Shown piece by piece: positions 1-64,000 of a stretch of 64,000 bases of DNA. The number at the start of each line of letters is the position of its first letter. Positions within the stretch are counted from its first letter, which is position 1. Position numbers and translations under genes: made by a program. The stretch covers positions 1 through 64,000 of the forward strand of contig NZ_AUAF01000002.1 of assembly GCF_000428585.1 (NCBI RefSeq), given 5' to 3'. Origin of the DNA: Zooshikella ganghwensis DSM 15267. GTDB lineage: Bacteria > Pseudomonadota > Gammaproteobacteria > Pseudomonadales > Zooshikellaceae. Below the pieces are notes generated by a model. The model was not told where the DNA came from. It did not search any database and saw only the letters and a program-made list of their open reading frames with translations.

Positions 1-22
1 AAACTAATTACTAAAAATCAAA

Positions 23-255
23 TTATTCTTGTCGTCTTTCAAGCTGTTCTTGATATCTGACATAATTTTTTATCATTTCTGCGTTCATACCAACTGTATC
101 TACACAATAACCTTTAGCCCAAAAATGATTTCCCCAGTAAGGCCTTTGTTTCAAATCTGCTCATGTGTCTTTCCTTTACTCAGTTATGGGGATAACCAAG
201 TAAACGAATACCATGAGCAGATCATTCAGGCATAGCCTTTCGCTGACGATGACCA
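23..255 (-). pseudogene. IS200/IS605-type TnpA transposase remnant
   Basis: Reading the minus strand, codons ending at a TAA at 23-25 translate to ADLKQRPYWGNHFWAKGYCV followed by DTVGMNAEMIKNYVRYQEQ, the typical C-terminal end of IS200/IS605 Y1 transposases (W-G-x-H-F-W-A-x-G-Y). Upstream, the family's P-D-H-V-H-L-L segment survives only as a decayed MPE-stop-SAHGIRLLGYPH (about 180-232), with further stops and a frame change before ADLKQ. The N-terminal half, including the start, is missing. A small inverted repeat (CCACG/CGTGG, about 253-271) sits next to it and resembles the subterminal hairpins of these elements. The family assignment is from residues I can read; the exact borders are uncertain. 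It lies between rfaH and whatever is left of the window. Confidence 0.7.
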
Positions 256-289
256 CGCCCATAGGACGTGGTTTTTATTTATTAATAAA

Positions 290-301
290 CACGCTACCGC
301 T
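290..301 (-). promoter_or_regulatory. ops-like element (RfaH recruitment site)
   Basis: The minus strand reads AGCGGTAGCGTG, differing from the classic operon polarity suppressor GGCGGTAGCGTG only at the first base. It lies about 55 bp downstream of the rfaH stop on the same strand. In enterobacteria the ops element in the nontemplate strand pauses RNA polymerase and recruits RfaH to long surface-polysaccharide operons. The placement next to rfaH makes chance less likely, but the target operon would be left of the window. Confidence 0.5.
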
Positions 302-354
302 CAGAGATTTACAGTTATATCCCCAAAAACTCTACGCAAACCATAAAAGCTACT

Positions 355-834
355 TTATATAGCTTTAACTAGGTTTTCATGTACACTTATTAACTGGTTT
401 TTACTTAAAAAGCTAAGCAGAATAATACAGCGCTCATCACCAGACTTATTCAAATATATACCTTGTAGATATTTAAATGGACCTTCTTTAAACTCTACTA
501 ATTGGTTTATTTTAAATTTTGCTTTTGGCTCAGCGCATAATAAAGCTTCCTGACGTTTTATTCGCTCAATTAAATCATCACTCGCTTGTGCGTGATTAAT
601 GCCAAAACGAACAAAGTTTGCCACACCTCTTGTTGAACGTACTTTGGTATAATTTATACCTTCAACTCTTTCATTATTTAAAAAAACATAGCCAGGAAAT
701 AAAGGCTCTTTTTTTACTTTTCCTGCCTTATCAAGCTTATCAATCCAAGGGCAGTACACAGTAAAGTTTTGATTTTCTAAATGGGCTACAGCCCGCCCCT
801 CTTCACGTGGCTTTGTTTTCAATAAATACCACAT
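355..834 (-). CDS. rfaH: Transcription antitermination protein RfaH
   Basis: A 159-residue NusG paralogue that binds RNA polymerase at ops sites and suppresses pausing and Rho termination in long surface-polysaccharide operons. The NGN domain fills roughly residues 1-100, with the conserved LFPGYVF at 45-51 and VRSTRGV at 65-71. The last 50 residues form the small KOW-type domain, which in RfaH switches between helical hairpin and barrel. Length matches E. coli RfaH (162). The start ATG has AGGA about nine bases upstream. An ops-like site lies just downstream on the same strand. NusG itself is longer and normally sits beside secE and rplK, which are absent here, so RfaH is the better call. 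Confidence 0.9.
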   Translation of the reverse strand: MWYLLKTKPREEGRAVAHLENQNFTVYCPWIDKLDKAGKVKKEPLFPGYVFLNNERVEGINYTKVRSTRGVANFVRFGINHAQASDDLIERIKRQEALLCAEPKAKFKINQLVEFKEGPFKYLQGIYLNKSGDERCIILLSFLSKNQLISVHENLVKAI

Positions 835-851
835 ATTTAACTATCCTTGTC

Positions 852-1556
852 TTAGAAAGAGAAGAGTTCTTTCACAATATTCTGAACAGCAACAGATGGT
901 GATTTTGCCTGAGTTACAGGTCTGCCTATCACTAAATAATCTGCATTATTTTTTACAGCCTCAACAGGTGTCATGATCCGACGTTGATCATCTAAACTAT
1001 TCTCTTTCAATCGTATGCCTGGGGTTACTGTTAGAAAATCTTTATGCGTATGATTCTTAATACTAGATGCTTCAAAAGCTGAACAAACGATACCATCAAC
1101 ACCACAGTTGTAGGATAATTTGGCGAGTGCTAGTGCATATTCTTCAGGGGTAGTAGTATAGCCAAGCGTTTGAAAATCAGAACTATCCATGCTAGTTAAA
1201 ACAGTAACCGCTATTAGTAGTGGTTTATGCGGAGATTTGTCTATAGCTTCTCTACAAGCAGCTAGCATTCGCTGCCCACCTGAAGCATGAACATTCACCA
1301 TCCATACCCCTAAATGGGCAGCAGCTCTTACAGCTTTGGCTGTCGTTGTTGGAATATCATGAAATTTTAGATCTAAAAAAACTTCAAAGTTCTTTTGCTG
1401 AAGCTCTTCTACAATAGCAGGGCCACAGGTAGTAAAAAGCTCTTTACCTACTTTAACACGGCATACCTCGGGATCAAGCTGCTGAGCCATATCTAATGCA
1501 GCTTGCTTAGTTGGGTAGTCCAGTGCAACAATGATTGGAGACATGCTTAAACCCAT
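852..1556 (-). CDS. pyrF: Orotidine 5'-phosphate decarboxylase
   Basis: Cytoplasmic enzyme converting OMP to UMP, the last step of de novo pyrimidine synthesis. It is a 234-residue single-domain TIM barrel of normal length. IIVALDYP opens the first strand (8-15), KVGKELF (35-41) contacts the substrate, and the catalytic charged network DLKFHDIP is at 62-69. The phosphate-gripper end is seen near the C-terminus in TPGIRL and YLVIGRPVTQA. I kept the start at MGLSMSP because it gives the same lead length before SPIIVALD as Pseudomonas PyrF; the ATG four codons later is possible. The gene follows lapB on the same strand after a 238-bp gap. Confidence 0.95.
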   Translation of the reverse strand: MGLSMSPIIVALDYPTKQAALDMAQQLDPEVCRVKVGKELFTTCGPAIVEELQQKNFEVFLDLKFHDIPTTTAKAVRAAAHLGVWMVNVHASGGQRMLAACREAIDKSPHKPLLIAVTVLTSMDSSDFQTLGYTTTPEEYALALAKLSYNCGVDGIVCSAFEASSIKNHTHKDFLTVTPGIRLKENSLDDQRRIMTPVEAVKNNADYLVIGRPVTQAKSPSVAVQNIVKELFSF

Positions 1557-1642
1557 TTACCTGCAGTTTCAAATCAACGCCAGAAATTAAGCTGCGAGAT
1601 AATATCAGAATTGACTTTGCAAGTCTTCTCTTACTAAAGTGC

Positions 1643-1669
1643 AAAATACATAAAATACATAAAATACAT
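1643..1669. repeat. Three tandem copies of a 9-bp AT-rich unit
   Basis: Three perfect head-to-tail copies of AAAATACAT lie in the gap between pyrF and lapB. No function is evident; it could be a slippage-prone microsatellite. Confidence 0.9.
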
Positions 1670-1794
1670 ACTACTTAATATACCAAACAATGCACAATTC
1701 TAAATGGATTAACAGTCAAGGTTAAATTAAAAACAATAAACTGAAGTTAACATCTAATAAGTAAACACTATATTAATTACAATTTAATACAGTT

Positions 1795-2976
1795 TTATTG
1801 CCCTTCAATACCTCTAATAGGCTTGACTTTTCCCCACTGATGGCAACTAGGACATAACCAATGCAACTCCTTTCCTGCAAAACCACAGTGGTGACAGCGA
1901 TAGATTGGTTTATTTTCGACCAAACGTTCTGTCAGCTCACGCAATAAACCCAAGTTCTTTTTTGCTTTTCCTTCTGTATTAGCAATATGCAAGTCAATAA
2001 GAGCATTTAATCCTCGCAATGATGGACGCTGAACAAGTTGTTCAGCAATAAATTTACCTGCTGCTTTATCACCCTCTTTTTCCCGAATAGTTTGAGCTAG
2101 TGCTAATACAACTGAAATAGAAGGATACTCTTTAAGACATTTTGACAAATACCCATTAATCCCAAAGAGTGTTTTTGCCTTTTGATCACATTCTATTAAC
2201 AAGGGGACAGACTCAGAAATAAAGTCAGGATCTTGATGAAAAATTTGTTGCAATATCTTAATCGCTTCTTTGAAATTTTCCTGCTCAAATTCTAAACGTC
2301 CTAAGATCAAGTAGGCACGAGCACAACATTTATCGTATTTCATTGCACGCTTTATAGCTTGTTTTGCAGCACTATAGTCCTGCCTTCTTATACATAGCTC
2401 AGCTTGCTCACAACAGAAGTGTGCTAAAAGGGTGATATAACGTTGTCCATCATAAGAAACTAATTGATCTGCAATATTGATTGCTTCTTCCCACTCTTTT
2501 TCTTGCTGATAGATCTCAACCAAAGCCTGTAAAGCGGTGTACTTTAAATCATGCCCAGACTTGACAACCTCTAAAAATAAGGACTCTGCTCTATCAAGCA
2601 CACCTGCCGATAGATAGTCTCTTGCTAGCTCAAGCTGTACCTGCAAAGACTGCTTGCGATTTAAGCTAGGACGTGCCAATAAGCTTTGATGAATTTGAAT
2701 TGCTCGTTGCACTTCACCACGCCGGCAAAATAGTCGACCTAAAGCAATGCAAGTTTCAAACGCCTCATGACTATCAGGATTAATCTCTAGTGCTTTAATA
2801 AAAATATCAATTGCTTCATCAGTTTGCTCATTTAGCAAGTAATTCAAACCAATAAAGTATTCCTTTGATAGTCGGTCCTTAACTCGTTGTTGTCTTTTCT
2901 TACGGTCCCAACGCCCCAACACATATCCAACAGCAATAGCTGTGAGTACCATTCCAAATAGCAATGACTCAGACAT
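1795..2976 (-). CDS. lapB: Lipopolysaccharide assembly protein LapB (YciM)
   Basis: Inner-membrane TPR protein that adapts the FtsH protease to LpxC and so tunes lipopolysaccharide synthesis. Residues 1-20 form the N-terminal membrane anchor. A series of TPR helices follows from about residue 35, for example KEYFIGLNYLLNEQTDEAID. A rubredoxin-like zinc module closes the protein, with two CxxC pairs: CHHC and, twelve residues on, CPSC. At 393 residues it matches E. coli LapB (389). It starts 11 bp after the lapA stop, so the two are almost certainly cotranscribed, as in E. coli. Confidence 0.95.
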   Translation of the reverse strand: MSESLLFGMVLTAIAVGYVLGRWDRKKRQQRVKDRLSKEYFIGLNYLLNEQTDEAIDIFIKALEINPDSHEAFETCIALGRLFCRRGEVQRAIQIHQSLLARPSLNRKQSLQVQLELARDYLSAGVLDRAESLFLEVVKSGHDLKYTALQALVEIYQQEKEWEEAINIADQLVSYDGQRYITLLAHFCCEQAELCIRRQDYSAAKQAIKRAMKYDKCCARAYLILGRLEFEQENFKEAIKILQQIFHQDPDFISESVPLLIECDQKAKTLFGINGYLSKCLKEYPSISVVLALAQTIREKEGDKAAGKFIAEQLVQRPSLRGLNALIDLHIANTEGKAKKNLGLLRELTERLVENKPIYRCHHCGFAGKELHWLCPSCHQWGKVKPIRGIEGQ

Positions 2977-2987
2977 TCACTTGCACC

Positions 2988-3296
2988 TTACAGTGTGCTT
3001 GTCCTGATTTTTTGTAATTCTTCATCTCGACTTTTGAGTTTCTTTTCTAGCCGACGAATTTTATGCTTAGCTAACATGATAATCATCAAAGCCGATAAGA
3101 GTCCCAAGATACCACCGACAACAAACGATACAATAATAAGCCATGGTAAAGAGAGTCCAGGAAATGAAAAACCCACAAGGCTTAAGTCGACAAGTAGTGT
3201 ATTACTGCTAATAAAATCAGCCATCACTAAAGCGAGCGCTAATGCGACAAGAACAGCTCCAATCCACTTAAACCAAGATACAAACCGTTTTAACAT
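2988..3296 (-). CDS. lapA: Lipopolysaccharide assembly protein LapA (YciS)
   Basis: Small inner-membrane partner of LapB. The 102 residues show two membrane segments (about 11-30 and 45-73, the second glycine- and leucine-rich) followed by a basic, charged coiled tail (KHKIRRLEKKLKSRDEELQK). Size, topology and position directly before lapB identify it. A strong terminator separates it from ihfB upstream, so lapAB probably has its own promoter in the roughly 60 bp between that terminator and the start, or depends on read-through. Confidence 0.9.
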   Translation of the reverse strand: MLKRFVSWFKWIGAVLVALALALVMADFISSNTLLVDLSLVGFSFPGLSLPWLIIVSFVVGGILGLLSALMIIMLAKHKIRRLEKKLKSRDEELQKIRTSTL

Positions 3297-3354
3297 GAAT
3301 AAAACTCACTGGTTGATTACACTATGCAAGGCATTATAGGGTTAAATAACAGAT

Positions 3355-3389
3355 AAAAAAAACGGTACTATCAAAAGATCATACCGTTT
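3355..3389 (-). terminator. Rho-independent terminator after ihfB
   Basis: On the minus strand AAACGGTA pairs with TACCGTTT and is followed by a run of eight T. It lies 24 bp past the ihfB stop. Confidence 0.85.
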
Positions 3390-3412
3390 CATAATGAATT
3401 TTTAATGGATGC

Positions 3413-3709
3413 TTAATAGCCAGCCACTAAGCCTTTATTTACTCGCTCTCTCAGCTCTTTACCAGGCTTAAAATGAGGTACATATTTTCCTTCCAACATA
3501 ACAGCCTCCCCTGTTTTGGGGTTTCGGCCTACCCGTGGTTCACGAAAATGGAGAGAAAAGCTACCAAAGCCACGTATTTCAATGCGGTCACCACTCGCTA
3601 ACGCATATGACATTTGTTCCAGCATTGTTTTAACCGCTAATTCAACGTCCTTGAGAGACAGTTGCGGTTGCTGTTCAGCAATGCGTTCGATTAATTCTGA
3701 CTTGGTCAT
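3413..3709 (-). CDS. ihfB: Integration host factor subunit beta
   Basis: DNA-bending histone-like protein that pairs with IhfA and acts in transcription, replication and recombination. I place the start at [14 protein letters not shown] (ATG at 3707-3709), giving 98 residues, the family norm (94-100); AGGA lies seven bases upstream. The reading frame is open for 22 more codons but those residues have no counterpart in the family. The DNA-binding arm is visible in [22 protein letters not shown], with the conserved proline of the intercalating tip, and [11 protein letters not shown] near the end. It follows rpsA as in E. coli and Pseudomonas. Confidence 0.95.
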
Positions 3710-3883
3710 GCAGGCATCCTCACCTTGGTCATATGGCACCCTAACTAACATAGCCAAGAAATCAATTTTATTCAAGTAACTATCTGATTATAAAGGATAT
3801 ATCGTAGTCAAAGCACAGTACAAAACAGGTACAGCACAGAAGAAGTACAACATTTGCATTAAATATTATCTCCTTCACAACAA

Positions 3884-3915
3884 AAAAAGGGGTGACCTAA
3901 TGGCCCCCCCTTTTT
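3884..3915 (-). terminator. Rho-independent terminator after rpsA
   Basis: AAAAAGGGG pairs with CCCCTTTTT across an 14-base loop; on the minus strand it ends in seven T. It lies 30 bp downstream of the rpsA stop. Confidence 0.85.
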
Positions 3916-3945
3916 ATAGTCTCTTAGAAAGATTACGAAGAGAAC

Positions 3946-5625
3946 TTAGTCCTTGCTATCCATTTGTGCTTTGATCAAGTCACCAATAGTAGTAGGTCCT
4001 GCAGCTTCCATTTCTTGCTTACGCAACTCTTTCAATGCAGCTTTCTCATCAGCTTCATCTTTTGCTTTGATTGAAAGACTGATTACACGGTTTTTGCGAT
4101 CGATACTGATAATTTTCGCATCGATAGCATCACCTTCTTTCAGTGCATTGGAAGCATCTTCAACACGGTCACGACTGATTTCTGAAGCCTTCAATGTACC
4201 TTCAACTTCTTCTGCAAGCTGAATCGTAGCGGCTTTAGCAGTCACTTCTTTAATGACACCATTAACAATCGCACCTTTCTCATGCTTAGAAGCGTACGCT
4301 GCAAATGGATCTTCTTGAAGCTGCTTGATTCCTAGAGAGATACGCTCACGCTCAGGATCGATCGATAGAATAACGGTTTCAAGCTCTTCGCCTTTCTTGT
4401 ACTTACGAACAGCCTGCTCGCCTGCTTCGCTCCAGGAAATGTCAGACAAGTGAACCAAACCATCAATAGCACCATCTAGACCAATAAAGATTCCAAAGTC
4501 AGTAATAGATTTGATTGTGCCAGAAACTTTGTCGCCTTTGTTGTACTTAGTAGAGAACTCTTCCCAAGGATTTACTTTACACTGTTTGATACCTAGGGAA
4601 ATACGACGACGCTCTTCATCAATATCCAGCACTTGAACTTCAACTTCATCACCCAAAGAAACCACTTTAGAAGGATGAATGTTCTTATTAGTCCAATCCA
4701 TTTCTGAAACGTGAACCAGACCTTCAACACCTTCTTCCAGCTCAACAAAGCAGCCGTAGTCAGTTAGGTTAGTTACACGACCGGAAGTACGTGTACCTTC
4801 AGGGAAACGCGCTTTAACTGCAACCCATGGATCTTCACCCAACTGTTTCAGGCCAAGCGATACACGGTTACGATCACGATCGAACTTCAATACTTTAACG
4901 TTGATTTCATCACCCACATTCACAATTTCACTTGGATGCTTGATGCGCTTCCAAGCCATATCAGTGATGTGCAACAGACCGTCAACACCGCCTAGATCAA
5001 CGAATGCACCGTAATCAGTCAAGTTCTTAACGATACCTTTAACTTCTTGACCTTCTTGCAATGTAGCTAACAATGCTTCACGCTCAGCACTGTTTTCAGC
5101 TTCAAGCACACTACGGCGAGAAACAACAACGTTATTACGCTTTTGATCCAGCTTGATCACTTTGAAGTCAAGCTCTTTACCTTCAAGGTGAGTAGTATCA
5201 CGAACAGGTCTAACGTCAACTAGTGAACCAGGTAGGAATGCACGAATAGAGTTAATATCAACTGTAAAGCCACCTTTAACTTTACCATTGATAATACCTT
5301 TAACCACTTCATCCGCTTCAAACGCCGCTTCAAGTTCTTTCCAAGCTTCAGCACGTTTTGCTTTTTCACGAGACAAGCGGGTTTCACCGAAACCATCTTC
5401 TACAGTATCCAGAGCAACCTGAACTTCATCACCTACTTGAATAGTCAGCTCACCGCTTTCACTCAAGAACTGCTCACGAGGAATCACACCTTCAGACTTC
5501 AAGCCAGCATGAACAGTGACCCAGTCCTGATCGATGTCAACCACTACTCCACTGATAATAGAGCCTGGTTGCATGTCTAATTCTTTTAAACTTTCTTCAA
5601 ATAATTCTGCAAAGCTTTCGCTCAT
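3946..5625 (-). CDS. rpsA: 30S ribosomal protein S1
   Basis: Essential mRNA-binding ribosomal protein that unfolds structured leaders during initiation. The 559 residues carry six S1 (OB-fold) repeats, from the ribosome-binding repeat beginning at [13 protein letters not shown] (20-32) to the last one near [13 protein letters not shown]. Internal repeats show the usual V-x-x-L-T-D-Y-G-A/C-F-V and ISLGIKQ signatures. The start has only a weak AGGT-type ribosome binding site, in keeping with E. coli rpsA, whose translation depends on leader structure; a CCGCAG/CTGCGG hairpin lies at 5699-5719 in the leader. Position between cmk and ihfB is the family's usual context. Confidence 0.97.
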
Positions 5626-5698
5626 TACACATACCTACTAGTTGACTGAGTAGCATAGAGCACCCTTAACTTAATAAATGGATGATACACTACGGTGG

Positions 5699-5719
5699 CC
5701 GCAGGACCAGCATCTGCGG
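5699..5719 (-). promoter_or_regulatory. Hairpin in the rpsA leader
   Basis: CCGCAG and CTGCGG form a six-base stem around a nine-base loop, 75-95 bp upstream of the rpsA start. E. coli rpsA is autoregulated through leader hairpins; whether this one serves that role is inference. Confidence 0.35.
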
Positions 5720-5736
5720 GTTGTCCAATAATTAAA

Positions 5737-5770
5737 CAGCACACCGCGCCGCTGGCTCCACAGTGTGCTG
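5737..5770 (-). terminator. Terminator after cmk
   Basis: CAGCACAC pairs with GTGTGCTG, followed on the minus strand by the T-rich TTTAATTATT, 27 bp past the cmk stop and before the rpsA leader. Confidence 0.6.
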
Positions 5771-5796
5771 CTTACCTTTTCATTTAAATAAACTTG

Positions 5797-6480
5797 TTAT
5801 AGCAGACCTTTGCGCTTCAGGTGCGTTTTTATTTCAACCAAAACCTCATCAACAGTCAGAGGTGTTGTATCAATAATGATTGCATCTGCTGCAGGCAGCA
5901 AAGGTGCGATAGCGCGCTCACTGTCTCGCCTGTCTCGAGCAACGATATCCTCAAAAATGCGCTGGATGTTAGCATCAATACCTTGTGCTTGCAATTGTTT
6001 AAGCCTTCGTTGGGCGCGCTCTTCAGCTGAAGCGGTTATAAAAAATTTAATATCTGCATCAGGAAAGACAACCGTACCCATATCTCGACCATCAGCCACT
6101 AACCCCGGTGATTGTGCAAATCCCTGTTGCCTAGTGAATAAATTATCTCGAACTTCAGAAATTGCTGCCACTTTTGATGCAGATAAACTCACCTCTTCAG
6201 TTCTGATTTGTAGGCTAACATCTTCTTCAACAAGAAAAATCTGCATTTGTGATGATTCGTTACAAGTACGAAAAGACACATCTAAATTTTTCGCCAGTTT
6301 AGATAGTGCAGCAATATCATCCAGTGCGATCTGTGCTTTTAGTGCAGCTAACGCGGTTAACCGATAAAGCGCACCACTATCCAGCAAGTGCCAACCAAGT
6401 TGCTGAGCCAACAGGCTACTAACAGTACCTTTCCCTGAACCACTGGGACCATCAATAGTAATAACAGGTACTTCACTCAT
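5797..6480 (-). CDS. cmk: Cytidylate kinase
   Basis: Phosphorylates CMP and dCMP with ATP. The 227 residues start MSEVPVITIDGPSGSGKGTV, with the P-loop at 11-19. The nucleotide-binding VADGRDMGTVVFPDADIKFFITA segment and the lid region ERAQRRLKQL are present. Its ATG shares the last A of the preceding tyrA-aroA TAA (TAATG), so translation of the two is probably coupled. The next gene downstream is rpsA, the common cmk-rpsA arrangement. Confidence 0.95.
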   Translation of the reverse strand: MSEVPVITIDGPSGSGKGTVSSLLAQQLGWHLLDSGALYRLTALAALKAQIALDDIAALSKLAKNLDVSFRTCNESSQMQIFLVEEDVSLQIRTEEVSLSASKVAAISEVRDNLFTRQQGFAQSPGLVADGRDMGTVVFPDADIKFFITASAEERAQRRLKQLQAQGIDANIQRIFEDIVARDRRDSERAIAPLLPAADAIIIDTTPLTVDEVLVEIKTHLKRKGLL

Positions 6481-8732
6481 TACTCAGCTGACTCCACGGC
6501 AAGATCAAAGCCTGTTACTTTTGCAAGCTCAATGAAATTTGGAAATGAGGTCGCTACATTGGCACAGTTTGCTATTTCAATGGCACCTCTTGCCCGCAGT
6601 CCTGCAACCGCAAATGCCATAGCAATACGGTGATCTCCTAAGCTATCAACCTGACCACTTTGCAATGTCTGGCCACCCTTGATGATAATACCATCGGGCG
6701 TAGTTTCGACATGAGCCCCCAACACTTCAAGCCCATCAGCCATCGCTTGAATACGGTCACTTTCCTTGACTCGTAACTCACTGGCACCGCGAACAGTCGT
6801 AGTGCCTTGCGCATTAGCAGCAGCAATACAGAGTACAGGGAACTCATCAATAGCTAGTGGGACTTGGTCTTCCGGGACATCAATCCCTTTAAGTTGAGCT
6901 GCACGCACACGAATATCCGCAACAGGCTCCCCGCCTACTTCACGTTCATTTTCAAGAGTAATATCCCCCCCCATTAGGCGCAAAATATTAATCACACCAA
7001 TACGTGTGGGGTTAATTCCAACATGCTTAATCAATAACTCTGAGCCTGGCACAATGGATGCCGCTACCATGAAGAATGCTGCTGAAGAAATATCAGCTGG
7101 CACTTCAATTTTACATGCAGACAGCTGACCACCACCTTGGATAGTGGCGGTATTACCATTAACCTCAACGGGATAACCAAACCCCGTCAACATGCGTTCA
7201 GTGTGATCACGTGTTGGAGCAGGCTCAGCGACTGTTGTCTTACCCTCAGCATACATACCCGCTAACAACAAACAGGATTTAACCTGAGCACTCGCCATAG
7301 GTAATGTATAGTTTATGCCTGCTAATTGATTCCCACCCTCTATTCTTAAAGGGGGACGACCTTCGTCCTCAGTGTTAATAACCGCACCCATTTGCTGCAA
7401 AGGCACGGCAACTCGGTTCATAGGTCTTCCAGAAAGAGAGCCATCACCCGTCAAGGTAACATCAAACTTCTGCGCCGCTAGCAGCCCCGCAAATAAACGC
7501 ATTGCGGTACCTGAGTTACCTAAATAAAGCGGACCAGGTGGTTGCTTAAGTCCATGCAAACCTACCCCATAAATAGTGACTTTACCCTGGTGAGGGCCTT
7601 CAATCACGACCCCCATATCTCGGAACGCTTGCAGCGTAGCCAGACTATCTTCACCTTCTAAAAAGCCCTCTATTTCAGTCACGCCCTCTGCTAGCGACCC
7701 CAGCATAATAGAGCGGTGAGAAATAGACTTGTCTCCAGGAACACGAATTTCTCCTGACAATGGACCGGCTGGATGACTGATATACCGAATTTCTTGCTGT
7801 TTCATAGGCTCCACATAGGCACGACGGGCCAACATTTTACTAAAGTGTTCACGAGCAACTTTAGCTCGGGTAAAAACGCCCAGCATATACTGGCTATCTT
7901 CTGTTTCAACAGCCTTCTGCAGTTTGCATAAATCAGCTGTAAAATCATTAAGCGCACGCAATACAGCACCTTTATTGGCAACAAAAATATCGTGCCACAT
8001 GGTCGGATCACTGGCAGCAATCCGCGTAAAATCACGGAAACCACCCGCTGCATAGCGAAAAATATCCTGATTATCCCGCTCAGTTGCCAACGTATCAACC
8101 AGCGAAAAGGCAAGGAGGTGAGGTAAATGACTGGTCACTGCAAGCACTTCATCATGCCGCTGAATATCCATTTGCAATACATCAGCACCCATTCCCTGCC
8201 ACAACTGACGTACACGTGACAACGCCTGGTGATTCACCATCGCATGAGGTGTCAAAATCACTTTATGATTGACAAACAGGTCGGGATTTGCGGCTGTCAC
8301 ACCACTTTTTTCTGAACCCGCGATAGGGTGTCCTGGAATAAAGTTTTCAGGCCATTCACCAAAAACAGCTTCTGTGGCATCAATTAAACACCCTTTGGCG
8401 CTGCCCACATCAGTGATGATTTTATCTTGCCAGCCTTCTACTTCAGCAAGTGATTGCAACACCTGCTGCATGCGCAACATGGGGACTGCTAACACAATGA
8501 TATCCGCCGCTTTTACCGCATCAGCAAACGGCAAGTAATCATCAATAACCTGTATTGCTTTGGCTATTTTTAGGGCCTGTTGATCGAGATCGACACCTAA
8601 CACACGGTGACAAAGCGACCGCTGTTTTACAGCCGTCGCAACTGAACCACCAATCAAACCTAGCCCAATCACTGCCAGTGTTTGCTTTGACAATGGTTTC
8701 ATCAGAAAGCCATTTGGCACTGTACTACTCAT
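6480..8732 (-). CDS. tyrA-aroA: Fused prephenate dehydrogenase / EPSP synthase
   Basis: Two enzymes of aromatic amino acid synthesis in one 750-residue chain. Residues about 15-300 are a prephenate dehydrogenase, with the NAD-binding VIGLGLIGGS at 21-30 and the GHPIAGSEKSG signature. From about 318 the chain is 5-enolpyruvylshikimate-3-phosphate synthase: RVPGDKSISHRSIMLGSLAEG, LYLGNSGTAMRL, and RVKESDRI, the class I glyphosate-target signatures. The same fusion is well known in Pseudomonas and relatives. The ATG at 8732 is used; a second ATG ten codons in is possible, neither has a strong ribosome binding site. It follows hisC after 81 bp and overlaps cmk. Confidence 0.95.
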   Translation of the reverse strand: MSSTVPNGFLMKPLSKQTLAVIGLGLIGGSVATAVKQRSLCHRVLGVDLDQQALKIAKAIQVIDDYLPFADAVKAADIIVLAVPMLRMQQVLQSLAEVEGWQDKIITDVGSAKGCLIDATEAVFGEWPENFIPGHPIAGSEKSGVTAANPDLFVNHKVILTPHAMVNHQALSRVRQLWQGMGADVLQMDIQRHDEVLAVTSHLPHLLAFSLVDTLATERDNQDIFRYAAGGFRDFTRIAASDPTMWHDIFVANKGAVLRALNDFTADLCKLQKAVETEDSQYMLGVFTRAKVAREHFSKMLARRAYVEPMKQQEIRYISHPAGPLSGEIRVPGDKSISHRSIMLGSLAEGVTEIEGFLEGEDSLATLQAFRDMGVVIEGPHQGKVTIYGVGLHGLKQPPGPLYLGNSGTAMRLFAGLLAAQKFDVTLTGDGSLSGRPMNRVAVPLQQMGAVINTEDEGRPPLRIEGGNQLAGINYTLPMASAQVKSCLLLAGMYAEGKTTVAEPAPTRDHTERMLTGFGYPVEVNGNTATIQGGGQLSACKIEVPADISSAAFFMVAASIVPGSELLIKHVGINPTRIGVINILRLMGGDITLENEREVGGEPVADIRVRAAQLKGIDVPEDQVPLAIDEFPVLCIAAANAQGTTTVRGASELRVKESDRIQAMADGLEVLGAHVETTPDGIIIKGGQTLQSGQVDSLGDHRIAMAFAVAGLRARGAIEIANCANVATSFPNFIELAKVTGFDLAVESAE

Positions 8733-8813
8733 AATGCTTTACTGCTCATCGTCCACAAACTCACTCAACACGTTTCATCTAGCAATATAGGTAATTTCGA
8801 GGTTGCTTGAAAG

Positions 8814-9917
8814 TTAGAGTGTCTGCTTAAGTGCTTCAATAAACTGCTCATTTTCTTCGGGCAGTCCAATAGATATGCGTAAATGGTGAGCCATACCATA
8901 GTTCGCTACTGGACGAACAATCACTCCTCGCTGAAGCAGCTGCTGATTAATACTCCCAGCATTCTCACCAAAGTCAGCCGTTATAAAATTTCCTTTTGAA
9001 GGAATATAGCTAATACCAAGAGCATTAAACGCTGATGTAATTTGCATCATACCTTCATGGTTAATCTGACAGGCCTTTGCTAAATACGCCTGATCCTCAA
9101 GTGCTGCTTCAGAAGCCGCTAGCGCAATACTATTTACATTAAAAGGTTGGCGAACTCTGTTTAACAAGTCTGTTATTACAGGTGACGCAACTGAATAACC
9201 AACACGTAAGCCTGCAAGCCCATAAGCTTTAGAAAACGTACGACATACCACAAGGTTAGGAAAACCCTGCTGAAGTAATAAGCCGTTAGGATAGTCTTCA
9301 CCCCCAACGTACTCAAAATAGGCTTCATCAAGCACAACTATAACGCGTTTAGGTACTTGCTCAAGGAACTTAACTAACTCTCTTCGAGAAAAACAGGTCC
9401 CCGTAGGATTATTTGGGTTAGCTAAAAAAACCATCGCAGTTTTTTCATTAACCACCTTCGCCATGGCGTCAAGGTCATGCCCCCACTCCCGTGCAGGCAC
9501 TACAACAGCTTTCCCACCAACGGCCTGGGTAACAATGGGATAGACAATAAATGCATACTGGGAAAATACGACTTCTGAGCCAGGAGCCACAAATGCACGC
9601 GCCAAAAGATCAAGTACATCATTAGAGCCATTCCCTAATGTAATCTGGTCGAATGCCACATTAAGGTGAGCACACAATGCACTTTTCAGGTTAAAGCCAT
9701 TACTATCTGGATAACGAGTCAAATCACTTTGAGCATTAGCAATCGCTTTCAGGACCTTAGGGGAAGGCCCTAAAGGATTCTCATTACTTGCCAGCTTAAC
9801 AATACTCTCTGGCGCCAAGCCCAGTTCACGGGCAACCTCTTCAATGGGTTTACCTGGCACATAAGGTTGTAACTGCCTAACCCCCGGTACTGCCAGCTGT
9901 GCATAGTCCACTGACAT
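8814..9917 (-). CDS. hisC: Histidinol-phosphate aminotransferase
   Basis: PLP-dependent class I/II aminotransferase; in this aromatic cluster it may also serve phenylalanine and tyrosine transamination. VKLASNENPLGPSP marks the N-terminal substrate region, ANPNNPTGT the cofactor pocket, and FSKAYGLAGLRVGY carries the Schiff-base lysine. I start at ATG 9917 (MSVDYAQL, 367 residues), with GGGAG five bases upstream; the frame also has a GTG two codons earlier. Neighbours pheA and tyrA-aroA match the Pseudomonas order, where this copy is called HisC2. Confidence 0.93.
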   Translation of the reverse strand: MSVDYAQLAVPGVRQLQPYVPGKPIEEVARELGLAPESIVKLASNENPLGPSPKVLKAIANAQSDLTRYPDSNGFNLKSALCAHLNVAFDQITLGNGSNDVLDLLARAFVAPGSEVVFSQYAFIVYPIVTQAVGGKAVVVPAREWGHDLDAMAKVVNEKTAMVFLANPNNPTGTCFSRRELVKFLEQVPKRVIVVLDEAYFEYVGGEDYPNGLLLQQGFPNLVVCRTFSKAYGLAGLRVGYSVASPVITDLLNRVRQPFNVNSIALAASEAALEDQAYLAKACQINHEGMMQITSAFNALGISYIPSKGNFITADFGENAGSINQQLLQRGVIVRPVANYGMAHHLRISIGLPEENEQFIEALKQTL

Positions 9918-9955
9918 AGCCACTCCCTAATCATTATTATTGATGTGTTTTACGG

Positions 9956-11044
9956 TTAAAGAACCCCTTGAGGATAAGAACCTAAAATCTTTAGATCAGA
10001 AGCTTTAGCAGCTACATTTTTCATAACTTCTGCAATTTCAGGTTCTTGAACATGGCCTAAAAAGTCAATAAAAAACACATAATTCCACGTACCTGTGTTT
10101 GAAGGACGTGTTTCCACACGAGTTAAGTCAATGTTTCCTTTGTGAAAAGGTTCTAGCAGCTCATGCAAAGCACCTGGTTGGTTACGCATTGATACCATGA
10201 TTGACGTTTTATCTTGTCCACTAGGTAGCGCTTCTTGGGTTCCAATAATTAAAAATCGTGTTGAATTATCCGGACGATCTTCAATTTTTTCAGAGACCTT
10301 TTCTAACTCATAAAGCTCAGCCGCCATATCACCCGCAATTGCAGCAGAGTGCCATTCACTTTTAATACGCTTTGCAGCCTCCGCATTACTATTCACAGCA
10401 ACACGTTCAGCACCTGGATAATAAGAGTCCAGCCATTTACGACATTGCGCTAAAGACTGAGCATGTGAGTAAATACGAGAAATTTTTTCACGGCGAGTGT
10501 GTTCTGAAACCAGTAAGTGATGATGAATGCGTAGCTCAACTTCTCCACATATTTTTAGTGGTGACTCCATAAACGAGTCAAGAGTATGATTAATAACTCC
10601 TTCCGTTGAGTTTTCGACAGGAACAACACCATAGTTAACCGCTCCTGCGAGCACCTCCCTAAACACTTCATCAATCGTTGCCATGGGCACACTTACAGCT
10701 GAATGCCCAAAATGCTTAATGGCTGCTGCTTGGGTAAATGTCCCTTCTGGCCCAAGGTAGGCCACATGAATAGGCTGTTCCAGCGCTAAACATGCAGACA
10801 TAATTTCCCGAAACAAACGAGCCACTTCTTCATCATCAAGAGGCCCCTGATTATTCTGCATGATGCTACGCAGCACTTGAGCTTCACGCTCTGGCCGATA
10901 AAAAAAACTATCACCTTCCAGCTGCTTGACTTGGGCTACACCCTTCGCACAATCAGCACGCTCACTAATCAACGTCAGTAATTTGCTATCAATTGCATCA
11001 ATTCGATTGCGTAACTCTTTTAATTTTTGCTCAGTTTCAGACAT
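9956..11044 (-). CDS. pheA: Chorismate mutase / prephenate dehydratase (P-protein)
   Basis: Bifunctional enzyme converting chorismate to phenylpyruvate in phenylalanine synthesis. Residues about 1-90 are an AroQ-type mutase (LKELRNRIDAIDSKLLTLISERA). The prephenate dehydratase domain begins at HVAYLGPEGTFTQAA and contains the VPVENSTEGVINHTLD signature. A C-terminal ACT domain (TSIMVSMRNQPGALHELL, then VETRPS) is the phenylalanine feedback site. The start is ATG 11044 (MSETEQKL, 362 residues), like Pseudomonas; a TTG four codons upstream would overlap serC. It begins eight bases after the serC stop. Confidence 0.95.
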   Translation of the reverse strand: MSETEQKLKELRNRIDAIDSKLLTLISERADCAKGVAQVKQLEGDSFFYRPEREAQVLRSIMQNNQGPLDDEEVARLFREIMSACLALEQPIHVAYLGPEGTFTQAAAIKHFGHSAVSVPMATIDEVFREVLAGAVNYGVVPVENSTEGVINHTLDSFMESPLKICGEVELRIHHHLLVSEHTRREKISRIYSHAQSLAQCRKWLDSYYPGAERVAVNSNAEAAKRIKSEWHSAAIAGDMAAELYELEKVSEKIEDRPDNSTRFLIIGTQEALPSGQDKTSIMVSMRNQPGALHELLEPFHKGNIDLTRVETRPSNTGTWNYVFFIDFLGHVQEPEIAEVMKNVAAKASDLKILGSYPQGVL

Positions 11045-11052
11045 ACTTTTTT

Positions 11053-12141
11053 TCAACCGCAGCGTTTCTCGAAATCTTTCATAAAAGTAATCAGTGCATC
11101 TACCGCTTGCTCAGGTACTGCATTATAGATAGAAGCACGCATTCCTCCCACCGAGCGATGACCTTTTAGGTTCATCAGCTTATTTGCTTCCGCTTCTTGT
11201 AGAAACCGAGCATCTAGGGTGTCATCTTTTAAAATAAAGGGTACGTTCATCCAGGAGCGACAGTCAGGGTCAATAGGATTATGGTAAAAGTCACTCTCAT
11301 CAATAAAGCGATATAATTTTGTGGCTTTTCGCTCATTGATTTCAGCCATTGCTGTAAGCCCACCCTGGCGCTTCAACCACTTAAACACTACCCCTGACAA
11401 ATACCAGGCAAATGTTGGCGGTGTATTTAACATTGAGCCATTGTCTGCAATGCGCTGATAATTAAACACTGAGGGGGTTGAAGGCATCACACGATCAAGC
11501 AAGTCTTTACGCACAATGACCAGGGTAATCCCTGCCGGTCCAATATTTTTTTGAGCACCAGCATAAATTAAAGCGAACTTACTGACATCAATCGGCCTGG
11601 ATAGTAGCGTAGAGGACATATCTGCAACCAACGGAATTGACTCCACCTCAGGTACAAAGTGAAACTCAAGCCCACCAATGGTTTCATTCGGGGTGTAGTG
11701 CAAATAGGACGCCTGCACTGGAATATCCCACTCCGTCATTGGTGGGATTGTTGTATTCTGGAAGCCTTGAGCATCGGCAACGATATGGGTTTTAGCATAC
11801 CGAGCAGCTTCAGCTGTGGCTTTATTTGACCAAATTCCGGTATTAACACATGCTACTAGAGGGCTAGCTTCTTTTCCTAGCAAATTCATTGGGATAAGTG
11901 AAAACTGAGCCGTTGCTCCACCTTGCATAAACAGCACAGCATAATCATCAGGTACTTGCAACAGATCTCGTAAATCCTGCTCAGCCTCAGCAGCCATAGT
12001 TTCAAACGAGGCATGACGGTGACTGATTTCCATAACGGAAATGCCCCTCTGCTGCCAATCAAGCAGCTCAGCCTGAGCCTGTAGCAGCACTTCATCAGGT
12101 AAAGCCGCAGGTCCTGCACAAAAATTAAAGGCTCGTGTCAT
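11053..12141 (-). CDS. serC: Phosphoserine aminotransferase
   Basis: PLP enzyme making 3-phosphoserine (serine synthesis) and 4-phosphohydroxythreonine (vitamin B6). From MTRAFNFCAGPAALP it has 362 residues, exactly the family length. The open frame extends 15 codons upstream, but those bases overlap the gyrA terminator, which argues for the later ATG. The cofactor lysine is in YAGAQKNIGPAG; HRSVGGMRASIYNA closes the fold. It lies between gyrA and pheA, as in Pseudomonas. Confidence 0.95.
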   Translation of the reverse strand: MTRAFNFCAGPAALPDEVLLQAQAELLDWQQRGISVMEISHRHASFETMAAEAEQDLRDLLQVPDDYAVLFMQGGATAQFSLIPMNLLGKEASPLVACVNTGIWSNKATAEAARYAKTHIVADAQGFQNTTIPPMTEWDIPVQASYLHYTPNETIGGLEFHFVPEVESIPLVADMSSTLLSRPIDVSKFALIYAGAQKNIGPAGITLVIVRKDLLDRVMPSTPSVFNYQRIADNGSMLNTPPTFAWYLSGVVFKWLKRQGGLTAMAEINERKATKLYRFIDESDFYHNPIDPDCRSWMNVPFILKDDTLDARFLQEAEANKLMNLKGHRSVGGMRASIYNAVPEQAVDALITFMKDFEKRCG

Positions 12142-12177
12142 AAGCAATACCGTACCAACTAACTCCATAGACAATAA

Positions 12178-12211
12178 AACGGCCAATCTCCCAGTCAGGA
12201 CATTGGCCGTT
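12178..12211 (-). terminator. Terminator after gyrA
   Basis: AACGGCCAAT and ATTGGCCGTT form a perfect ten-base stem; the minus-strand transcript then runs into TTATTG. It separates gyrA from serC and overlaps the unused upstream extension of the serC frame. Confidence 0.8.
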
Positions 12212-12278
12212 CTGTTAACACTTTAGCGGCTTCAGGTCAGCTTGATCCGCTGACAGGTCATCCTTTTGCAGCCGTTTG

Positions 12279-14960
12279 TCAGTCTTCACCAGGCTCTTCT
12301 CCCTGCTGAGGATCAGGATCATCATTATCGGCATCTGGTTCTGACTCACCCTCTGTCACTTGTGAAGCTCCAACTTCACTATCAACAACATCGTTAAGCT
12401 CTTCAGATTCTTCGCTCAAATCACCAGAATCCTCTGGCTCAGCAACCCGCTCGATACTGACTAGACGCTCATCATTGCTCAGTTTAATCAAGCGCACACC
12501 TTGAGTATTTCGGCTAAGCACTGAGATTTCGTCAATGCGTGTTCTGACCAATGTGCCTTGGTCAGAGATCAACATCATTTCATCATTATCCCAGACTTGA
12601 ATAGCACCAATAATCGCGCCATTACGCTCACTGCTTTGCATACCAATCACACCCTGACCGCCTCGCCCATAAACGGGGAACTCAGCCACTTGAGTGCGCT
12701 TACCATAACCATTTTCACTTGCAGTAAGAATAAAGCCATCATTATCAGGAATAATCAGTGAAATAACTTTATGCTGCTCTTGCAGACGAATACCTCTTAC
12801 CCCTTTTGCAGTCCGCCCCATCGCACGAACATCGGACTCTTTAAAGCGAATAGCTTTACCAGAACTACTCACCAGCATGACATCCTGTTCACCATCGGTA
12901 ATAGCAACACCCACAAGATGATCTTCTTCATCCAACTCCAATGCCCGAAGACCAGCATTACGAGGACGTGAAAACTGCTCTAGTGGTGTTTTCTTGACAG
13001 TACCATTCGCCGTCGCCATAAAGACAAAATGGCCTTCCGTAAACTCAGCAACAGGCAAGATAGCCGTAATATACTCATCAGCCTGCAGCGATAATAAATT
13101 ATTAATTGGCCGGCCACGGGATGTCCGTCCTGCAGCAGGAATCTCATACACTTTTAACCAGTAAACCTTACCAACCGACGAGAAACATAAGATCTGAGTA
13201 TGAGTATTCGCCACTAGCAAGTGCTCAATATAATCTTCATCTTTCAATGAGCTTGCTGACTTACCACGACCACCTCGGCGCTGAGCCTGATAGGTATCCA
13301 GCGGTGTTGTTTTAGCGTAACCACTCCGTGAAATGGTAACCACCATATCTTCTTCAGTGATGAGGTCTTCAACGGTTAGGTCAACCCGTGAACTGACAAT
13401 CTCAGAGCGTCGCTCGTCACCATACTCTTCGCGAACCTGTTCTAACTCCTCACGAATCACCGCTTTTAGCTGGTTTGCATCTGACAAAATAAGCATCAAC
13501 TCAGCAATTCGCTTCAGCAACTCCTGATACTCATTCAATAACTTGTCATGCTCTAAGCCTGTCAGCCTATGCAGACGTAGCTCAAGAATAGCCTGGGCCT
13601 GCTCTGGTGATAAATAATACTTACCATCACGTAAACCATATTCCTCTGGTAAGCCATCTGGGCGACAAGAAACTGCACCAGCACGATCAATCATGTTTAA
13701 CACATGACCAGGTTGCCAAGGTGTATTAATCAACTTCTCTTTCGCCTCAGCAGGTGTCGGAGACTCTTTAATCAGCTGAATAACCGGGTCGATGTTGGAC
13801 AACGCAACCGCTTGTCCTTCCAAAATATGCCCGCGCTCTCTGGCTTTACGAAGCTCATACACGGTACGACGTGTAACGACTTCGCGGCGATGGCGTATAA
13901 AGGCTTCAATTAATTCTTTCAGATTTAGCAGCTTAGGTTGACCATCAACCAGTGCCACCATATTAATACCAAAGACACTTTCCAGCTGCGTCTGTGAGTA
14001 AAGGTTATTGAGTACAACGTCTCCTGACTCACCACGGCGTAGCTCAATCACTACTCGCATTCCATCTTTATCAGACTCATCCCTCAGCTCTGTAATCCCT
14101 TCTATTTTTCGATCTTTTACTAGCTCAGCAATTTTCTCAATCAGCTTAGCCTTATTGAGCTGATAAGGGATTTCAGAAATGATAATAGTTTGCTTGCCTG
14201 TCTTTGGATCTTCTTCTATATCCGCTTTTGCTCTGATGTAGATTCGGCCACGACCAGTTCGGTAAGCCTGCAAAATACCCGCCCGGCCATTAATAATTGC
14301 CCCTGTGGGGAAATCCGGCCCAGGAATATATTCCATCAACTGATCAATCGTTAAAGAATCATCTTCAAGCAGGGCTAAACAGCCATTAATCACTTCTCTA
14401 AGATTGTGCGGAGGAATATTGGTCGCCATCCCTACCGCAATACCTGAAGAACCATTGACCAACAAATTAGGGATACGGGTTGGTAATACAACTGGGATTT
14501 GCTCTGTACCATCATAGTTAGGCGTAAAATCAACGGTTTCTTTTTCTAAATCCGCCAGTATGGAGTGAGCAATTTTTGCCATGCGTACTTCGGTATAACG
14601 CATCGCAGCAGCTGAGTCTCCATCAACAGAACCAAAGTTACCTTGCCCATCAACCAGCACATAACGCATTGCAAAAGGCTGCGCCATACGGACAATCGTG
14701 TCGTACACCGCAGAATCACCATGAGGGTGATACTTACCGATTACATCACCAACAACACGTGCCGACTTTTTGTAAGCTTTATTCCAGTCATTACCAAGCT
14801 CACTCATCGCAAACAGTACACGACGATGTACTGGCTTCAAACCATCACGGACATCAGGCAATGCACGCCCAACTATCACGCTCATAGCATAATCTAAATA
14901 CGACTGTTTCAGCTCATCTTCGATATTAATCGGAAGTATTTCTTTAGCTAAATCACCCAT
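12279..14960 (-). CDS. gyrA: DNA gyrase subunit A
   Basis: Breakage-reunion subunit of the type IIA topoisomerase that negatively supercoils DNA. The 893 residues include the catalytic tyrosine Y122 in [10 protein letters not shown]. The quinolone region [12 protein letters not shown] has S83 and D87, the wild-type residues of susceptible strains. The GyrA box QRRGGRG is present, followed by the C-terminal DNA-wrapping propeller. The last roughly 45 residues form a very acidic tail (many D, E, P), found in many gammaproteobacterial GyrA proteins. Upstream, a hairpin at 14990-15017 lies in the untranslated leader. Confidence 0.97.
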
Positions 14961-15564
14961 TACGGATATGTTTCCTTATGCTGTGGGTTTTGACTGATGC
15001 CCGCATCAATGAGTCAAAAACCGATAACACCTATGCATTAAGCAACTGCACCAAGTGAAGCTATTCAACATGAAAAAGCGTATTGAGCATCTGTCTTCTA
15101 AGCAAGTTAACCTAAATTACCCGACAACCCACTTAAGCTGTATTTATCTGCACGTATTTAGAATGCTTATGCCATCTACAAGCTGCCACAACACTTTTCA
15201 ACAACAGCCTTCAATTTGTACTACAGCCTCAATAACACCTTTTCCCTTGCATTCAAAACTCACAACAGTAGCAAGCACGCAACCTTGAGACAGATTGCGC
15301 AAATGATTAAGGCAAAGGGGTATGGGTCTTACCATGCTCAATGCATATTTAATCTATTCACCACTGGTAATATATCACCAGCTATACTCAACCAGTTTCT
15401 TTACTAGTTGGACTGGGAATTATTCCGTGAAGTTTCGGTCACCCAGCAAAAAGATGAGCAATTATAACCAATTACCGCAAAGGTGTATATTTAATCAATG
15501 CATCTGACTCACGCTATTCCAACAATACATTTAAATCGTCACGTTACGACTATCAAACCCACTT
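14961..15564. other. Gene-free gap between mtnA and gyrA
   Basis: I see no convincing gene in these roughly 600 bases. They carry the gyrA leader, with a hairpin at 14990-15017 (TTGACTGATG against CATCA and GTCAA), and a short CTGGT/ACCAG inverted repeat near 15364-15381. The open frames on the plus strand lack ribosome binding sites and read like random AT-rich sequence. Confidence 0.6.
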
Positions 15565-16632
15565 TCAGCAAAACAGTTGTTGCATTTTTGCCAAAGTTGG
15601 ATTTTCTATCACTCCCCGCTCTGTAACAATCATATCGATCAAGCTAGCAGGCGTCACATCAAAGACGGGGTTACTTACAACAGTATTTTCAGGCGCTACA
15701 TTTTTTTCACCCAACATAACGAGCTCATGGTTTCCCCGGCACTCAATTTCAATTTCATTGCCTGTTGCCAAATCCATATCCACCGTAGAAGAAGGTGCTA
15801 CAACCATAAATTTACAACCATGATGCCGTGCCAGTATTGCTAAGCTATAGGTGCCAATTTTATTGGCCGTATCACCATTGGCTGTAATACGATCTGCACC
15901 GACTATCACCCAATCTATTTTATTAGTAGCCATATGGTAGGCTGCTGCGCTGTCTACTCCCAAAACAAAGGGTATTTTTTCCTGACTCAGCTCCCAGGCG
16001 GTTAAACGCGCACCTTGAAGCCACGGGCGTGTTTCGTTCACCCAAACTTGCTGCAGCTCATCAACTTCAGCCAAAGCCCGAATAACACCCAGAGCAGTTC
16101 CATAACCACCTGTGGCTAATGCTCCTGTATTACAGTGAGTCATTACTCTTATCTTATGGCTACCCGACAATGTAGCTAAGATAACCTGTTTACCGTACTG
16201 CCCCATTGTTTTGTTAGCTGTAATATCTTCCTGATGAATCGCAATAGCTTCAGCAATAAGCTTATCTTTTAACGAAGCCGTTACTTGTTGTTCTTTAGAA
16301 GATGTAACATGCACATCAATCAAAGCCTTCATTCGTGCGATGGCCCACCGGAGATTAACCGCTGTTGGTCGTGCAGCACTGAGCATATCAAGGCTAGCCA
16401 TGAGAGTATTTAATGGTTGCCCAATAGTTGCGGCAAGAACAACACCATAAGATGCACTAATACCAATAGCTGGTGCCCCACGAACAACCATTTGCTGTAT
16501 AGCCAACGCAACATCCTCTGCGGTTGAGCACAACACATAACGTATTTGATTAGGTAACACTTGCTGATCCAGCAATTTTAGCTGCTCCCCTGTCCAGCTA
16601 ATGGCTTCTACTCCGGAAAAAGAAGACTGCAT
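15565..16632 (-). CDS. mtnA: Methylthioribose-1-phosphate isomerase
   Basis: Isomerises 5-methylthioribose 1-phosphate to the ribulose form in the methionine salvage pathway. The 355 residues belong to the eIF2B-like isomerase family: VVRGAPAIGISASYG near the N-terminus, CNTGALATGGYGTALG with the catalytic cysteine, and GADRITANGDTANKIGTY with the catalytic aspartate. AGGA lies seven bases before the ATG. It is divergent from mtaD, matching the Pseudomonas PA3169-PA3170 neighbourhood. Confidence 0.95.
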   Translation of the reverse strand: MQSSFSGVEAISWTGEQLKLLDQQVLPNQIRYVLCSTAEDVALAIQQMVVRGAPAIGISASYGVVLAATIGQPLNTLMASLDMLSAARPTAVNLRWAIARMKALIDVHVTSSKEQQVTASLKDKLIAEAIAIHQEDITANKTMGQYGKQVILATLSGSHKIRVMTHCNTGALATGGYGTALGVIRALAEVDELQQVWVNETRPWLQGARLTAWELSQEKIPFVLGVDSAAAYHMATNKIDWVIVGADRITANGDTANKIGTYSLAILARHHGCKFMVVAPSSTVDMDLATGNEIEIECRGNHELVMLGEKNVAPENTVVSNPVFDVTPASLIDMIVTERGVIENPTLAKMQQLFC

Positions 16633-16976
16633 TTTTAGGTCCTTTTACATTGGATTAATAAGCTGACTAAGCTCTATATTGCTTTTGCTTTCCTGCTTTA
16701 AAAATCAATCTAAAAATACTGACGGTTTTTAATAACCTATAAAATAATTTAATTGTCGTATATTGACTCATTAAGTTATTGATATAAGCCAGACAAACTA
16801 CACAACATACGCTGAATATCAAACTCGAAATAGACAACACAAAACTATATACTGCCGACTAGTCTCTGGATACAGGTGATTTGTGCAGGATGCATAAACT
16901 CGTACTGATCACTTATTACTCTAATAAGTCTACTAACTAATGCTGTTGTATTTTAAATCAGTCTGTGGAAGCCGCT
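16633..16976. other. Divergent promoter region, mtnA / mtaD
   Basis: An AT-rich 344-bp gap between divergent salvage-pathway genes that must hold both promoters. I see no gene, riboswitch or clear operator in it. Confidence 0.5.
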
Positions 16977-18305
16977 ATGAGTGAAAAAAAAACTGTCGAT
17001 ACCGTCATTGAGGCGGGCTGGGTTATCCCTGTCACCGCTGATAAAGAGGTACTCAAAAATCACGCTCTTGTTATTAATGACGGAACCATCGTTGCGATTA
17101 CACCCAACGAACAAGTGCTAGATCAGTTCCAGCCAGCAAACCATCAGCAACTCCCCAACCACGCACTGATTCCTGGTTTTATTAACACACACTGTCATGC
17201 TGCCATGTCCTTTTTCCGGGGGAAAGCTGATGACCTGCCTTTAATGACCTGGCTTAATGAGCATATTTGGCCTGCCGAGTCACAATGGGTGAGCGCTGAA
17301 TTCGTTCACGATGGTACTCAACTTGCCATTGCTGAAATGCTGCGCTGTGGTACTACTACATTCAGTGACATGTACTTTTTTCCAGAAGTAGCAGCCAAAG
17401 TCGCTTTGGATGCCAAAATTCGCAGTCAAATCAGTTTTCCCATCATGGACTTCCCTACGCCATGGGCTAAAGATCCTGATGAGTATATTCATAAAGGGCT
17501 AGAGGTTTTTGATCAGTTCCGTCACCAGTCTATGACCCGCATCATGTTTGGCCCTCATGCACCTTATACCGTATCAGATGAGCCATTAAAGCGAATCGCA
17601 ACTCTTTCTGAGCAGCTTGATGCCGCTATCCAAATGCATATCCATGAAACACCAACAGAAGTTAATGATGGGCTAGCCAAAACAGGCAAGCGCCCTCTCC
17701 AACGTCTTCACGATTTAGGGTTACTTAGCCCAAGGCTACAGTGTGTTCATATGACCCAAATTACTGAAGCTGATATACAGCTGCTCCAACAAACAGGTGC
17801 ACATGTTGTTCACTGCCCTGAATCGAACCTAAAACTGGCCAGTGGCTTTAGTCCTGTTGATCAACTTCTAAAAGCAGGTATTAATGTATCTTTAGGAACT
17901 GATGGAGCTGCTAGTAACAACGACCTGGATATACTCAGTGAAATGCGCACGGCCGCTTTGCTTGCTAAAGCCGTTGCTGAAGATGCTGAAGCTTTGTCAG
18001 CGCATGAAGCACTCGCCATGGCTACTATTAACGGTGCAAAAACACTAGGTATTGATGACATTACAGGTAGTTTAGAAGTCAACAAAGCTGCAGATATCAC
18101 TGCCATTAACCTTGATGAGCTGGAAAATTTACCTATGTATCATCCAGTTTCACAAATTGTGTATACCGCAAGTTCACGACAAGTAACGCATGTTTGGGTG
18201 AACGGTCATTTAGTGTTAAATAACCGGGAGCTCACTACATTAGATATTGATTATCTCAAAGCCAACGCCCTGCGCTGGAAAGAAAAGATCATTACTGGCA
18301 AATAA
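16977..18305 (+). CDS. mtaD: 5-methylthioadenosine / S-adenosylhomocysteine deaminase
   Basis: Amidohydrolase (TRZ/ATZ group) that deaminates methylthioadenosine and related adenine nucleosides. Metal ligands are visible in order: the HxH of [11 protein letters not shown], a histidine in [11 protein letters not shown], and the aspartate of [10 protein letters not shown] start at ATG 16977 (MSEKKTVD, 442 residues), with GGAAG five bases upstream; an in-frame GTG lies four codons earlier. It heads an operon with ubiG, mupP and yciK and is divergent from mtnA, which handles the next part of the same salvage route. Confidence 0.9.
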
Positions 18306-18337
18306 ATAACTACCAACAAGGTACTTTAAAACGGGAA

Positions 18338-19102
18338 ATGCTCGCGATGGAACAATCCCCTGACCGCAAGGTTGATACCCCAAACAACCGCGTTAATGCA
18401 AATAGTAATGTTGATGCAGATGAAATAGCTAAGTTTGAGGCATTGGCTAGCCGTTGGTGGGATCGTAACAGTGAGTTTAAGCCTCTCCATGATATAAACC
18501 CCCTAAGGCTTAATTTCATTGATGAGCGAGCATCCCTGGCGGGTAAAAAAGTACTCGATGTTGGTTGTGGTGGTGGCATTCTTGCTGAGTCCATGGCCTT
18601 ACGCGGAGCTCATGTGCAAGGCATTGATATGGGAGAAGCCCCACTGACCGTTGCCAAGCTACACAGCCTTGAGTCAGGGGTCAATGTTGAGTACGCTCAA
18701 ACCACAGCCGAAAATTTGGCTCAAGAAAAGCCTGAGCAGTTTGATGTTGTCACCTGCCTTGAAATGCTTGAGCATGTGCCAGATCCCTCGTCAGTCATCA
18801 ACGCCTGCTGCCAACTGGTTAAACCAGGTGGGCACGTCTTTTTCTCAACCATTAACCGCAATCCAAAATCTTATCTATTTGCCATTATCGGTGCAGAATA
18901 CATATTAAAGTTACTCCCTAAAGGCACCCATGACTGGAATAAATTTTTGCGCCCAGCCGAACTAGCCCAATGGGTTCGTGCTGCAGGTCTGCAACCACAA
19001 AGCATGACAGGTATGACCTATAACCCCATCACCAAACACTACAAATTGGATGAGCGCGATGTTAGTGTCAACTATTTGCTACACACCATAAAACCCAGAT
19101 GA
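18338..19102 (+). CDS. ubiG: Ubiquinone biosynthesis O-methyltransferase UbiG
   Basis: SAM-dependent methylase carrying out both O-methylations of ubiquinone synthesis. The 254 residues show [22 protein letters not shown], typical of UbiG, then the SAM-binding [13 protein letters not shown] and [11 protein letters not shown]. Either ATG 18338 or ATG 18347 could be the start; the second has GGGA at better spacing. Its TGA overlaps the ATG of the next gene (ATGA). In P. aeruginosa the same four-gene order occurs. Confidence 0.95.
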
Positions 19103-19791
19103 ATAAAGTCATGCCATCATCACCTATTCATGCCATTTTATTCGACTTAGATGGCACACTACTCGACACTGCGCCAGACTTAGTGGCTGCAGTAAATCGT
19201 CTACGCCAAGCTCACGGTGAAAATTCACTTGATTACAACCTAGTACGAAACTGCGTATCTAATGGTGCTAAAGCATTAGTTAAGCTTGCATTTTCAACAA
19301 CTGAAGACGACCAGCGCTTTACTCATCTTCACCAGCAACTGTTAGCGCTTTATGAAGAACAGCTTGTTAATGAAACAGCCTTATTCCCTGGCATGGATCG
19401 TTTACTTCAAGCAATTGAGTCTCGCCGCCTTCCCTGGGGAGTGGTCACCAATAAACCCAGTCAATACACAGCGCCAATAATGGATTCACTTGCCCTGAGC
19501 CAGCGCAGTGCAGTGACGATATGTCCCGACCATGTTCAGCAACGTAAACCACACCCCGAACCATTGCTAGCCGCTTGCAGCCGGATTAACTGTAAACCAG
19601 AGCAGTGTATTTACATTGGCGACCATGAACGGGACATTGAAGCGGGTCAACGTGCAGGTATGGTGACGATTGCAGCATGCTATGGCTATATTGACAGTGA
19701 TACTGACCCTGCTTCCTGGCCTGCAGATTTTCATGCCAATTCCGTAATGGAAATTCTTGACTGGCTTAACGATAACCATTGGACTTTATGA
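19099..19791 (+). CDS. mupP: HAD phosphatase, probable MupP (MurNAc-6-phosphate phosphatase)
   Basis: HAD-superfamily phosphatase of 230 residues: motif [11 protein letters not shown] near residue 16, the threonine/serine motif in [13 protein letters not shown], and the acidic motif [11 protein letters not shown]. By sequence alone it could be labelled phosphoglycolate phosphatase (gph). The position between ubiG and yciK is that of PA3172, shown in Pseudomonas to be MupP, which dephosphorylates MurNAc-6-phosphate in cell-wall recycling and so affects beta-lactam tolerance. I infer MupP from synteny. The start overlaps the ubiG stop by four bases. Confidence 0.75.
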
Positions 19792-19819
19792 GCTTAACTT
19801 TACTGACTGGGCGAATACC

Positions 19820-20560
19820 ATGTTTGAATATCAAGCACAAGACAACCTGTTAGCTGATCGCGTTGTTTTAGTAACAGGTGCAGGTGATGGCATTGGCAAG
19901 GCGGCAGCCCTGAGTTTTGCTCGTTATGGTGCTACTGTCATTTTGTTAGGCCGTACCACCAAAAAGCTAGAGGCCGTTTATGATGAAATTGAGCAGAATG
20001 GCTATCCACAACCCGCTATTTACCCAATGAATCTAGAAGGGGCAAGCCCCAAAGACTATGATGACCTAGCACAGCGCATTGATGAGGAGTTTGGCCAGCT
20101 TGATGGCCTGCTTCATAATGCAGGCAGTCTGGGAACCCTAACCCCCATTAGCCAATACAATATTGACACCTGGCATCAGGTCATGCAGGTAAACGTTAAT
20201 GCGGCATTTATGATGACTCAGGCCCTATTACCCCTGCTTCGCAAATCAAACGATGCCTCTGTCATTTTTACGTCATCCTCTGTTGGCCGCAAAGGTAGAG
20301 CCCATTGGGGAGCATACGCTGTCTCCAAGTTTGCTACAGAGGGGCTAATGCAAGTACTTGCCGATGAAGAGGAAGATATTAGCCACATTCGCTTTAACTC
20401 AGTGAACCCTGGCGCAACCCGCACAGCAATGAGGGCAAAAGCTTACCCTGCAGAAGATCAGTCTAAACTGGCCAGCCCTGAGGATATCCTTAATGTTTAC
20501 CTTTACTTAATGGGGCCAGATAGTAAAACTGTTAATGGTCAAGCTTTTAACGCTCAATAA
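19820..20560 (+). CDS. yciK: YciK-family short-chain oxidoreductase
   Basis: Classical short-chain dehydrogenase of 246 residues from MFEYQAQDNLLADR. The NAD(P) site TGAGDGIGKA, the NAG of HNAGSLG, the catalytic serine in FTSSSVG and YAVSK are all visible. The physiological substrate of YciK is not known. The frame is open for 21 codons upstream into mupP; I prefer ATG 19820 because it matches family N-termini. It is the last gene of the mtaD operon; a weak hairpin follows at 20619-20657. Confidence 0.88.
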   Translation: MFEYQAQDNLLADRVVLVTGAGDGIGKAAALSFARYGATVILLGRTTKKLEAVYDEIEQNGYPQPAIYPMNLEGASPKDYDDLAQRIDEEFGQLDGLLHNAGSLGTLTPISQYNIDTWHQVMQVNVNAAFMMTQALLPLLRKSNDASVIFTSSSVGRKGRAHWGAYAVSKFATEGLMQVLADEEEDISHIRFNSVNPGATRTAMRAKAYPAEDQSKLASPEDILNVYLYLMGPDSKTVNGQAFNAQ

Positions 20561-20618
20561 CCCCAAATCATAGTTACCACTATCAGGTTATTACGCATAG
20601 CTAATCCCCCTTCCATTG

Positions 20619-20657
20619 AACGCTCAAAAAAGGATGACTCACTCCTCTTTGAGCGTT
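20619..20657 (+). terminator. Hairpin after yciK
   Basis: AACGCTCAAA and TTTGAGCGTT form a perfect ten-base stem, but no T run follows. The same AACGCTCAA occurs again at the end of the yciK coding region. Confidence 0.45.
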
Positions 20658-20958
20658 GCAATTCAAAATACTGAAATAGCACACCGTCTTTCATATCCAC
20701 GATTCACCACTAAAATCATCATGTAACCACTATATTATTTTTTTCGTCACTTATTTGACGCTACCCCTACTCTATCCGTTATGATTGGTTGTTAAATCAA
20801 ACAATAGCCATGATGGTGGAACCTATTTGCCGCCAAGAACCCTCACGGGACTGTAAACCCGCAGAAGTATTTAAATAATAAAAATTTAATCAAGTGGCAT
20901 AAAATTCGCAAAGATTTAGCGAACAAGACGGAACTATTTACAGAAGGCTTTGGTCGTT
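20658..20958 (+). other. Leader/promoter region of the GGDEF gene
   Basis: No gene is seen. The stretch holds several potential stems: TTGTT/AACAA (20789-20804), GGTGG/CCGCC (20815-20834) and CGGG/CCCG (20846-20861). GGA triplets lie in or near loops at 20818, 20848 and 20930. It may be a structured 5' untranslated region of the diguanylate cyclase gene. Confidence 0.35.
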
Positions 20959-21906
20959 ATGAATCAACCTGTGCAGCAAACACATTTGAGCAAGTCAAGA
21001 AAGCTCACCGCAGTCAATGGACAAGCCTCGCCCAACGCTAAGGTTAATATAAAACCGCTTCATCCAACCTATACTGATAACCTCTCAGTAACTCAGCGAT
21101 TGCAGTTTATTCAAAAGCTACAGTCATCACTGGAAATTGATACCCTGATTCAGCAGCTGTTTAACACCATTAATGGGCTGATTGAGTTAGATGGTCTTAC
21201 CTATCTTCACAAGGAGTATGACTTAACGATCCATTGTGGCAAAACCAAGCACCACAGCTGTAGCTATCGAATAATCACTGAAACTGACCAACTTGGAGAA
21301 ATCATTGGCTATCGTCAGCAGCGCTTTACTGAAGAGGAATTAACCTGCTTAGAAGACTTACTACATTATGTCGTATGTCCACTGCGTAATGCTTTACAGT
21401 ACCGATCTGCCATCCAGGCAGCTCTTTATGACCCACTCACTGGGGCAGGCAACCGTATAGCCTTGGATAATGCACTTCACCGCGAGTTACAAGTCTGCAA
21501 GCGGGAAAAACAGCCTTTATCCTTACTGGTATTAGACCTGGATTATTTTAAGCAAATCAATGACAGTTATGGTCATAGTGCTGGAGACTATGTGCTAAAA
21601 CAAACCGTCGCCTGCCTGCATAACAGTTTAAGAAATGTCGATATGGTTTTTAGATATGGTGGCGAAGAGTTTATTGTTCTTCTCTCAAAAACCAGCAAGA
21701 AAGCAGCTGCAGTGGTTGCAGAGCGCTTACGTAAAAGTATTGAGGATATGCAGTGCCAGTATAACAACATTGCCATTCCACTAACGGCAAGCCTAGGCAC
21801 TTCAACACTTGGAGCAAAAGATACGATACAAGACTTATTTAATCGAGCTGATCAAGCCTTGTACCGTGCTAAAGCATCTGGTCGAAATGTTGTTATTAGC
21901 AGCTAA
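20959..21906 (+). CDS. GAF-like / GGDEF diguanylate cyclase
   Basis: Likely makes the second messenger c-di-GMP. The N-terminal half (about 35-150) looks like a GAF-type sensor, with no membrane segment. The C-terminal GGDEF domain starts at DPLTGAGNR. LVLDLDYFKQINDSYGH binds metal and substrate, and the active-site motif is GGEEF in MVFRYGGEEFIVLL. RNVD, five residues before GGEEF, fits the RxxD inhibitory site, so product feedback is expected. The start is ATG 20959 (315 residues); a TTG three codons upstream is in frame. Its stop lies nine bases from the convergent rluB stop. Pseudomonas PA3177 occupies a similar place. Confidence 0.88.
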   Translation: MNQPVQQTHLSKSRKLTAVNGQASPNAKVNIKPLHPTYTDNLSVTQRLQFIQKLQSSLEIDTLIQQLFNTINGLIELDGLTYLHKEYDLTIHCGKTKHHSCSYRIITETDQLGEIIGYRQQRFTEEELTCLEDLLHYVVCPLRNALQYRSAIQAALYDPLTGAGNRIALDNALHRELQVCKREKQPLSLLVLDLDYFKQINDSYGHSAGDYVLKQTVACLHNSLRNVDMVFRYGGEEFIVLLSKTSKKAAAVVAERLRKSIEDMQCQYNNIAIPLTASLGTSTLGAKDTIQDLFNRADQALYRAKASGRNVVISS

Positions 21907-21915
21907 CTGTAAAGA

Positions 21916-22791
21916 TTAGCGCGACGGGCGCGAAGGCTTCTTTTTCTTTGGCTTACTCGCAGTGTGTTTGCGCTGCTGTCGCTGTAAGTCAGTTTTTCCT
22001 TGTTTACTATGGGTTGGCACAGGCTTAGCACTTAGTCCTACCAGTTTTGCTAACTCATCAACTTCCCGCTGAGAAAGTTCATCCCAAGCACCCACCTTAA
22101 CTCGGCTCGCTAAAATGATGTTACCATAACGCACACGTTTCAAGCGGCTTACTTTAACTCCTTGAGACTCCCAAAGACGGCGCACTTCTCTGTTTCGACC
22201 TTCCATTATCACAACGTGAAACCAGTGATTAATACCATCGCCACCTGAGTCAACAATGTCTGTAAAACGGGCAGGGCCATCATCCAGCGTCACGCCTTCA
22301 AATAAGCGCTGTGTCATCTCAGGCGTTACTTCTCCCATAACCCTAACAGCGTACTCTCGCTCTATTTGATATGAAGGATGCATCAGGCAGTTTGCCAGCT
22401 CACCATCAGTGGTAAACAATAATAAACCTGAAGTATTTATGTCCAAGCGCCCAATATTTATCCAGCGCTCTCCTTTAAGCTTTGGTAAACGGTCAAAAAC
22501 AGTAGGACGTCCTTCGTTATCTTTTCTTGAACACACCTCACCTTCAGGCTTGTTATACACCAGCACACGACGATGTTCAGAACCACAGCTAGTTGTCACT
22601 AACCGACCATCCACTTTAACCTGGTCAGTGTTAGAAACTCGCACACCTAAAGTCGCTGTTTGCCCATTCACCTGGACACGACCTTCAGCAATCCATCGCT
22701 CAATTTCCCGTCTGGAAGCCAGGCCAGTTTGTGCCAAGGCTTTTTGTAACTTCACCGTTTCCACTTCGTTTTTACTCGCAACTGTTTTCAA
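21916..22791 (-). CDS. rluB: 23S rRNA pseudouridine(2605) synthase RluB
   Basis: RsuA-family pseudouridine synthase. An S4 RNA-binding domain occupies about residues 14-60 ([20 protein letters not shown]). The catalytic aspartate lies in [17 protein letters not shown]. The tail is rich in lysine and arginine ([12 protein letters not shown]), as usual in RluB. The ORF begins with TTG at 22791, and no ATG occurs before the S4 domain; a GTG at codon 10 is an alternative start. scpB and scpA lie upstream, the common scpA-scpB-rluB order, but a terminator separates scpB from rluB. Confidence 0.9.
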
Positions 22792-22796
22792 TAATT

Positions 22797-22828
22797 AAAG
22801 CTTACTACCCAATTAGACAGTAAGCTTT
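22797..22828 (-). terminator. Terminator after scpB
   Basis: AAAGCTTACT pairs with AGTAAGCTTT; on the minus strand the stem runs into TTTAATTATTG. It sits just upstream of the proposed rluB start. Confidence 0.7.
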
Positions 22829-22868
22829 CAGTTTCTGAATTAAGGATATCTTTATTAATTAGCGGCTC

Positions 22869-23852
22869 TTACGAGGCTGTACCATCTTGTTGGTCAGTAG
22901 ATGCATCTATTACATCATCGGTACTGGCTTCAAGCGTAGTTGACTCAGCCTCGCCAACCCTATTTCGTACCTGCTCTTCTTGCAGCTGCTTCTCTAAAAA
23001 CGCAACTGCACGCGCCTGGGCTTGCTCGGTTTCCTCTGCCAGTGTCATTTCTCCTGCAGTTTCAGGCGGTATGATAGCTGAAGCGTCTTCAGAAAGAGGA
23101 TCAGAGCAGCCATCTTCCTCTTTATTAACGGCTTCTTCCTCACAGGCTTCAGGCTCAAATTGACCAGATAACAACTGATCAAAATGCTCAGGTAGTTGCT
23201 GTTCCATTTCATCAAGCTCAGCAAACAGCGCTTCTGCAGCCATCGGCTTATCCTGCATATCCTCTGCAGAGCCAGCTTGCTGCTCTATAGGCTCATCTAA
23301 CGCCAGCTCTTCATTCGCGGCCATTTCTTTAATCTCTGCAAGTGGAGGCAATTGGTCTAAGCTTTGCAAATTAAAATAGTCTAAAAACTGACGTGTTGTT
23401 GCATACATCGCCGGCCTGCCAGGGACATCACGGTGCCCGACTACACGTACCCACTCACGTTCTTGCAACGTTTTGATAATGGAAGAACTTACACTCACCC
23501 CACGAATATCTTCTATTTCACCACGGGTAATGGGTTGTCGATAAGCAATCAGTGCCAACGTTTCCAGTAAAGCACGCGTATAGCGAGGGGGACGCTCTTC
23601 CCACAGCTTGCCAACCCATTCACTCAGTTGACTTCGCACCTGAAAGCGATAGCCAGAAGCAACTTCCTTGAGTTCAAATCCACGCCCCTCACACTGTTCA
23701 CTAATGGAAGCTAGAGCTTGCTTGATTACATCAGGCTCAGGACGGCTACCTTCGGAAAACAACAGTCGCATCTGTTCTATGGTTAGTGGCTTTGGTGATG
23801 CGAGTAATGCACCTTCCAAAATCATGCTTAGAGTAACGTCAAAATCTGTCAT
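22869..23852 (-). CDS. scpB: Segregation and condensation protein B
   Basis: Winged-helix subunit of the SMC-ScpAB condensin. The first roughly 190 residues hold two winged helices, with ALLETLALIAYRQPITRGEIEDIRGV the best-known signature. From about 195 on the protein is an extended, strongly acidic, glutamate-rich tail, giving 327 residues against about 200 in Bacillus; long tails occur in Pseudomonas-type ScpB. Its ATG overlaps the scpA stop (ATGA). Confidence 0.93.
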   Translation of the reverse strand: MTDFDVTLSMILEGALLASPKPLTIEQMRLLFSEGSRPEPDVIKQALASISEQCEGRGFELKEVASGYRFQVRSQLSEWVGKLWEERPPRYTRALLETLALIAYRQPITRGEIEDIRGVSVSSSIIKTLQEREWVRVVGHRDVPGRPAMYATTRQFLDYFNLQSLDQLPPLAEIKEMAANEELALDEPIEQQAGSAEDMQDKPMAAEALFAELDEMEQQLPEHFDQLLSGQFEPEACEEEAVNKEEDGCSDPLSEDASAIIPPETAGEMTLAEETEQAQARAVAFLEKQLQEEQVRNRVGEAESTTLEASTDDVIDASTDQQDGTAS

Positions 23853-24748
23853 GAGGCTCGCGCTTTTACATGAATAGCCCCAAATGGCTCAGTCTGTACC
23901 AGCTCAATAAGGGACTCTTTAATTAATTCCAGAACGGCTAAAAAGGTCACCACTACACCCAACCGTCCTTCTTCCAGGGAAAAAAGAGCAACAAAAGGGG
24001 TAAAATGATCAGCCGATAAAGCACCCAAAACTTGAGACATGCGCTCCCGTGTTGAAAGTGCTTCCTGCTCTACTTGGTGGCTTTCAAACATCTCAGCACG
24101 TTTCAATACTCCAGCAAAGGCAACTAATATCTCTTTTAAGTCCACATCAGGCTGAGGTTTATCATGCACAATATGGGGCGGCAAAGCTCTTGCTAAATGA
24201 ATATCACGTCCTTGCCGTGGTATTTCATCGATGGACTCCGCCGCCTTTTTAAACCGCTCATATTCCAACAAGCGCTTTATCAATTCAGCACGAGGATCTT
24301 CCTCTTCCTCTTCAGTCTCTTCACTTGTTCTAGGTAATAGCATGCGTGATTTAATTTCTGCCAGCATAGCGGCCATGACTAAATACTCTGCTGCCAGCTC
24401 AAAGTGGACAGCTTTCATAAGCTCGACATACTCCATATACTGCAGCGTAATATCAGCAACACATATTTCCAAAACATCGACATTCTGTCGTCGAATTAAG
24501 TACAAGAGCAAGTCCAAGGGGCCTTCAAATGCCTCCAGAAAAACCTCAAGTGCTTCTGGAGGAATATACAAGTCTTGCGGTATTTCTGTGACAGGCTCAC
24601 CTTGCACAATTGCAAATGGTAGCTCAGCCTGCTCAGGCGTTTGTCGAAAACGACGTTGATAAGCCTGGCTTTCTGAAAGCAAGTCAGTTTGGTGGTCCAG
24701 CGCACTGTCGGCTGTAGTATTTTCCGGTTGAGACACTGGTTCTGACAT
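23849..24748 (-). CDS. scpA: Segregation and condensation protein A
   Basis: Kleisin subunit that bridges SMC heads. The family signature LEAFEGPLDLLLYLIRRQNVDV lies near the N-terminus, and the C-terminal winged helix (AVLELIKESLIELVQ) closes the chain. ATG codons at 24787, 24757 and 24748 are in frame. I chose 24748 (MSEPVSQ, 299 residues) because AGGA lies nine bases upstream, while the earlier ones lack a proper site. Cotranscribed with scpB by a four-base overlap. Confidence 0.93.
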   Translation of the reverse strand: MSEPVSQPENTTADSALDHQTDLLSESQAYQRRFRQTPEQAELPFAIVQGEPVTEIPQDLYIPPEALEVFLEAFEGPLDLLLYLIRRQNVDVLEICVADITLQYMEYVELMKAVHFELAAEYLVMAAMLAEIKSRMLLPRTSEETEEEEEDPRAELIKRLLEYERFKKAAESIDEIPRQGRDIHLARALPPHIVHDKPQPDVDLKEILVAFAGVLKRAEMFESHQVEQEALSTRERMSQVLGALSADHFTPFVALFSLEEGRLGVVVTFLAVLELIKESLIELVQTEPFGAIHVKARAS

Positions 24749-25187
24749 ATCATGCATTCCTAACGAAAGCGCCACAGAGTTAAACATGCTTATTATGTGT
24801 TTATGCTGGGCTTACTCAAATCCTGCAAAAGGTTGGTTTGAATTGTGTAAACCTCAATCAACACTAGAAGTATATTAGTTGTATTTATGACAACTACTTT
24901 AAGCACTGTTGCAACCGCTACTTTATTACTCAGTATTCAGTTATTCAGCTTTAGCTGTCTAAACAGTCTATTTTCGCAAAACAGGCTCTATCCTGCACCT
25001 GTTTTTGAGTACACTCCTCTTAATAAATTATGATGAAAGTTCCAAGCTGGGCATTTATTTGCTTTCCTGAAAAACATGAAAACATGCCGCACTGTCAAGA
25101 TGATTAACCGACAGGCGTTAACCACTCTATAATCAGCTTAGAAGAAAATAGTTGGTCCAGAAGTCAGCAGACTAAACAAACATGCAC
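24749..25187. other. Gap between scpA and yciO
   Basis: About 440 bases without a supported gene. It must contain the scpAB promoter. A terminator-like hairpin lies at 24977-25005. A 48-codon open frame at 24887-25033 on the plus strand has a hydrophobic start but no ribosome binding site, and the hairpin falls inside it. Confidence 0.5.
24977..25005. terminator. Terminator-like hairpin, scpA-yciO gap
   Basis: AAAACAGG pairs with CCTGTTTT and is followed by T on the plus strand. No known transcript reads into it on the plus strand; on the minus strand it would lie in the region after yciO. Confidence 0.45.
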
Positions 25188-25814
25188 TCACGCTTGTAAG
25201 AAAGGGGTAGCATCACCTTTACCTTCACGAATAACACTAGGCACTTCATCCACCATATTGACCACAGTGGTAGGCTCCATTCCACAAAAACCACCATCAA
25301 TAATCAGGTCGACATGATGTTCCAGCAAGTCACGCATTTCATATGGATCAATAAGCGGATACTCATCCCCAGGCATAATAAGAGTGGTACTCATAAGCGG
25401 TTCACCTAAATCGGCTAACAATGCTTGGGTAATTGCAAAGTCTGGCACACGTAAACCTATTGTTCGCCGCTTTGGGTGCATTAAGCGTCGAGGAACCTCT
25501 CGTGTTGCTTGCAAAATAAAGGTATAAGGCCCTGGCGTGTAGGCTTTCAATAAACGATAAGCCGTATTCTCCACACGTGCATAAATAGCAAGCTCCGATA
25601 AGTCACGACACATCAGTGTAAAATTATGACGATCATCTAAGTTTCGAATACGACGAATACGGTCAACAGCTTTTTTATCACCAATATGACAACCAATAGC
25701 ATAGGCAGAATCTGTTGGGTAAACGACCACTCCCCCCTGGTGAATAATATCTGCAGCTTGTCGTATTAAACGCTGCTGGGGATTTTCATAATGTATCTGA
25801 AAAAATTGGCTCAC
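25188..25814 (-). CDS. yciO: YciO-family (Sua5/YrdC-like) protein
   Basis: A 208-residue YrdC-fold protein of the YciO subgroup, related to the enzyme that makes threonylcarbamoyl-AMP for tRNA t6A. GGVVVYPTDSAYAIGC holds the conserved KRxxSNPT-like pocket region, and RRTIGLRVPDF and REGKGD are typical of the family. YciO proteins are paralogues of TsaC and their exact role is debated, so I do not call it TsaC. It begins 25 bp after the end of the RNase AM-like gene on the same strand, as in E. coli yciO-rnm. Confidence 0.88.
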   Translation of the reverse strand: MSQFFQIHYENPQQRLIRQAADIIHQGGVVVYPTDSAYAIGCHIGDKKAVDRIRRIRNLDDRHNFTLMCRDLSELAIYARVENTAYRLLKAYTPGPYTFILQATREVPRRLMHPKRRTIGLRVPDFAITQALLADLGEPLMSTTLIMPGDEYPLIDPYEMRDLLEHHVDLIIDGGFCGMEPTTVVNMVDEVPSVIREGKGDATPFLQA

Positions 25815-25838
25815 AGTATTTACCTACTGTTTTTTTAT

Positions 25839-26711
25839 TCAAAGCGACCAAGCAGACCAAATTGGTCGGCACTGTTTTGGTAATAGCGGTACTTTACCCA
25901 CATCAGCCCAGTGGGTCGCAGGTCCATGAAAGTCACTACCACAGGATGCCAGAAGCTCATAATCACAACTTAATTGAGCTAAATAAGCCAAACGATCAGG
26001 TGTAACCCCTGCAGTGGCTACTTCCATCCCATGACCACCAAAGGCTTTAAACTGCTGTAATAAGTTACGTAGCTTGGTATTGGTCATTTTATAACGAGCA
26101 GGGTGTGCCAGTACGGCTTGGCCTTCAGCTTCTCTAATCCAGGTGACAACTTGCTGTAAATCTGGCCACTGACTTTTGACATCACCAATTTTGCCAGCCC
26201 CTAACCACCGTTTAAAAGCCTGATCACGTGTTTCCACAAAGCCTGAACGAACCATATGTTCAGCAAAATGTGGACGACCTAGCTGTAATTCTTGGTCAGA
26301 AAAAAGACCTTTTGTTTGTTGTCGAACAACCTCTAGCGCCCCTTCCAATGGGTTAGTAACACCCACTTTCACTAGCCGCTCAGCAATTTTAGTTGCACGC
26401 ATTTGCCGCGCTTGGCGCTGACAAGTGAGAGCTTGCTGAAAGCTGGATGATTGCAGCTTAATATTTAAACCTAAAACATGTAATGTGATTCCTCGCCAAA
26501 CACAGGAAAACTCAATACCTGGAATAATGGTTAAAGATAATGCTTGCAGCTCTGAGCTATATGCCTGGCTCAGCCAATTAATGCCAGCTACGCTGTCATG
26601 ATCAGTGATTGCCAGAACATCAACTTGTTGGGTTATTGCCCGTTCAACCAGTTCTAAAGGGGACAAAAGACCATCTGAGGCTGTTGTGTGGGTGTGCAAA
26701 TCGTACAGCAC
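25839..26711 (-). CDS. rnm: PHP-domain 5'-3' exonuclease, RNase AM-like (YciV/TrpH)
   Basis: PHP-superfamily metal phosphoesterase of 290 residues. Metal ligands are seen in YDLHTHTTASDG (residues 3-14), ITDHDSVAGI and CGSDFHGP. E. coli RNase AM (YciV) shortens 5' ends of RNA, including rRNA precursors, and also acts on 3',5'-bisphosphates. The start is GTG (26711), with GAGAG five bases upstream. It is followed by yciO, as in enterobacteria and pseudomonads. Confidence 0.88.
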   Translation of the reverse strand: MLYDLHTHTTASDGLLSPLELVERAITQQVDVLAITDHDSVAGINWLSQAYSSELQALSLTIIPGIEFSCVWRGITLHVLGLNIKLQSSSFQQALTCQRQARQMRATKIAERLVKVGVTNPLEGALEVVRQQTKGLFSDQELQLGRPHFAEHMVRSGFVETRDQAFKRWLGAGKIGDVKSQWPDLQQVVTWIREAEGQAVLAHPARYKMTNTKLRNLLQQFKAFGGHGMEVATAGVTPDRLAYLAQLSCDYELLASCGSDFHGPATHWADVGKVPLLPKQCRPIWSAWSL

Positions 26712-26994
26712 ATTAACTCTCTTTTTACTTACTTTTGCTCATAGTAACAGCTTTCATTTCATGTGCGTTAATGTCATTGCACCGACATGGACAATTCGTT
26801 TGAACTAAACTGATGTTTAAGGGTTCTAACCGCTGTAGTATCAATTCCTAAGTACCTAAAAAAGCACCCCAAAAACAACACTAATAAAGCAACCATCAGC
26901 AATCCAAAAGATGATAGATAGACTTTTATTTAGATTGCTAAGAAAATAAAGTACTATATACACCTACTTATCTAGCCAGGGTGACAGAAACGCA

Positions 26995-27591
26995 ATGAAA
27001 TTCTTTGTTGATCTACTCCCAATCATCGTTTTCTTCGCGGTATATAAGCTAACAGGCGACTTTTTATTGGCAACCATCAGTATTTTAGCGGCTACTGGTG
27101 TGCAAATGGCCTACAGCTGGGTTCGTCACCGTAAGATTGAACGTATTCACCTTATTTCTGCGGGATTACTTGCTGTCCTTGGCGGTATGACCCTCCTTTT
27201 TGACAACTCTGCCTTTTTACAATGGAAGCCCACTATTTTGTATTGGGTTATGGGGGCAGCAGTACTGATCTCTCACTTCTGGGGAAAGAAAAACCTTACC
27301 CAACGCAGTCTTGAAGGCCTGCTCAAAAGCTCAAATGTTCAACTCCAAGCAGTACCCACAACAACCTGGAGCAAACTCAATTTAGGTGTTTTTGGGTTCC
27401 TGACTGCAATAGGTGTTGCCAACCTATATGTTGCTTACCAGTTTAGTGAGTCAGCCTGGGTTAACTTCAAATTATTTGGTTTAACCGGCATCACACTTGT
27501 TTTTATGGTGGCATTGATTATGCCACTGTCTCGCTACATGGAGACTGAGCAAAAAGCCGAACCCGCAATGATCAACGAAGAACAAGACTAA
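26995..27591 (+). CDS. yciB: Inner membrane protein YciB (septation protein A)
   Basis: A 198-residue polytopic membrane protein with about five hydrophobic segments. It starts [23 protein letters not shown], the family hallmark. YciB interacts with elongation and division proteins and affects envelope integrity in E. coli. It is divergent from the RNase AM-like gene and followed nine bases later by yciI. Confidence 0.95.
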
Positions 27592-27599
27592 CAAGCCTT

Positions 27600-27899
27600 A
27601 TGCTATATATCATCATCGCTGAAGACGTCCCAAATAGTCTTCCACTACGCCAGCAAGCTCGTCCACAGCACTTAGCCCGACTGGAGCTACTTAGAGAGGA
27701 AGGTCGTTTGATCATAGCGGGTCCTACACCAGCTATTGATAGCAACGACCCTGGAGAAGCGGGTTTTACCGGCAGTATTATCATTGCTGAGTTTAATTCA
27801 CTAGAAGATGCTAAGCGCTGGGCAAATGATGACCCTTATATCAAAGCAGGTGTATACGCCAAAACAACCGTAAAACCTTTTAAGAAAGTTTTGCCTTAA
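27600..27899 (+). CDS. yciI: YciI family protein
   Basis: A 99-residue ferredoxin-like YCII-domain protein: [47 protein letters not shown] and [13 protein letters not shown] with the conserved histidine/aspartate region. Its biochemical function is unknown. Immediately after yciB, an arrangement shared with E. coli. Confidence 0.93.
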
Positions 27900-27932
27900 T
27901 TTCTGCAAGCTATCCTTGTTTCCGCAGACTAC

Positions 27933-27989
27933 CCTGCCCCACTAAAATTTGAGTACTAACACTATGGTATTCTTCTAGAATGGGGCAGG
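27933..27989 (+). repeat. Two-tier inverted repeat after yciI
   Basis: CCTGCCCCA (27933-27941) and TGGGGCAGG (27981-27989) are perfect complements around a 39-base loop. Inside it GAGTAC and GTATTC can pair, with one G-U. No T run follows, so it is not a clear terminator. Confidence 0.55.
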
Positions 27990-28181
27990 CTTCCCCCCCA
28001 CAGTCCTTAACGCGTTTTAAACTCAAGTTCATAAAAAAACTGTGATATCCTCTTAGTCTTTCCTTTCATTACATTTAAAGAATGGATTCACCGTATTTAA
28101 TAACAGTGTCCACAACTGAATGGATTATTCTGGACGATGCCAAAAAATACGCTTTTTTTCAGATACAGGGAGTTGGGCCGA

Positions 28182-28856
28182 ATGCGAAGCATTGCAGCTT
28201 TATTTATTGCAGTCATAGTTATATTTCCCTTACCAGCTCAAGCAGCACGAATTGGATATGTTGGTGATGAAATCTATGTTCCCCTTAGAGCAGGGCCAGC
28301 CAGTAGTTACCGAATTGTACATTCAGGCCTAAAAACAGGTACTCAACTTGAGATCCTGGCCTACGAGATTGAAAAAGGCTATAGCCTAGTAAAAACACCT
28401 TCAGGGTTAGAGGGTTATATTGAAAACCAATATTTGGTTGAAGAACCTGTTGCCAAGCTTCAGCTTACAGAACTACAAAATGATGTATCGTCTTTGACCG
28501 CTGAAAAAAATAGACTAGAGCAGCTTATTACTGACTTTAAAACTGAAAACCAAGGTGTCATCACCCTAAATGACCAGCTAAAAGAAGAAAAACAAGCCAT
28601 TCAAGTACGCCTTCAATCACTGGAGAACATGACTAAAAATACCCAGCAAATTGTGGCCCGAAATAAAACCCTCAGTGACACACATGTTAAGCTCACAGAA
28701 CAGATTAGCGCCTTACAAAAAGAAAATAATAAACTATCTCAAATGGCCTACTTAAAGTGGTTCTTGTATGGCGCAGGCACCATGATTCTAGGCATTACCT
28801 TAGGGCTAATACTGCCTAGAGTTAGACTGCGCCAAAAACAAAGTGAGTGGCTTTAG
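28182..28856 (+). CDS. SH3-domain membrane protein (YgiM/TIGR04211 type)
   Basis: Starts MRSIAALFIAVIVIFPLPAQA, a signal peptide with likely cleavage before ARIGYV. A bacterial SH3 domain follows (VPLRAGPASSYRIVHSGLKTG). A coiled-coil region comes next (about 90-185, rich in L, E, K, Q). A C-terminal membrane helix, WFLYGAGTMILGITLGLILP, and a basic end close the protein. This is the architecture of E. coli YgiM. GGAG precedes ATG 28182; the frame is open 15 codons further up. Its TAG overlaps the stop of the convergent next gene. Function unknown; a periplasmic envelope role is inferred. Confidence 0.88.
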   Translation: MRSIAALFIAVIVIFPLPAQAARIGYVGDEIYVPLRAGPASSYRIVHSGLKTGTQLEILAYEIEKGYSLVKTPSGLEGYIENQYLVEEPVAKLQLTELQNDVSSLTAEKNRLEQLITDFKTENQGVITLNDQLKEEKQAIQVRLQSLENMTKNTQQIVARNKTLSDTHVKLTEQISALQKENNKLSQMAYLKWFLYGAGTMILGITLGLILPRVRLRQKQSEWL

Positions 28857-29131
28857 CCGTCGATATGCCCCAGGTCTCTTTCTGGCTGAAAATAATTGCG
28901 TAAGCGTTGTTTGAGCGTTTTTGCATCGGGGAAACCACCATCACGCTTACGCTCCCAAAGCAGGACATCGTCTGCATAGATATAAAAACGACCACCATAT
29001 GATGGTTTAAGGGTCACTCCTGCTAGATCCTCAGCAAATGTACTTAAAAGCTCTTGAGCTAGCCAAGCAGCCCTAAGTAACCATTGGCACTGACAACAAT
29101 ACTCAATCGTTATCAAGGGTTTATTCTTCAT
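28853..29131 (-). CDS. SelT/SelW/SelH (Rdx) family protein
   Basis: A 92-residue thioredoxin-like protein of the selenoprotein W group. ITIEYCCQCQWLLRAAWLAQELL contains the CxxC redox motif (CCQC), with plain cysteine and no in-frame TGA. GGRFYIYADDVLLWERKRDGGFPD is also typical. The partner and substrate of bacterial Rdx proteins are unknown. Its stop codon overlaps that of the convergent SH3 gene. Confidence 0.88.
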   Translation of the reverse strand: MKNKPLITIEYCCQCQWLLRAAWLAQELLSTFAEDLAGVTLKPSYGGRFYIYADDVLLWERKRDGGFPDAKTLKQRLRNYFQPERDLGHIDG

Positions 29132-29315
29132 AAAAACCTCAGTACAACCTGATAGCAGCCACTTTAACTACACATGACTAACCTTTATTGTGGTTGAAAA
29201 ATCAGCTACAAACCCGCTCAATTAAAACGACTTTTGCAACTGAAGCAAATAGCTATTCCACAAAGGACAAGCTAAACTAGCCGGCCGTTATTACTCTATT
29301 TACGCGATCATTATT

Positions 29316-29957
29316 ATGTTGGACTATCTTGTTAACCCTGATATTGAAGATTACTGCCACCAAAACACAACCAAAGAGTCTGACTTGCTTCTCTCTCTCA
29401 TTGAAGCAACCAATAAAAATATGGGGTATCCCGTCAAATTATCAGGTAGACAGGTAGGACGCTTATTAAAACTGATCGTTAGCATCAGCCAAACCAAGAC
29501 TATTCTTGAAATTGGTATGTTCACTGGTTACTCAGCACTATCTATGGCTGAAGCATTACCTGACGATGGCAAAATTATTTGCTGCGAAACTAACCCTCGA
29601 GCCGTTGAGTTTGCTAAAGCATTTTTTGAGCAGTCACCTCATGGCGACAAAATTGATATTCGTTTTGGTAAAGCACTGGATACCATCGGCTCCTTTTCAG
29701 ACATTACTTTTGACCTAGTATTTATTGATGCTGACAAAAAAAATTACACCAATTACTTACATGCCACACTTCCTCTTGTTAGAAAGGGTGGACTCGTTAT
29801 TGTGGACAACGCCCTTTGGCAAGGTAACGTTCTAGCACCTAGTGATGAGAGAGATCAGGCTGTTGCTGACTTAAACCACTATGTTGCCGAAAGTGATGCT
29901 CTTGAAAATGTCTTGCTAAGCATTCGTGATGGAGTGAATATCATACGTAAGTGTTAG
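29316..29957 (+). CDS. Class I SAM-dependent O-methyltransferase
   Basis: A 213-residue protein of the caffeoyl-CoA/catechol O-methyltransferase family. TILEIGMFTGYSALSMAEALP is the SAM site, and FIDADKKNYTNYLHATLPLVRKGGLVIVDN carries the metal-binding aspartate and asparagine. Such bacterial enzymes methylate small catechols; the substrate here cannot be told. The stop overlaps by bases with that of the convergent channel gene. Confidence 0.88.
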   Translation: MLDYLVNPDIEDYCHQNTTKESDLLLSLIEATNKNMGYPVKLSGRQVGRLLKLIVSISQTKTILEIGMFTGYSALSMAEALPDDGKIICCETNPRAVEFAKAFFEQSPHGDKIDIRFGKALDTIGSFSDITFDLVFIDADKKNYTNYLHATLPLVRKGGLVIVDNALWQGNVLAPSDERDQAVADLNHYVAESDALENVLLSIRDGVNIIRKC

Positions 29958-30604
29958 GCCACTTTTTGGGAAATATGCATACCCACTAACCTCCCAACAA
30001 AAACAGCTAAGTAAAACTGTCCAACAACCGCTTCCAGTGCAGTCAAAGACTGCGCTGCTCGACTGATAGGGACAACATCGCCAAAGCCAAGTGTAGTTAA
30101 AGAAACGTAACTAAAATAGATAAACCCCCATACATCGTAACCATCCACCGCATTAATGCCATGAAAGGAATCAGGATGGAGCAACTCAATAAAGCTGTAG
30201 CAAAGCGCCCACCAAATACCAAACAATAGATAAATGCACATAGAGCCATAGAGGGTATCTCGCGTAATCACCGTATTCGCAAACACGAGTTTAATCATAC
30301 GAATAATGACGTACACAAAAAATACAATATATAAAAAGGTATCCAGCATCGCAAAGGTTGGTGTCCCTCGGCTCACTGATACCCAACCCGTAATTGCAGT
30401 GGGAATAGCTAGTATCAGGGATGAAATAAAGGCTCGCCGATCATGGCTAAAAACATAAATAGAACATACCAACAACAATGTTAAACTGGCTTTCAGCATA
30501 ACACTGCGGGTAATAAGCTCAGGAATTAAAGGAAATATAATAGCGACTAAAATAAGGGCTACTAAAAGTGACGCAAAACTATAACGAGGGACTTTGACTT
30601 TCAT
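29954..30604 (-). CDS. Two-pore-domain-type potassium channel protein
   Basis: A 216-residue inner-membrane protein with several hydrophobic helices and an ion-channel pore near the C-terminus: the selectivity filter is in SYVSLTTLGFGDVVPIS (TLGFGD). A final helix (ALEAVVGQFYLAVFVGRLVG) follows. The membrane-only architecture without a regulatory RCK domain suggests a simple K+ channel. It ends a short run of same-strand genes (thioesterase, DUF2804, channel). Confidence 0.85.
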   Translation of the reverse strand: MKVKVPRYSFASLLVALILVAIIFPLIPELITRSVMLKASLTLLLVCSIYVFSHDRRAFISSLILAIPTAITGWVSVSRGTPTFAMLDTFLYIVFFVYVIIRMIKLVFANTVITRDTLYGSMCIYLLFGIWWALCYSFIELLHPDSFHGINAVDGYDVWGFIYFSYVSLTTLGFGDVVPISRAAQSLTALEAVVGQFYLAVFVGRLVGMHISQKVA

Positions 30605-30639
30605 TTAAAGCAGCCTTATGCCATAGGCTTATCACTTAT

Positions 30640-31704
30640 CTACCACTTTGCATAATGTTCTTCAACAAACCCTAAAATATTATCGACTTGAATAGTACGT
30701 TGGCCGGTCTCTATCGTTCCTGAAAAATAGCCATAAAGCTGATGAAAATTAGTTGCCATTAACCATAAATTTAAACATTCTCGATGCGCTCCAAGAGGCG
30801 TAAAGGTCAAATCAAGCGACTTATCATAGGATGTGATATGCCATGGCAAATAAATATCATCAACATGATAATCAAAATGTATATGATCAATTTTTCCCAG
30901 CTGCCCATCCAGCCAATAGCAGTTTTCAGTAAAGCTTGTCTCATTGACACCCGCAGATAAATTCAACCCTAACCATTCACCTGAGCTTAACCTTCCCCCA
31001 AGGCACGCCCAATTCCAAAAGGTTTCCCGGCGCATATAACCAGCCGAAAAATCATGATGTGCTGATGCCTGTATTTGGGATAAATCAAAGTGCCCCCACT
31101 TACAGTCGATTTCACCCTGAACTGCCAGACCAGCCACTTTTTGCGCGTAGACCCAACCAGAGGGACCACAGCGAGTGCAAATTCGTAGTGGCTGCATGGG
31201 CTGGATAGCCTCATCAAATACACAATTTACATTGAGGTTTGGTAGCTCGATACGCAGTGACTTAGTACGCGTTAACCGATCATATTTCATAACAATAACG
31301 CGATTTCCACGTTTAAAATAACTACCGCCTTCATCAGGACTTAAACTTAAATGGCAGTTTTGACTCAGTACATCATGAAATGTCAGTGCCCACCGACGCT
31401 TAGAAGGTGGATGGTACAAATAACAAAAAGCCAGCCCCACAAGTTTAGTATCAACCAGGGCACAGCCTAAAACGATCTCAGGCGAGATAATACCGTAATA
31501 TTGAAATGCATTAAAACCAAACCAACGCTGCCAGCGTGATGCTGCTTTTCCCATTGGTGTTAATAGGCGACAATCACGATAATTAATTTCGGAGACCGGG
31601 TAATCTATAACCCCAAACCTTGGCTGGCCATTTTGCTGGATAAGCTTTGTATCAGGGAACTGCACTACAGATTGATGTTGATCGATCAGCATGCTTTCGC
31701 TCAA
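30640..31704 (-). CDS. DUF2804 family protein
   Basis: A 354-residue protein of an uncharacterised family, recognised by NYRDCRLLTPMGKAASRWQR, FQYYGIISPEIVLGCALVD and the C-terminal YGYFSGTIE motif. No signal peptide or membrane helix is obvious. A relation to lipocalin-like or CrtC-like beta folds has been suggested for similar families, but I cannot verify that. The first in-frame start is a TTG that overlaps the thioesterase TGA and has GGGAG six bases upstream; ATG 31692 is the alternative. It is translationally coupled to the thioesterase, which hints at an acyl-linked role. Confidence 0.75.
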   Translation of the reverse strand: MSESMLIDQHQSVVQFPDTKLIQQNGQPRFGVIDYPVSEINYRDCRLLTPMGKAASRWQRWFGFNAFQYYGIISPEIVLGCALVDTKLVGLAFCYLYHPPSKRRWALTFHDVLSQNCHLSLSPDEGGSYFKRGNRVIVMKYDRLTRTKSLRIELPNLNVNCVFDEAIQPMQPLRICTRCGPSGWVYAQKVAGLAVQGEIDCKWGHFDLSQIQASAHHDFSAGYMRRETFWNWACLGGRLSSGEWLGLNLSAGVNETSFTENCYWLDGQLGKIDHIHFDYHVDDIYLPWHITSYDKSLDLTFTPLGAHRECLNLWLMATNFHQLYGYFSGTIETGQRTIQVDNILGFVEEHYAKW

Positions 31705-32141
31705 ACCTGGCTCCCTTCTAGTTTACGAATAGCTTCAACCACATGATCAGGCAACGCAGTTTTTGCTTCTTTTGATATATCAAAGCAAACTACAGTCCCA
31801 AATCCCTCTGCTGCAACACGTTGTGCTTTTTCACTAAAAACAACATATTGCATCTTTAACCTGTCAGTCAGTATTTCCGTTACTTTCGCTCCAATAACCA
31901 GCTTGTCTGGATATACCAGTGGCATTTTAAAGCGACAGGAGGTTTCAGCCAGAACAGGCACAAGGTGTTGTGCATCTAATAAATTACCCAACAGTAGACG
32001 CTCAAAATAGGCTATGCGAACATTTTCAAAATAACGGAAATAAACAGTATTATTTAAATGCCCTAACGCATCCATCTGCCCCCATTCTACTGCTGTTTCA
32101 AGAACCACAGGCATTGAAGCAATATCGAAAGATGATGCCAT
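31701..32141 (-). CDS. Acyl-CoA thioesterase (4HBT hotdog fold)
   Basis: A 146-residue single hotdog domain. WGQMDALGHLNNTVYFRYFENVRIAYFERL carries the 4-hydroxybenzoyl-CoA thioesterase signature with the catalytic aspartate (MDALGHLNN). Likely hydrolyses acyl-CoA or acyl-ACP; substrate unknown. GGGAG lies seven bases before the ATG. It overlaps the DUF2804 gene. Confidence 0.87.
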   Translation of the reverse strand: MASSFDIASMPVVLETAVEWGQMDALGHLNNTVYFRYFENVRIAYFERLLLGNLLDAQHLVPVLAETSCRFKMPLVYPDKLVIGAKVTEILTDRLKMQYVVFSEKAQRVAAEGFGTVVCFDISKEAKTALPDHVVEAIRKLEGSQV

Positions 32142-32328
32142 AAACCAACTCCCTGGACTTCACCATTATGTCTACATAAGCCTAAATAATAAAAAACTCA
32201 GCTAGCGAATTGTATCCAAGCTGCAACAGGAAACCTGCTATGAAATGTGACTTTTTGGTTTTAATTCAGCCGTCTTTCAACAAGCTTAGAGGTTGTTTAA
32301 TCCTTTAAACACTACCTACTTAATACCC

Positions 32329-32784
32329 TCATTCAAAAGAGTGAGTCGAAGATGACTCAGTTAGGGTCTTTTCCTGATGTTTTAAGATACGAGGCCAGCG
32401 TGCACTTTTATGTTGCGACTTTGGGTCTGTGACTGTAACAACATAGACTCGTGTAATACCAGCATCCTCGACCAATAAACCCTGAATAAACTCATCTTTA
32501 CCTAAGCTATACCACTGACTATTCCCCAACTGGTCCTTTTCCATAAACCCATCGATGATAATCTTGACTGGCCTAGGGTTATAGCTACTCCACTTTCCAG
32601 AATAAATTGACTCCAAGCGAGCCCAACCACCCAAAGGTGTAAAACCAGGTTGTTTTTCCCTTCGTCCCCAGGGAATAAGTAATACCTGCCCACGTTTATT
32701 ACGAACAGGTAAACAGCTTTTCGGGTTTGGGAAAAAAGTACGAATTGTTTCTTCTGCTTGTTGGTACGTAACCCCGCCACACAT
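32329..32784 (-). CDS. Compact HMCES/YedK-like (SRAP) protein
   Basis: A 151-residue protein with the invariant N-terminal MC of SRAP proteins (Cys2 forms a thiazolidine crosslink with abasic sites). LPVRNKRGQVLLIPWGRR and GWARLESI correspond to the family's PVxR...LxxMRWG and NARAET segments, and GFMEKDQ to GFYEW. HKSARWPRIL near the end resembles HxRMPVIL. The usual asparagine of NARAET is not there and the chain is shorter than YedK (about 220). It directly follows bolA (stop and start codons are adjacent). Likely a divergent member; activity uncertain. Confidence 0.6.
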   Translation of the reverse strand: MCGGVTYQQAEETIRTFFPNPKSCLPVRNKRGQVLLIPWGRREKQPGFTPLGGWARLESIYSGKWSSYNPRPVKIIIDGFMEKDQLGNSQWYSLGKDEFIQGLLVEDAGITRVYVVTVTDPKSQHKSARWPRILKHQEKTLTESSSTHSFE

Positions 32785-33096
32785 TTAATGCTGCCCACCC
32801 TGGCAGTTGGGTGATTGTGGAGCACTGGCCGATCTTGCTTGCCACTCATCTGGCGTATAGGTATGAAGCGCTAACGCATGCACCGGACCCGCTAGTTCAT
32901 TAGCAAGTAATTGATAAACCTGTTGATGGCGAGCCACACTGCGCTTATCTGCAAAGGCATTAGAGACAACAATAACCTTAAAGTGTGTACTTGAATTTGG
33001 TGGGACATTGTGCATATAACTTTCATTTTGCACATCTAAATATGTTGGCTGCAAGCCCTCATTTAGCTTGCTCATAATGGTATCTTGCACACTCAT
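32785..33096 (-). CDS. bolA: BolA family protein
   Basis: A 103-residue BolA-fold protein, which binds monothiol glutaredoxins and influences morphology and stress response. HFKVIVVSNAFADKRSVARHQQVYQLL is the family signature, followed by HALALHTYTPDEW. GAGGG lies seven bases before ATG. The HMCES-like gene follows without a gap. Confidence 0.93.
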   Translation of the reverse strand: MSVQDTIMSKLNEGLQPTYLDVQNESYMHNVPPNSSTHFKVIVVSNAFADKRSVARHQQVYQLLANELAGPVHALALHTYTPDEWQARSASAPQSPNCQGGQH

Positions 33097-33240
33097 GCAC
33101 GAACCCTCAGCACTAAGAAACGATTAAGGAAAGCCTAACAGAATTAACGTACACCATACACGCATAAAGACTAGGGTTAAGTGCTAAGGTACAGGGAATA
33201 AGTGGGCTCTTGTTTTTGGAAGGAAGGGACTCATAAGAAA

Positions 33241-33296
33241 AAGACAGGCAGAACAGCTAAAAGGACCTGACCTCTTTTACCTGCCAAACCTGTCTT
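33241..33296 (-). terminator. Terminator-like hairpin before bolA
   Basis: AAGACAGG (33241-33248) and CCTGTCTT (33289-33296) pair; inner GGCAG/CTGCC and AAAAGG/CCTCTTTT add to the stem. On the minus strand it is followed by TTTTTCTT. It lies about 145 bp upstream of the bolA start on the same strand. Confidence 0.55.
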
Positions 33297-33302
33297 CTAA
33301 GG

Positions 33303-33321
33303 ACATATCAAGTTGATATGT
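33303..33321. repeat. Perfect 19-bp palindrome
   Basis: ACATATCAAGTTGATATGT reads the same on both strands around a central base. It could be an operator or part of an RNA fold next to the terminator-like hairpin. Confidence 0.6.
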
Positions 33322-33804
33322 ATTAGCGGGTAAAACCCACCCATTGCTTTTTGTTGTATGCAGCCAAAAGCCGAGCAATAATTAATGATTATTATCTACC
33401 AATTCTTGCGTTCATTCTTGTACCGCAGGCTCTCCTTAAGTTTTTCAGTAATATTATTCAGCTCGTTAACACGAGACTTGAATTGTTTTTTACATTACAT
33501 ATCACAGCGTTTAATGCTTACTACTGTTATCGTGCTTTACAAACCAAGCACATTTACCTAAAAACACCATCTGTCTTGAATTACTTAAGCGGTTTATACT
33601 AATACTTTATCTATGTTGTAAGCCTAGCACTGATTCCTACAAAGGATATTTGACCCGAGTCAATACGAACAAATAACTAAACAACACTATATTTTCTATT
33701 GATTTACCGCAGTTTTTCCAAAACCAGTAAGTTATCCTCTTTAGCAGAAATAAATAATTCACATTTAAAAGTTTCAACAAGCCTCAGTTAGTAATAGACA
33801 TCAA
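33322..33804. other. Gap between bolA and yebG
   Basis: No supported gene. The plus-strand open frame at 33351-33602 starts only with TTG and has no ribosome binding site. The stretch holds the candidate minus-strand transcript described separately, and the palindrome at 33650-33663. Confidence 0.5.
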
Positions 33805-33824
33805 TACTGACATTTTATACAGTA
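33805..33824. promoter_or_regulatory. LexA (SOS) box upstream of yebG
   Basis: TACTGACATTTTATACAGTA fits the gammaproteobacterial LexA consensus TACTG-N10-CAGTA exactly at the conserved ends. It lies 63 bp upstream of the yebG ATG. YebG is SOS-induced in E. coli, so LexA repression is expected. Confidence 0.9.
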
Positions 33825-33887
33825 TGCGCTTTACTCTAGGGATACCAACACAACCCTTATCCTGTGTAAATTCAAACGAGGTGACCC

Positions 33888-34181
33888 ATGCCGGTAATAC
33901 CCATGTGGAAATGTGATAGGGATGGCAGTATGTTTGATGATAAAAAAGCTGCAGAAGAGCACGATAAAATGCTAGAACTGGCGGCAAACATCACACACAT
34001 GTTAGAACGCCATTATGCGACATTAGATGAAGAGCTTGCTGAAGACATTGGTTTGCTTTTCGCTCAAAACAAAGAAACGATTGCTAAAGCAATAAAAGGT
34101 AAGCCTGAGCTTATTCTGGAAATAGAGCCACAGGCGGAACAGAAAGCCTCCACCAAAAAAGCTGAGAAAAAGGAGGCATAA
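33888..34181 (+). CDS. yebG: DNA damage-inducible protein YebG
   Basis: A 97-residue YebG-family protein. MFDDKKAAEEHDKMLELAANI is the conserved segment (E. coli has MSFTSKKEADAYDKMLD). The C-terminal end is lysine-, alanine- and glutamate-rich. Its biochemical role is unknown; it is induced by DNA damage in E. coli. AGGTG precedes the ATG, and a full LexA box lies upstream. Confidence 0.88.
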   Translation: MPVIPMWKCDRDGSMFDDKKAAEEHDKMLELAANITHMLERHYATLDEELAEDIGLLFAQNKETIAKAIKGKPELILEIEPQAEQKASTKKAEKKEA

Positions 34182-34190
34182 TGCTGCATT

Positions 34191-34225
34191 ACTGGCTTAC
34201 ACTTTATTCAGCCTTGTGAGCCAGT
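34191..34225 (+). terminator. Hairpin after yebG
   Basis: ACTGGCT and AGCCAGT form a seven-base stem followed by a moderately T-rich stretch, ten bases past the yebG stop. Confidence 0.4.
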
Positions 34226-34317
34226 CTGACAGTTATTATTTGTCTCACCTCCCTATTGTCATTCTGTCAGGATCAGCTACCATAGCGGCTTTTTTTCAGA
34301 GGTAGTAGGCGTAAAGC

Positions 34318-37200
34318 ATGACGACATTTGTTCCAGGACAACGTTGGATTAGTGATACCGAAACAGAGCTAGGCCTGGGTACCATTCTGACGCTTGAGAA
34401 CCGCCTGGTCACGCTATTGTTTCCTTCCACTGGCGACACACGGATTTACTCTATTCATAATGCCCCCTTGACCCGGGTGGTTTTTAATGTGGGAGATACC
34501 ATTGAAAATCATGAAGGGGAGCAAATTGAGGTCACTGATGTCGCGATTAACAATGAGTTAATCACATATACTGGTAATGACACACAAGGCAAAGCTGTCG
34601 AAGTGCCTGAATCATGCTTGGGTAACTTCATCACATTTAATAAACCCCAAGAACGACTGTTGGCTGGACAAATTGACCAAAACCAACATTTCTCACTTAG
34701 ATATAAAACATTACAACATAATCACCAGCTACTTAGCTCTAAGCTTCTGGGTTTAGTAGGCTCACGTACAGCATTAATTCCTCACCAGCTGCATATTGCT
34801 TACGAAGTTGGACAGCGAACAGCACCCCGTGTATTACTTGCCGATGAAGTTGGACTAGGTAAAACCATTGAAGCCGGGTTAATCATATATCAACAGCTTT
34901 TAGCAATGCGTGCCCAGCGCGTGCTAGTCATAGTACCTGAAACCCTTCAGCATCAGTGGCTTGTAGAACTTCTTCGTCGTTTTAACCTGCACTTTAGCCT
35001 GTTTGATTTAGAGCGCTGTCAGCAATACCCTGACGACAATCCTTTTGACAGTGCTCAGCTTGTACTTACAAGTTTGGAGTTTCTCACCCAGCACTCAGCT
35101 TATCATGACCAGTGTTGCAAGGCGGGCTGGGACTTAATGATTGTTGACGAAGCTCACCACTTAACCTGGTCTGCAGAACAACCTAGCGTACCTTATTTAT
35201 GCATTGAGCAGCTTGCTCAAGCAACACCTGGTGTACTTCTGCTGACAGCAACGCCCGAACAACTTGGAAAGGAAAGCCATTTTGCTCGATTAAGGCTGTT
35301 AGATCCTGAACGCTTTCATAGCCTAGAAGCATTTATAGAAGAAGAAACCGCCTATGCACCAGTAGCAAAAGCCGTTCAAAACTTAATTGAGTTTGACTCA
35401 ATGAGTGAAGATACAGCCAAATTACTACTGACATTTACCTCCACCGAACAGCACAAAGCACAAGATTTAATAAACATTATCCAAACATCTAAAGATAACG
35501 ACGAGCGTGAGCAAGCAAAGTCAGTACTCATCAATATACTGCTTGATAGACACGGTACCAGTCGTGTTCTATTTCGTAATACACGTGCAGGTGTTCATGG
35601 TTTTCCAGGCAGGCTCCTACAACCCTATCCTCAGCCAATCCCCGAACTTTACACGCTGGCATGGGAAGATAGCGACAAGCTAGAGGAATTTCTCTTTCCT
35701 GAAATCGCATACCAACAAAGAATTACTATTGATGATAAAGACCCTTGGTGGCGATTTGACCCAAGAATTGACTGGCTGCTTACACTACTTAAGGCATTGA
35801 AAGGCGAAAAAATATTACTTATTTGCGCCAATGCAACAACAGCCCTTGACCTTGATGAAGCTATTCGTGTTCGTTCCGGTGTACCAAGTGCCGTATTTGA
35901 AGAGGGTATGTCAATCATTGAGCGGGATCGTGCTGCGGCTTATTTCGCAGACCAGGAGTATGGCGCACAAATTTTAATTTGCTCAGAAATTGGTAGTGAG
36001 GGTCGCAACTTCCAGTTTGCTCATCACTTAGTTTTATTTGATTTACCACTCAACCCTGACCTGCTTGAACAGCGCATTGGTCGACTTGATCGAATTGGTC
36101 AAACTGAAGCTATTAGAATTCATGTGCCTTACTTTGAAGGCTCAACTCAAGCCATGATTTATAGCTGGTACCATGATGGCTTAAATGCTTTTCTGGATAC
36201 CTGCCCTGCTGGCACTCAGTTATACTCGATTTTTCAGGATGAAATTACCACGTTATGCCAGCAAACAAACCCATTGGAAGATGATAAGTGGCCAGCATTA
36301 CTTAAAAATACCCAACAGCAGCTAAAGCAAATTGCCCATAACCTTCATGAAGGTAGAGACAGACTTCTTGAGCTCAACTCTCAAGGTAATATAAAAAGTT
36401 TTGACCTAATCAACGCGCTACAAAATGAAGGTAACGCAAAAAAACTGCGTAAATACACAGAAAAATTATTTAGCTGCTTTGGTATTGATCATGAAGATCA
36501 CTCAAAAGATTGCATTGTCGTAAGACCCAGCGAGCAAATGCTAGTACCTTCATTCCCAGGCTTACAAGAAGAAGGTATGACGATGACCTTTAATCGGGAT
36601 ATTGCACTGAGCCGTGAAGATATGCACTTTCTGACCTGGGAGCACCCTCTCGTGCGCAATGGAATGGAGATGCTACTGGATAGTGAGTTTGGTAATACAA
36701 CCGTTGCCTTACTCAAAAATAAAGCTCTGAAGCCTGGAACTATGCTAGTCGAAGCAATTTATGTAGTCGCTCCACCAGCAGATCACCAGCAATTACAACG
36801 CTTTTTACCACCCACTAGCATTCGCACGTTGATTGATCCTAAAGGTAATGATCTCAATACTAGTGTTAATTTTGAGACACTCGATGCCCAACTCCACCCG
36901 ATAAAGAAAAAGACCTCACGAAAACTAATCAAAGCGCAGCATGAACCCATAATGCAAGCATTAAAGCAAGCAGAAAACGCTGCTGCACAACAGATGCCGG
37001 CTATTGTCCAGTCAGCTACTCAGGCTTTTAGGACAACACTTGAATCTGACCTTGAGCGCTTACAAGCGCTAAAAGAGGTAAACCCTAATATTCGAGAAGA
37101 AGAAATAACACATCTTCAGCAAACTATCGCATCAGGTCTCATTGGATTATCTCAGGCTCAACTTCGACTTGATGCAGTTCGTGTAATGTTTGCCGGGTAA
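34318..37200 (+). CDS. rapA: RNA polymerase-associated ATPase RapA
   Basis: SWI2/SNF2-family ATPase that recycles RNA polymerase. The 960 residues (E. coli 968) begin with two Tudor-like domains. The ATPase follows: LADEVGLGKTIEAGLI (motif I), IVDEAHH (motif II), LLTATPEQLGKESHFARLRLLDP, and in the second lobe GSEGRNFQFAHHLVLFDLP and QRIGRLDRIGQ (motifs V-VI). AGG lies eight bases before the ATG. A strong bidirectional terminator separates it from the convergent lpxL. Confidence 0.96.
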   Translation: MTTFVPGQRWISDTETELGLGTILTLENRLVTLLFPSTGDTRIYSIHNAPLTRVVFNVGDTIENHEGEQIEVTDVAINNELITYTGNDTQGKAVEVPESCLGNFITFNKPQERLLAGQIDQNQHFSLRYKTLQHNHQLLSSKLLGLVGSRTALIPHQLHIAYEVGQRTAPRVLLADEVGLGKTIEAGLIIYQQLLAMRAQRVLVIVPETLQHQWLVELLRRFNLHFSLFDLERCQQYPDDNPFDSAQLVLTSLEFLTQHSAYHDQCCKAGWDLMIVDEAHHLTWSAEQPSVPYLCIEQLAQATPGVLLLTATPEQLGKESHFARLRLLDPERFHSLEAFIEEETAYAPVAKAVQNLIEFDSMSEDTAKLLLTFTSTEQHKAQDLINIIQTSKDNDEREQAKSVLINILLDRHGTSRVLFRNTRAGVHGFPGRLLQPYPQPIPELYTLAWEDSDKLEEFLFPEIAYQQRITIDDKDPWWRFDPRIDWLLTLLKALKGEKILLICANATTALDLDEAIRVRSGVPSAVFEEGMSIIERDRAAAYFADQEYGAQILICSEIGSEGRNFQFAHHLVLFDLPLNPDLLEQRIGRLDRIGQTEAIRIHVPYFEGSTQAMIYSWYHDGLNAFLDTCPAGTQLYSIFQDEITTLCQQTNPLEDDKWPALLKNTQQQLKQIAHNLHEGRDRLLELNSQGNIKSFDLINALQNEGNAKKLRKYTEKLFSCFGIDHEDHSKDCIVVRPSEQMLVPSFPGLQEEGMTMTFNRDIALSREDMHFLTWEHPLVRNGMEMLLDSEFGNTTVALLKNKALKPGTMLVEAIYVVAPPADHQQLQRFLPPTSIRTLIDPKGNDLNTSVNFETLDAQLHPIKKKTSRKLIKAQHEPIMQALKQAENAAAQQMPAIVQSATQAFRTTLESDLERLQALKEVNPNIREEEITHLQQTIASGLIGLSQAQLRLDAVRVMFAG

Positions 37201-37277
37201 AGTGTCTGGAAAACATAAAGCAAGTAGGTGCCGCTAACGCCCTACTTACTGCCTTGCTATTAAACTAATCACGTCGT

Positions 37278-37314
37278 AAAGATACCTCTCGCATAGTTTT
37301 ATCGAGGTATCTTT
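37278..37314. terminator. Bidirectional terminator between rapA and lpxL
   Basis: AAAGATACCTC and GAGGTATCTTT form a perfect 11-base stem with T on both outgoing sides, between convergent genes. Confidence 0.85.
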
Positions 37315-37357
37315 TAACACTCCTAACCAAAAATCTCCTAAACGAAAAACGCTGAAA

Positions 37358-38272
37358 TTAATATAACTTAGCCTCTCCCTCTGGCCGTGTTTTAAAGCGA
37401 CGATGCAGCCACATATACTGATCAGGTTTTTTACGGATTTCTTGCTCTATACACTGGTTTACTCTAAGCGCATCTGCTGCTTCGTCTTTTGAGGGAAAAT
37501 CTGATAATGGCGGATGTATAGTAACCAAATAACCTTTATTCCCAGGTAAACGTTGCTGAGAAAATACCACAACTTTAGCTTTTCCCATTCGAGCAAACTT
37601 TGATGTCGCAGTAACAGTAGCGGCTTGAACCCCAAAAAAAGGAACAAAAACACTTTGCTTGGGACCATAATCCTGATCAGGGGCATACCACACAATGCGC
37701 CCGTCTCGAAGTGCTTTAAGCATTGTGCGAATATCTTTTCGAGGAATTGTTCGTGAAGAAGGGTGATAGTTCTCTCTACCTCGCCTTTGTATATAATCAA
37801 ATACTGGATTTTTATGCTTACGGTACATGCCATCAATTGGAAAGTGCATTCCAAGCAGGGCTGCTCCAATCTCCAAAGTTGTGAAATGCATTGCAACTAA
37901 TAACACACCTTGGTCTTTTAATGCTTCAAGATGCTCCTTACCCTCAAATACCACATATTTTGCCAACCGTGACTTTGGCCACCACCATGCCATTCCCGTT
38001 TCCAGCATACTAATGCCTAAAGAGTGAAAGCTCCGCTTCACCAGTGTAGCTTGCTCATCTGATGATAGCTCAGGAAAACACAGCTTAATGTTGGTTTCTG
38101 CAATATGGCGACGCTGTTTTCCCAGATAGTACGCAACTTTTCCTAAACCTTTTCCTATAAACTGAATCCATGTATAGGGTAGCTGACAAAGCAACCACAT
38201 AACCCCTAACCCCAACCAGGTTAACCAAAATCGCGGATGGAAAAATTGCTTAGAAAATTTCAAAGGCTCCAT
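37358..38272 (-). CDS. lpxL: Lipid A biosynthesis lauroyl acyltransferase (LpxL/HtrB)
   Basis: Inner-membrane acyltransferase that adds the secondary lauroyl chain to the lipid A precursor. It starts MEPLKFSKQFFHPRFWLTWLGLG, with one N-terminal membrane segment. The catalytic HX4E is in AMHFTTLEIGAALLG, and MYRKHKNPVFDYIQRRGRE and RIVWYAPDQDYG are LpxL signatures. The frame opens earlier with TTG (38308), but ATG 38272 matches family N-termini; 304 residues, like E. coli LpxL (306). LpxM or LpxP paralogues cannot be excluded. Confidence 0.88.
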   Translation of the reverse strand: MEPLKFSKQFFHPRFWLTWLGLGVMWLLCQLPYTWIQFIGKGLGKVAYYLGKQRRHIAETNIKLCFPELSSDEQATLVKRSFHSLGISMLETGMAWWWPKSRLAKYVVFEGKEHLEALKDQGVLLVAMHFTTLEIGAALLGMHFPIDGMYRKHKNPVFDYIQRRGRENYHPSSRTIPRKDIRTMLKALRDGRIVWYAPDQDYGPKQSVFVPFFGVQAATVTATSKFARMGKAKVVVFSQQRLPGNKGYLVTIHPPLSDFPSKDEAADALRVNQCIEQEIRKKPDQYMWLHRRFKTRPEGEAKLY

Positions 38273-38496
38273 AAAAACACTCAAATACTTATGACAAACA
38301 GTGCTCAATGAATAGCCTCATTGACACATGCACGTTTAATAAAATAGCAATTGATGCTAAAAACAACTACAGTTACTCATGCTGACATTATAAATAATGA
38401 CCGCTGAACCAATACAATGCTTAATAAACTCGTGTCGTGTAATTTAATCACTAATGAAACAGGTAAATTCAGCAAACCCTAACTGATGCGCAAACA

Positions 38497-39237
38497 ATGA
38501 CTGCGAATGCCTCTCAACCCAATAATACAACTGGTTTCCAGTTAAAAAGAAGCCGACTGACACTAACCACGCTAGAGCTACTAAGCCTTGAGCTGGAAAT
38601 AATTCGGCTTCAACTGACAGAACAAGCTCAGCTTGCCCCTAATTTACTCCATGACATGCCAGTGATATTAAGCCTTGAGAAAGTGGCTCTGCCGGAGAAA
38701 ACGTGCAATGTTAACGCGATCGTTCATGAATGTGAACGAATGGGCCTAAGAATAATAGCAATTCGAGCACAAGCGCACTGGCGTCCTTATCTTAAATCAA
38801 TAGAAATTGCCTATTTACCCACACTTTCAGCACAGTCAGACGAACCAATCAGCAAACCACAACGTCAAATCACAGAGCAAACACCTAACCCAGAACCAAA
38901 GCCTGCAAGCCCAACACATATTGTTGTTAATAGACCTGTGCGCTCTGGTCAGCAGGTTATCGCACCTGAAGGGGACTTAATTGTCCTTGCCCCAGTCAGT
39001 GCAGGAGCTGAATTACTGGCAAAAGGTAATATTCATATTTACGGACCGCTTCGAGGGCGAGCACTTGCAGGAATAGAAGGCAACACAAAAGCTGGTATTT
39101 TTTGCTTACAGTTTGCTGCAGAACTCGTAGCAATTGCAGGACACTATATGACTGAAATGGCACCATTCCAATCTTTTTGGCAAAAAGGTGCTCATATTTT
39201 TCGTGAAGGAGAAAACTTGCAGATCCTTCCACTTTAA
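38497..39237 (+). CDS. minC: Septum site-determining protein MinC
   Basis: FtsZ-polymerisation inhibitor that with MinD blocks polar division. The 246 residues contain the N-terminal FtsZ-binding domain (about 1-110), a proline-rich linker (PNPEPKPASP), and the C-terminal beta-helix, VRSGQQVIAPEGDLIVLAPVSAGAEL, which binds MinD. First gene of minCDE. Confidence 0.95.
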   Translation: MTANASQPNNTTGFQLKRSRLTLTTLELLSLELEIIRLQLTEQAQLAPNLLHDMPVILSLEKVALPEKTCNVNAIVHECERMGLRIIAIRAQAHWRPYLKSIEIAYLPTLSAQSDEPISKPQRQITEQTPNPEPKPASPTHIVVNRPVRSGQQVIAPEGDLIVLAPVSAGAELLAKGNIHIYGPLRGRALAGIEGNTKAGIFCLQFAAELVAIAGHYMTEMAPFQSFWQKGAHIFREGENLQILPL

Positions 39238-39291
39238 ACAATAATTTTTTGAGAAATTCCGCTAGAAACTAATTTTTTATAGGGTGCTACG

Positions 39292-40101
39292 TTGGCCAAA
39301 ATAATTGTTGTCACTTCAGGCAAAGGTGGCGTTGGCAAAACCACGACCAGTGCAGCTATTGCCACAGGTTTAGCAATGCGTGGTTATAAGACTGTTGTCA
39401 TCGACTTTGATGTGGGGTTACGTAATCTTGATTTAGTAATGGGCTGTGAACGTCGAGTGGTGTACGACTTCGTTAATGTTATTAACGAAGAGTCAAACTT
39501 AAAGCAGGCTCTCATCAAAGATAAACGTATTGCCAATTTATTTGTTTTACCTGCCTCTCAAACACGAGATAAAGAAGCCTTAACAAAAGAAGGCGTAGGA
39601 CGTGTTTTAGAAGAGCTTCGCGAGTCCTTTGATTATATCGTGTGCGATTCACCTGCGGGCATTGAAAAAGGTGCACTTATGGCACTTTATTATGCTGATG
39701 AAGCCATTATTGTCACTAACCCTGAAATTTCTTCAGTTCGTGACTCTGATAGAATCCTAGGTATTTTGCAAAGCAAATCTATACGAGCTGAGCAAGACTT
39801 AGAACCTGTTAAAGAGTATTTACTACTGAGCCGCTATGATCCAGAACGCGTAAACCGCGGTGAAATGCTGAGTGTTGGTGACGTAGAAGAGATTCTAGCT
39901 ATTCCATTATTAGGTGTAATTCCTGAGTCAAAAGCCGTCCTTAAAGCATCCAACCAAGGTATTCCGGTTATTCATGACGCTGAAAGCGACGCAGGACAAG
40001 CCTATGCTGACTCAGTAGATCGATTTCTTGGTAAAGATCTGCCCCACCGCTTTCTTGAAGTGCAAAAGAAAGGCCTGCTCAAGCGGATGTTTGGAGGCTA
40101 A
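39292..40101 (+). CDS. minD: Septum site-determining ATPase MinD
   Basis: ParA-family ATPase that oscillates between cell poles with MinE. The deviant Walker A SGKGGVGKTTTSA lies at about residues 9-21. The amphipathic membrane-targeting helix at the C-terminus is FLEVQKKGLLKRMFGG. The start codon is TTG (39292), giving LAKIIVVTSGKGG; no ATG fits, and homologues begin at exactly this residue. The minE ribosome binding site lies in the last codons (GGAGG). Confidence 0.96.
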   Translation: MAKIIVVTSGKGGVGKTTTSAAIATGLAMRGYKTVVIDFDVGLRNLDLVMGCERRVVYDFVNVINEESNLKQALIKDKRIANLFVLPASQTRDKEALTKEGVGRVLEELRESFDYIVCDSPAGIEKGALMALYYADEAIIVTNPEISSVRDSDRILGILQSKSIRAEQDLEPVKEYLLLSRYDPERVNRGEMLSVGDVEEILAIPLLGVIPESKAVLKASNQGIPVIHDAESDAGQAYADSVDRFLGKDLPHRFLEVQKKGLLKRMFGG

Positions 40102-40107
40102 CCCATC

Positions 40108-40377
40108 ATGAGTTTTTTTGAGATTTTTAAAAACACCAAAAAAGATGCCAGTGCATCAATGGCCAAAGAGCGCCTACAAATCATTGTGGCACATGAACGT
40201 GCCACCCGTGACGGGCCAGACTACTTACCTGCTTTACAGCGTGATATTTTAGAGGTCGTGCGTCGTTATATTTCAATCAATCCAGAAGATGTCGCTGTTA
40301 ACTTTGACAGCCTTGATGACTATGCAATTTTGGAGCTGAATGTAACACTACCAGAGACAGCACCTGCTCAAGAGTAG
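40108..40377 (+). CDS. minE: Cell division topological specificity factor MinE
   Basis: An 89-residue activator of MinD ATPase. MSFFEIFKNTKK is the membrane-binding start, and ASMAKERLQIIVAHERA is the MinD-interacting helix/strand. GGAGG, within the end of minD, sits ten bases before the ATG, so the two genes are coupled. Confidence 0.96.
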   Translation: MSFFEIFKNTKKDASASMAKERLQIIVAHERATRDGPDYLPALQRDILEVVRRYISINPEDVAVNFDSLDDYAILELNVTLPETAPAQE

Positions 40378-40461
40378 CTTAGTTGTTTTTATAAAACAAA
40401 AGTAGTCCCCTGTCGTATCCACCCTCATACCTCGGCCAGTACCATGAGATAGTGTCTTTCA

Positions 40462-40484
40462 CAATAACTGTTTTATAGTTATTG
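40462..40484. terminator. Hairpin between minE and the glycosyltransferase gene
   Basis: CAATAACT and AGTTATTG form an eight-base AT-rich stem between convergent genes; no T run follows, so the call is weak. Confidence 0.35.
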
Positions 40485-40541
40485 AAACCAGACCATTAGC
40501 TTGCTGGCCCCTTTGGCTACCCACCTAAATATCAACAAGAT

Positions 40542-41693
40542 TTATTTTTCAGCCAGTCGTGCCACACATACTTCAGAAAATAAAGAAGCATAAGTTTCTT
40601 TTAGTGAAGACCAATACCACTTTTGCATCATAGGAGCCTGGGGCAATTTATTTTTTTGCTTTGCAATCACTAGTTGATATAAGCGCTTTGCTAAGTGCTC
40701 TGCTTCCTGCTCATGGGCTTCAGTATTTGATGGATAGCAGTAATCTTCAGCAAATAAATGAGGATAGGCCAGCCGATTTGGCACAACAGGAATACACCCT
40801 AAAGCCACCGCTTCTTGAATAGCTATACCCTGAAAGTCATGCAATGCAGTAGAAACTACAACATCACTGCTGGCCAGTAATTGATAGTACTCTTCACGAT
40901 TCTCAACAAATCCCCATTTCCCCACTATATCTGCGTATTTCTGATAAAACTTAGCAAAACACGTTGGCTTATTTCTAAATTGTTGTCCAACGACATGAAC
41001 GCATATATTCCTTGTTTTAGTCACTAGCTGAGCAATAGCTGAAAAAAAGCGTTCCGGCGCTTTATCATACTCCCAACGATGGTTCCAAATGATCTGTAAC
41101 TTCTGCTCAGGTACTGTAGGTTTAAGTTGAAAAAAGTGATCCTCTTGGAGAGGGACAGGTACTACCCTGCACTTTTGGACTATTTCTGGTATCACATTTA
41201 CTGGCACGCCATCTGGCAACTGGCCTAATAATTTTTTTGCTCCATATAAAAAAGTCTCCTGGTTGTAGATTGTATTAAACACCACACAATCAGCCACTAA
41301 TGCTGAGTAAAGTGTAATCACTTGAGCGCCCACAGAGTCAACCACATTTTCTTGAATAGGGTAGACAAACTGGTTTTCATGGAAATAAAGAATTGTAGGT
41401 ATTTTAGATAGTGTGGGTACCATTCCCCGCAGGGCTGACAGATCTGTCATTGATGTAGCGATGATTAAGTCATACGGCTGAAGTAGTATATCTCGATAGC
41501 CTAGCCCTAGCGTCAAGCTATTCCCTCGAATCCGCCACGAAAAAAAACGTGCAGGCAAAGTCAATACTGTCCATTCAATTGCAGGAAAGGCTTTCACGAG
41601 TCCTTTATGCCAATAACAATGACTCACTGCATCATATGGAGAGAGAAGCAAAATGCGTTTAGGAAAAATAGTTGGTGTATTGTTTTCTGGCAT
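40542..41693 (-). CDS. Glycosyltransferase, DUF3524 / QTMAN (GTDC1)-like
   Basis: A 383-residue GT4-type glycosyltransferase from MPENNTPTIFPKRILLLSPYDAVSH. The N-terminal half has the DUF3524 pattern: ILLLSPYDAVSHCYWHKGL, then WTVLTLPARFFSWRIRGN, then LIIATSMTDLSALRG and YFHENQFVYP. The C-terminal half has IIWNHRWEYDKAPERFF and the GT4 donor motif HDFQGIAIQEAVALGCIPVVP. The closest characterised relative I know is human GTDC1/QTMAN, which mannosylates queuosine of tRNA-Asp. The bacterial function is inference. The frame extends upstream via TTG into apeB; the ATG at 41693 avoids overlap and leaves a 55-bp divergent region. Confidence 0.75.
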   Translation of the reverse strand: MPENNTPTIFPKRILLLSPYDAVSHCYWHKGLVKAFPAIEWTVLTLPARFFSWRIRGNSLTLGLGYRDILLQPYDLIIATSMTDLSALRGMVPTLSKIPTILYFHENQFVYPIQENVVDSVGAQVITLYSALVADCVVFNTIYNQETFLYGAKKLLGQLPDGVPVNVIPEIVQKCRVVPVPLQEDHFFQLKPTVPEQKLQIIWNHRWEYDKAPERFFSAIAQLVTKTRNICVHVVGQQFRNKPTCFAKFYQKYADIVGKWGFVENREEYYQLLASSDVVVSTALHDFQGIAIQEAVALGCIPVVPNRLAYPHLFAEDYCYPSNTEAHEQEAEHLAKRLYQLVIAKQKNKLPQAPMMQKWYWSSLKETYASLFSEVCVARLAEK

Positions 41694-41748
41694 AGCTTTG
41701 GCACTATATGAATAAAACAAAGCTTGTATTATGGATCTAGAGTAACTT

Positions 41749-43065
41749 ATGAGTACATTATCAGACTTCAATCACCAGCTTCTGCAGTTTTTAAACTCTT
41801 CCCCAACACCCTTTCATGCTGTCTCAAGTATGACAGAGCTGCTTATAAATGCTGGATTTATACCTTTAAAAGAAAGTGAAAGCTGGTCACTTAAAGACTT
41901 TCAAGGATATTTTATCACACGAAATGATTCTTCCATTATTGCCTTTACAACTGGTAGTCAAGAATACTTCAAACACGGCTGGCGTTTAGTGGGCGCTCAT
42001 ACCGATAGTCCTTGCCTTAAGGTAAAGCCAAATGCTGATCTATACCAACAAAATTATTGGCAACTAGGGGTAGAGGTTTATGGTGGTGCTTTATTAAACC
42101 CTTGGTATGACCGTGATTTATCCTTGGCGGGCAGGGTTACTTTTTTAAATAGCCAAAAGCAAGTATGCAGTGCACTTATTAATTTTGAAGAGCCTATAGC
42201 GGTCATTCCCAGTTTAGCCATTCACCTAGATAGAAATGCCAACAAAGAGCGCTCTATTAATCCGCAAACAGATATTCCACCTATTTTAAGCCTGATACCT
42301 GAAGACAACACAAATAAGCCGACTCTTAGTAAATTATTAATTAGTCATCTTAATAGTGCAGGCTATCAAGATATTAAAGAAATATTAGACTATGAACTTA
42401 GTTTCTATGATAGTCAGGCACCAGCACTTGTTGGTTTAAACAAAGAGTTTATTGCTAGTGCTCGGCTTGATAACTTATTAAGCTGTTTTATTGGGTTACA
42501 TGCCTTACTTAATAGTGAGTATCAAAAAAACGAAGTACCTTGCCTGTTGGTATGTAATGATCATGAAGAAGTTGGCAGCCAGTCTCACTGTGGAGCACAG
42601 GGACCTTTCCTACAACAAACACTTACTCGAGTTATGGGATGCCCAATTACCGCAGCCCAGGTAATGGCAAATTCACTTATGATTTCCGTTGATAACGCTC
42701 ATGGAATTCATCCAAATTATGCTGACCGGCATGACGCAAACCATGGTCCAATACTAAATAAAGGTCCTGTCATTAAGCAAAACTGCAACCAGCGCTATGC
42801 AACAAACAGTGAAACAGCAGCTATTTATAAGTGGCTCAGTCAGCAGCAACAAGTTCCTTTCCAATCATTTGTTGTTCGAACAGATATGGCGTGTGGCTCA
42901 ACCATTGGCCCTATAACTGCTGGAGAATTGGGTGTAAGAACACTCGATATTGGGGTTCCTACTTTTGCAATGCATTCACCTAGGGAGCTTGCAGGCAATC
43001 AAGATGGCTATATATTAAATAATGTATTACAAGCCTTTTTTAAAACTACGGAACTACCTTCCTAA
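41749..43065 (+). CDS. apeB: M18 family aminopeptidase (ApeB)
   Basis: Dizinc aminopeptidase of 438 residues. Signatures in order: VGAHTDSPCLKVKP with the first metal histidine, ASARLDNLLSC with the bridging aspartate, LVCNDHEEVGSQSHCGA with the catalytic and metal glutamates, and ISVDNAHGIHPNYADRHD. MACGSTIGP and HSPRELAG near the end complete the family pattern. Cleaves N-terminal acidic or neutral residues in the cytoplasm. Divergent from the glycosyltransferase gene; a hairpin terminator follows. Confidence 0.94.
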   Translation: MSTLSDFNHQLLQFLNSSPTPFHAVSSMTELLINAGFIPLKESESWSLKDFQGYFITRNDSSIIAFTTGSQEYFKHGWRLVGAHTDSPCLKVKPNADLYQQNYWQLGVEVYGGALLNPWYDRDLSLAGRVTFLNSQKQVCSALINFEEPIAVIPSLAIHLDRNANKERSINPQTDIPPILSLIPEDNTNKPTLSKLLISHLNSAGYQDIKEILDYELSFYDSQAPALVGLNKEFIASARLDNLLSCFIGLHALLNSEYQKNEVPCLLVCNDHEEVGSQSHCGAQGPFLQQTLTRVMGCPITAAQVMANSLMISVDNAHGIHPNYADRHDANHGPILNKGPVIKQNCNQRYATNSETAAIYKWLSQQQQVPFQSFVVRTDMACGSTIGPITAGELGVRTLDIGVPTFAMHSPRELAGNQDGYILNNVLQAFFKTTELPS

Positions 43066-43113
43066 ATCTCTCCACATGTAGCACCAAAGATCTAACCTTT
43101 CCGCAATAAAAAA

Positions 43114-43143
43114 GCTGCGATTTTATGAAAATAAAGTCGCAGT
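43114..43143. terminator. Terminator after apeB
   Basis: GCTGCGA-TTTTAT pairs with ATAAA-TCGCAG around a GAAA loop; A-rich upstream and so T-rich on the minus strand. Best read as a bidirectional terminator about 50 bp past apeB. Confidence 0.55.
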
Positions 43144-43278
43144 ACTATCAACATTTACGTATTCATACGGAGTTAGTTCACACCAAATTGGTGCTAAAAT
43201 AACCATCACTGATTGAGATAAGCCAGTAACTCAATCTGAAGCAGCCAGAACTTGCACGACCAACGCTTGGAGCTCAAA

Positions 43279-43455
43279 ATGCCTACCAGAACCAAAAGAG
43301 CAAGCTTTGCTGACCACATCGCCTGCCATCGCTTCGGAAAACGTTCAGCAAAAAATAATCAAAATTCAACAGCTACTCTTCTTAAGTCTAAGTTCACAAC
43401 TAAAATTGATATTGAACACGACTCTAATGCAAACTTTGTTCGAGGCTACAACTAA
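43279..43455 (+). CDS. Small hypothetical basic protein (58 residues)
   Basis: I do not recognise this product. It begins MPTRTKRASFADHIACHRFG and ends in DSNANFVRGYN; it is basic, has no hydrophobic segment and one cysteine. Two features support a real gene: GGAG six bases upstream of the ATG, and a strong terminator 52 bp after the stop. An inverted repeat GATTGAG/CTCAATC (43211-43236) lies in the leader. No homology can be judged from the sequence alone. Confidence 0.4.
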   Translation: MPTRTKRASFADHIACHRFGKRSAKNNQNSTATLLKSKFTTKIDIEHDSNANFVRGYN

Positions 43456-43506
43456 TTATAATAAATAGCTCAAAAGCTCTACATAGCTAAATGACAAGAT
43501 TTCCTT

Positions 43507-43540
43507 AAGCCACTTAATGTTAAAAGTTAAGTGGCTTTAT
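43507..43540 (+). terminator. Rho-independent terminator after the small ORF
   Basis: AAGCCACTTAA and TTAAGTGGCTT form an 11-base perfect stem, followed by TTATATTAT on the plus strand. No other plus-strand gene upstream could need it, because apeB has its own hairpin. Confidence 0.8.
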
Positions 43541-43875
43541 ATTATCTAGCAATTTTAACTACTGCTTTTATAACAATTTCCTCAAATTACACGTCATTAT
43601 TGTTTACACCTTCACTCCCACATAAAGCGCTTACTCTCACCTCATAAGCTTTCCAGCTCACATATTGACAGTTCTGAGATTCAACTCTTAGCTTTTATGC
43701 AGTTGTTCAAGGCTGATGCAATCATAAATGGGCTAAACTTAACACTTAAAACAGGTTATGATTGCAAACATCCCCCCTCCTGGAAGTAGGAAACTGGGAA
43801 CTATTAATGCATACAGGCTCTCAAAATAGGGCATAAAAAGACTATAAGTATCGGAAAGGTATCGAGCATTAACCA
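43541..43875. other. Upstream region of prc
   Basis: No gene is visible in these 335 bases, which must hold the prc promoter. A C-rich stretch with CCCCCCTCC lies around 43771-43780. Confidence 0.4.
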
Positions 43876-45996
43876 ATGGCATTAAATCTCTGTAAAAGCA
43901 AGCTACTAAATGCACTACTATTTACAACCATGACAAGTCTGTCACTGGCCACGATCGCAAAGGTTATTCCTGCAGAGCAGCTGAATTTGCAAGAGTTAAC
44001 GCCTACTGAAGATCAACGGCTGGCCACTGTAAATATGGTGCAATTACTACGCCGTCATTATGAAAAGATTCCACTTAACGATCAGAGCTCAGTTAAAATT
44101 TTTGACCGATACTTAGAAACCCTGGATCCTGACCGACGCTATTTCCTTCTTCAAGACATTAATGAATTTGAAAAATACCGTCATAAACTAGACAACGATT
44201 TGAAAACAGGCAATCTGCGTCATGCATTTGAAATGTTTAATCGTTACCAAGCTCGTGTTAAACAACATCTACTTTTCAACCTCAAACTATTAAAACGTGG
44301 TGTTAGCCGCTTTAATTTTGCAATAAACGAAACCCTAGAGACTGACCGAAAAAATGCACATTGGACAGCAACACATGCAGACCAGCAAAGTTTATGGCGT
44401 AAAATCTTAAAGGATCGTATTCTGCGCTTACGGTTAGCCGGTAAAGAAGATAAAGAAATCGTTAAACTGCTAACTAAACGCTTCAATAATCAGCTTAATC
44501 GACTCCATCAAAACAATAATGAAGATGCCTACCAAATTTTTGTGAACGCTTTTACACAAATCTATGACCCTCACACTCAATACTTCTCACCTCGCAGAGC
44601 AGAAAACTTTGATATCAACATGAGCCTAAAGCTGGAGGGTATTGGAGCTGTTTTGCAGTCTGAAGATGAGTATACAAAAGTAGTTCGACTTGTAAATAAA
44701 GGGCCTGCAGACAAGGCAGGGCAACTCAAGCCTGCAGATAAAATAGTAGGTGTTGGCCAGGGAACTGATGGTGAAATAGTTGATGTAATTGGTTGGCGGC
44801 TTGATGAAGTTGTTGAGCTGATTCGAGGCAAAAAAGACACCATTGTAAGGTTAGAGGTCATTCCATCTGGCAGTGACACTACTGGCCCCGAAAAGGTTTA
44901 TTCTATAAAGCGGGACACCGTTAAACTTGAAGAGCAGTCAGCTCAGAAAAAACTGTTCACCATAAAGGAAAAAGGCAAATCATTTAAAGTTGGCATTATT
45001 CAGATTCCAACCTTTTATATTGACTTTAAATCAGCTCAAGCAGGTGAGCCTGAGTATAAAAGCACTACACGTGATGTAAAACGACTGCTAAAAGAGCTAG
45101 AAAAAGAAAAAGTTGATGGTCTGGTTATTGACCTGCGTAACAACGGTGGTGGTTCGCTGCAAGAAGCAAACGAACTGACCGGATTGTTTATCAAACAAGG
45201 TCCTACTGTTGTTGTTAAAGACAGCCTTGGCCGGGTTGATACCCAAGAAGACCCAGATGGCTCAATTTATTATGATGGCCCAATGGTTGTTCTCGTTAAC
45301 CGCTTAAGTGCGTCTGCTTCTGAAATTTTTGCTGGTGCTATGCAAGACTATCGTCGAGCGCTGGTTGTAGGTAGTCAAACCTTTGGAAAAGGCACAGTGC
45401 AGAGTATTCAACCATTAAATCACGGTCAGCTTAAATATACTCTGGCAAAATTCTATCGTGTATCAGGACAAAGTACTCAGCACCAAGGCATCATGCCAGA
45501 TATTCACTTTCCTGCTGTTTACAATACGGAAGAAATTGGTGAAAGCTCATTACCAGATGCCTTACCATGGGATACCATCAAGCCTGTTCGCCATACTCCA
45601 TATCAAGCTAATATTCCTGAAATAATGTTGCTACAAAAGAAGCATAATCAGCGGATACAAATCAGTCCTGATTTTATCTACATTCAAGACCAACTGAATT
45701 ATCAAAGAGAACTTGAAAAACAAACTAAAATCTCTTTAAACCAAAAACAGCGGCAAGAAGAGTTACAGCAGCGCCAGGAACAGCGGTTAGCAATGGAAAA
45801 CACTTTCCGCAAAGCAAAAGGAAAAGATACCTATAAAAGCTACTCTGACTTTGAAGAAGCAGCTGAAAAAGAAAGCCTAAAAGAGCAAGAAGATCTACCT
45901 GTTGAAGATGATGCCTACTTGTTCGAAGCTGGCAACGTGCTGGTTGACTATGTCCAACTAAAACAACGTATTGCCGCCAATGATAGCGTATTTTGA
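43876..45996 (+). CDS. prc: C-terminal (tail-specific) protease Prc/Tsp
   Basis: Periplasmic serine protease of 706 residues with an N-terminal signal segment (LLNALLFTTMTSLSLATIAKV). A long helical N-terminal region precedes the PDZ domain (VVRLVNKGPADKAGQLKPADKIVGVG). The S41 catalytic core has GLVIDLRNNGGGSLQEA, the catalytic serine in NRLSASASEIFAGAMQDY and the lysine in GSQTFGKGTVQS. It degrades SsrA-tagged and other unfolded periplasmic proteins and processes lipoproteins. Pseudomonas AlgO is the same family. Confidence 0.95.
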   Translation: MALNLCKSKLLNALLFTTMTSLSLATIAKVIPAEQLNLQELTPTEDQRLATVNMVQLLRRHYEKIPLNDQSSVKIFDRYLETLDPDRRYFLLQDINEFEKYRHKLDNDLKTGNLRHAFEMFNRYQARVKQHLLFNLKLLKRGVSRFNFAINETLETDRKNAHWTATHADQQSLWRKILKDRILRLRLAGKEDKEIVKLLTKRFNNQLNRLHQNNNEDAYQIFVNAFTQIYDPHTQYFSPRRAENFDINMSLKLEGIGAVLQSEDEYTKVVRLVNKGPADKAGQLKPADKIVGVGQGTDGEIVDVIGWRLDEVVELIRGKKDTIVRLEVIPSGSDTTGPEKVYSIKRDTVKLEEQSAQKKLFTIKEKGKSFKVGIIQIPTFYIDFKSAQAGEPEYKSTTRDVKRLLKELEKEKVDGLVIDLRNNGGGSLQEANELTGLFIKQGPTVVVKDSLGRVDTQEDPDGSIYYDGPMVVLVNRLSASASEIFAGAMQDYRRALVVGSQTFGKGTVQSIQPLNHGQLKYTLAKFYRVSGQSTQHQGIMPDIHFPAVYNTEEIGESSLPDALPWDTIKPVRHTPYQANIPEIMLLQKKHNQRIQISPDFIYIQDQLNYQRELEKQTKISLNQKQRQEELQQRQEQRLAMENTFRKAKGKDTYKSYSDFEEAAEKESLKEQEDLPVEDDAYLFEAGNVLVDYVQLKQRIAANDSVF

Positions 45997-46019
45997 TTGT
46001 TACATTTAGTTCTTAACCG

Positions 46020-46048
46020 AGCTATTAGTCACCCCTTGGCTAATAGCT
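46020..46048 (+). terminator. Hairpin after prc
   Basis: AGCTATTAG and CTAATAGCT form a nine-base stem 23 bp after the prc stop; the T tail is poor. Confidence 0.5.
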
Positions 46049-46283
46049 TCACCTGCCCCCAGCCCTTCCCTCTAAGGCTTATCTGATAGCAAATCTAGCT
46101 AGCAGCATGACAAGGAACAATAGACTATATGCATAAAGCTGACTAGGTATTTAATGGAAAAGTAAAGTAATTCACCATCAGTGCTTGTAGATCAGCAAAT
46201 AGTGGTTACAGGATAAACTTACCGCAGAAATAGATAGATATGTAAACGAGATTGCAATGTACTGTAACACTGCTTAAGGAAGG

Positions 46284-46360
46284 TGGCGGAGCGGACGGGA
46301 CTCGAACCCGCGACCCCCGGCGTGACAGGCCGGTATTCTAACCAACTGAACTACCGCTCC
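46284..46360 (-). tRNA. tRNA-Asp (GTC), copy 1
   Basis: Full cloverleaf on the minus strand beginning GGAGCGGTAGTTCAGTTGG, with anticodon loop CTGTCAC (GTC), T-loop GTTCGAGTC and encoded CCA. It follows tRNA-Val by 15 bases in one transcript. Identical to copy 2. Confidence 0.97.
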
Positions 46361-46375
46361 GAATCCTAAAAGAAA

Positions 46376-46451
46376 TGGTGGGCAGAGAGGGGATCGAACC
46401 CCCGACCCTCGCCTTGTAAGGGCGATGCTCTCCCAGCTGAGCTATCTGCCC
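46376..46451 (-). tRNA. tRNA-Val (TAC), copy 1
   Basis: Cloverleaf on the minus strand beginning GGGCAGATAGCTCAGCTGG, anticodon loop CTTACAA (TAC), T-loop GTTCGATCC and encoded CCA. First gene of the Val-Asp unit. Confidence 0.97.
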
Positions 46452-46471
46452 ATCTCTTAAGGACGGGGCGC

Positions 46472-46501
46472 ATTATACGCACTATAGACCACAGATTGCA
46501 A
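46472..46501 (-). promoter_or_regulatory. tRNA promoter, copy 1
   Basis: TTGCAA, 18 bases, TATAAT, then the GC-rich discriminator GCGCCCC on the minus strand. GC-rich discriminators of this type are typical of stringently controlled stable-RNA promoters. Confidence 0.8.
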
Positions 46502-46994
46502 CTTTCTTTTAATATTTTTCATTGGATATACCCTTCACGAATCATTTTTAGGGTTTGTTGCCAGCACTTTTGGCCACCAAGGATGGGTAGGAATGCAGTT
46601 TATGCATAATGACATGGATGTCATATAGTAGAGCAATGCAGGAGCTACTGCCGAGGAGCATTTAACTGTCACACCAGTCACTTATTAATATAACCGCCCA
46701 GCAGCGCTGTTATATCAATTAAAGTGGCTACCGCAAGTTTCACAGAAGTAAACTTGCCCAGGGGCTTCATCGCTTGACGGCCCTGCCCTTGGGGTATAAA
46801 AACCCTTCGTTCTGGGTATAGATAGCTACTTTTCAATAAACCAGTACAAGAAAAGTATTTCCACTCAGCAACTGGATCGCAATGTAAAAAGGGGATCAGA
46901 AAGCTGTATATCTAAAAATAAAGAGGACTGTATTAGCGGGGATAACTACGCTTAGAGGGGGCATCTAAATCAGATTATGGAGAAGATGAAATGA
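46478..46994. other. Spacer between the two tRNA units
   Basis: No gene is seen in 517 bases. It contains many inverted repeats: ATGACAT/ATGTCAT (46609-46624), an ATATAAC/GTTATAT stem near 46690-46715, and GCAAGTTT/AAACTTGC near 46733-46757. Two imperfect copies of a GGATG...AATGCAG motif lie near 46580-46650. It has the look of intergenic repeat sequence. Confidence 0.45.
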
Positions 46995-47071
46995 TGGCGG
47001 AGCGGACGGGACTCGAACCCGCGACCCCCGGCGTGACAGGCCGGTATTCTAACCAACTGAACTACCGCTCC
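46995..47071 (-). tRNA. tRNA-Asp (GTC), copy 2
   Basis: Same sequence as copy 1, with anticodon GTC and encoded CCA. Second gene of the upstream Val-Asp unit. Confidence 0.97.
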
Positions 47072-47086
47072 GAATCCTAAAAGAAA

Positions 47087-47162
47087 TGGTGGGCAGAGAG
47101 GGGATCGAACCCCCGACCCTCGCCTTGTAAGGGCGATGCTCTCCCAGCTGAGCTATCTGCCC
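47087..47162 (-). tRNA. tRNA-Val (TAC), copy 2
   Basis: Same sequence as copy 1, with anticodon TAC and encoded CCA. Confidence 0.97.
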
Positions 47163-47182
47163 ATCTCTTAAGGACGGGGCGC

Positions 47183-47212
47183 ATTATATAAGTGCTTTTA
47201 CTCGCAATGCAA
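47183..47212 (-). promoter_or_regulatory. tRNA promoter, copy 2
   Basis: TTGCAT, 18 bases, TATAAT, then GCGCCCC on the minus strand. The -10 and discriminator are shared with copy 1; the spacer and -35 are not, although their spacing is the same. Confidence 0.8.
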
Positions 47213-47454
47213 CCCTTGCGCATAGTTTTTCTTATTTAGCATTCTATTTCAGCTAGTTAGCTCATAAAAAAGCTTTTACCAACGACCAAGAAACTAGCAA
47301 GCATTTTCATGTAAGCTGCTTTTACTACTTGGTTATTAACCTAATAGTTACATTTGTCAGCAATATGCCAATTAAGAAGCATCCAGAGCAAAAAGCTTTG
47401 AGGTGCCAAGTAAGCTTTTGCTAACATGCGGCCTCCTAACAAAGTGAGGCAAGT

Positions 47455-48366
47455 ATGTGGTTTAAAAACTTAATTGCTTACCGTTTAACGAAACCTGTTG
47501 ATTTTGATAATGAACAACTTAATCAGCAGCTGCAAGATCATTTATTTACCCCATGCTCTAAACAACAAGCTTCCACCTATGGCTGGGTCCCTCCCCTGGG
47601 ATCACATAGCGACTTATTTTTACATCAGGCTAATGACTTGATACTCATATGTGCCAAACGTGAAGATAAAATACTTCCTGCATCTGTCATCAAAGATTTT
47701 GTTCAAGATAAAGTCACCGAAATAGAAGAAAGTCAGTTTCGCAAAGTTACTCGTAAAGAACGCGAGCAAATAAAAGAAGATACTATTCAGACACTGCTCC
47801 CCAAAGCCTTCAGCCGCTCCCAAAAAACCTTTGCTTGCCTAGCACCACAGCAAGGATGGTTATTAGTAGATGCGGCAAGTCATAAAAAAGCAGAAGAACT
47901 CACGAGCTTTCTTCGGCAGTCCATTGGCTCACTACCTGTTGTTCCCCTAATGCCTAATGACGCCCCTAACACCATTATGACTAGCTGGCTTAATGGAAAT
48001 GCACTACCAACACCTTTTATTATTAGTGATGAGTGTGAGCTTAGAGAGCCAACAGAAGACGGAAGTATTATTCGCTGCAAACGTCAAGACTTACTTAATG
48101 ATGAAATCTGTACACTCATTAACAATGGCAAGCAAGTCAGTAAGCTCGCTTTGCAGCTTGAGGCAGAGCTAGCTTTTGTTCTCGCAGACGACTTTACACT
48201 TAAACGTTTAAAGTTTGCTGATGAGTTGATTGAGCAAGCCTCAATTGATGACCCTGATGATAAGGCGGCACAATTTGATGCAGACTTTATTCTTATGACC
48301 AACACACTGTTAGCACTAATTGAAAAGTTAGGAGAGCAGTTTGGGGGATTTTCCAAAGGTGAGTAA
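47455..48366 (+). CDS. rdgC: Recombination-associated protein RdgC
   Basis: Ring-forming DNA-binding protein that restrains RecA and helps replication fork handling. The 303 residues begin MWFKNLIAYRLTKPVDFDNE, the family start, and contain GWVPPLGSHSDLFLH and the KLALQLEAELAFVLADDFTLKRLKF segment. GAGG lies five bases before ATG. Shares a bidirectional terminator with the convergent cnoX. Confidence 0.95.
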   Translation: MWFKNLIAYRLTKPVDFDNEQLNQQLQDHLFTPCSKQQASTYGWVPPLGSHSDLFLHQANDLILICAKREDKILPASVIKDFVQDKVTEIEESQFRKVTRKEREQIKEDTIQTLLPKAFSRSQKTFACLAPQQGWLLVDAASHKKAEELTSFLRQSIGSLPVVPLMPNDAPNTIMTSWLNGNALPTPFIISDECELREPTEDGSIIRCKRQDLLNDEICTLINNGKQVSKLALQLEAELAFVLADDFTLKRLKFADELIEQASIDDPDDKAAQFDADFILMTNTLLALIEKLGEQFGGFSKGE

Positions 48367-48386
48367 AGCCCTCTTTTGAGGGCTTT
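48365..48386. terminator. Bidirectional terminator between rdgC and cnoX
   Basis: AAAGCCCTC-TTTT-GAGGGCTTT, a perfect nine-base stem with a TTTT loop; its first bases overlap the rdgC stop codon region. Confidence 0.85.
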
Positions 48387-48390
48387 GAAA

Positions 48391-49245
48391 CTAGTGCATT
48401 AAACTAAACAGCTTGCGGCGGAATGATTTAACGAGGTCGTTAGCAGAACCCAACAAATCAAAAATCTGCAGCATGAGTAACCTGGCACCATCCTCTCTAA
48501 AGGTGCGATCTTTTTGGACAATCGTAAACAGTAAAGAAAGTGCAGACTCATATTCATCTTCAACCACACGCCTAATGGCCAGCTGAAAAGAAACCTCTAA
48601 ATCCTCTGGCTGTTTACTTGCCTGCGCTTCAAGCTCGCTTGAAGGTGGTAATTCTGCAGCCATTTCATAAAAAACAATTTTTGCCTTGGGCTGCTCTATG
48701 CCTGGAGCGTCATCCGGAATACTAGCCATCACTTGCTTGGCATCCTCAATTTTGCCCGTTTGCAACAGCAGTTTAGCTAGCTGAACCTTTAAGGCTTGGT
48801 TATCAGGTTCACTTTGTAACATTTGCTGAACAAATAATAACGCCTGATCAAACTGTCCTTCCTCAATAAGTGCATCAACTTGCTTCTGAATACGATCAGC
48901 AGGACTCAAGGTCAACTCATCCAATACAGCTTTTAAGTCCGCTTCACTGGTTAAGCCTGAAAATTCTTGAGCTATTTGTCCCTGAAAAATTATTTTTAAT
49001 GTTGGTAAAGAGCGCACCGCCAAGTGTTGTGCCAACATAGGTTGCTCATCGGCATTAACCTTAGCAACAATAAATTTACCACCATAAGCGGTTGCCAATT
49101 TCTCCAATATAGGAAGTTGGCTTTTACAAGGCTGGCACCAGTCTGCCCAAAAATCTAACAGTACAGGTACCGTCTGTGACTTTTCAACAACCTCCTGCTG
49201 AAAGTTATCAACAGTGACATCAACAATATAAGGGTTGTTTGACAT
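48391..49245 (-). CDS. cnoX: Thioredoxin-fold co-chaperone CnoX (YbbN)
   Basis: A thioredoxin domain (about 1-110) fused to TPR-like helices, 284 residues as in E. coli YbbN. CnoX protects proteins under bleach stress and passes them to GroEL. Here the active site is WCQPC (C37, C40), a redox-competent CxxC, unlike the SQHC of E. coli. I start at ATG 49245 (MSNNPYIVDV), with GGAAGAG just upstream; an in-frame GTG four codons earlier is possible. Confidence 0.92.
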   Translation of the reverse strand: MSNNPYIVDVTVDNFQQEVVEKSQTVPVLLDFWADWCQPCKSQLPILEKLATAYGGKFIVAKVNADEQPMLAQHLAVRSLPTLKIIFQGQIAQEFSGLTSEADLKAVLDELTLSPADRIQKQVDALIEEGQFDQALLFVQQMLQSEPDNQALKVQLAKLLLQTGKIEDAKQVMASIPDDAPGIEQPKAKIVFYEMAAELPPSSELEAQASKQPEDLEVSFQLAIRRVVEDEYESALSLLFTIVQKDRTFREDGARLLMLQIFDLLGSANDLVKSFRRKLFSLMH

Positions 49246-49600
49246 GCTCTCTTCCACAAAGTTTTAGGACACAATTTCCAGTACTTTACGCGTTTTAGTC
49301 CAGCCTAAGCACTGAATGCCACTTTCAAAGTTCAATAATTTAATTTTTAAATGACTTAACTATCAACATGGTGCTCTAAGTGATGTATTTCAAGCATGAA
49401 GATTAAAAGCAAGAAAGTAGGTTACTCACAGTTTCTGTGGATAAGTTTGTGGATCACCCATATAAAAGAGGACTAAATCCTTTAAATATAGACTTATTCT
49501 TTAAATTGCACAGCAAATGTACACTTTATTTTGGTGACTTATTAGTAGCTGGTTTAAGGGAGTGCCACCTGCCAACTAGAGATAGGACAACGTTAAAAGC
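49246..49600. other. Gap between purC and cnoX
   Basis: About 355 bases with the cnoX promoter region and no supported gene; the plus-strand frame at 49437-49649 lacks a ribosome binding site and overlaps the purC terminator. Confidence 0.5.
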
Positions 49601-49632
49601 AGTCACTGCTCATGAGCGAACAAGCAGTGACT
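49601..49632 (-). terminator. Terminator after purC
   Basis: AGTCACTGCT and AGCAGTGACT form a perfect ten-base stem; on the minus strand GCTTTTAACG follows. Confidence 0.75.
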
Positions 49633-49650
49633 CCCAACAGATAAAGTGAC

Positions 49651-50367
49651 TTAGTAATTAAAATTGATACCCAACCGCTGTCCTACCTCTTCATAAGCTT
49701 CAACAACATTCCCTAAGCCTTGGCGAAAACGATCTTTATCTAACTTAGCCCGCGTTTCAGCATCCCATAAGCGGCAACCATCAGGGGTAAACTCATCACC
49801 AAGCACCAGCTCACCGTCATAAAGGCCAAACTCAAGCTTGTAATCTACCAGCAGGAGTCCTGCAGACAAAAATAGAGGCTTAAGTACATCGTTAACCGCA
49901 AGGGTTAGCGTCTTCATTCGCTCAACATGCTCTGACTCGGCCCACCCAAATGCCGCAATATGGTAGTCGTTGATCATTGGGTCGCCCAGCTCATCATTTT
50001 TCAAGAAAAATTCAAATACTGGCTGCTCTAGGGTTAGTCCTTCTTGAACCCCTAAGCGACGACAGATACTTCCTGCCGCAATATTTCTTACAACACACTC
50101 AACAGGAATCATCTTCAAGCATTTTACCAACGACTCTTGTGTTGAAAGCAGCTTATCAAAGTGAGTTGCTATACCTGCTGCCTCAAGCTTCTCCATAATA
50201 AAAGCATTAAACTGATTATTAACGGCACCCTTACGATTTAATGCCTCTTTTTTCTTACCATCAAACGCAGAGGTATCATCACGAAAGTGTAATATCAGTC
50301 GATTTGGATCATCTGTCGTGTAAACCGACTTAGCTTTCCCCGAATACAGCTCTTCACGTTTTTCCAT
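49651..50367 (-). CDS. purC: SAICAR synthase
   Basis: Joins aspartate to CAIR in de novo purine synthesis. The 238 residues begin [31 protein letters not shown], the ATP-binding lobe, and contain [12 protein letters not shown] and the LVDYKLEFG and [12 protein letters not shown] signatures. GGAG lies seven bases before the ATG. Last gene of dapA-bamC-purC, though a terminator intervenes after bamC. Confidence 0.97.
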
Positions 50368-50421
50368 TGATTTTCTCCACTCACCAATAACAATTGCGGC
50401 ACATAGAATAATTTAGACAAA

Positions 50422-50448
50422 AAAAACCAGGCACTTGGCCTGGTTTTT
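50422..50448. terminator. Terminator between bamC and purC
   Basis: AAAAACCAGG and CCTGGTTTTT form a ten-base stem with T runs on both sides. It sits nine bases past the bamC stop. Confidence 0.85.
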
Positions 50449-50456
50449 CAACATCA

Positions 50457-51626
50457 CTATCGCAAGTTATCCTTTATTAACCTTAGCAAATCCTGACTGA
50501 GGTCTTTTGGAGCAATGGTGTTAATGTCTTTCTCTACCGAAACATATACCTTATTACCAAAGGGCGTTACCCTGATCTGGTACTGCGTCGGCTTAGTTGC
50601 CCCATCTCCTTCACTCTCATCACCAAACATGCGGGAAAAGAACCCTGGATCTTCATCCTTTGCTTTAACAGGTTCCTGATCCTCTCCTACAGCAATATAA
50701 TACAGCCCAGCAGACCTGTTCTTATCGGCTACTTTGACATTTGCTTGAGCCAACGCTTGGCCTGTAGCAGCCCAGCTTCGCTCAAAAGGAGCCTTAATCA
50801 ATAAGGCCGGGTTGCCATTGCCATCTTCCTCAAGCAATGCTGTAGCACTCAGGTCTAGGGAAGTATCAACGACCTGTTGTCCACTTCCACCACGAGAGAA
50901 ATAGAGTAGCAATTCATTCAGCATACCCGCAGCATAAGCATCAGTCCTTTGCTTTGCCTTTTCCCAATCTACTTGCTTTTCATCATCTAGCTGTGACTTT
51001 GTGTGTCGAGCATGCATGACAAAAACCTGTGTTTCACCCGTCTCAGCTCCCTTCGTAACAAACACACGAAACTTGTCATTAAACAAGTCCTCATCGTCAT
51101 CACCAATAAGATCCAAAATAAAGTGACCAATAAAGTCAGCTTTGCTGTACTCCCGTGGTGTTAGCCAGGCTGTTTCCATTACACCTGCAGATGCGTCCTG
51201 ATTTTCGACGGATATTTTATTTTGCTTCCAGAAATACAACAGTTCCTGCCAAACATATCCAGGATCTTTATCAGTAATCATCCAGCGTAACGAGCCACGC
51301 TTGAGAATTTGATAGTGAACATTATCCGACTTCACTACAACACGTTCAGGGCGAGGTAAGCGAAACTCATCAGGTAATGTTGGATCCTGATTTATTTCAG
51401 GGATTACCATAGTATCATCAATGGCATTCTCTGCTAAACGCTCAGGGAGTTTTAGCCGGGGAGCCTGTTCAGCTTTTAAATAATCATTGGAGCGGTCCCT
51501 AATGTAGCCACCTTCTCCAAAAAAACCGCACCCAGATAACAAGGCACTGGCAGTAATAGAAAATGCCACAAAAAGACACTTCAAGCGACCTGGATTAAGG
51601 TCAAATTGAACATAGTTAGGCGCCAT
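50457..51626 (-). CDS. bamC: Outer membrane assembly lipoprotein BamC
   Basis: Lipoprotein subunit of the BAM complex. The N-terminus is an export signal ending in the lipobox LLSGC (lipidated C33). The unstructured BamD-binding stretch after the lipobox (YIRDRSNDYLKAEQAPRLKLPE) is typical. Two helix-grip domains follow, beginning near VHYQILKRGSLRWM and at LLIKAPFERSWAATGQAL. The ATG shares its A with the dapA TAA (TAATG). Length 389 (E. coli 344). Confidence 0.92.
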   Translation of the reverse strand: MAPNYVQFDLNPGRLKCLFVAFSITASALLSGCGFFGEGGYIRDRSNDYLKAEQAPRLKLPERLAENAIDDTMVIPEINQDPTLPDEFRLPRPERVVVKSDNVHYQILKRGSLRWMITDKDPGYVWQELLYFWKQNKISVENQDASAGVMETAWLTPREYSKADFIGHFILDLIGDDDEDLFNDKFRVFVTKGAETGETQVFVMHARHTKSQLDDEKQVDWEKAKQRTDAYAAGMLNELLLYFSRGGSGQQVVDTSLDLSATALLEEDGNGNPALLIKAPFERSWAATGQALAQANVKVADKNRSAGLYYIAVGEDQEPVKAKDEDPGFFSRMFGDESEGDGATKPTQYQIRVTPFGNKVYVSVEKDINTIAPKDLSQDLLRLIKDNLR

Positions 51627-52501
51627 TATAGCAGTCCTTGTTCCTGTAAAATATCAACTAATGGTGCTCGGAATTGTTCACTTAAGGGGGTTAATGGTAA
51701 ACGTATTCCCTTGCCAATTAACTTCATTTCTACCAGTGCCCACTTAACCGGAATAGGGTTAGATTCCCAAAACAATGCTTTATGTAGTGGCATAAGGCTA
51801 TTATTCAAGGCTATAGCATCTTCAGTTTTACCCTCGATAGCCAAGTTACATAGCTCTGCTACTTTAGCAGGCACCACATTCGCCGTGACAGAAATATTCC
51901 CTTTACCTCCTGCTAACATAAGTTCCACGGCTGTCGCATCATCTCCCGACAATACCAAAAATTCACTCCCACACTGCTCAATGATGGCTTTAGCACGAGA
52001 GATATCACCTGTTGCTTCTTTGATACCAATAATATTAGGGAGTTCAGACAAGCGCTTTACTGTTTCAGGAAGCATATCTACAGCAGTACGACCAGGCACA
52101 TTGTACAAAATTTGTGGTATATCAATTTGCTCGGCAATCGTCTTAAAGTGTTGAAATAACCCTTCTTGAGTAGGCTTGTTATAATAAGGCGTTACGAGTA
52201 AACAAGCATCTGCTCCAGCATCTTTTGCTTCTTTAGTAAGAATAAGTGCTTCAGCGGTTGAGTTAGCACCTGTGCCCGCTAGCACAGGAATTCTTCCTTT
52301 CACCTGTTGTACAACGTGCTTAATCACCTTTAAGTGTTCAGGAACGGTCAGTGTTGCAGACTCACCAGTAGTACCCACAGCAACTATTGCATGAGTGCCC
52401 TGCTCTAAATGAAAATCAACCAGTTTCGTCAAGCATTCCCAATCAACAGCTCCCCCATCATGCATTGGGGTTACTAGGGCTACAATGCTGCCTGAAATCA
52501 T
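51626..52501 (-). CDS. dapA: 4-hydroxy-tetrahydrodipicolinate synthase
   Basis: Condenses pyruvate with aspartate semialdehyde in lysine and diaminopimelate synthesis. The 291-residue TIM barrel has GTTGESATLT (pyruvate site), the catalytic tyrosine in LYNVPGRTAVDM, and the Schiff-base lysine in IIGIKEATGD. Heads the dapA-bamC pair, coupled by TAATG. Confidence 0.97.
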   Translation of the reverse strand: MISGSIVALVTPMHDGGAVDWECLTKLVDFHLEQGTHAIVAVGTTGESATLTVPEHLKVIKHVVQQVKGRIPVLAGTGANSTAEALILTKEAKDAGADACLLVTPYYNKPTQEGLFQHFKTIAEQIDIPQILYNVPGRTAVDMLPETVKRLSELPNIIGIKEATGDISRAKAIIEQCGSEFLVLSGDDATAVELMLAGGKGNISVTANVVPAKVAELCNLAIEGKTEDAIALNNSLMPLHKALFWESNPIPVKWALVEMKLIGKGIRLPLTPLSEQFRAPLVDILQEQGLL

Positions 52502-52893
52502 TGCCTTGCTCCATTCACACTTTAATTGGCGGTTATGTTACTGAGGCTGGCTGAATTGCTCAAGTAATCCGGTAATTTTCATGCCTAAAAAAAATACTTT
52601 GCTGCATGAGTATGTTTTAAGTCACATAACATTAACTAAGTAAACCACCTGCAAACAGCCTGCAACTTTACTCCCTTGCAAATGGCTTTATCTCTTTACC
52701 TAATCTTAATAAAATCATACTCTAATAATTCCACCGCAATCCGTTAAATTATTACATACTATCGACTGTATACCTGTACAAGCTGTACACAGTCTGTCGT
52801 TAGTGATCATCATAACCCCACTCTGGGTTTCTCATATCAAATAAACTGTTACTGTAATCCAGCAACAACTGTACAACGAATAAGGACGGCATA
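52502..52893. other. Divergent region dapA / bcp
   Basis: A 392-bp AT-rich gap with both promoters and no gene. Three CTGTA-type repeats lie at 52766-52789 (CTGTATAC, CTGTACAAG, CTGTACACAG), a possible operator. Confidence 0.45.
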
Positions 52894-53361
52894 ATGAGTG
52901 TAACCGTGGGTGAACCTGTTAGCGACTTTCAAGCACAAGCAACTAACAACAAAGATGTTCTGTTATCTGCCCTGAAAGGGTATAACGTCGTACTTTATTT
53001 TTACCCTAAAGACAGCACCCCAGGCTGTACAACTGAAGGACAAGATTTCAGAGACCACTATGAAGAGTTTAAAGCCTGCCAGACTGTTGTGTTTGGTGTA
53101 TCACGCGACTCACTGAAATCACATGAAGCCTTTAAGCAAAAACAAAACTTCCCCTTTGCACTTATTTCAGACCCAGATGAAGAACTGTGCAAACTGTTTG
53201 ATGTGATCAAAATGAAAAACATGTACGGCAAACAGGTTATGGGTATTGAGCGCAGTACATTTTTGATTGATAAAGAAGGTGTTCTTAGGCAAGAGTGGCG
53301 AAAAGTATCTATTCCTGGCCACGTTAAAGAAGTACTGGCTGCCGCTCAATCCTTGACCTAA
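52894..53361 (+). CDS. bcp: Thiol peroxidase Bcp (PrxQ family)
   Basis: Peroxiredoxin reducing hydroperoxides. The 155 residues contain YPKDSTPGCTTEG with the peroxidatic C45. The E. coli resolving cysteine (C50) is Q50 here; another cysteine is at 62 (KACQ), so the enzyme is a 1-Cys or atypical form. The SDPDEELCKLFDVIK and ERSTFLIDKEGVLRQEWR segments are typical. AAGGACGG precedes the ATG. Convergent with the PerM-like gene across a shared terminator. Confidence 0.94.
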   Translation: MSVTVGEPVSDFQAQATNNKDVLLSALKGYNVVLYFYPKDSTPGCTTEGQDFRDHYEEFKACQTVVFGVSRDSLKSHEAFKQKQNFPFALISDPDEELCKLFDVIKMKNMYGKQVMGIERSTFLIDKEGVLRQEWRKVSIPGHVKEVLAAAQSLT

Positions 53362-53382
53362 ACAGCCTAGTTGCTAATAGTA

Positions 53383-53406
53383 AAACCCGCCCTTAGAAGC
53401 GGGTTT
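53383..53406. terminator. Bidirectional terminator between bcp and perM
   Basis: AAACCCGC and GCGGGTTT pair across an eight-base loop; the end overlaps the stop codon of the PerM-like gene. Confidence 0.75.
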
Positions 53407-54487
53407 AGCCCTCAGAGGTTGAGGCTCCTCCCCCGCCATCAGACACTCTTGGCCAAGCTGACAGTAACGCTTTGAGCAGGGTTGCCAGCGGTATCGCAAA
53501 AAATATTCCCCAAAATCCCCACAAGCCACCAAACACTAACACAGCAACAATAATCGCCACAGGGTGTAAGTTAACTGCTTCTGAGAAAAGTAAAGGTACC
53601 AATACGTTCCCATCCAATGCCTGAATAACACCGTACACTACCATTAAAATAATAAAGTCATTACCCCAGCCCCATTGAAAAAAGCCAATTAATGCAACAG
53701 GAATCGTAACAACTGCGGCACCAATATACGGTACGATAACTGAAAGCCCTACCAGTAAGCCTAACAAGGCAGCATAATTAACATTCAAAAAAGCAAAAGC
53801 AATATACGTAACCGCACCAACAATAAGAATTTCAATGGCCTTACCACGAACGTAATTTGCAATTTGTTCATTCATTTCCTCTGATACACGTTCAATCAAA
53901 GGACGTTCACTGGGTAAAAAAGCAGTTACCCAATTTAGTAACACCTCTTTATCCTTCAGGAAGAAAAAGACAAGAATAGGTACAAGGATTAAATAAATAA
54001 GAATGCCCACAAAGTTGGGAAGCTGTGAAAGTGAAAAGGAAAGTACCGTTTGCCCCATATCTGCCAAGTGTTTACTTGCTGAGCTAATCCATAAGTTTAC
54101 TTGAGCTTCAGAAACAATCTCTGGGTACTTTTCAGGTAACAATAATAATTCCTGACGCACACCTTTTATCATAGAGGGTAGCTCATTCACTAACCCTGTT
54201 ATTTGATCCCAAATTAAGGGCAATAATACAAAACATATTAGGGTCAACGCAGCCACGAATAGGATAAAAACAATAGTAACCGCCAGGGTATGAGGTATTT
54301 TATATTTTTCGAGTAAGGCAACCAGACCTTGTAACAAAAAGGCTAATACCAGTGCAGCCAATGCTGGAGCCAGCATAACACCCATGGTAAGGATCACTAC
54401 CAATCCCACCACTAATAACACAGTTAACACCACTGCTTCCTGGTCAGAAAAATAGCGATGAAACCAGCTCTTAAAAACGTCTAACAT
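53405..54487 (-). CDS. perM: AI-2E family transporter (PerM-like)
   Basis: A 360-residue polytopic inner-membrane protein with about eight hydrophobic helices. Family signatures include LVPILVFFFLKDKE in the middle and YGVIQALDGNVLVPLLFSEAVNLHPVAII near the end. Relatives transport AI-2, Na+/H+ or organic solutes; the substrate is unknown. It follows tusA on the same strand after 56 bp, as in Pseudomonas. Confidence 0.88.
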   Translation of the reverse strand: MLDVFKSWFHRYFSDQEAVVLTVLLVVGLVVILTMGVMLAPALAALVLAFLLQGLVALLEKYKIPHTLAVTIVFILFVAALTLICFVLLPLIWDQITGLVNELPSMIKGVRQELLLLPEKYPEIVSEAQVNLWISSASKHLADMGQTVLSFSLSQLPNFVGILIYLILVPILVFFFLKDKEVLLNWVTAFLPSERPLIERVSEEMNEQIANYVRGKAIEILIVGAVTYIAFAFLNVNYAALLGLLVGLSVIVPYIGAAVVTIPVALIGFFQWGWGNDFIILMVVYGVIQALDGNVLVPLLFSEAVNLHPVAIIVAVLVFGGLWGFWGIFFAIPLATLLKALLSAWPRVSDGGGGASTSEG

Positions 54488-54543
54488 GCGGTGTACCTTT
54501 CATACCATGTACATTTTGATATGGCATCTTGCCCTAAAAGCCA

Positions 54544-54777
54544 CTAGGATGTTTTCTTGATCCTGTGGTAATAAATACCATCAACCAACTCACTTGACAG
54601 TAACTCATGGCCACTCAGCTGACAGTATGCCGCAAAATCTCTGACAGAGCCTGGATCTGTGGCTGCAACATGCAGTACTTGTCCCCGTTGCATTGATGCA
54701 AGCGCCTGTTTAGCTTTAAGCAATGGCATTGGACAGTGCTGTCCAATCATATCCAATTCAATATCAGTAGTTGTCAT
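54544..54777 (-). CDS. tusA: Sulfur carrier protein TusA
   Basis: A 77-residue SirA/TusA-like sulfur carrier for tRNA 2-thiouridine and other pathways. DMIGQHCPMPLLKAKQALASM holds the active C15 in the CPxP motif. Full family length and beginning of the tusA-perM pair. Confidence 0.93.
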   Translation of the reverse strand: MTTTDIELDMIGQHCPMPLLKAKQALASMQRGQVLHVAATDPGSVRDFAAYCQLSGHELLSSELVDGIYYHRIKKTS

Positions 54778-55107
54778 GGCGATTCAATAATTTCTTGTTA
54801 TCTTGATGTTGGCACTCTGTCAGGGAACCAAAATGTGCTCAATGCACTCGAACCAAGTAAGTAATTGCAGTATAAGAGACAATGCTAACTCATTATTACG
54901 GCTAGCATCCATAAACGCAATGCACTAAATTACTGAAGCCTCTAGCAGACAGCTAAAACTCCATCATGCTAAAGTATTTCGGCGTAACAAGATGCTTGTT
55001 GGCTGCCACTTACAACAAGATCAAGGTTTCATTTATAAACGCTCTTTTAGGTAGCCGTCAGAAGAATTGTTTGAACCTTTTTATCCGCTGGCGAAAAAAC
55101 TCTCATC
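54778..55107. other. Divergent region tusA / M48 protease gene
   Basis: A 330-bp gap between divergent genes; both promoters must lie here. I see no small gene or strong hairpin. Confidence 0.4.
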
Positions 55108-56544
55108 ATGTTTAAGAAAATTTGTACAACATTAAGTGCCTGTACACTCGCTCTTTCAGTGACAACTGCTGCCAATGAGCTTTTACTTCCAGACTTGGGA
55201 GATAGCAGTTCAGCCGTTGTTTCTCCATCTCACGAGCATAAACTGGGTCGGGCATTTCTTGCCTCACTCCGTGGTCAACTGCCCATGCTAAAAGATGCTG
55301 AAGTGCAGGACTATGTGGAGGAGTTAATTTTTAAACTCATCAACACCAGTGAGGTAAAAGATCATCGTTTAGAAATTGTAGTTATTGACAGCCCCAAACT
55401 GAATGCTTTTGCTGCACCAGGTGGAATAATAGGCATTAACGCTGGTCTTTTTCTATTTGCTGAAAATGAGCACCAATTTGCCTCTGTTATTGCCCACGAA
55501 TTAGCTCACTTAAGTCAGCGCCACTATGCGCGAGGTGTCGAAAATGCAGAGCGAAATAAACTGCCCTACCTTGCCGCAACACTTGCCAGTATCGCAGTTC
55601 TTGCTGCTGGCGGAGGCGATGCTGGGTTTGCCGCACTAGCAACTACCCAAGCAGGTATGCGCAGCCAAATGCTAAGCTTTAGTCGTCAAAATGAACGAGA
55701 AGCAGACAATATTGGCATTCAAAATCTCTACCGCGCGGGTATGAATCCTCAAGCAATGCCTGCAATGTTTGAGCAAATGAATCGTGCAACACGCTTTCTT
55801 GGCCAAAAACCTCCAGAATTTTTATTAACACACCCTGTTACTCAAAACCGTGTTGCCGACTCAAAAAGTCGAGCTGCACAATTCCCGGCACAAAAGTACA
55901 CCTATAACCCACGATATGAACTTATTAAAGCAAAAATTAAAGTTCATTATGCAAGCAGCCCACAAACAGCAGCGAAACAATTTAAGGCTAATACCAAACA
56001 CTCTGCTGCTCGTTATGGTCTGGCACTTGCGCTCACTGCCAGCAGCCAGCCCAAAGAGGCCCTAAGCACACTCAAACCGCTTTATGAAAAATCACCGGAT
56101 AATATCCAGTTTGCTCTGGCGCAAGCACGCCTGGAAAAAGCGATGGGCAATATAAGCCAGTCGAATAAAACGATTACCAGCTTGCTGGATATTTATCCAA
56201 ACAATCATGCATTAATGCTGCAGCTGGCAGATAACCAAATGGCTGGAAAGCAATATGCTGCAGCTGAGCAAACCTTACGCCGCCTTTCTCGTAATCGAGC
56301 GACAGACCCATATGTATGGTATTTACTGGCTGAAGCAAGAGGCTTAAATAAAAATATTTTGGGTGTACATGAAGCCCGAGCCGAGTACTACCGCCTCAAT
56401 GGCAATGTCGATAAAGCGATAGAACACCTTGAATATGCACTTAAACTAGCAAAAGGTAAGTTTGCAATTACTGCTAAATTAAACAAACAAATCGAAGACC
56501 TGAGAGCCTACAAGAAAGAGTTAAAAGACCTTGGCTTTGGTTAA
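55108..56544 (+). CDS. bepA: Periplasmic M48 metalloprotease with TPR domain, BepA-like
   Basis: Outer-membrane quality-control protease or chaperone for BamA substrates and LptD. MFKKICTTLSACTLALSVTTA is a signal peptide. The zinc motif HELAHLSQRH is in SVIAHELAHLSQRH, with the third ligand glutamate in NEREADNIGIQNL. The C-terminal half is a TPR array (from about 280). 478 residues (E. coli BepA 487). The Bam subunit gene bamC lies 3.5 kb away. Confidence 0.9.
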   Translation: MFKKICTTLSACTLALSVTTAANELLLPDLGDSSSAVVSPSHEHKLGRAFLASLRGQLPMLKDAEVQDYVEELIFKLINTSEVKDHRLEIVVIDSPKLNAFAAPGGIIGINAGLFLFAENEHQFASVIAHELAHLSQRHYARGVENAERNKLPYLAATLASIAVLAAGGGDAGFAALATTQAGMRSQMLSFSRQNEREADNIGIQNLYRAGMNPQAMPAMFEQMNRATRFLGQKPPEFLLTHPVTQNRVADSKSRAAQFPAQKYTYNPRYELIKAKIKVHYASSPQTAAKQFKANTKHSAARYGLALALTASSQPKEALSTLKPLYEKSPDNIQFALAQARLEKAMGNISQSNKTITSLLDIYPNNHALMLQLADNQMAGKQYAAAEQTLRRLSRNRATDPYVWYLLAEARGLNKNILGVHEARAEYYRLNGNVDKAIEHLEYALKLAKGKFAITAKLNKQIEDLRAYKKELKDLGFG

Positions 56545-56565
56545 AAAGCTAATAAGACGGTAATA

Positions 56566-56599
56566 AAAAAGCCAACTGATTAAACCCAGTTGGCTTTTT
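56566..56599. terminator. Bidirectional terminator after the bepA-like gene
   Basis: AAAAAGCCAACTG and CAGTTGGCTTTTT form a perfect 13-base stem, between convergent bepA and nadA. Confidence 0.9.
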
Positions 56600-56635
56600 G
56601 AATACATAAATTACTCTTTGTAATACAACCAAAAA

Positions 56636-57700
56636 CTAAGCATTACCCTTCACTTTAAGCTGATATTCAGCTGCAAAATCAAGCATACGATTAAGAGGAA
56701 TCATCGCTCGTCTTGCTAACTCAGGGTCTACAAACACTTCATTATTACCTTGCTCTAGGGTACTAATAGTACTATCCAAATCATTCATAGCCATCCATGG
56801 ACAGTGCGCACAACTCTTACATGTTGCTCCAGATCCTGCTGTAGGTGCTTCTAAAAAGGTCTTGCCTGGCGCGGCTTGTCGCATTTTGTAAAAAATACCG
56901 CGGTCTGTTGCGACGATAAACTGAGGGTTGGGTAGAGACTGAGCAGCCTTTATCAGTTGGGATGTAGAGCCTACAGCATCTGCCAGCTCAACAACTGCTG
57001 CAGGAGATTCAGGATGAACTAGTACTGCAGCCTCAGGATATACCTGTTTCAAATCAAGTATACCTTTTGCTTTAAACTCATCGTGCACAATACACTCGGA
57101 GTGCCACAGTATCATATCTGCATCGGTTTCCCGCTGAATATAACTGCCTAAATGGCGGTCTGGCGCCCAGATGATTGGCTTATCCTGATCAACCAGGTGC
57201 TCAATAATAGGTAGCGCGATACTTGATGTGACAACCCAGTCAGCTCTGGCTTTTACTGCAGCAGAGGTATTTGCATACACAACTACCGTCCGTTCAGGGT
57301 TGGCATCACAAAAAGCAGAAAACTCATCAATAGGACAACCCAAGTCTAATGAACAGGTTGCCTCCAAAGTAGGCATTAACACTCGCTTTTCTGGGCTTAA
57401 AATTTTTGCTGTTTCACCCATAAAGCGAACACCCGCAACCAGCAACGTTGAAGCTGAGTGCTGACTGCCAAAACGCGCCATTTCTAGAGAATCAGAAACA
57501 CAGCCTCCGGTTTCTTCAGCAAGCTCTTGGATAATATCATCGGTATAATAGTGTGCGACCAGCACTGCATCTTCAGCTTTTAAAAGCTGTTTTATCTTTT
57601 GCTTTAACTGGCGTACCTGCTCACTGCTGTACTTATCTTTCTGCAAGTACTCTGTGGCCAGGTAGTCTTTGACGATTTGTCTATTAATATCTGCAGTCAT
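56636..57700 (-). CDS. nadA: Quinolinate synthase NadA
   Basis: [4Fe-4S] enzyme making quinolinate from iminoaspartate and DHAP for NAD synthesis. [26 protein letters not shown] marks the N-terminal domain; cysteines in [10 protein letters not shown] and in [14 protein letters not shown] supply cluster ligands. Length 354, like E. coli NadA (347). Confidence 0.97.
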
Positions 57701-57893
57701 ACTTCATCAAGTATCAGGCTAACAAAAAAGTTATATTGTCGAGTAGATGCTACCATATTTGCTGCAGGAAGTGCCTTTTTAACGAAGTGTTCTAATAACT
57801 CTTTTAAAAAAGGAATTAGAAAATGTAATAAAGAAACTCCAACAATAAGGGAACTTATTTCAAGCAAAACAGCCTCGTTTCAAGCTAAGCAAC

Positions 57894-58544
57894 TTAGTGC
57901 CCTGGTTCATCATTCCATAAATACTTGTGAAGCTGTAATTGCATGCGAACCGGTAGCCGGTCAGCAAGAATCCACTCCGCAAGCTGGCGAGGCTCAAGCT
58001 GGTGATGAACAGGAGAGAAAAGGACATCTGAAACCCGATCGGCTAAATTATATTCATCCAGCTTAAACACAGCCCACTGATAGTCTTCTTGGCTGCCAAT
58101 AACAAACTTCACCTGATCCTGTGGTTTCAAGTATTTAATATTGCTGTATAAATTGCGCTGTAGCTCACCCGAGCTTGGCGTCTTGAGATCCATAACCACA
58201 ACAATACGACTATCAACATGCTCTATTGGCATAGCCCCACTGGTTTCTAGTGAGACCTCATAGCCAGCATCAGCTAACAGTTTAAGCAATGGCAAGCAGT
58301 TCGGTTGTGCTAAAGGCTCTCCACCTGTAACCGTCACGTAATGTGGGTGATACTGCTGAACTTCAGCCATAATCGTTTCAAATGACCAAAGCTGGCCACC
58401 AGAAAAAGCATAGGCCGTATCACAGTAGCCACATCTTAGCGGACACCCCGTCAACCGGATAAACACTGTAGGTAAGCCTGCCGTTCTCGTCTCACCCTGC
58501 AGCGAATAAAATATTTCTGTCAAGCGAAGTTGCTTTTCACTCAT
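57894..58544 (-). CDS. queE: 7-carboxy-7-deazaguanine synthase QueE
   Basis: Radical SAM enzyme of queuosine synthesis. TEIFYSLQGETRTAGLPTVFIRL and the CPLRCGYCDT cluster motif (CX3CX2C) are near the start; VTVTGGEPLAQ is the SAM-site glycine loop. From MSEKQLRLTE it has 216 residues, as in Pseudomonas; the frame opens six codons earlier. In Pseudomonas queC follows directly, but here only 190 bp separate queE from nadA and no queC is present. Confidence 0.94.
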   Translation of the reverse strand: MSEKQLRLTEIFYSLQGETRTAGLPTVFIRLTGCPLRCGYCDTAYAFSGGQLWSFETIMAEVQQYHPHYVTVTGGEPLAQPNCLPLLKLLADAGYEVSLETSGAMPIEHVDSRIVVVMDLKTPSSGELQRNLYSNIKYLKPQDQVKFVIGSQEDYQWAVFKLDEYNLADRVSDVLFSPVHHQLEPRQLAEWILADRLPVRMQLQLHKYLWNDEPGH

Positions 58545-58761
58545 GTTACTTTCTACTGCCATAAAACCGGATTGACGTTCAATTACTGCATAATTCTACT
58601 CACAACAGGCTTATAGGGTTAAATAAGAACAAACTCAAGGGCTTTAAGCCCAATGACAAAGTCTCACACCCATGAATGAGAAGTATTCTTTACCAGAAAG
58701 CCCATTAAGCAAGGAGATTCATTAAGCGGCGAGAGTATAGCGGAAATCGGGATAATGAGGA

Positions 58762-58784
58762 ACCAGCAAGTATCACTTGCTGGT
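58762..58784 (-). terminator. Hairpin after cpoB
   Basis: ACCAGCAAGT and ACTTGCTGGT form a perfect ten-base stem 24 bp past the cpoB stop; the T tail on the minus strand is weak. Confidence 0.55.
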
Positions 58785-58807
58785 AAAAACAGAACGCAAC
58801 AGGTCTG

Positions 58808-59581
58808 TTAGTTGACCTGCTTTAGGAAAGCTGCCGCAAGATTTGCTGCAGCAGCATCTGGAAACTCTTTCGTTACTTTTTCTAAATAGTGTTTCGCTTG
58901 CTTCTTATCTCCCAACTGGAAATAAACACGACCAAGCTTGTAAATCGCACCAGGCAGTTTACTACTTTGTGGAAACTTATTAATCACTTGAGTAAACGCA
59001 TCTTTAGCTGGCTCAAGCTGATTTTGTGCCAAATAAACTTCACCTTGCCAATAGTAAGCATTATCTGTGTAAGCACCTGATGGATATGTTTGTACAAATG
59101 CCTTTAATGCTGTAAGCGCATCGTCAAAACGCTTTTGACGAATCAGCTGGAAAGCTGAGTTATACTCATCTTTCTCTTTATCCGAAGTAGCAGAAGCATC
59201 AACAGGCTGTTGTACCCCAGCATTTTTGCTGCCACTAACAGATCCACCACTCGAAGCCAGATCGGAAATCCGTCGATCAAGATCTATATAGCGGTCTTTT
59301 TGTTCCTGCTGCATACGCTTGATCAAGTATGCCTGTTGTTCCACTAAACCACGTAAAGACAGGACTTCCTGTTGTAATTCTTCTAACTGCACGAACAACG
59401 CGGCACCATTACCTCCTTGATAACCTCGGGCAGGTGCTGCTTGTCCTCCTGAGCGACCATAAGGGGTGGAGTCAACAACGGGAACCTCTGCATAAGAGGG
59501 TAGTACCATAACAAGGCTTGCAGTAGCTAAGCTTATACCTGCTACGATATGTTTCACTGTTCGAGCGGTTGAATAAATCAT
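58808..59581 (-). CDS. cpoB: Cell division coordinator CpoB (YbgF)
   Basis: Periplasmic partner of TolA and PBP1B that couples outer-membrane constriction with septal wall synthesis. A signal peptide (HIVAGISLATASLVMVLPSYA, then EVPVVD) begins the chain. A trimerising coiled coil (LQEELQQEVLSLRGLVEQQAYLI region) follows, and then TPR repeats from about 140, starting EYNSAFQLIRQKRFDDALT. 257 residues, like E. coli YbgF (263). Follows pal. Confidence 0.93.
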   Translation of the reverse strand: MIYSTARTVKHIVAGISLATASLVMVLPSYAEVPVVDSTPYGRSGGQAAPARGYQGGNGAALFVQLEELQQEVLSLRGLVEQQAYLIKRMQQEQKDRYIDLDRRISDLASSGGSVSGSKNAGVQQPVDASATSDKEKDEYNSAFQLIRQKRFDDALTALKAFVQTYPSGAYTDNAYYWQGEVYLAQNQLEPAKDAFTQVINKFPQSSKLPGAIYKLGRVYFQLGDKKQAKHYLEKVTKEFPDAAAANLAAAFLKQVN

Positions 59582-59751
59582 GGCTTAATCGAACCCTAAA
59601 CACTTTATTGCTGTACCCACAGATGGATGGCAGACACCCATCTATGGCATTGCAAACAATATAAAAATGTTTGCGGGTACTTGGCAACTCATAAACATAA
59701 TTTGTTGTATTTGCCACCAAGTTACCAATCAGTTCAAACTAAAAAATTATT

Positions 59752-60270
59752 TTAGTAAGCACCATTGGGAATAATTACAGCTCTACGATTTTGCTGCCAG
59801 GATTGGTCATCATGACCCAGTGCAACAGGCTGCTCTTCACCATAGCTAATTGTTTCAACCTGCTCAGGTGCAACACCTTTTAATACCAGGTAGCGTTTCA
59901 CCGCTTTTGCACGACGCTCACCGAGTGCTAAATTATATTCACGGGTTCCACGCTCATCAGTGTGCCCTTGAATAATAATTGTTTTGTTAGAGTCAGACGC
60001 CAGTTTAGCGGCATGAGCATCAAGTGCTGGATAGTCTTCTGGTAATATTTTTGAGTCATCAAAGCCAAACAAAAACACCTTTTTATCTAGCAGCGCTTGA
60101 GTTTGTGCATCAACACTTCCATCAATACCATCAGTTGCAACACCCGTGGTGGCTGATACATCTGCATCCCCTACAGAGCTAGCACTATCACCACCGGTCG
60201 TATTACAACCTGCCAGCCATGCAACGGAAGATGCAAGCAGTACAACTTTACCGAATTTCAAAAAATCCAT
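59752..60270 (-). CDS. pal: Peptidoglycan-associated lipoprotein Pal
   Basis: Outer-membrane lipoprotein that binds peptidoglycan and TolB. From MDFLKFGKVVLLASSVAWLAGC the lipidated residue is C22 (LAGC). The OmpA-like C-terminal domain has IIIQGHTDERGTREYNLALGERRA with the peptidoglycan-binding aspartate and arginine. GGAG lies six bases before ATG 60270; the upstream open frame overlaps tolB and is rejected. 172 residues, as usual. Confidence 0.97.
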   Translation of the reverse strand: MDFLKFGKVVLLASSVAWLAGCNTTGGDSASSVGDADVSATTGVATDGIDGSVDAQTQALLDKKVFLFGFDDSKILPEDYPALDAHAAKLASDSNKTIIIQGHTDERGTREYNLALGERRAKAVKRYLVLKGVAPEQVETISYGEEQPVALGHDDQSWQQNRRAVIIPNGAY

Positions 60271-60326
60271 AAATAACTCCCGGTTTGCTAAAAAATGCTT
60301 AGAGAAAACAAACATACATGGTGACA

Positions 60327-61613
60327 TTAGTAAGTGAAGTTTGACCATGCAGGTTCGCGTACATCCCCTTGCTTCGAAGGCAAGTTAAGTTTCACAGCCC
60401 CATCTGCAGAAACGGCAGATAGCACACCCCGCTGACCTTGCATAGCACCATACAGCAGCATAGTACCATTAGGAGCAACACTGGGTGATTCATCCAGTGA
60501 AGTAGACGTCAGTAGACGCATCCTTCCCGTTTCAAGCTCTAAAACAGCAATATTAAATTGTGCAACTCCCTGCCCTTTATGAACCATGGCAATTTGTTTG
60601 CCATCTGGGAAAACCCTGGCTCTAGCATTATATTTACCTTCAAATGTCACTCGCTCAGCTTTACCTGTCGCCAGAGTTGTCTTATAAATTTGTGGTGAAC
60701 CACCACGATTTGAAGTAAACACAATTGCTGAGCCATCTGGCATCCAGCTGGGTTCAGTATCAATTCCAAAGTGCTTGGTAATTTGTCGTAAAGCCCCTGA
60801 ATTGACATCAACCAGATAAATATCAGGGTTTCCGCCTTTAGACAGCACAACCGCTAGCTGTCGACCATCTGGCGACCAAGCGGGAGAGCTATTTAAACCT
60901 TTATAATTTGTTATACGACGCTGTTTGCCTGTAGCTAAGTCCTGAATATAAATACCAGGTCTTCCTCCTTTAAAGGAGACATAAGCAACCTTTTTATTAT
61001 CGGGTGACCAAGTAGGGGAAAGAATGGGTTCACTCGAGGTAAAAATGGCTCGTGCATTATAGCCATCGGCATCAGCGTAGTTCAATTGGTAACGTGAGCG
61101 CTGTCCACCCAACCGTTCGGCGGTAACATACATGATTTTCGTATCAAACGCACCACGAATTCCAGTAATTTTTTCATAGACTTGGTCACTAATACGGTGC
61201 GCTAATTTACGCACATTCGTGCTTGCAATTTTACCTGAAGCCAAGCTTTGTTGACGAACAACATCAAGGATTGAGTAGTTAGCTTCATAACGACCACCAC
61301 CACTGTTAATGTTACCCACCACAAGATACTCAACATCTGACTTACGCCAATCAGCATAAACCACATCATTTTCTGTATGTGGCATACTCAGCATATTATT
61401 TGGATCAAAAGGATCAAACTGTCCCGTGCGTTTTAAGTCACTGTTAATAATGCTGGCGACGTCTTCAGGGCTACTACCACCAAAAGGCACAACCGCCACT
61501 GAAACTGCGCTATCAACGCCCTGAGTAATTTCAATGGTGAGCTCGGCTAACGCTTGCTGTCCATAGACTGTTACCAGCAGCAGCGTCAGCATAGTGGAAA
61601 TTATTTTTTTCAC
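60327..61613 (-). CDS. tolB: Tol-Pal system protein TolB
   Basis: Periplasmic beta-propeller that mediates between Pal and the inner-membrane Tol proteins. Signal peptide [23 protein letters not shown], cleaved before ELTIEI. Propeller repeats such as [19 protein letters not shown] and [17 protein letters not shown]. The start is GTG (61613), and its GGAGG ribosome binding site lies in the last codons of tolA. Length 428 (E. coli 430). Confidence 0.96.
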
Positions 61614-61618
61614 TGCGC

Positions 61619-62572
61619 TTAGTCCTCCGGGTTAAATAGCATATTAAATCGTCGAAAGTTACTTTCAAAAACACGTGGCTTGAGCTGCCTAAGTTCTGAA
61701 ATACTCCCTAGACGTTCCACAGCCTGTACTGCAGAACGATCAAATAAAGGGTTACCGCTGGACTGGATTACAGTCACATTCACAACTTCTCCGGTAGGGA
61801 CAAGTTGAATTTGTAGCCTTACTTGCAGCCCCTTAGTTAAAAAACTGGGTTTTCGCCAATTTTGCTGCACTAACTGTTGTATTAATGCTTTCATTGAAGC
61901 AACCTGCTTTTGACTGGCGGCTGCTTCCTGTTGTGCACGCTCTTCAGCTTCTTCTGCGGCTAGCATTTTCTCCAGCTCAGATTCTTGCTGACGACGTAAA
62001 GCTTCTTCTTTTGCTTTTCGCTCGCGTTCTTGCCGTGCTTTAGCCTCACGCTGCTTACGCAACTTTTCCTGCTCAGCACGCTTAGCCGCTTCTGCCTTTC
62101 TTTTAGCGTCAGCAGCAGCTTTTCGTTTCGCTTCTTCTGCTGCTTTTTTCTTTGCCTCTGCCGCAGCTTTTCGCTTAACTTCTTCTGCTTTCTTTTGGGC
62201 CGCCACTTGTTGTGCTTTTTCTTGCGCTTTACGCTTAGCTTCTTCTGCTGCCTTGCGCTTCGCATCCTCAGCCGCTTTTTGCTTAGCCGCTTCTGCTGCT
62301 TTTTTCTTTGCCTCTTCCGCAGCCTTACGTTTGGCTTCTTCCGCTTGACGTTTAGCTTGCTGATTCACTTTATTTTTTTGAGGTGTAGCCGCTTTTTTCT
62401 GTTGCTTCGTTGTTGATTTCAAGCCTACCAGCTTAGCCTGGATTAACTTAGGCTGCTTTACTGTATGTCGCTCAGTAGGTGATGGCCATGCAATAGATAC
62501 AGCTATAATGATAATTAAATGTAATCCTACTGCTAATACAGCAGGTAATGTATAACCGTTTGGAAACCTCAC
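61619..62572 (-). CDS. tolA: Tol-Pal system protein TolA
   Basis: Inner-membrane protein spanning the periplasm. Short basic N-terminus with one membrane helix ([21 protein letters not shown]), then a long alanine-lysine-glutamate helix (about 50-220) made of imperfect AEEAKRKA-type repeats. A globular C-terminal domain (TonB-like, [20 protein letters not shown]) reaches the outer membrane. The start is GTG. The repetitive region yields long spurious open frames on the other strand. Confidence 0.95.
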
Positions 62573-62585
62573 AAACTAACCACTT

Positions 62586-63017
62586 CTATTGAGTCAAATC
62601 TTGCGGGTCTGTAATTAAGCCAACATTTGGCACGCCTGCCTGCTGCAGAGCAGCCATCGCAGTTACCACGATACCATAGTCAACTTTTTCGTCCCCTTTG
62701 ATTAATACCATACGATTAGGCTTAACACGCAGTATCTTACCCACCTGCTCGGTAATTGTTTCCAAAGGCACAGGTTGATCTTGCTGCTTACCAATGTTGA
62801 TGTAATAGGTACCATCTTCTTTTACTGACACAATAATGGCTTCTTCGTCTTCTTTAACATCCAGCGGCTTAGCATCTGTTTTGGGGAGATCAACATTGAC
62901 CCCCTGCGTAAGCATAGGTGCCGTCACCATAAATACGATCAGCAGAACCAACATTACATCAATGTAGGGAACAACATTGATATCTGACATTTGCTTGCGT
63001 GGAGCGCGCCTTGCCAT
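62586..63017 (-). CDS. tolR: Tol-Pal system protein TolR
   Basis: ExbD-like inner-membrane protein that energises TolA with TolQ. SDINVVPYIDVMLVLLIVFMVTAP holds the proton-carrying aspartate in its membrane helix. 143 residues (E. coli 142). The ATG follows the tolQ stop by three bases. Confidence 0.97.
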   Translation of the reverse strand: MARRAPRKQMSDINVVPYIDVMLVLLIVFMVTAPMLTQGVNVDLPKTDAKPLDVKEDEEAIIVSVKEDGTYYINIGKQQDQPVPLETITEQVGKILRVKPNRMVLIKGDEKVDYGIVVTAMAALQQAGVPNVGLITDPQDLTQ

Positions 63018-63020
63018 AAC

Positions 63021-63716
63021 TTACCCCTGCTGCTGCCGTGGTCGGCTATGCACATTACGGTGGAGTATGCTGGAAAACTCTTCAGAAAACGTGTCGTAGC
63101 TATTCAGCACTGTGTCAACCCGCGCTGAAAACCGGTTATAGGCGACAACAGCAGGAATCGCTGCTAATAAGCCCATTGCTGTTGCTACTAACGCTTCTGC
63201 TATTCCTGGCGCCACTGTGGCTAGGGTTGCTTGCGTCTGGTTAGCAAGCCCTCTAAAAGAGTCCATAATACCTATTACAGTGCCAAACAAACCAATATAG
63301 GGACTAATTGAGCCTACTGTAGCCAAAAAAGGCAGGTTGGTTTCCAGGCGTTCCTGTTCACGAGACAATGCCACACGCATTGCACGTTGAGTGCCTTCCA
63401 TTACCGCATCAGCATCAGCACCTGAATCCTGCTTCAGTCGTGTAAACTCTTTAAAGCCTGAGCGAAAAATATGTTCCATACCACTGTCAGGGTCAGGTTC
63501 ATTAGTCACTTGCCGAAATAGTTTTGATAAATCTATACCAGACCAAAAACGATCTTCAAATGCTGTCGCCGCACGGCGTGCATTTATTATCAAAAATGCA
63601 CGTTGAATGATCATAACCCATGAAACAATCGACGCGCCTACTAAAATAAGCATCACTAACTGTACAACCCAGCTAGCTTGTAGAATCAAAGACCAAATGG
63701 ACAAAGACTCAGTCAC
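63021..63716 (-). CDS. tolQ: Tol-Pal system protein TolQ
   Basis: ExbB/MotA-like proton-channel subunit. Three membrane helices: WSLILQASWVVQLVMLILVGASIV near the N-terminus, then FLATVGSISPYIGLFGTVIGIMDSF and GIAEALVATAMGLLAAIPAVVAYN. The start is GTG (63716), with GGGGGA four to five bases upstream. In Pseudomonas a ybgC thioesterase precedes tolQ; none is seen in the 284 bp left in the window. Confidence 0.97.
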   Translation of the reverse strand: MTESLSIWSLILQASWVVQLVMLILVGASIVSWVMIIQRAFLIINARRAATAFEDRFWSGIDLSKLFRQVTNEPDPDSGMEHIFRSGFKEFTRLKQDSGADADAVMEGTQRAMRVALSREQERLETNLPFLATVGSISPYIGLFGTVIGIMDSFRGLANQTQATLATVAPGIAEALVATAMGLLAAIPAVVAYNRFSARVDTVLNSYDTFSEEFSSILHRNVHSRPRQQQG

Positions 63717-63773
63717 TACATCCCCCTAACGGAGCACCCGTAAATGCAATAGTATTAAAACGTTAGCCGGCAA

Positions 63774-63839
63774 CTAAATTACATTTTTAGCACTGGTATA
63801 CTGATTAGATAGATCAATGACCACTTTGGTTTCCATCAT
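63774..63839 (-). CDS. Short upstream ORF before tolQ (candidate leader peptide)
   Basis: A 21-codon frame, MMETKVVIDLSNQYTSAKNV then I and TAG, with AGGAG at ideal distance from its second ATG (63836). It ends 57 bp before tolQ on the same strand. It may be a leader peptide, a chance frame or a fragment of a lost gene. I do not recognise it. Confidence 0.3.
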   Translation of the reverse strand: MMETKVVIDLSNQYTSAKNVI

Positions 63840-64000
63840 TTTCTCCTACCTATCAGCAGACATCAGCAATCAAAGACGACACCTGCTAAATACTTGCCTA
63901 ATAAAAGCAGGGCGAATCATAACACTGCACGTTGTAACTTGTCGTAGTTTTACGAAGACTTATGCAATTTTACAAATAAGATCACGAGGAATAGCTTGAG
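63840..64000 (-). other. Upstream region of the tol operon, window edge
   Basis: AT-rich sequence with no gene that I can support; it probably contains the tol operon promoter. Confidence 0.35.

Follow-up and report, generated by a model that had tools for sequence, protein, structure and literature searches.

The gene at 40542–41693 on the minus strand of the window (the whole stretch of 64,000 nucleotides analysed here) is, judged by its sequence, a bacterial member of the QTMAN family, whose animal representative decorates the queuosine of a tRNA with mannose. On balance, its product is probably a retaining GT-B (GT4) enzyme which glycosylates queuosine 34 of tRNA, most plausibly with α-mannose from GDP-mannose and on tRNA-Asp. 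The evidence consists of the family, the fold, the conserved GT4 positions and the presence in the genome of the queuosine and GDP-mannose pathways, from which we infer the acceptor, the sugar and the tRNA.

The gene and its family

The open reading frame fills exactly the interval singled out in the earlier note, which named no strand; on the plus strand the first frame across the same interval is full of stops. An in-frame TTG at 41771, upstream of the ATG, would add 26 amino acids and would reach into the beginning of the M18 aminopeptidase gene, which is divergent. The gene, its domains and its conserved motifs are as follows.

40542..41693, minus strand: bacterial QTMAN-family glycosyltransferase gene (ATG at 41693, stop at 40542, 383 amino acids)
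41148..41657, minus strand: QTMAN_N domain (PF12038), residues 13–182 (180.7 and 181.9 bits, whole profile)
40668..41120, minus strand: GT4 nucleotide-sugar domain (PF00534, Glycos_transf_1), residues 192–342 (E 3.9e-10, and structure matches)
41520..41558, minus strand: basic/aromatic motif, residues 46–58 (R49, W53 and R54 invariant in 40/40 covering pieces)
41370..41381, minus strand: HENQ motif, residues 105–108 (39/39 covering pieces)
41061..41078, minus strand: RWEYDK motif, residues 206–211 (R in 41/41, K in 40/40)
40812..40841, minus strand: HDFQG...E motif, residues 285–294 (H285 and G289 in 40/40)

The match to QTMAN_N, which we take to be the former DUF3524, covers the Pfam profile from end to end (1–168 of 168; E 2.7e-53; bit score cut-off 25) and is, as a sequence match, far beyond chance. 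Together with the PF00534 match it bears out the DUF3524 and GT4 domains described in the earlier note, while the likeness to human GTDC1 proposed there stands at the family level only, by way of a Pfam model named after GTDC1. The bacterial protein has the same full-length arrangement of QTMAN_N and GT4 domains as animal QTMAN (GTDC1, a tRNA-queuosine α-mannosyltransferase); it differs in that its host also makes queuosine and carries GluQRS, and in that mannosyl transfer by it is putative. No NCBIfam model scored over its cut-off with the 383-residue protein, and its own genome contains one PF12038 match.

The distribution of the family in the class is patchy. QTMAN_N was found in 16 of the 276 genomes of the class sample (13/216 genera) and in 26/397 genomes of the phylum sample, with one match per genome in all 40 distinct carriers, and 14 named control genomes, E. 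coli included, gave no match. A scan of genome contigs returned at least 590 pattern matches, at least 578 of them relatives, and the best 80 loci (L017–L096) were studied. Nearly all of these are titled Gammaproteobacteria (e.g. Marinobacter, Marinobacterium, Microbulbifer, Spongiibacter and Amphritea), joined by a Mariprofundus, a Zetaproteobacteria MAG and a Myxococcales MAG. One MAG titled Klebsiella pneumoniae (L081) is probably mislabelled: its gene groups with those of MAGs from uncultured Gammaproteobacteria, and its gene order is theirs too. Three loci (L004, L005 and L013), with E at position 18 and an HDFFG or HDYFG motif, make up a second, divergent group of bacterial members, whose branch is fully supported.

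A mobile origin was considered and rejected: there was no plasmid match, and the 17 pattern matches on viral contigs include no relative. Seven phage records match part of the C-terminal glycosyltransferase domain only, at below 40% identity. Among the phage sequences, large Erwinia, Xanthomonas and Sinorhizobium phages (OQ603359.1, PV764601.1–PV764603.1 and PV764938.1) encode GT4-like proteins whose likeness is confined to the C-terminal part.

Predicted fold and conserved positions

An AlphaFold2 model built with 77 aligned proteins (pLDDT 92.3, pTM 0.90) predicts a complete retaining GT-B enzyme resembling MshA, BshA, PimB' and PimA. Full-chain GT-B folds match it at Z 25–32, among them sucrose-phosphate synthase (Z 32.5, 2.5 Å over 334 residues), BshA (Z 30.8), MshA (Z 30.1), PimB' with GDP-mannose (Z 28.0, 3.2 Å over 328 residues) and PimA with GDP-mannose (Z 26.5, 3.7 Å over 317 residues). 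The last two are GDP-mannose-dependent GT4 α-mannosyltransferases which share the full-length fold, but they are 12–14% identical to the bacterial protein and their acceptors are phosphatidylinositol lipids. Because many of the fold matches use UDP-sugars, the fold cannot tell GDP-mannose from these donors. Natural manQ is an α-allyl mannoside (PMC8654956), and the retaining fold matches agree with this α linkage, a point in favour of the main reading. A solved QTMAN structure was sought in the PDB by sequence and none was recognised, the matches being other GT4 enzymes aligned over the C-terminal domain; likewise, no QTMAN entry stood among the best 50 Foldseek rows or the best 50 VIA rows for the model.

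Conservation was counted on 40 loci found by an HMM of the N-terminal domain, each position being scored where covered. These were preferred to a set of 111 sequences, in which counts are biased because the HENQ and HRWE motifs had served to find or to filter the loci; the profile used to align the 40 loci was itself built from the 111-sequence set. Invariant where covered are H25, R49, W53, R54, HENQ 105–108, R206, D210, K211, H285 and G289. At position 286, 21 loci have D and 19 have E; at position 294, 39 have E and one has Q. The acidic pair D286/E294 presumably corresponds to the E-x7-E signature of GT4 enzymes, and we place H105, R206, K211 and this pair at the GT4 catalytic and phosphate contacts as expected from the family rather than from a residue-level superposition. 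By analogy with GT4 enzymes, H105 is likely the counterpart of the active-site histidine, and R206 and K211 are likely donor-phosphate contacts. Residues 46–58, singled out by their conservation, are a candidate contact for the acceptor or the tRNA.

The gene could in principle be a decaying or inactive relic. In one genome (G048, locus L016) the copy is broken and split over two reading frames, through loss or assembly error, and an in-frame stop falls inside the matched stretch in 4/80 of the best related loci. The window copy is itself intact, with the conserved positions present and a confidently predicted fold, and we regard a relic as very improbable here.

Queuosine supply and gene neighbourhoods

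The genome contains the queuosine genes whose presence the earlier note had suggested checking: QueA (C62:752-1768) lies directly before TGT (C62:1849-2937), QueG is on contig C8 and QueE in the window, and a search for QueH in this genome found none. A GDP-mannose synthase is also encoded (GMP_PMI, 720.5 bits, C37:4616-6019). Among carriers of the glycosyltransferase, QueA is present in 16/16 genomes of the class sample and in 36/36 isolates, the latter being drawn from the closest relatives in the matches listed and not independent of one another. TGT is over its cut-off in 16/16 class-sample carriers and in 18 of 21 further genomes, mostly MAGs; it was not picked up in G691 or G702, was no more than partial in G705, and in the stretch of G691 examined 10,900 of 19,901 bases are N. 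QueG is found in 51/52 carrier genomes, the exception being G066 (the carrier of L013; 96% complete, 7% contaminated), where neither QueG nor QueH was detected. A GDP-mannose synthase match is present in all 52 carriers and is over the cut-off in 50, the two low ones being fragments.

These figures must be set against the class as a whole, in which QueA is over its cut-off in 254/276 genomes and GDP-mannose synthase in 200/276. Carriers and non-carriers do not differ significantly in QueA (16/16 versus 238/260, Fisher p 0.63) or in GDP-mannose synthase over the cut-off (14/16 versus 186/260, p 0.25), and counting any match to the latter gives a weak difference (16/16 versus 203/260, p 0.049). 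Co-occurrence was thus rejected as proof, since a gene as general in the class as QueA gives the comparison no power; with such baselines the figures permit a queuosine link without proving it.

The surroundings of the gene include the following.

41749..43065, plus strand: divergent M18 aminopeptidase gene, beside the glycosyltransferase gene
46284..46360, minus strand: tRNA-Asp (GUC) gene
46995..47071, minus strand: second tRNA-Asp (GUC) gene
57894..58562, minus strand: queE, queuosine precursor synthesis (TIGR04349, 358 bits; cut-off 300)

The queE gene and the two tRNA-Asp genes which the earlier note had placed in the window are indeed there. They lie 16 kb and 4.6–5.3 kb away, respectively, so that their proximity makes no operon argument and is weak evidence for a link to queuosine. 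The tRNA-Asp genes belong to a tRNA-Asp/tRNA-Val pair that is present in two successive copies, both on the minus strand (46284–47162). One flank of the glycosyltransferase gene holds MinC, a MinD-like protein, MinE, RapA and, 2.2 kb off and past the min genes, a lipid A acyltransferase; on the other flank are the M18 aminopeptidase and a tail-specific protease.

Neighbours are mostly housekeeping genes, both in the window and in relatives. For the best 80 loci, up to two nearest ORFs were scanned, which covered 145 of 156 neighbours at 77/80 loci. The commonest family is tyrosyl/tryptophanyl-tRNA synthetase (20/145) and the rest are scattered; no glycosyltransferase family appears among the 25 commonest of the 94 Pfam families in these 145 neighbours, and the 865 ORFs of the same 80 loci include no other GT4-like protein. 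The tyrS gene lies downstream in 23/80 loci, often as the next gene, and tRNA-Tyr is also a queuosine tRNA. In 16/80 loci the M18 aminopeptidase gene lies upstream on the same strand, whereas in the window it is divergent.

Searching the best 80 loci with queA, tgt, queG, queE and gluQRS from the window's own genome recovered queA and tgt; none of the other three was found there. In 14/80 loci the glycosyltransferase gene lies 4–10 kb from queA or tgt, in two different arrangements. In Spongiibacter, Zhongshania and relatives, the M18 gene (in most), the glycosyltransferase gene, tyrS and then queA-tgt follow one another on the same strand, with queA 4.3–9.8 kb on (L034, L037, L053, L065, L074, L077 and L093, the last reaching queA only). 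The second arrangement, from MAGs of other Gammaproteobacteria, has tgt, secD, secF and mltD pointing towards the glycosyltransferase gene, with tgt 5.9–8.7 kb away and queA not beside it (L044, L049, L054, L057, L081, L089 and L095, each on one contig stretch). Part of this second arrangement, with neither tgt nor queA seen nearby, occurs in L092, L079 and L088; L082, which fits only if a contig break is bridged, and L069, which runs into Ns, were left uncounted. Apparent proximity to queA in L024 (Marinobacterium iners) and L076 (a Marinobacter) was dropped: the coordinates are close, but the contig that carries queA has another length in each case.

In a quick protein tree with weak deep forks, the wider group with the second arrangement falls on a single side of a branch; the first arrangement lies elsewhere and requires two changes. 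By rough arithmetic, two genes would come within 10 kb of each other by chance in ~1/200 of cases per independent arrangement, for a genome of 4 Mb; with four places tried, two arrangements are suggestive but fall short of proof. The gene is near tgt in none of the 16 class-sample carriers, the window's own genome included: in 15 the two are on separate contigs, and in G241 they are 113 kb apart.

Acceptor choice and coexistence with GluQRS

Animal QTMAN mannosylates the queuosine of tRNA-Asp at an allylic hydroxyl (PMC8654956, PMC12518689). The bacterial enzyme GluQRS (YadB, glutamyl-queuosine tRNA-Asp synthetase) is encoded in the same genome as the QTMAN relative, on contig 61, and both would modify tRNA queuosine in bacteria. 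Its glutamate is likewise reportedly attached at the allylic hydroxyl. GluQRS differs from the QTMAN relative in being a glutamyl-tRNA-synthetase paralogue, and what it attaches to the queuosine of tRNA-Asp is an amino acid rather than a sugar (PMC3542578). GluQRS is present in 14/16 class-sample carriers against 156/260 non-carriers, a positive association (p 0.033, ignoring kinship); 12 of the 14 are listed over the cut-off, and by their E-values G138 and G236 are placed over it and G066 and G136 under it. Mutual exclusion was therefore rejected, and a bacterial enzyme acting as the animal one does would meet GluQRS on one base. Either tRNA-Asp serves both enzymes, or the QTMAN relative acts on a different queuosine tRNA, at a different hydroxyl or with a different sugar; this is the main complication for mannose on tRNA-Asp.

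The second branch of that choice, in which tRNA-Asp is left to GluQRS and queuosine is glycosylated otherwise (in tRNA-Tyr, -His or -Asn, at the other hydroxyl or with another sugar), has the association just described and the recurrent tyrS neighbours on its side. The recurrence of tyrS could go back to a single ancestral gene order and could be without meaning, the family takes its name from an enzyme which acts on tRNA-Asp (PMC12313893), and the GDP-mannose synthase match in every carrier fits mannose. We think this alternative unlikely, though it deserves serious attention. Less probable still is a glycosyltransferase for a polysaccharide, a lipid or a small molecule that merely shares an ancestor with QTMAN. 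In its favour, GT4 enzymes switch acceptors readily, the enzymes with the nearest solved folds work on lipids, on sugars or on thiol precursors, there is a lipid A acyltransferase gene in the vicinity, and the family has a second, clearly distinct group. Against this, each carrier has a single match with no other GT4-like ORF around it in the best 80 loci, the neighbours are mostly housekeeping genes, no copy of the gene was found on plasmids or viral contigs, the N-domain motifs are invariant, and queA or tgt lies nearby in two arrangements.

We thus favour glycosylation of queuosine 34, in which a probably cytosolic enzyme would transfer a hexose, most likely mannose from GDP-mannose, with retention (α) to the cyclopentene-diol of queuosine, most likely in tRNA-Asp. 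The mannosyl-queuosine proposal of the earlier note gains from the family, the intact GT4 positions, the supply of queuosine and GDP-mannose, and the queA/tgt proximity, which is seen in two other lineages. Counting against it, beyond GluQRS, are the carrier lacking detectable QueG and QueH, the gaps in TGT, the distance from tgt throughout the class sample and the nearby lipid A acyltransferase gene. More tentatively, we propose that some gammaproteobacteria make mannosyl-queuosine and that in most of them the queuosine of tRNA-Asp is either shared between two enzymes, the QTMAN relative and GluQRS, or contested by them.

Reviews from 2020 and 2024 (PMC7694415, PMC12710937) describe manQ as a modification of eukaryotes or vertebrates and gluQ as a bacterial one. 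No report of bacterial mannosyl-queuosine was found in the literature searched, a search outside which key original papers lie. Judged by its sequence, this bacterium may produce a tRNA base decorated with a sugar, of a kind which we found described for animals only. If so, a bacterial hexosyl-queuosine would extend the bacterial set of tRNA modifications, and the animal enzyme would have a bacterial counterpart or origin. How such a modification coexists with GluQRS would then need explaining and, if both enzymes use the queuosine of tRNA-Asp, a single wobble base would face a choice between sugar and glutamate. Carriers include genera with isolates, such as Marinobacter and Spongiibacter, and would offer a genetically tractable way to study a modification of unclear purpose in animals.
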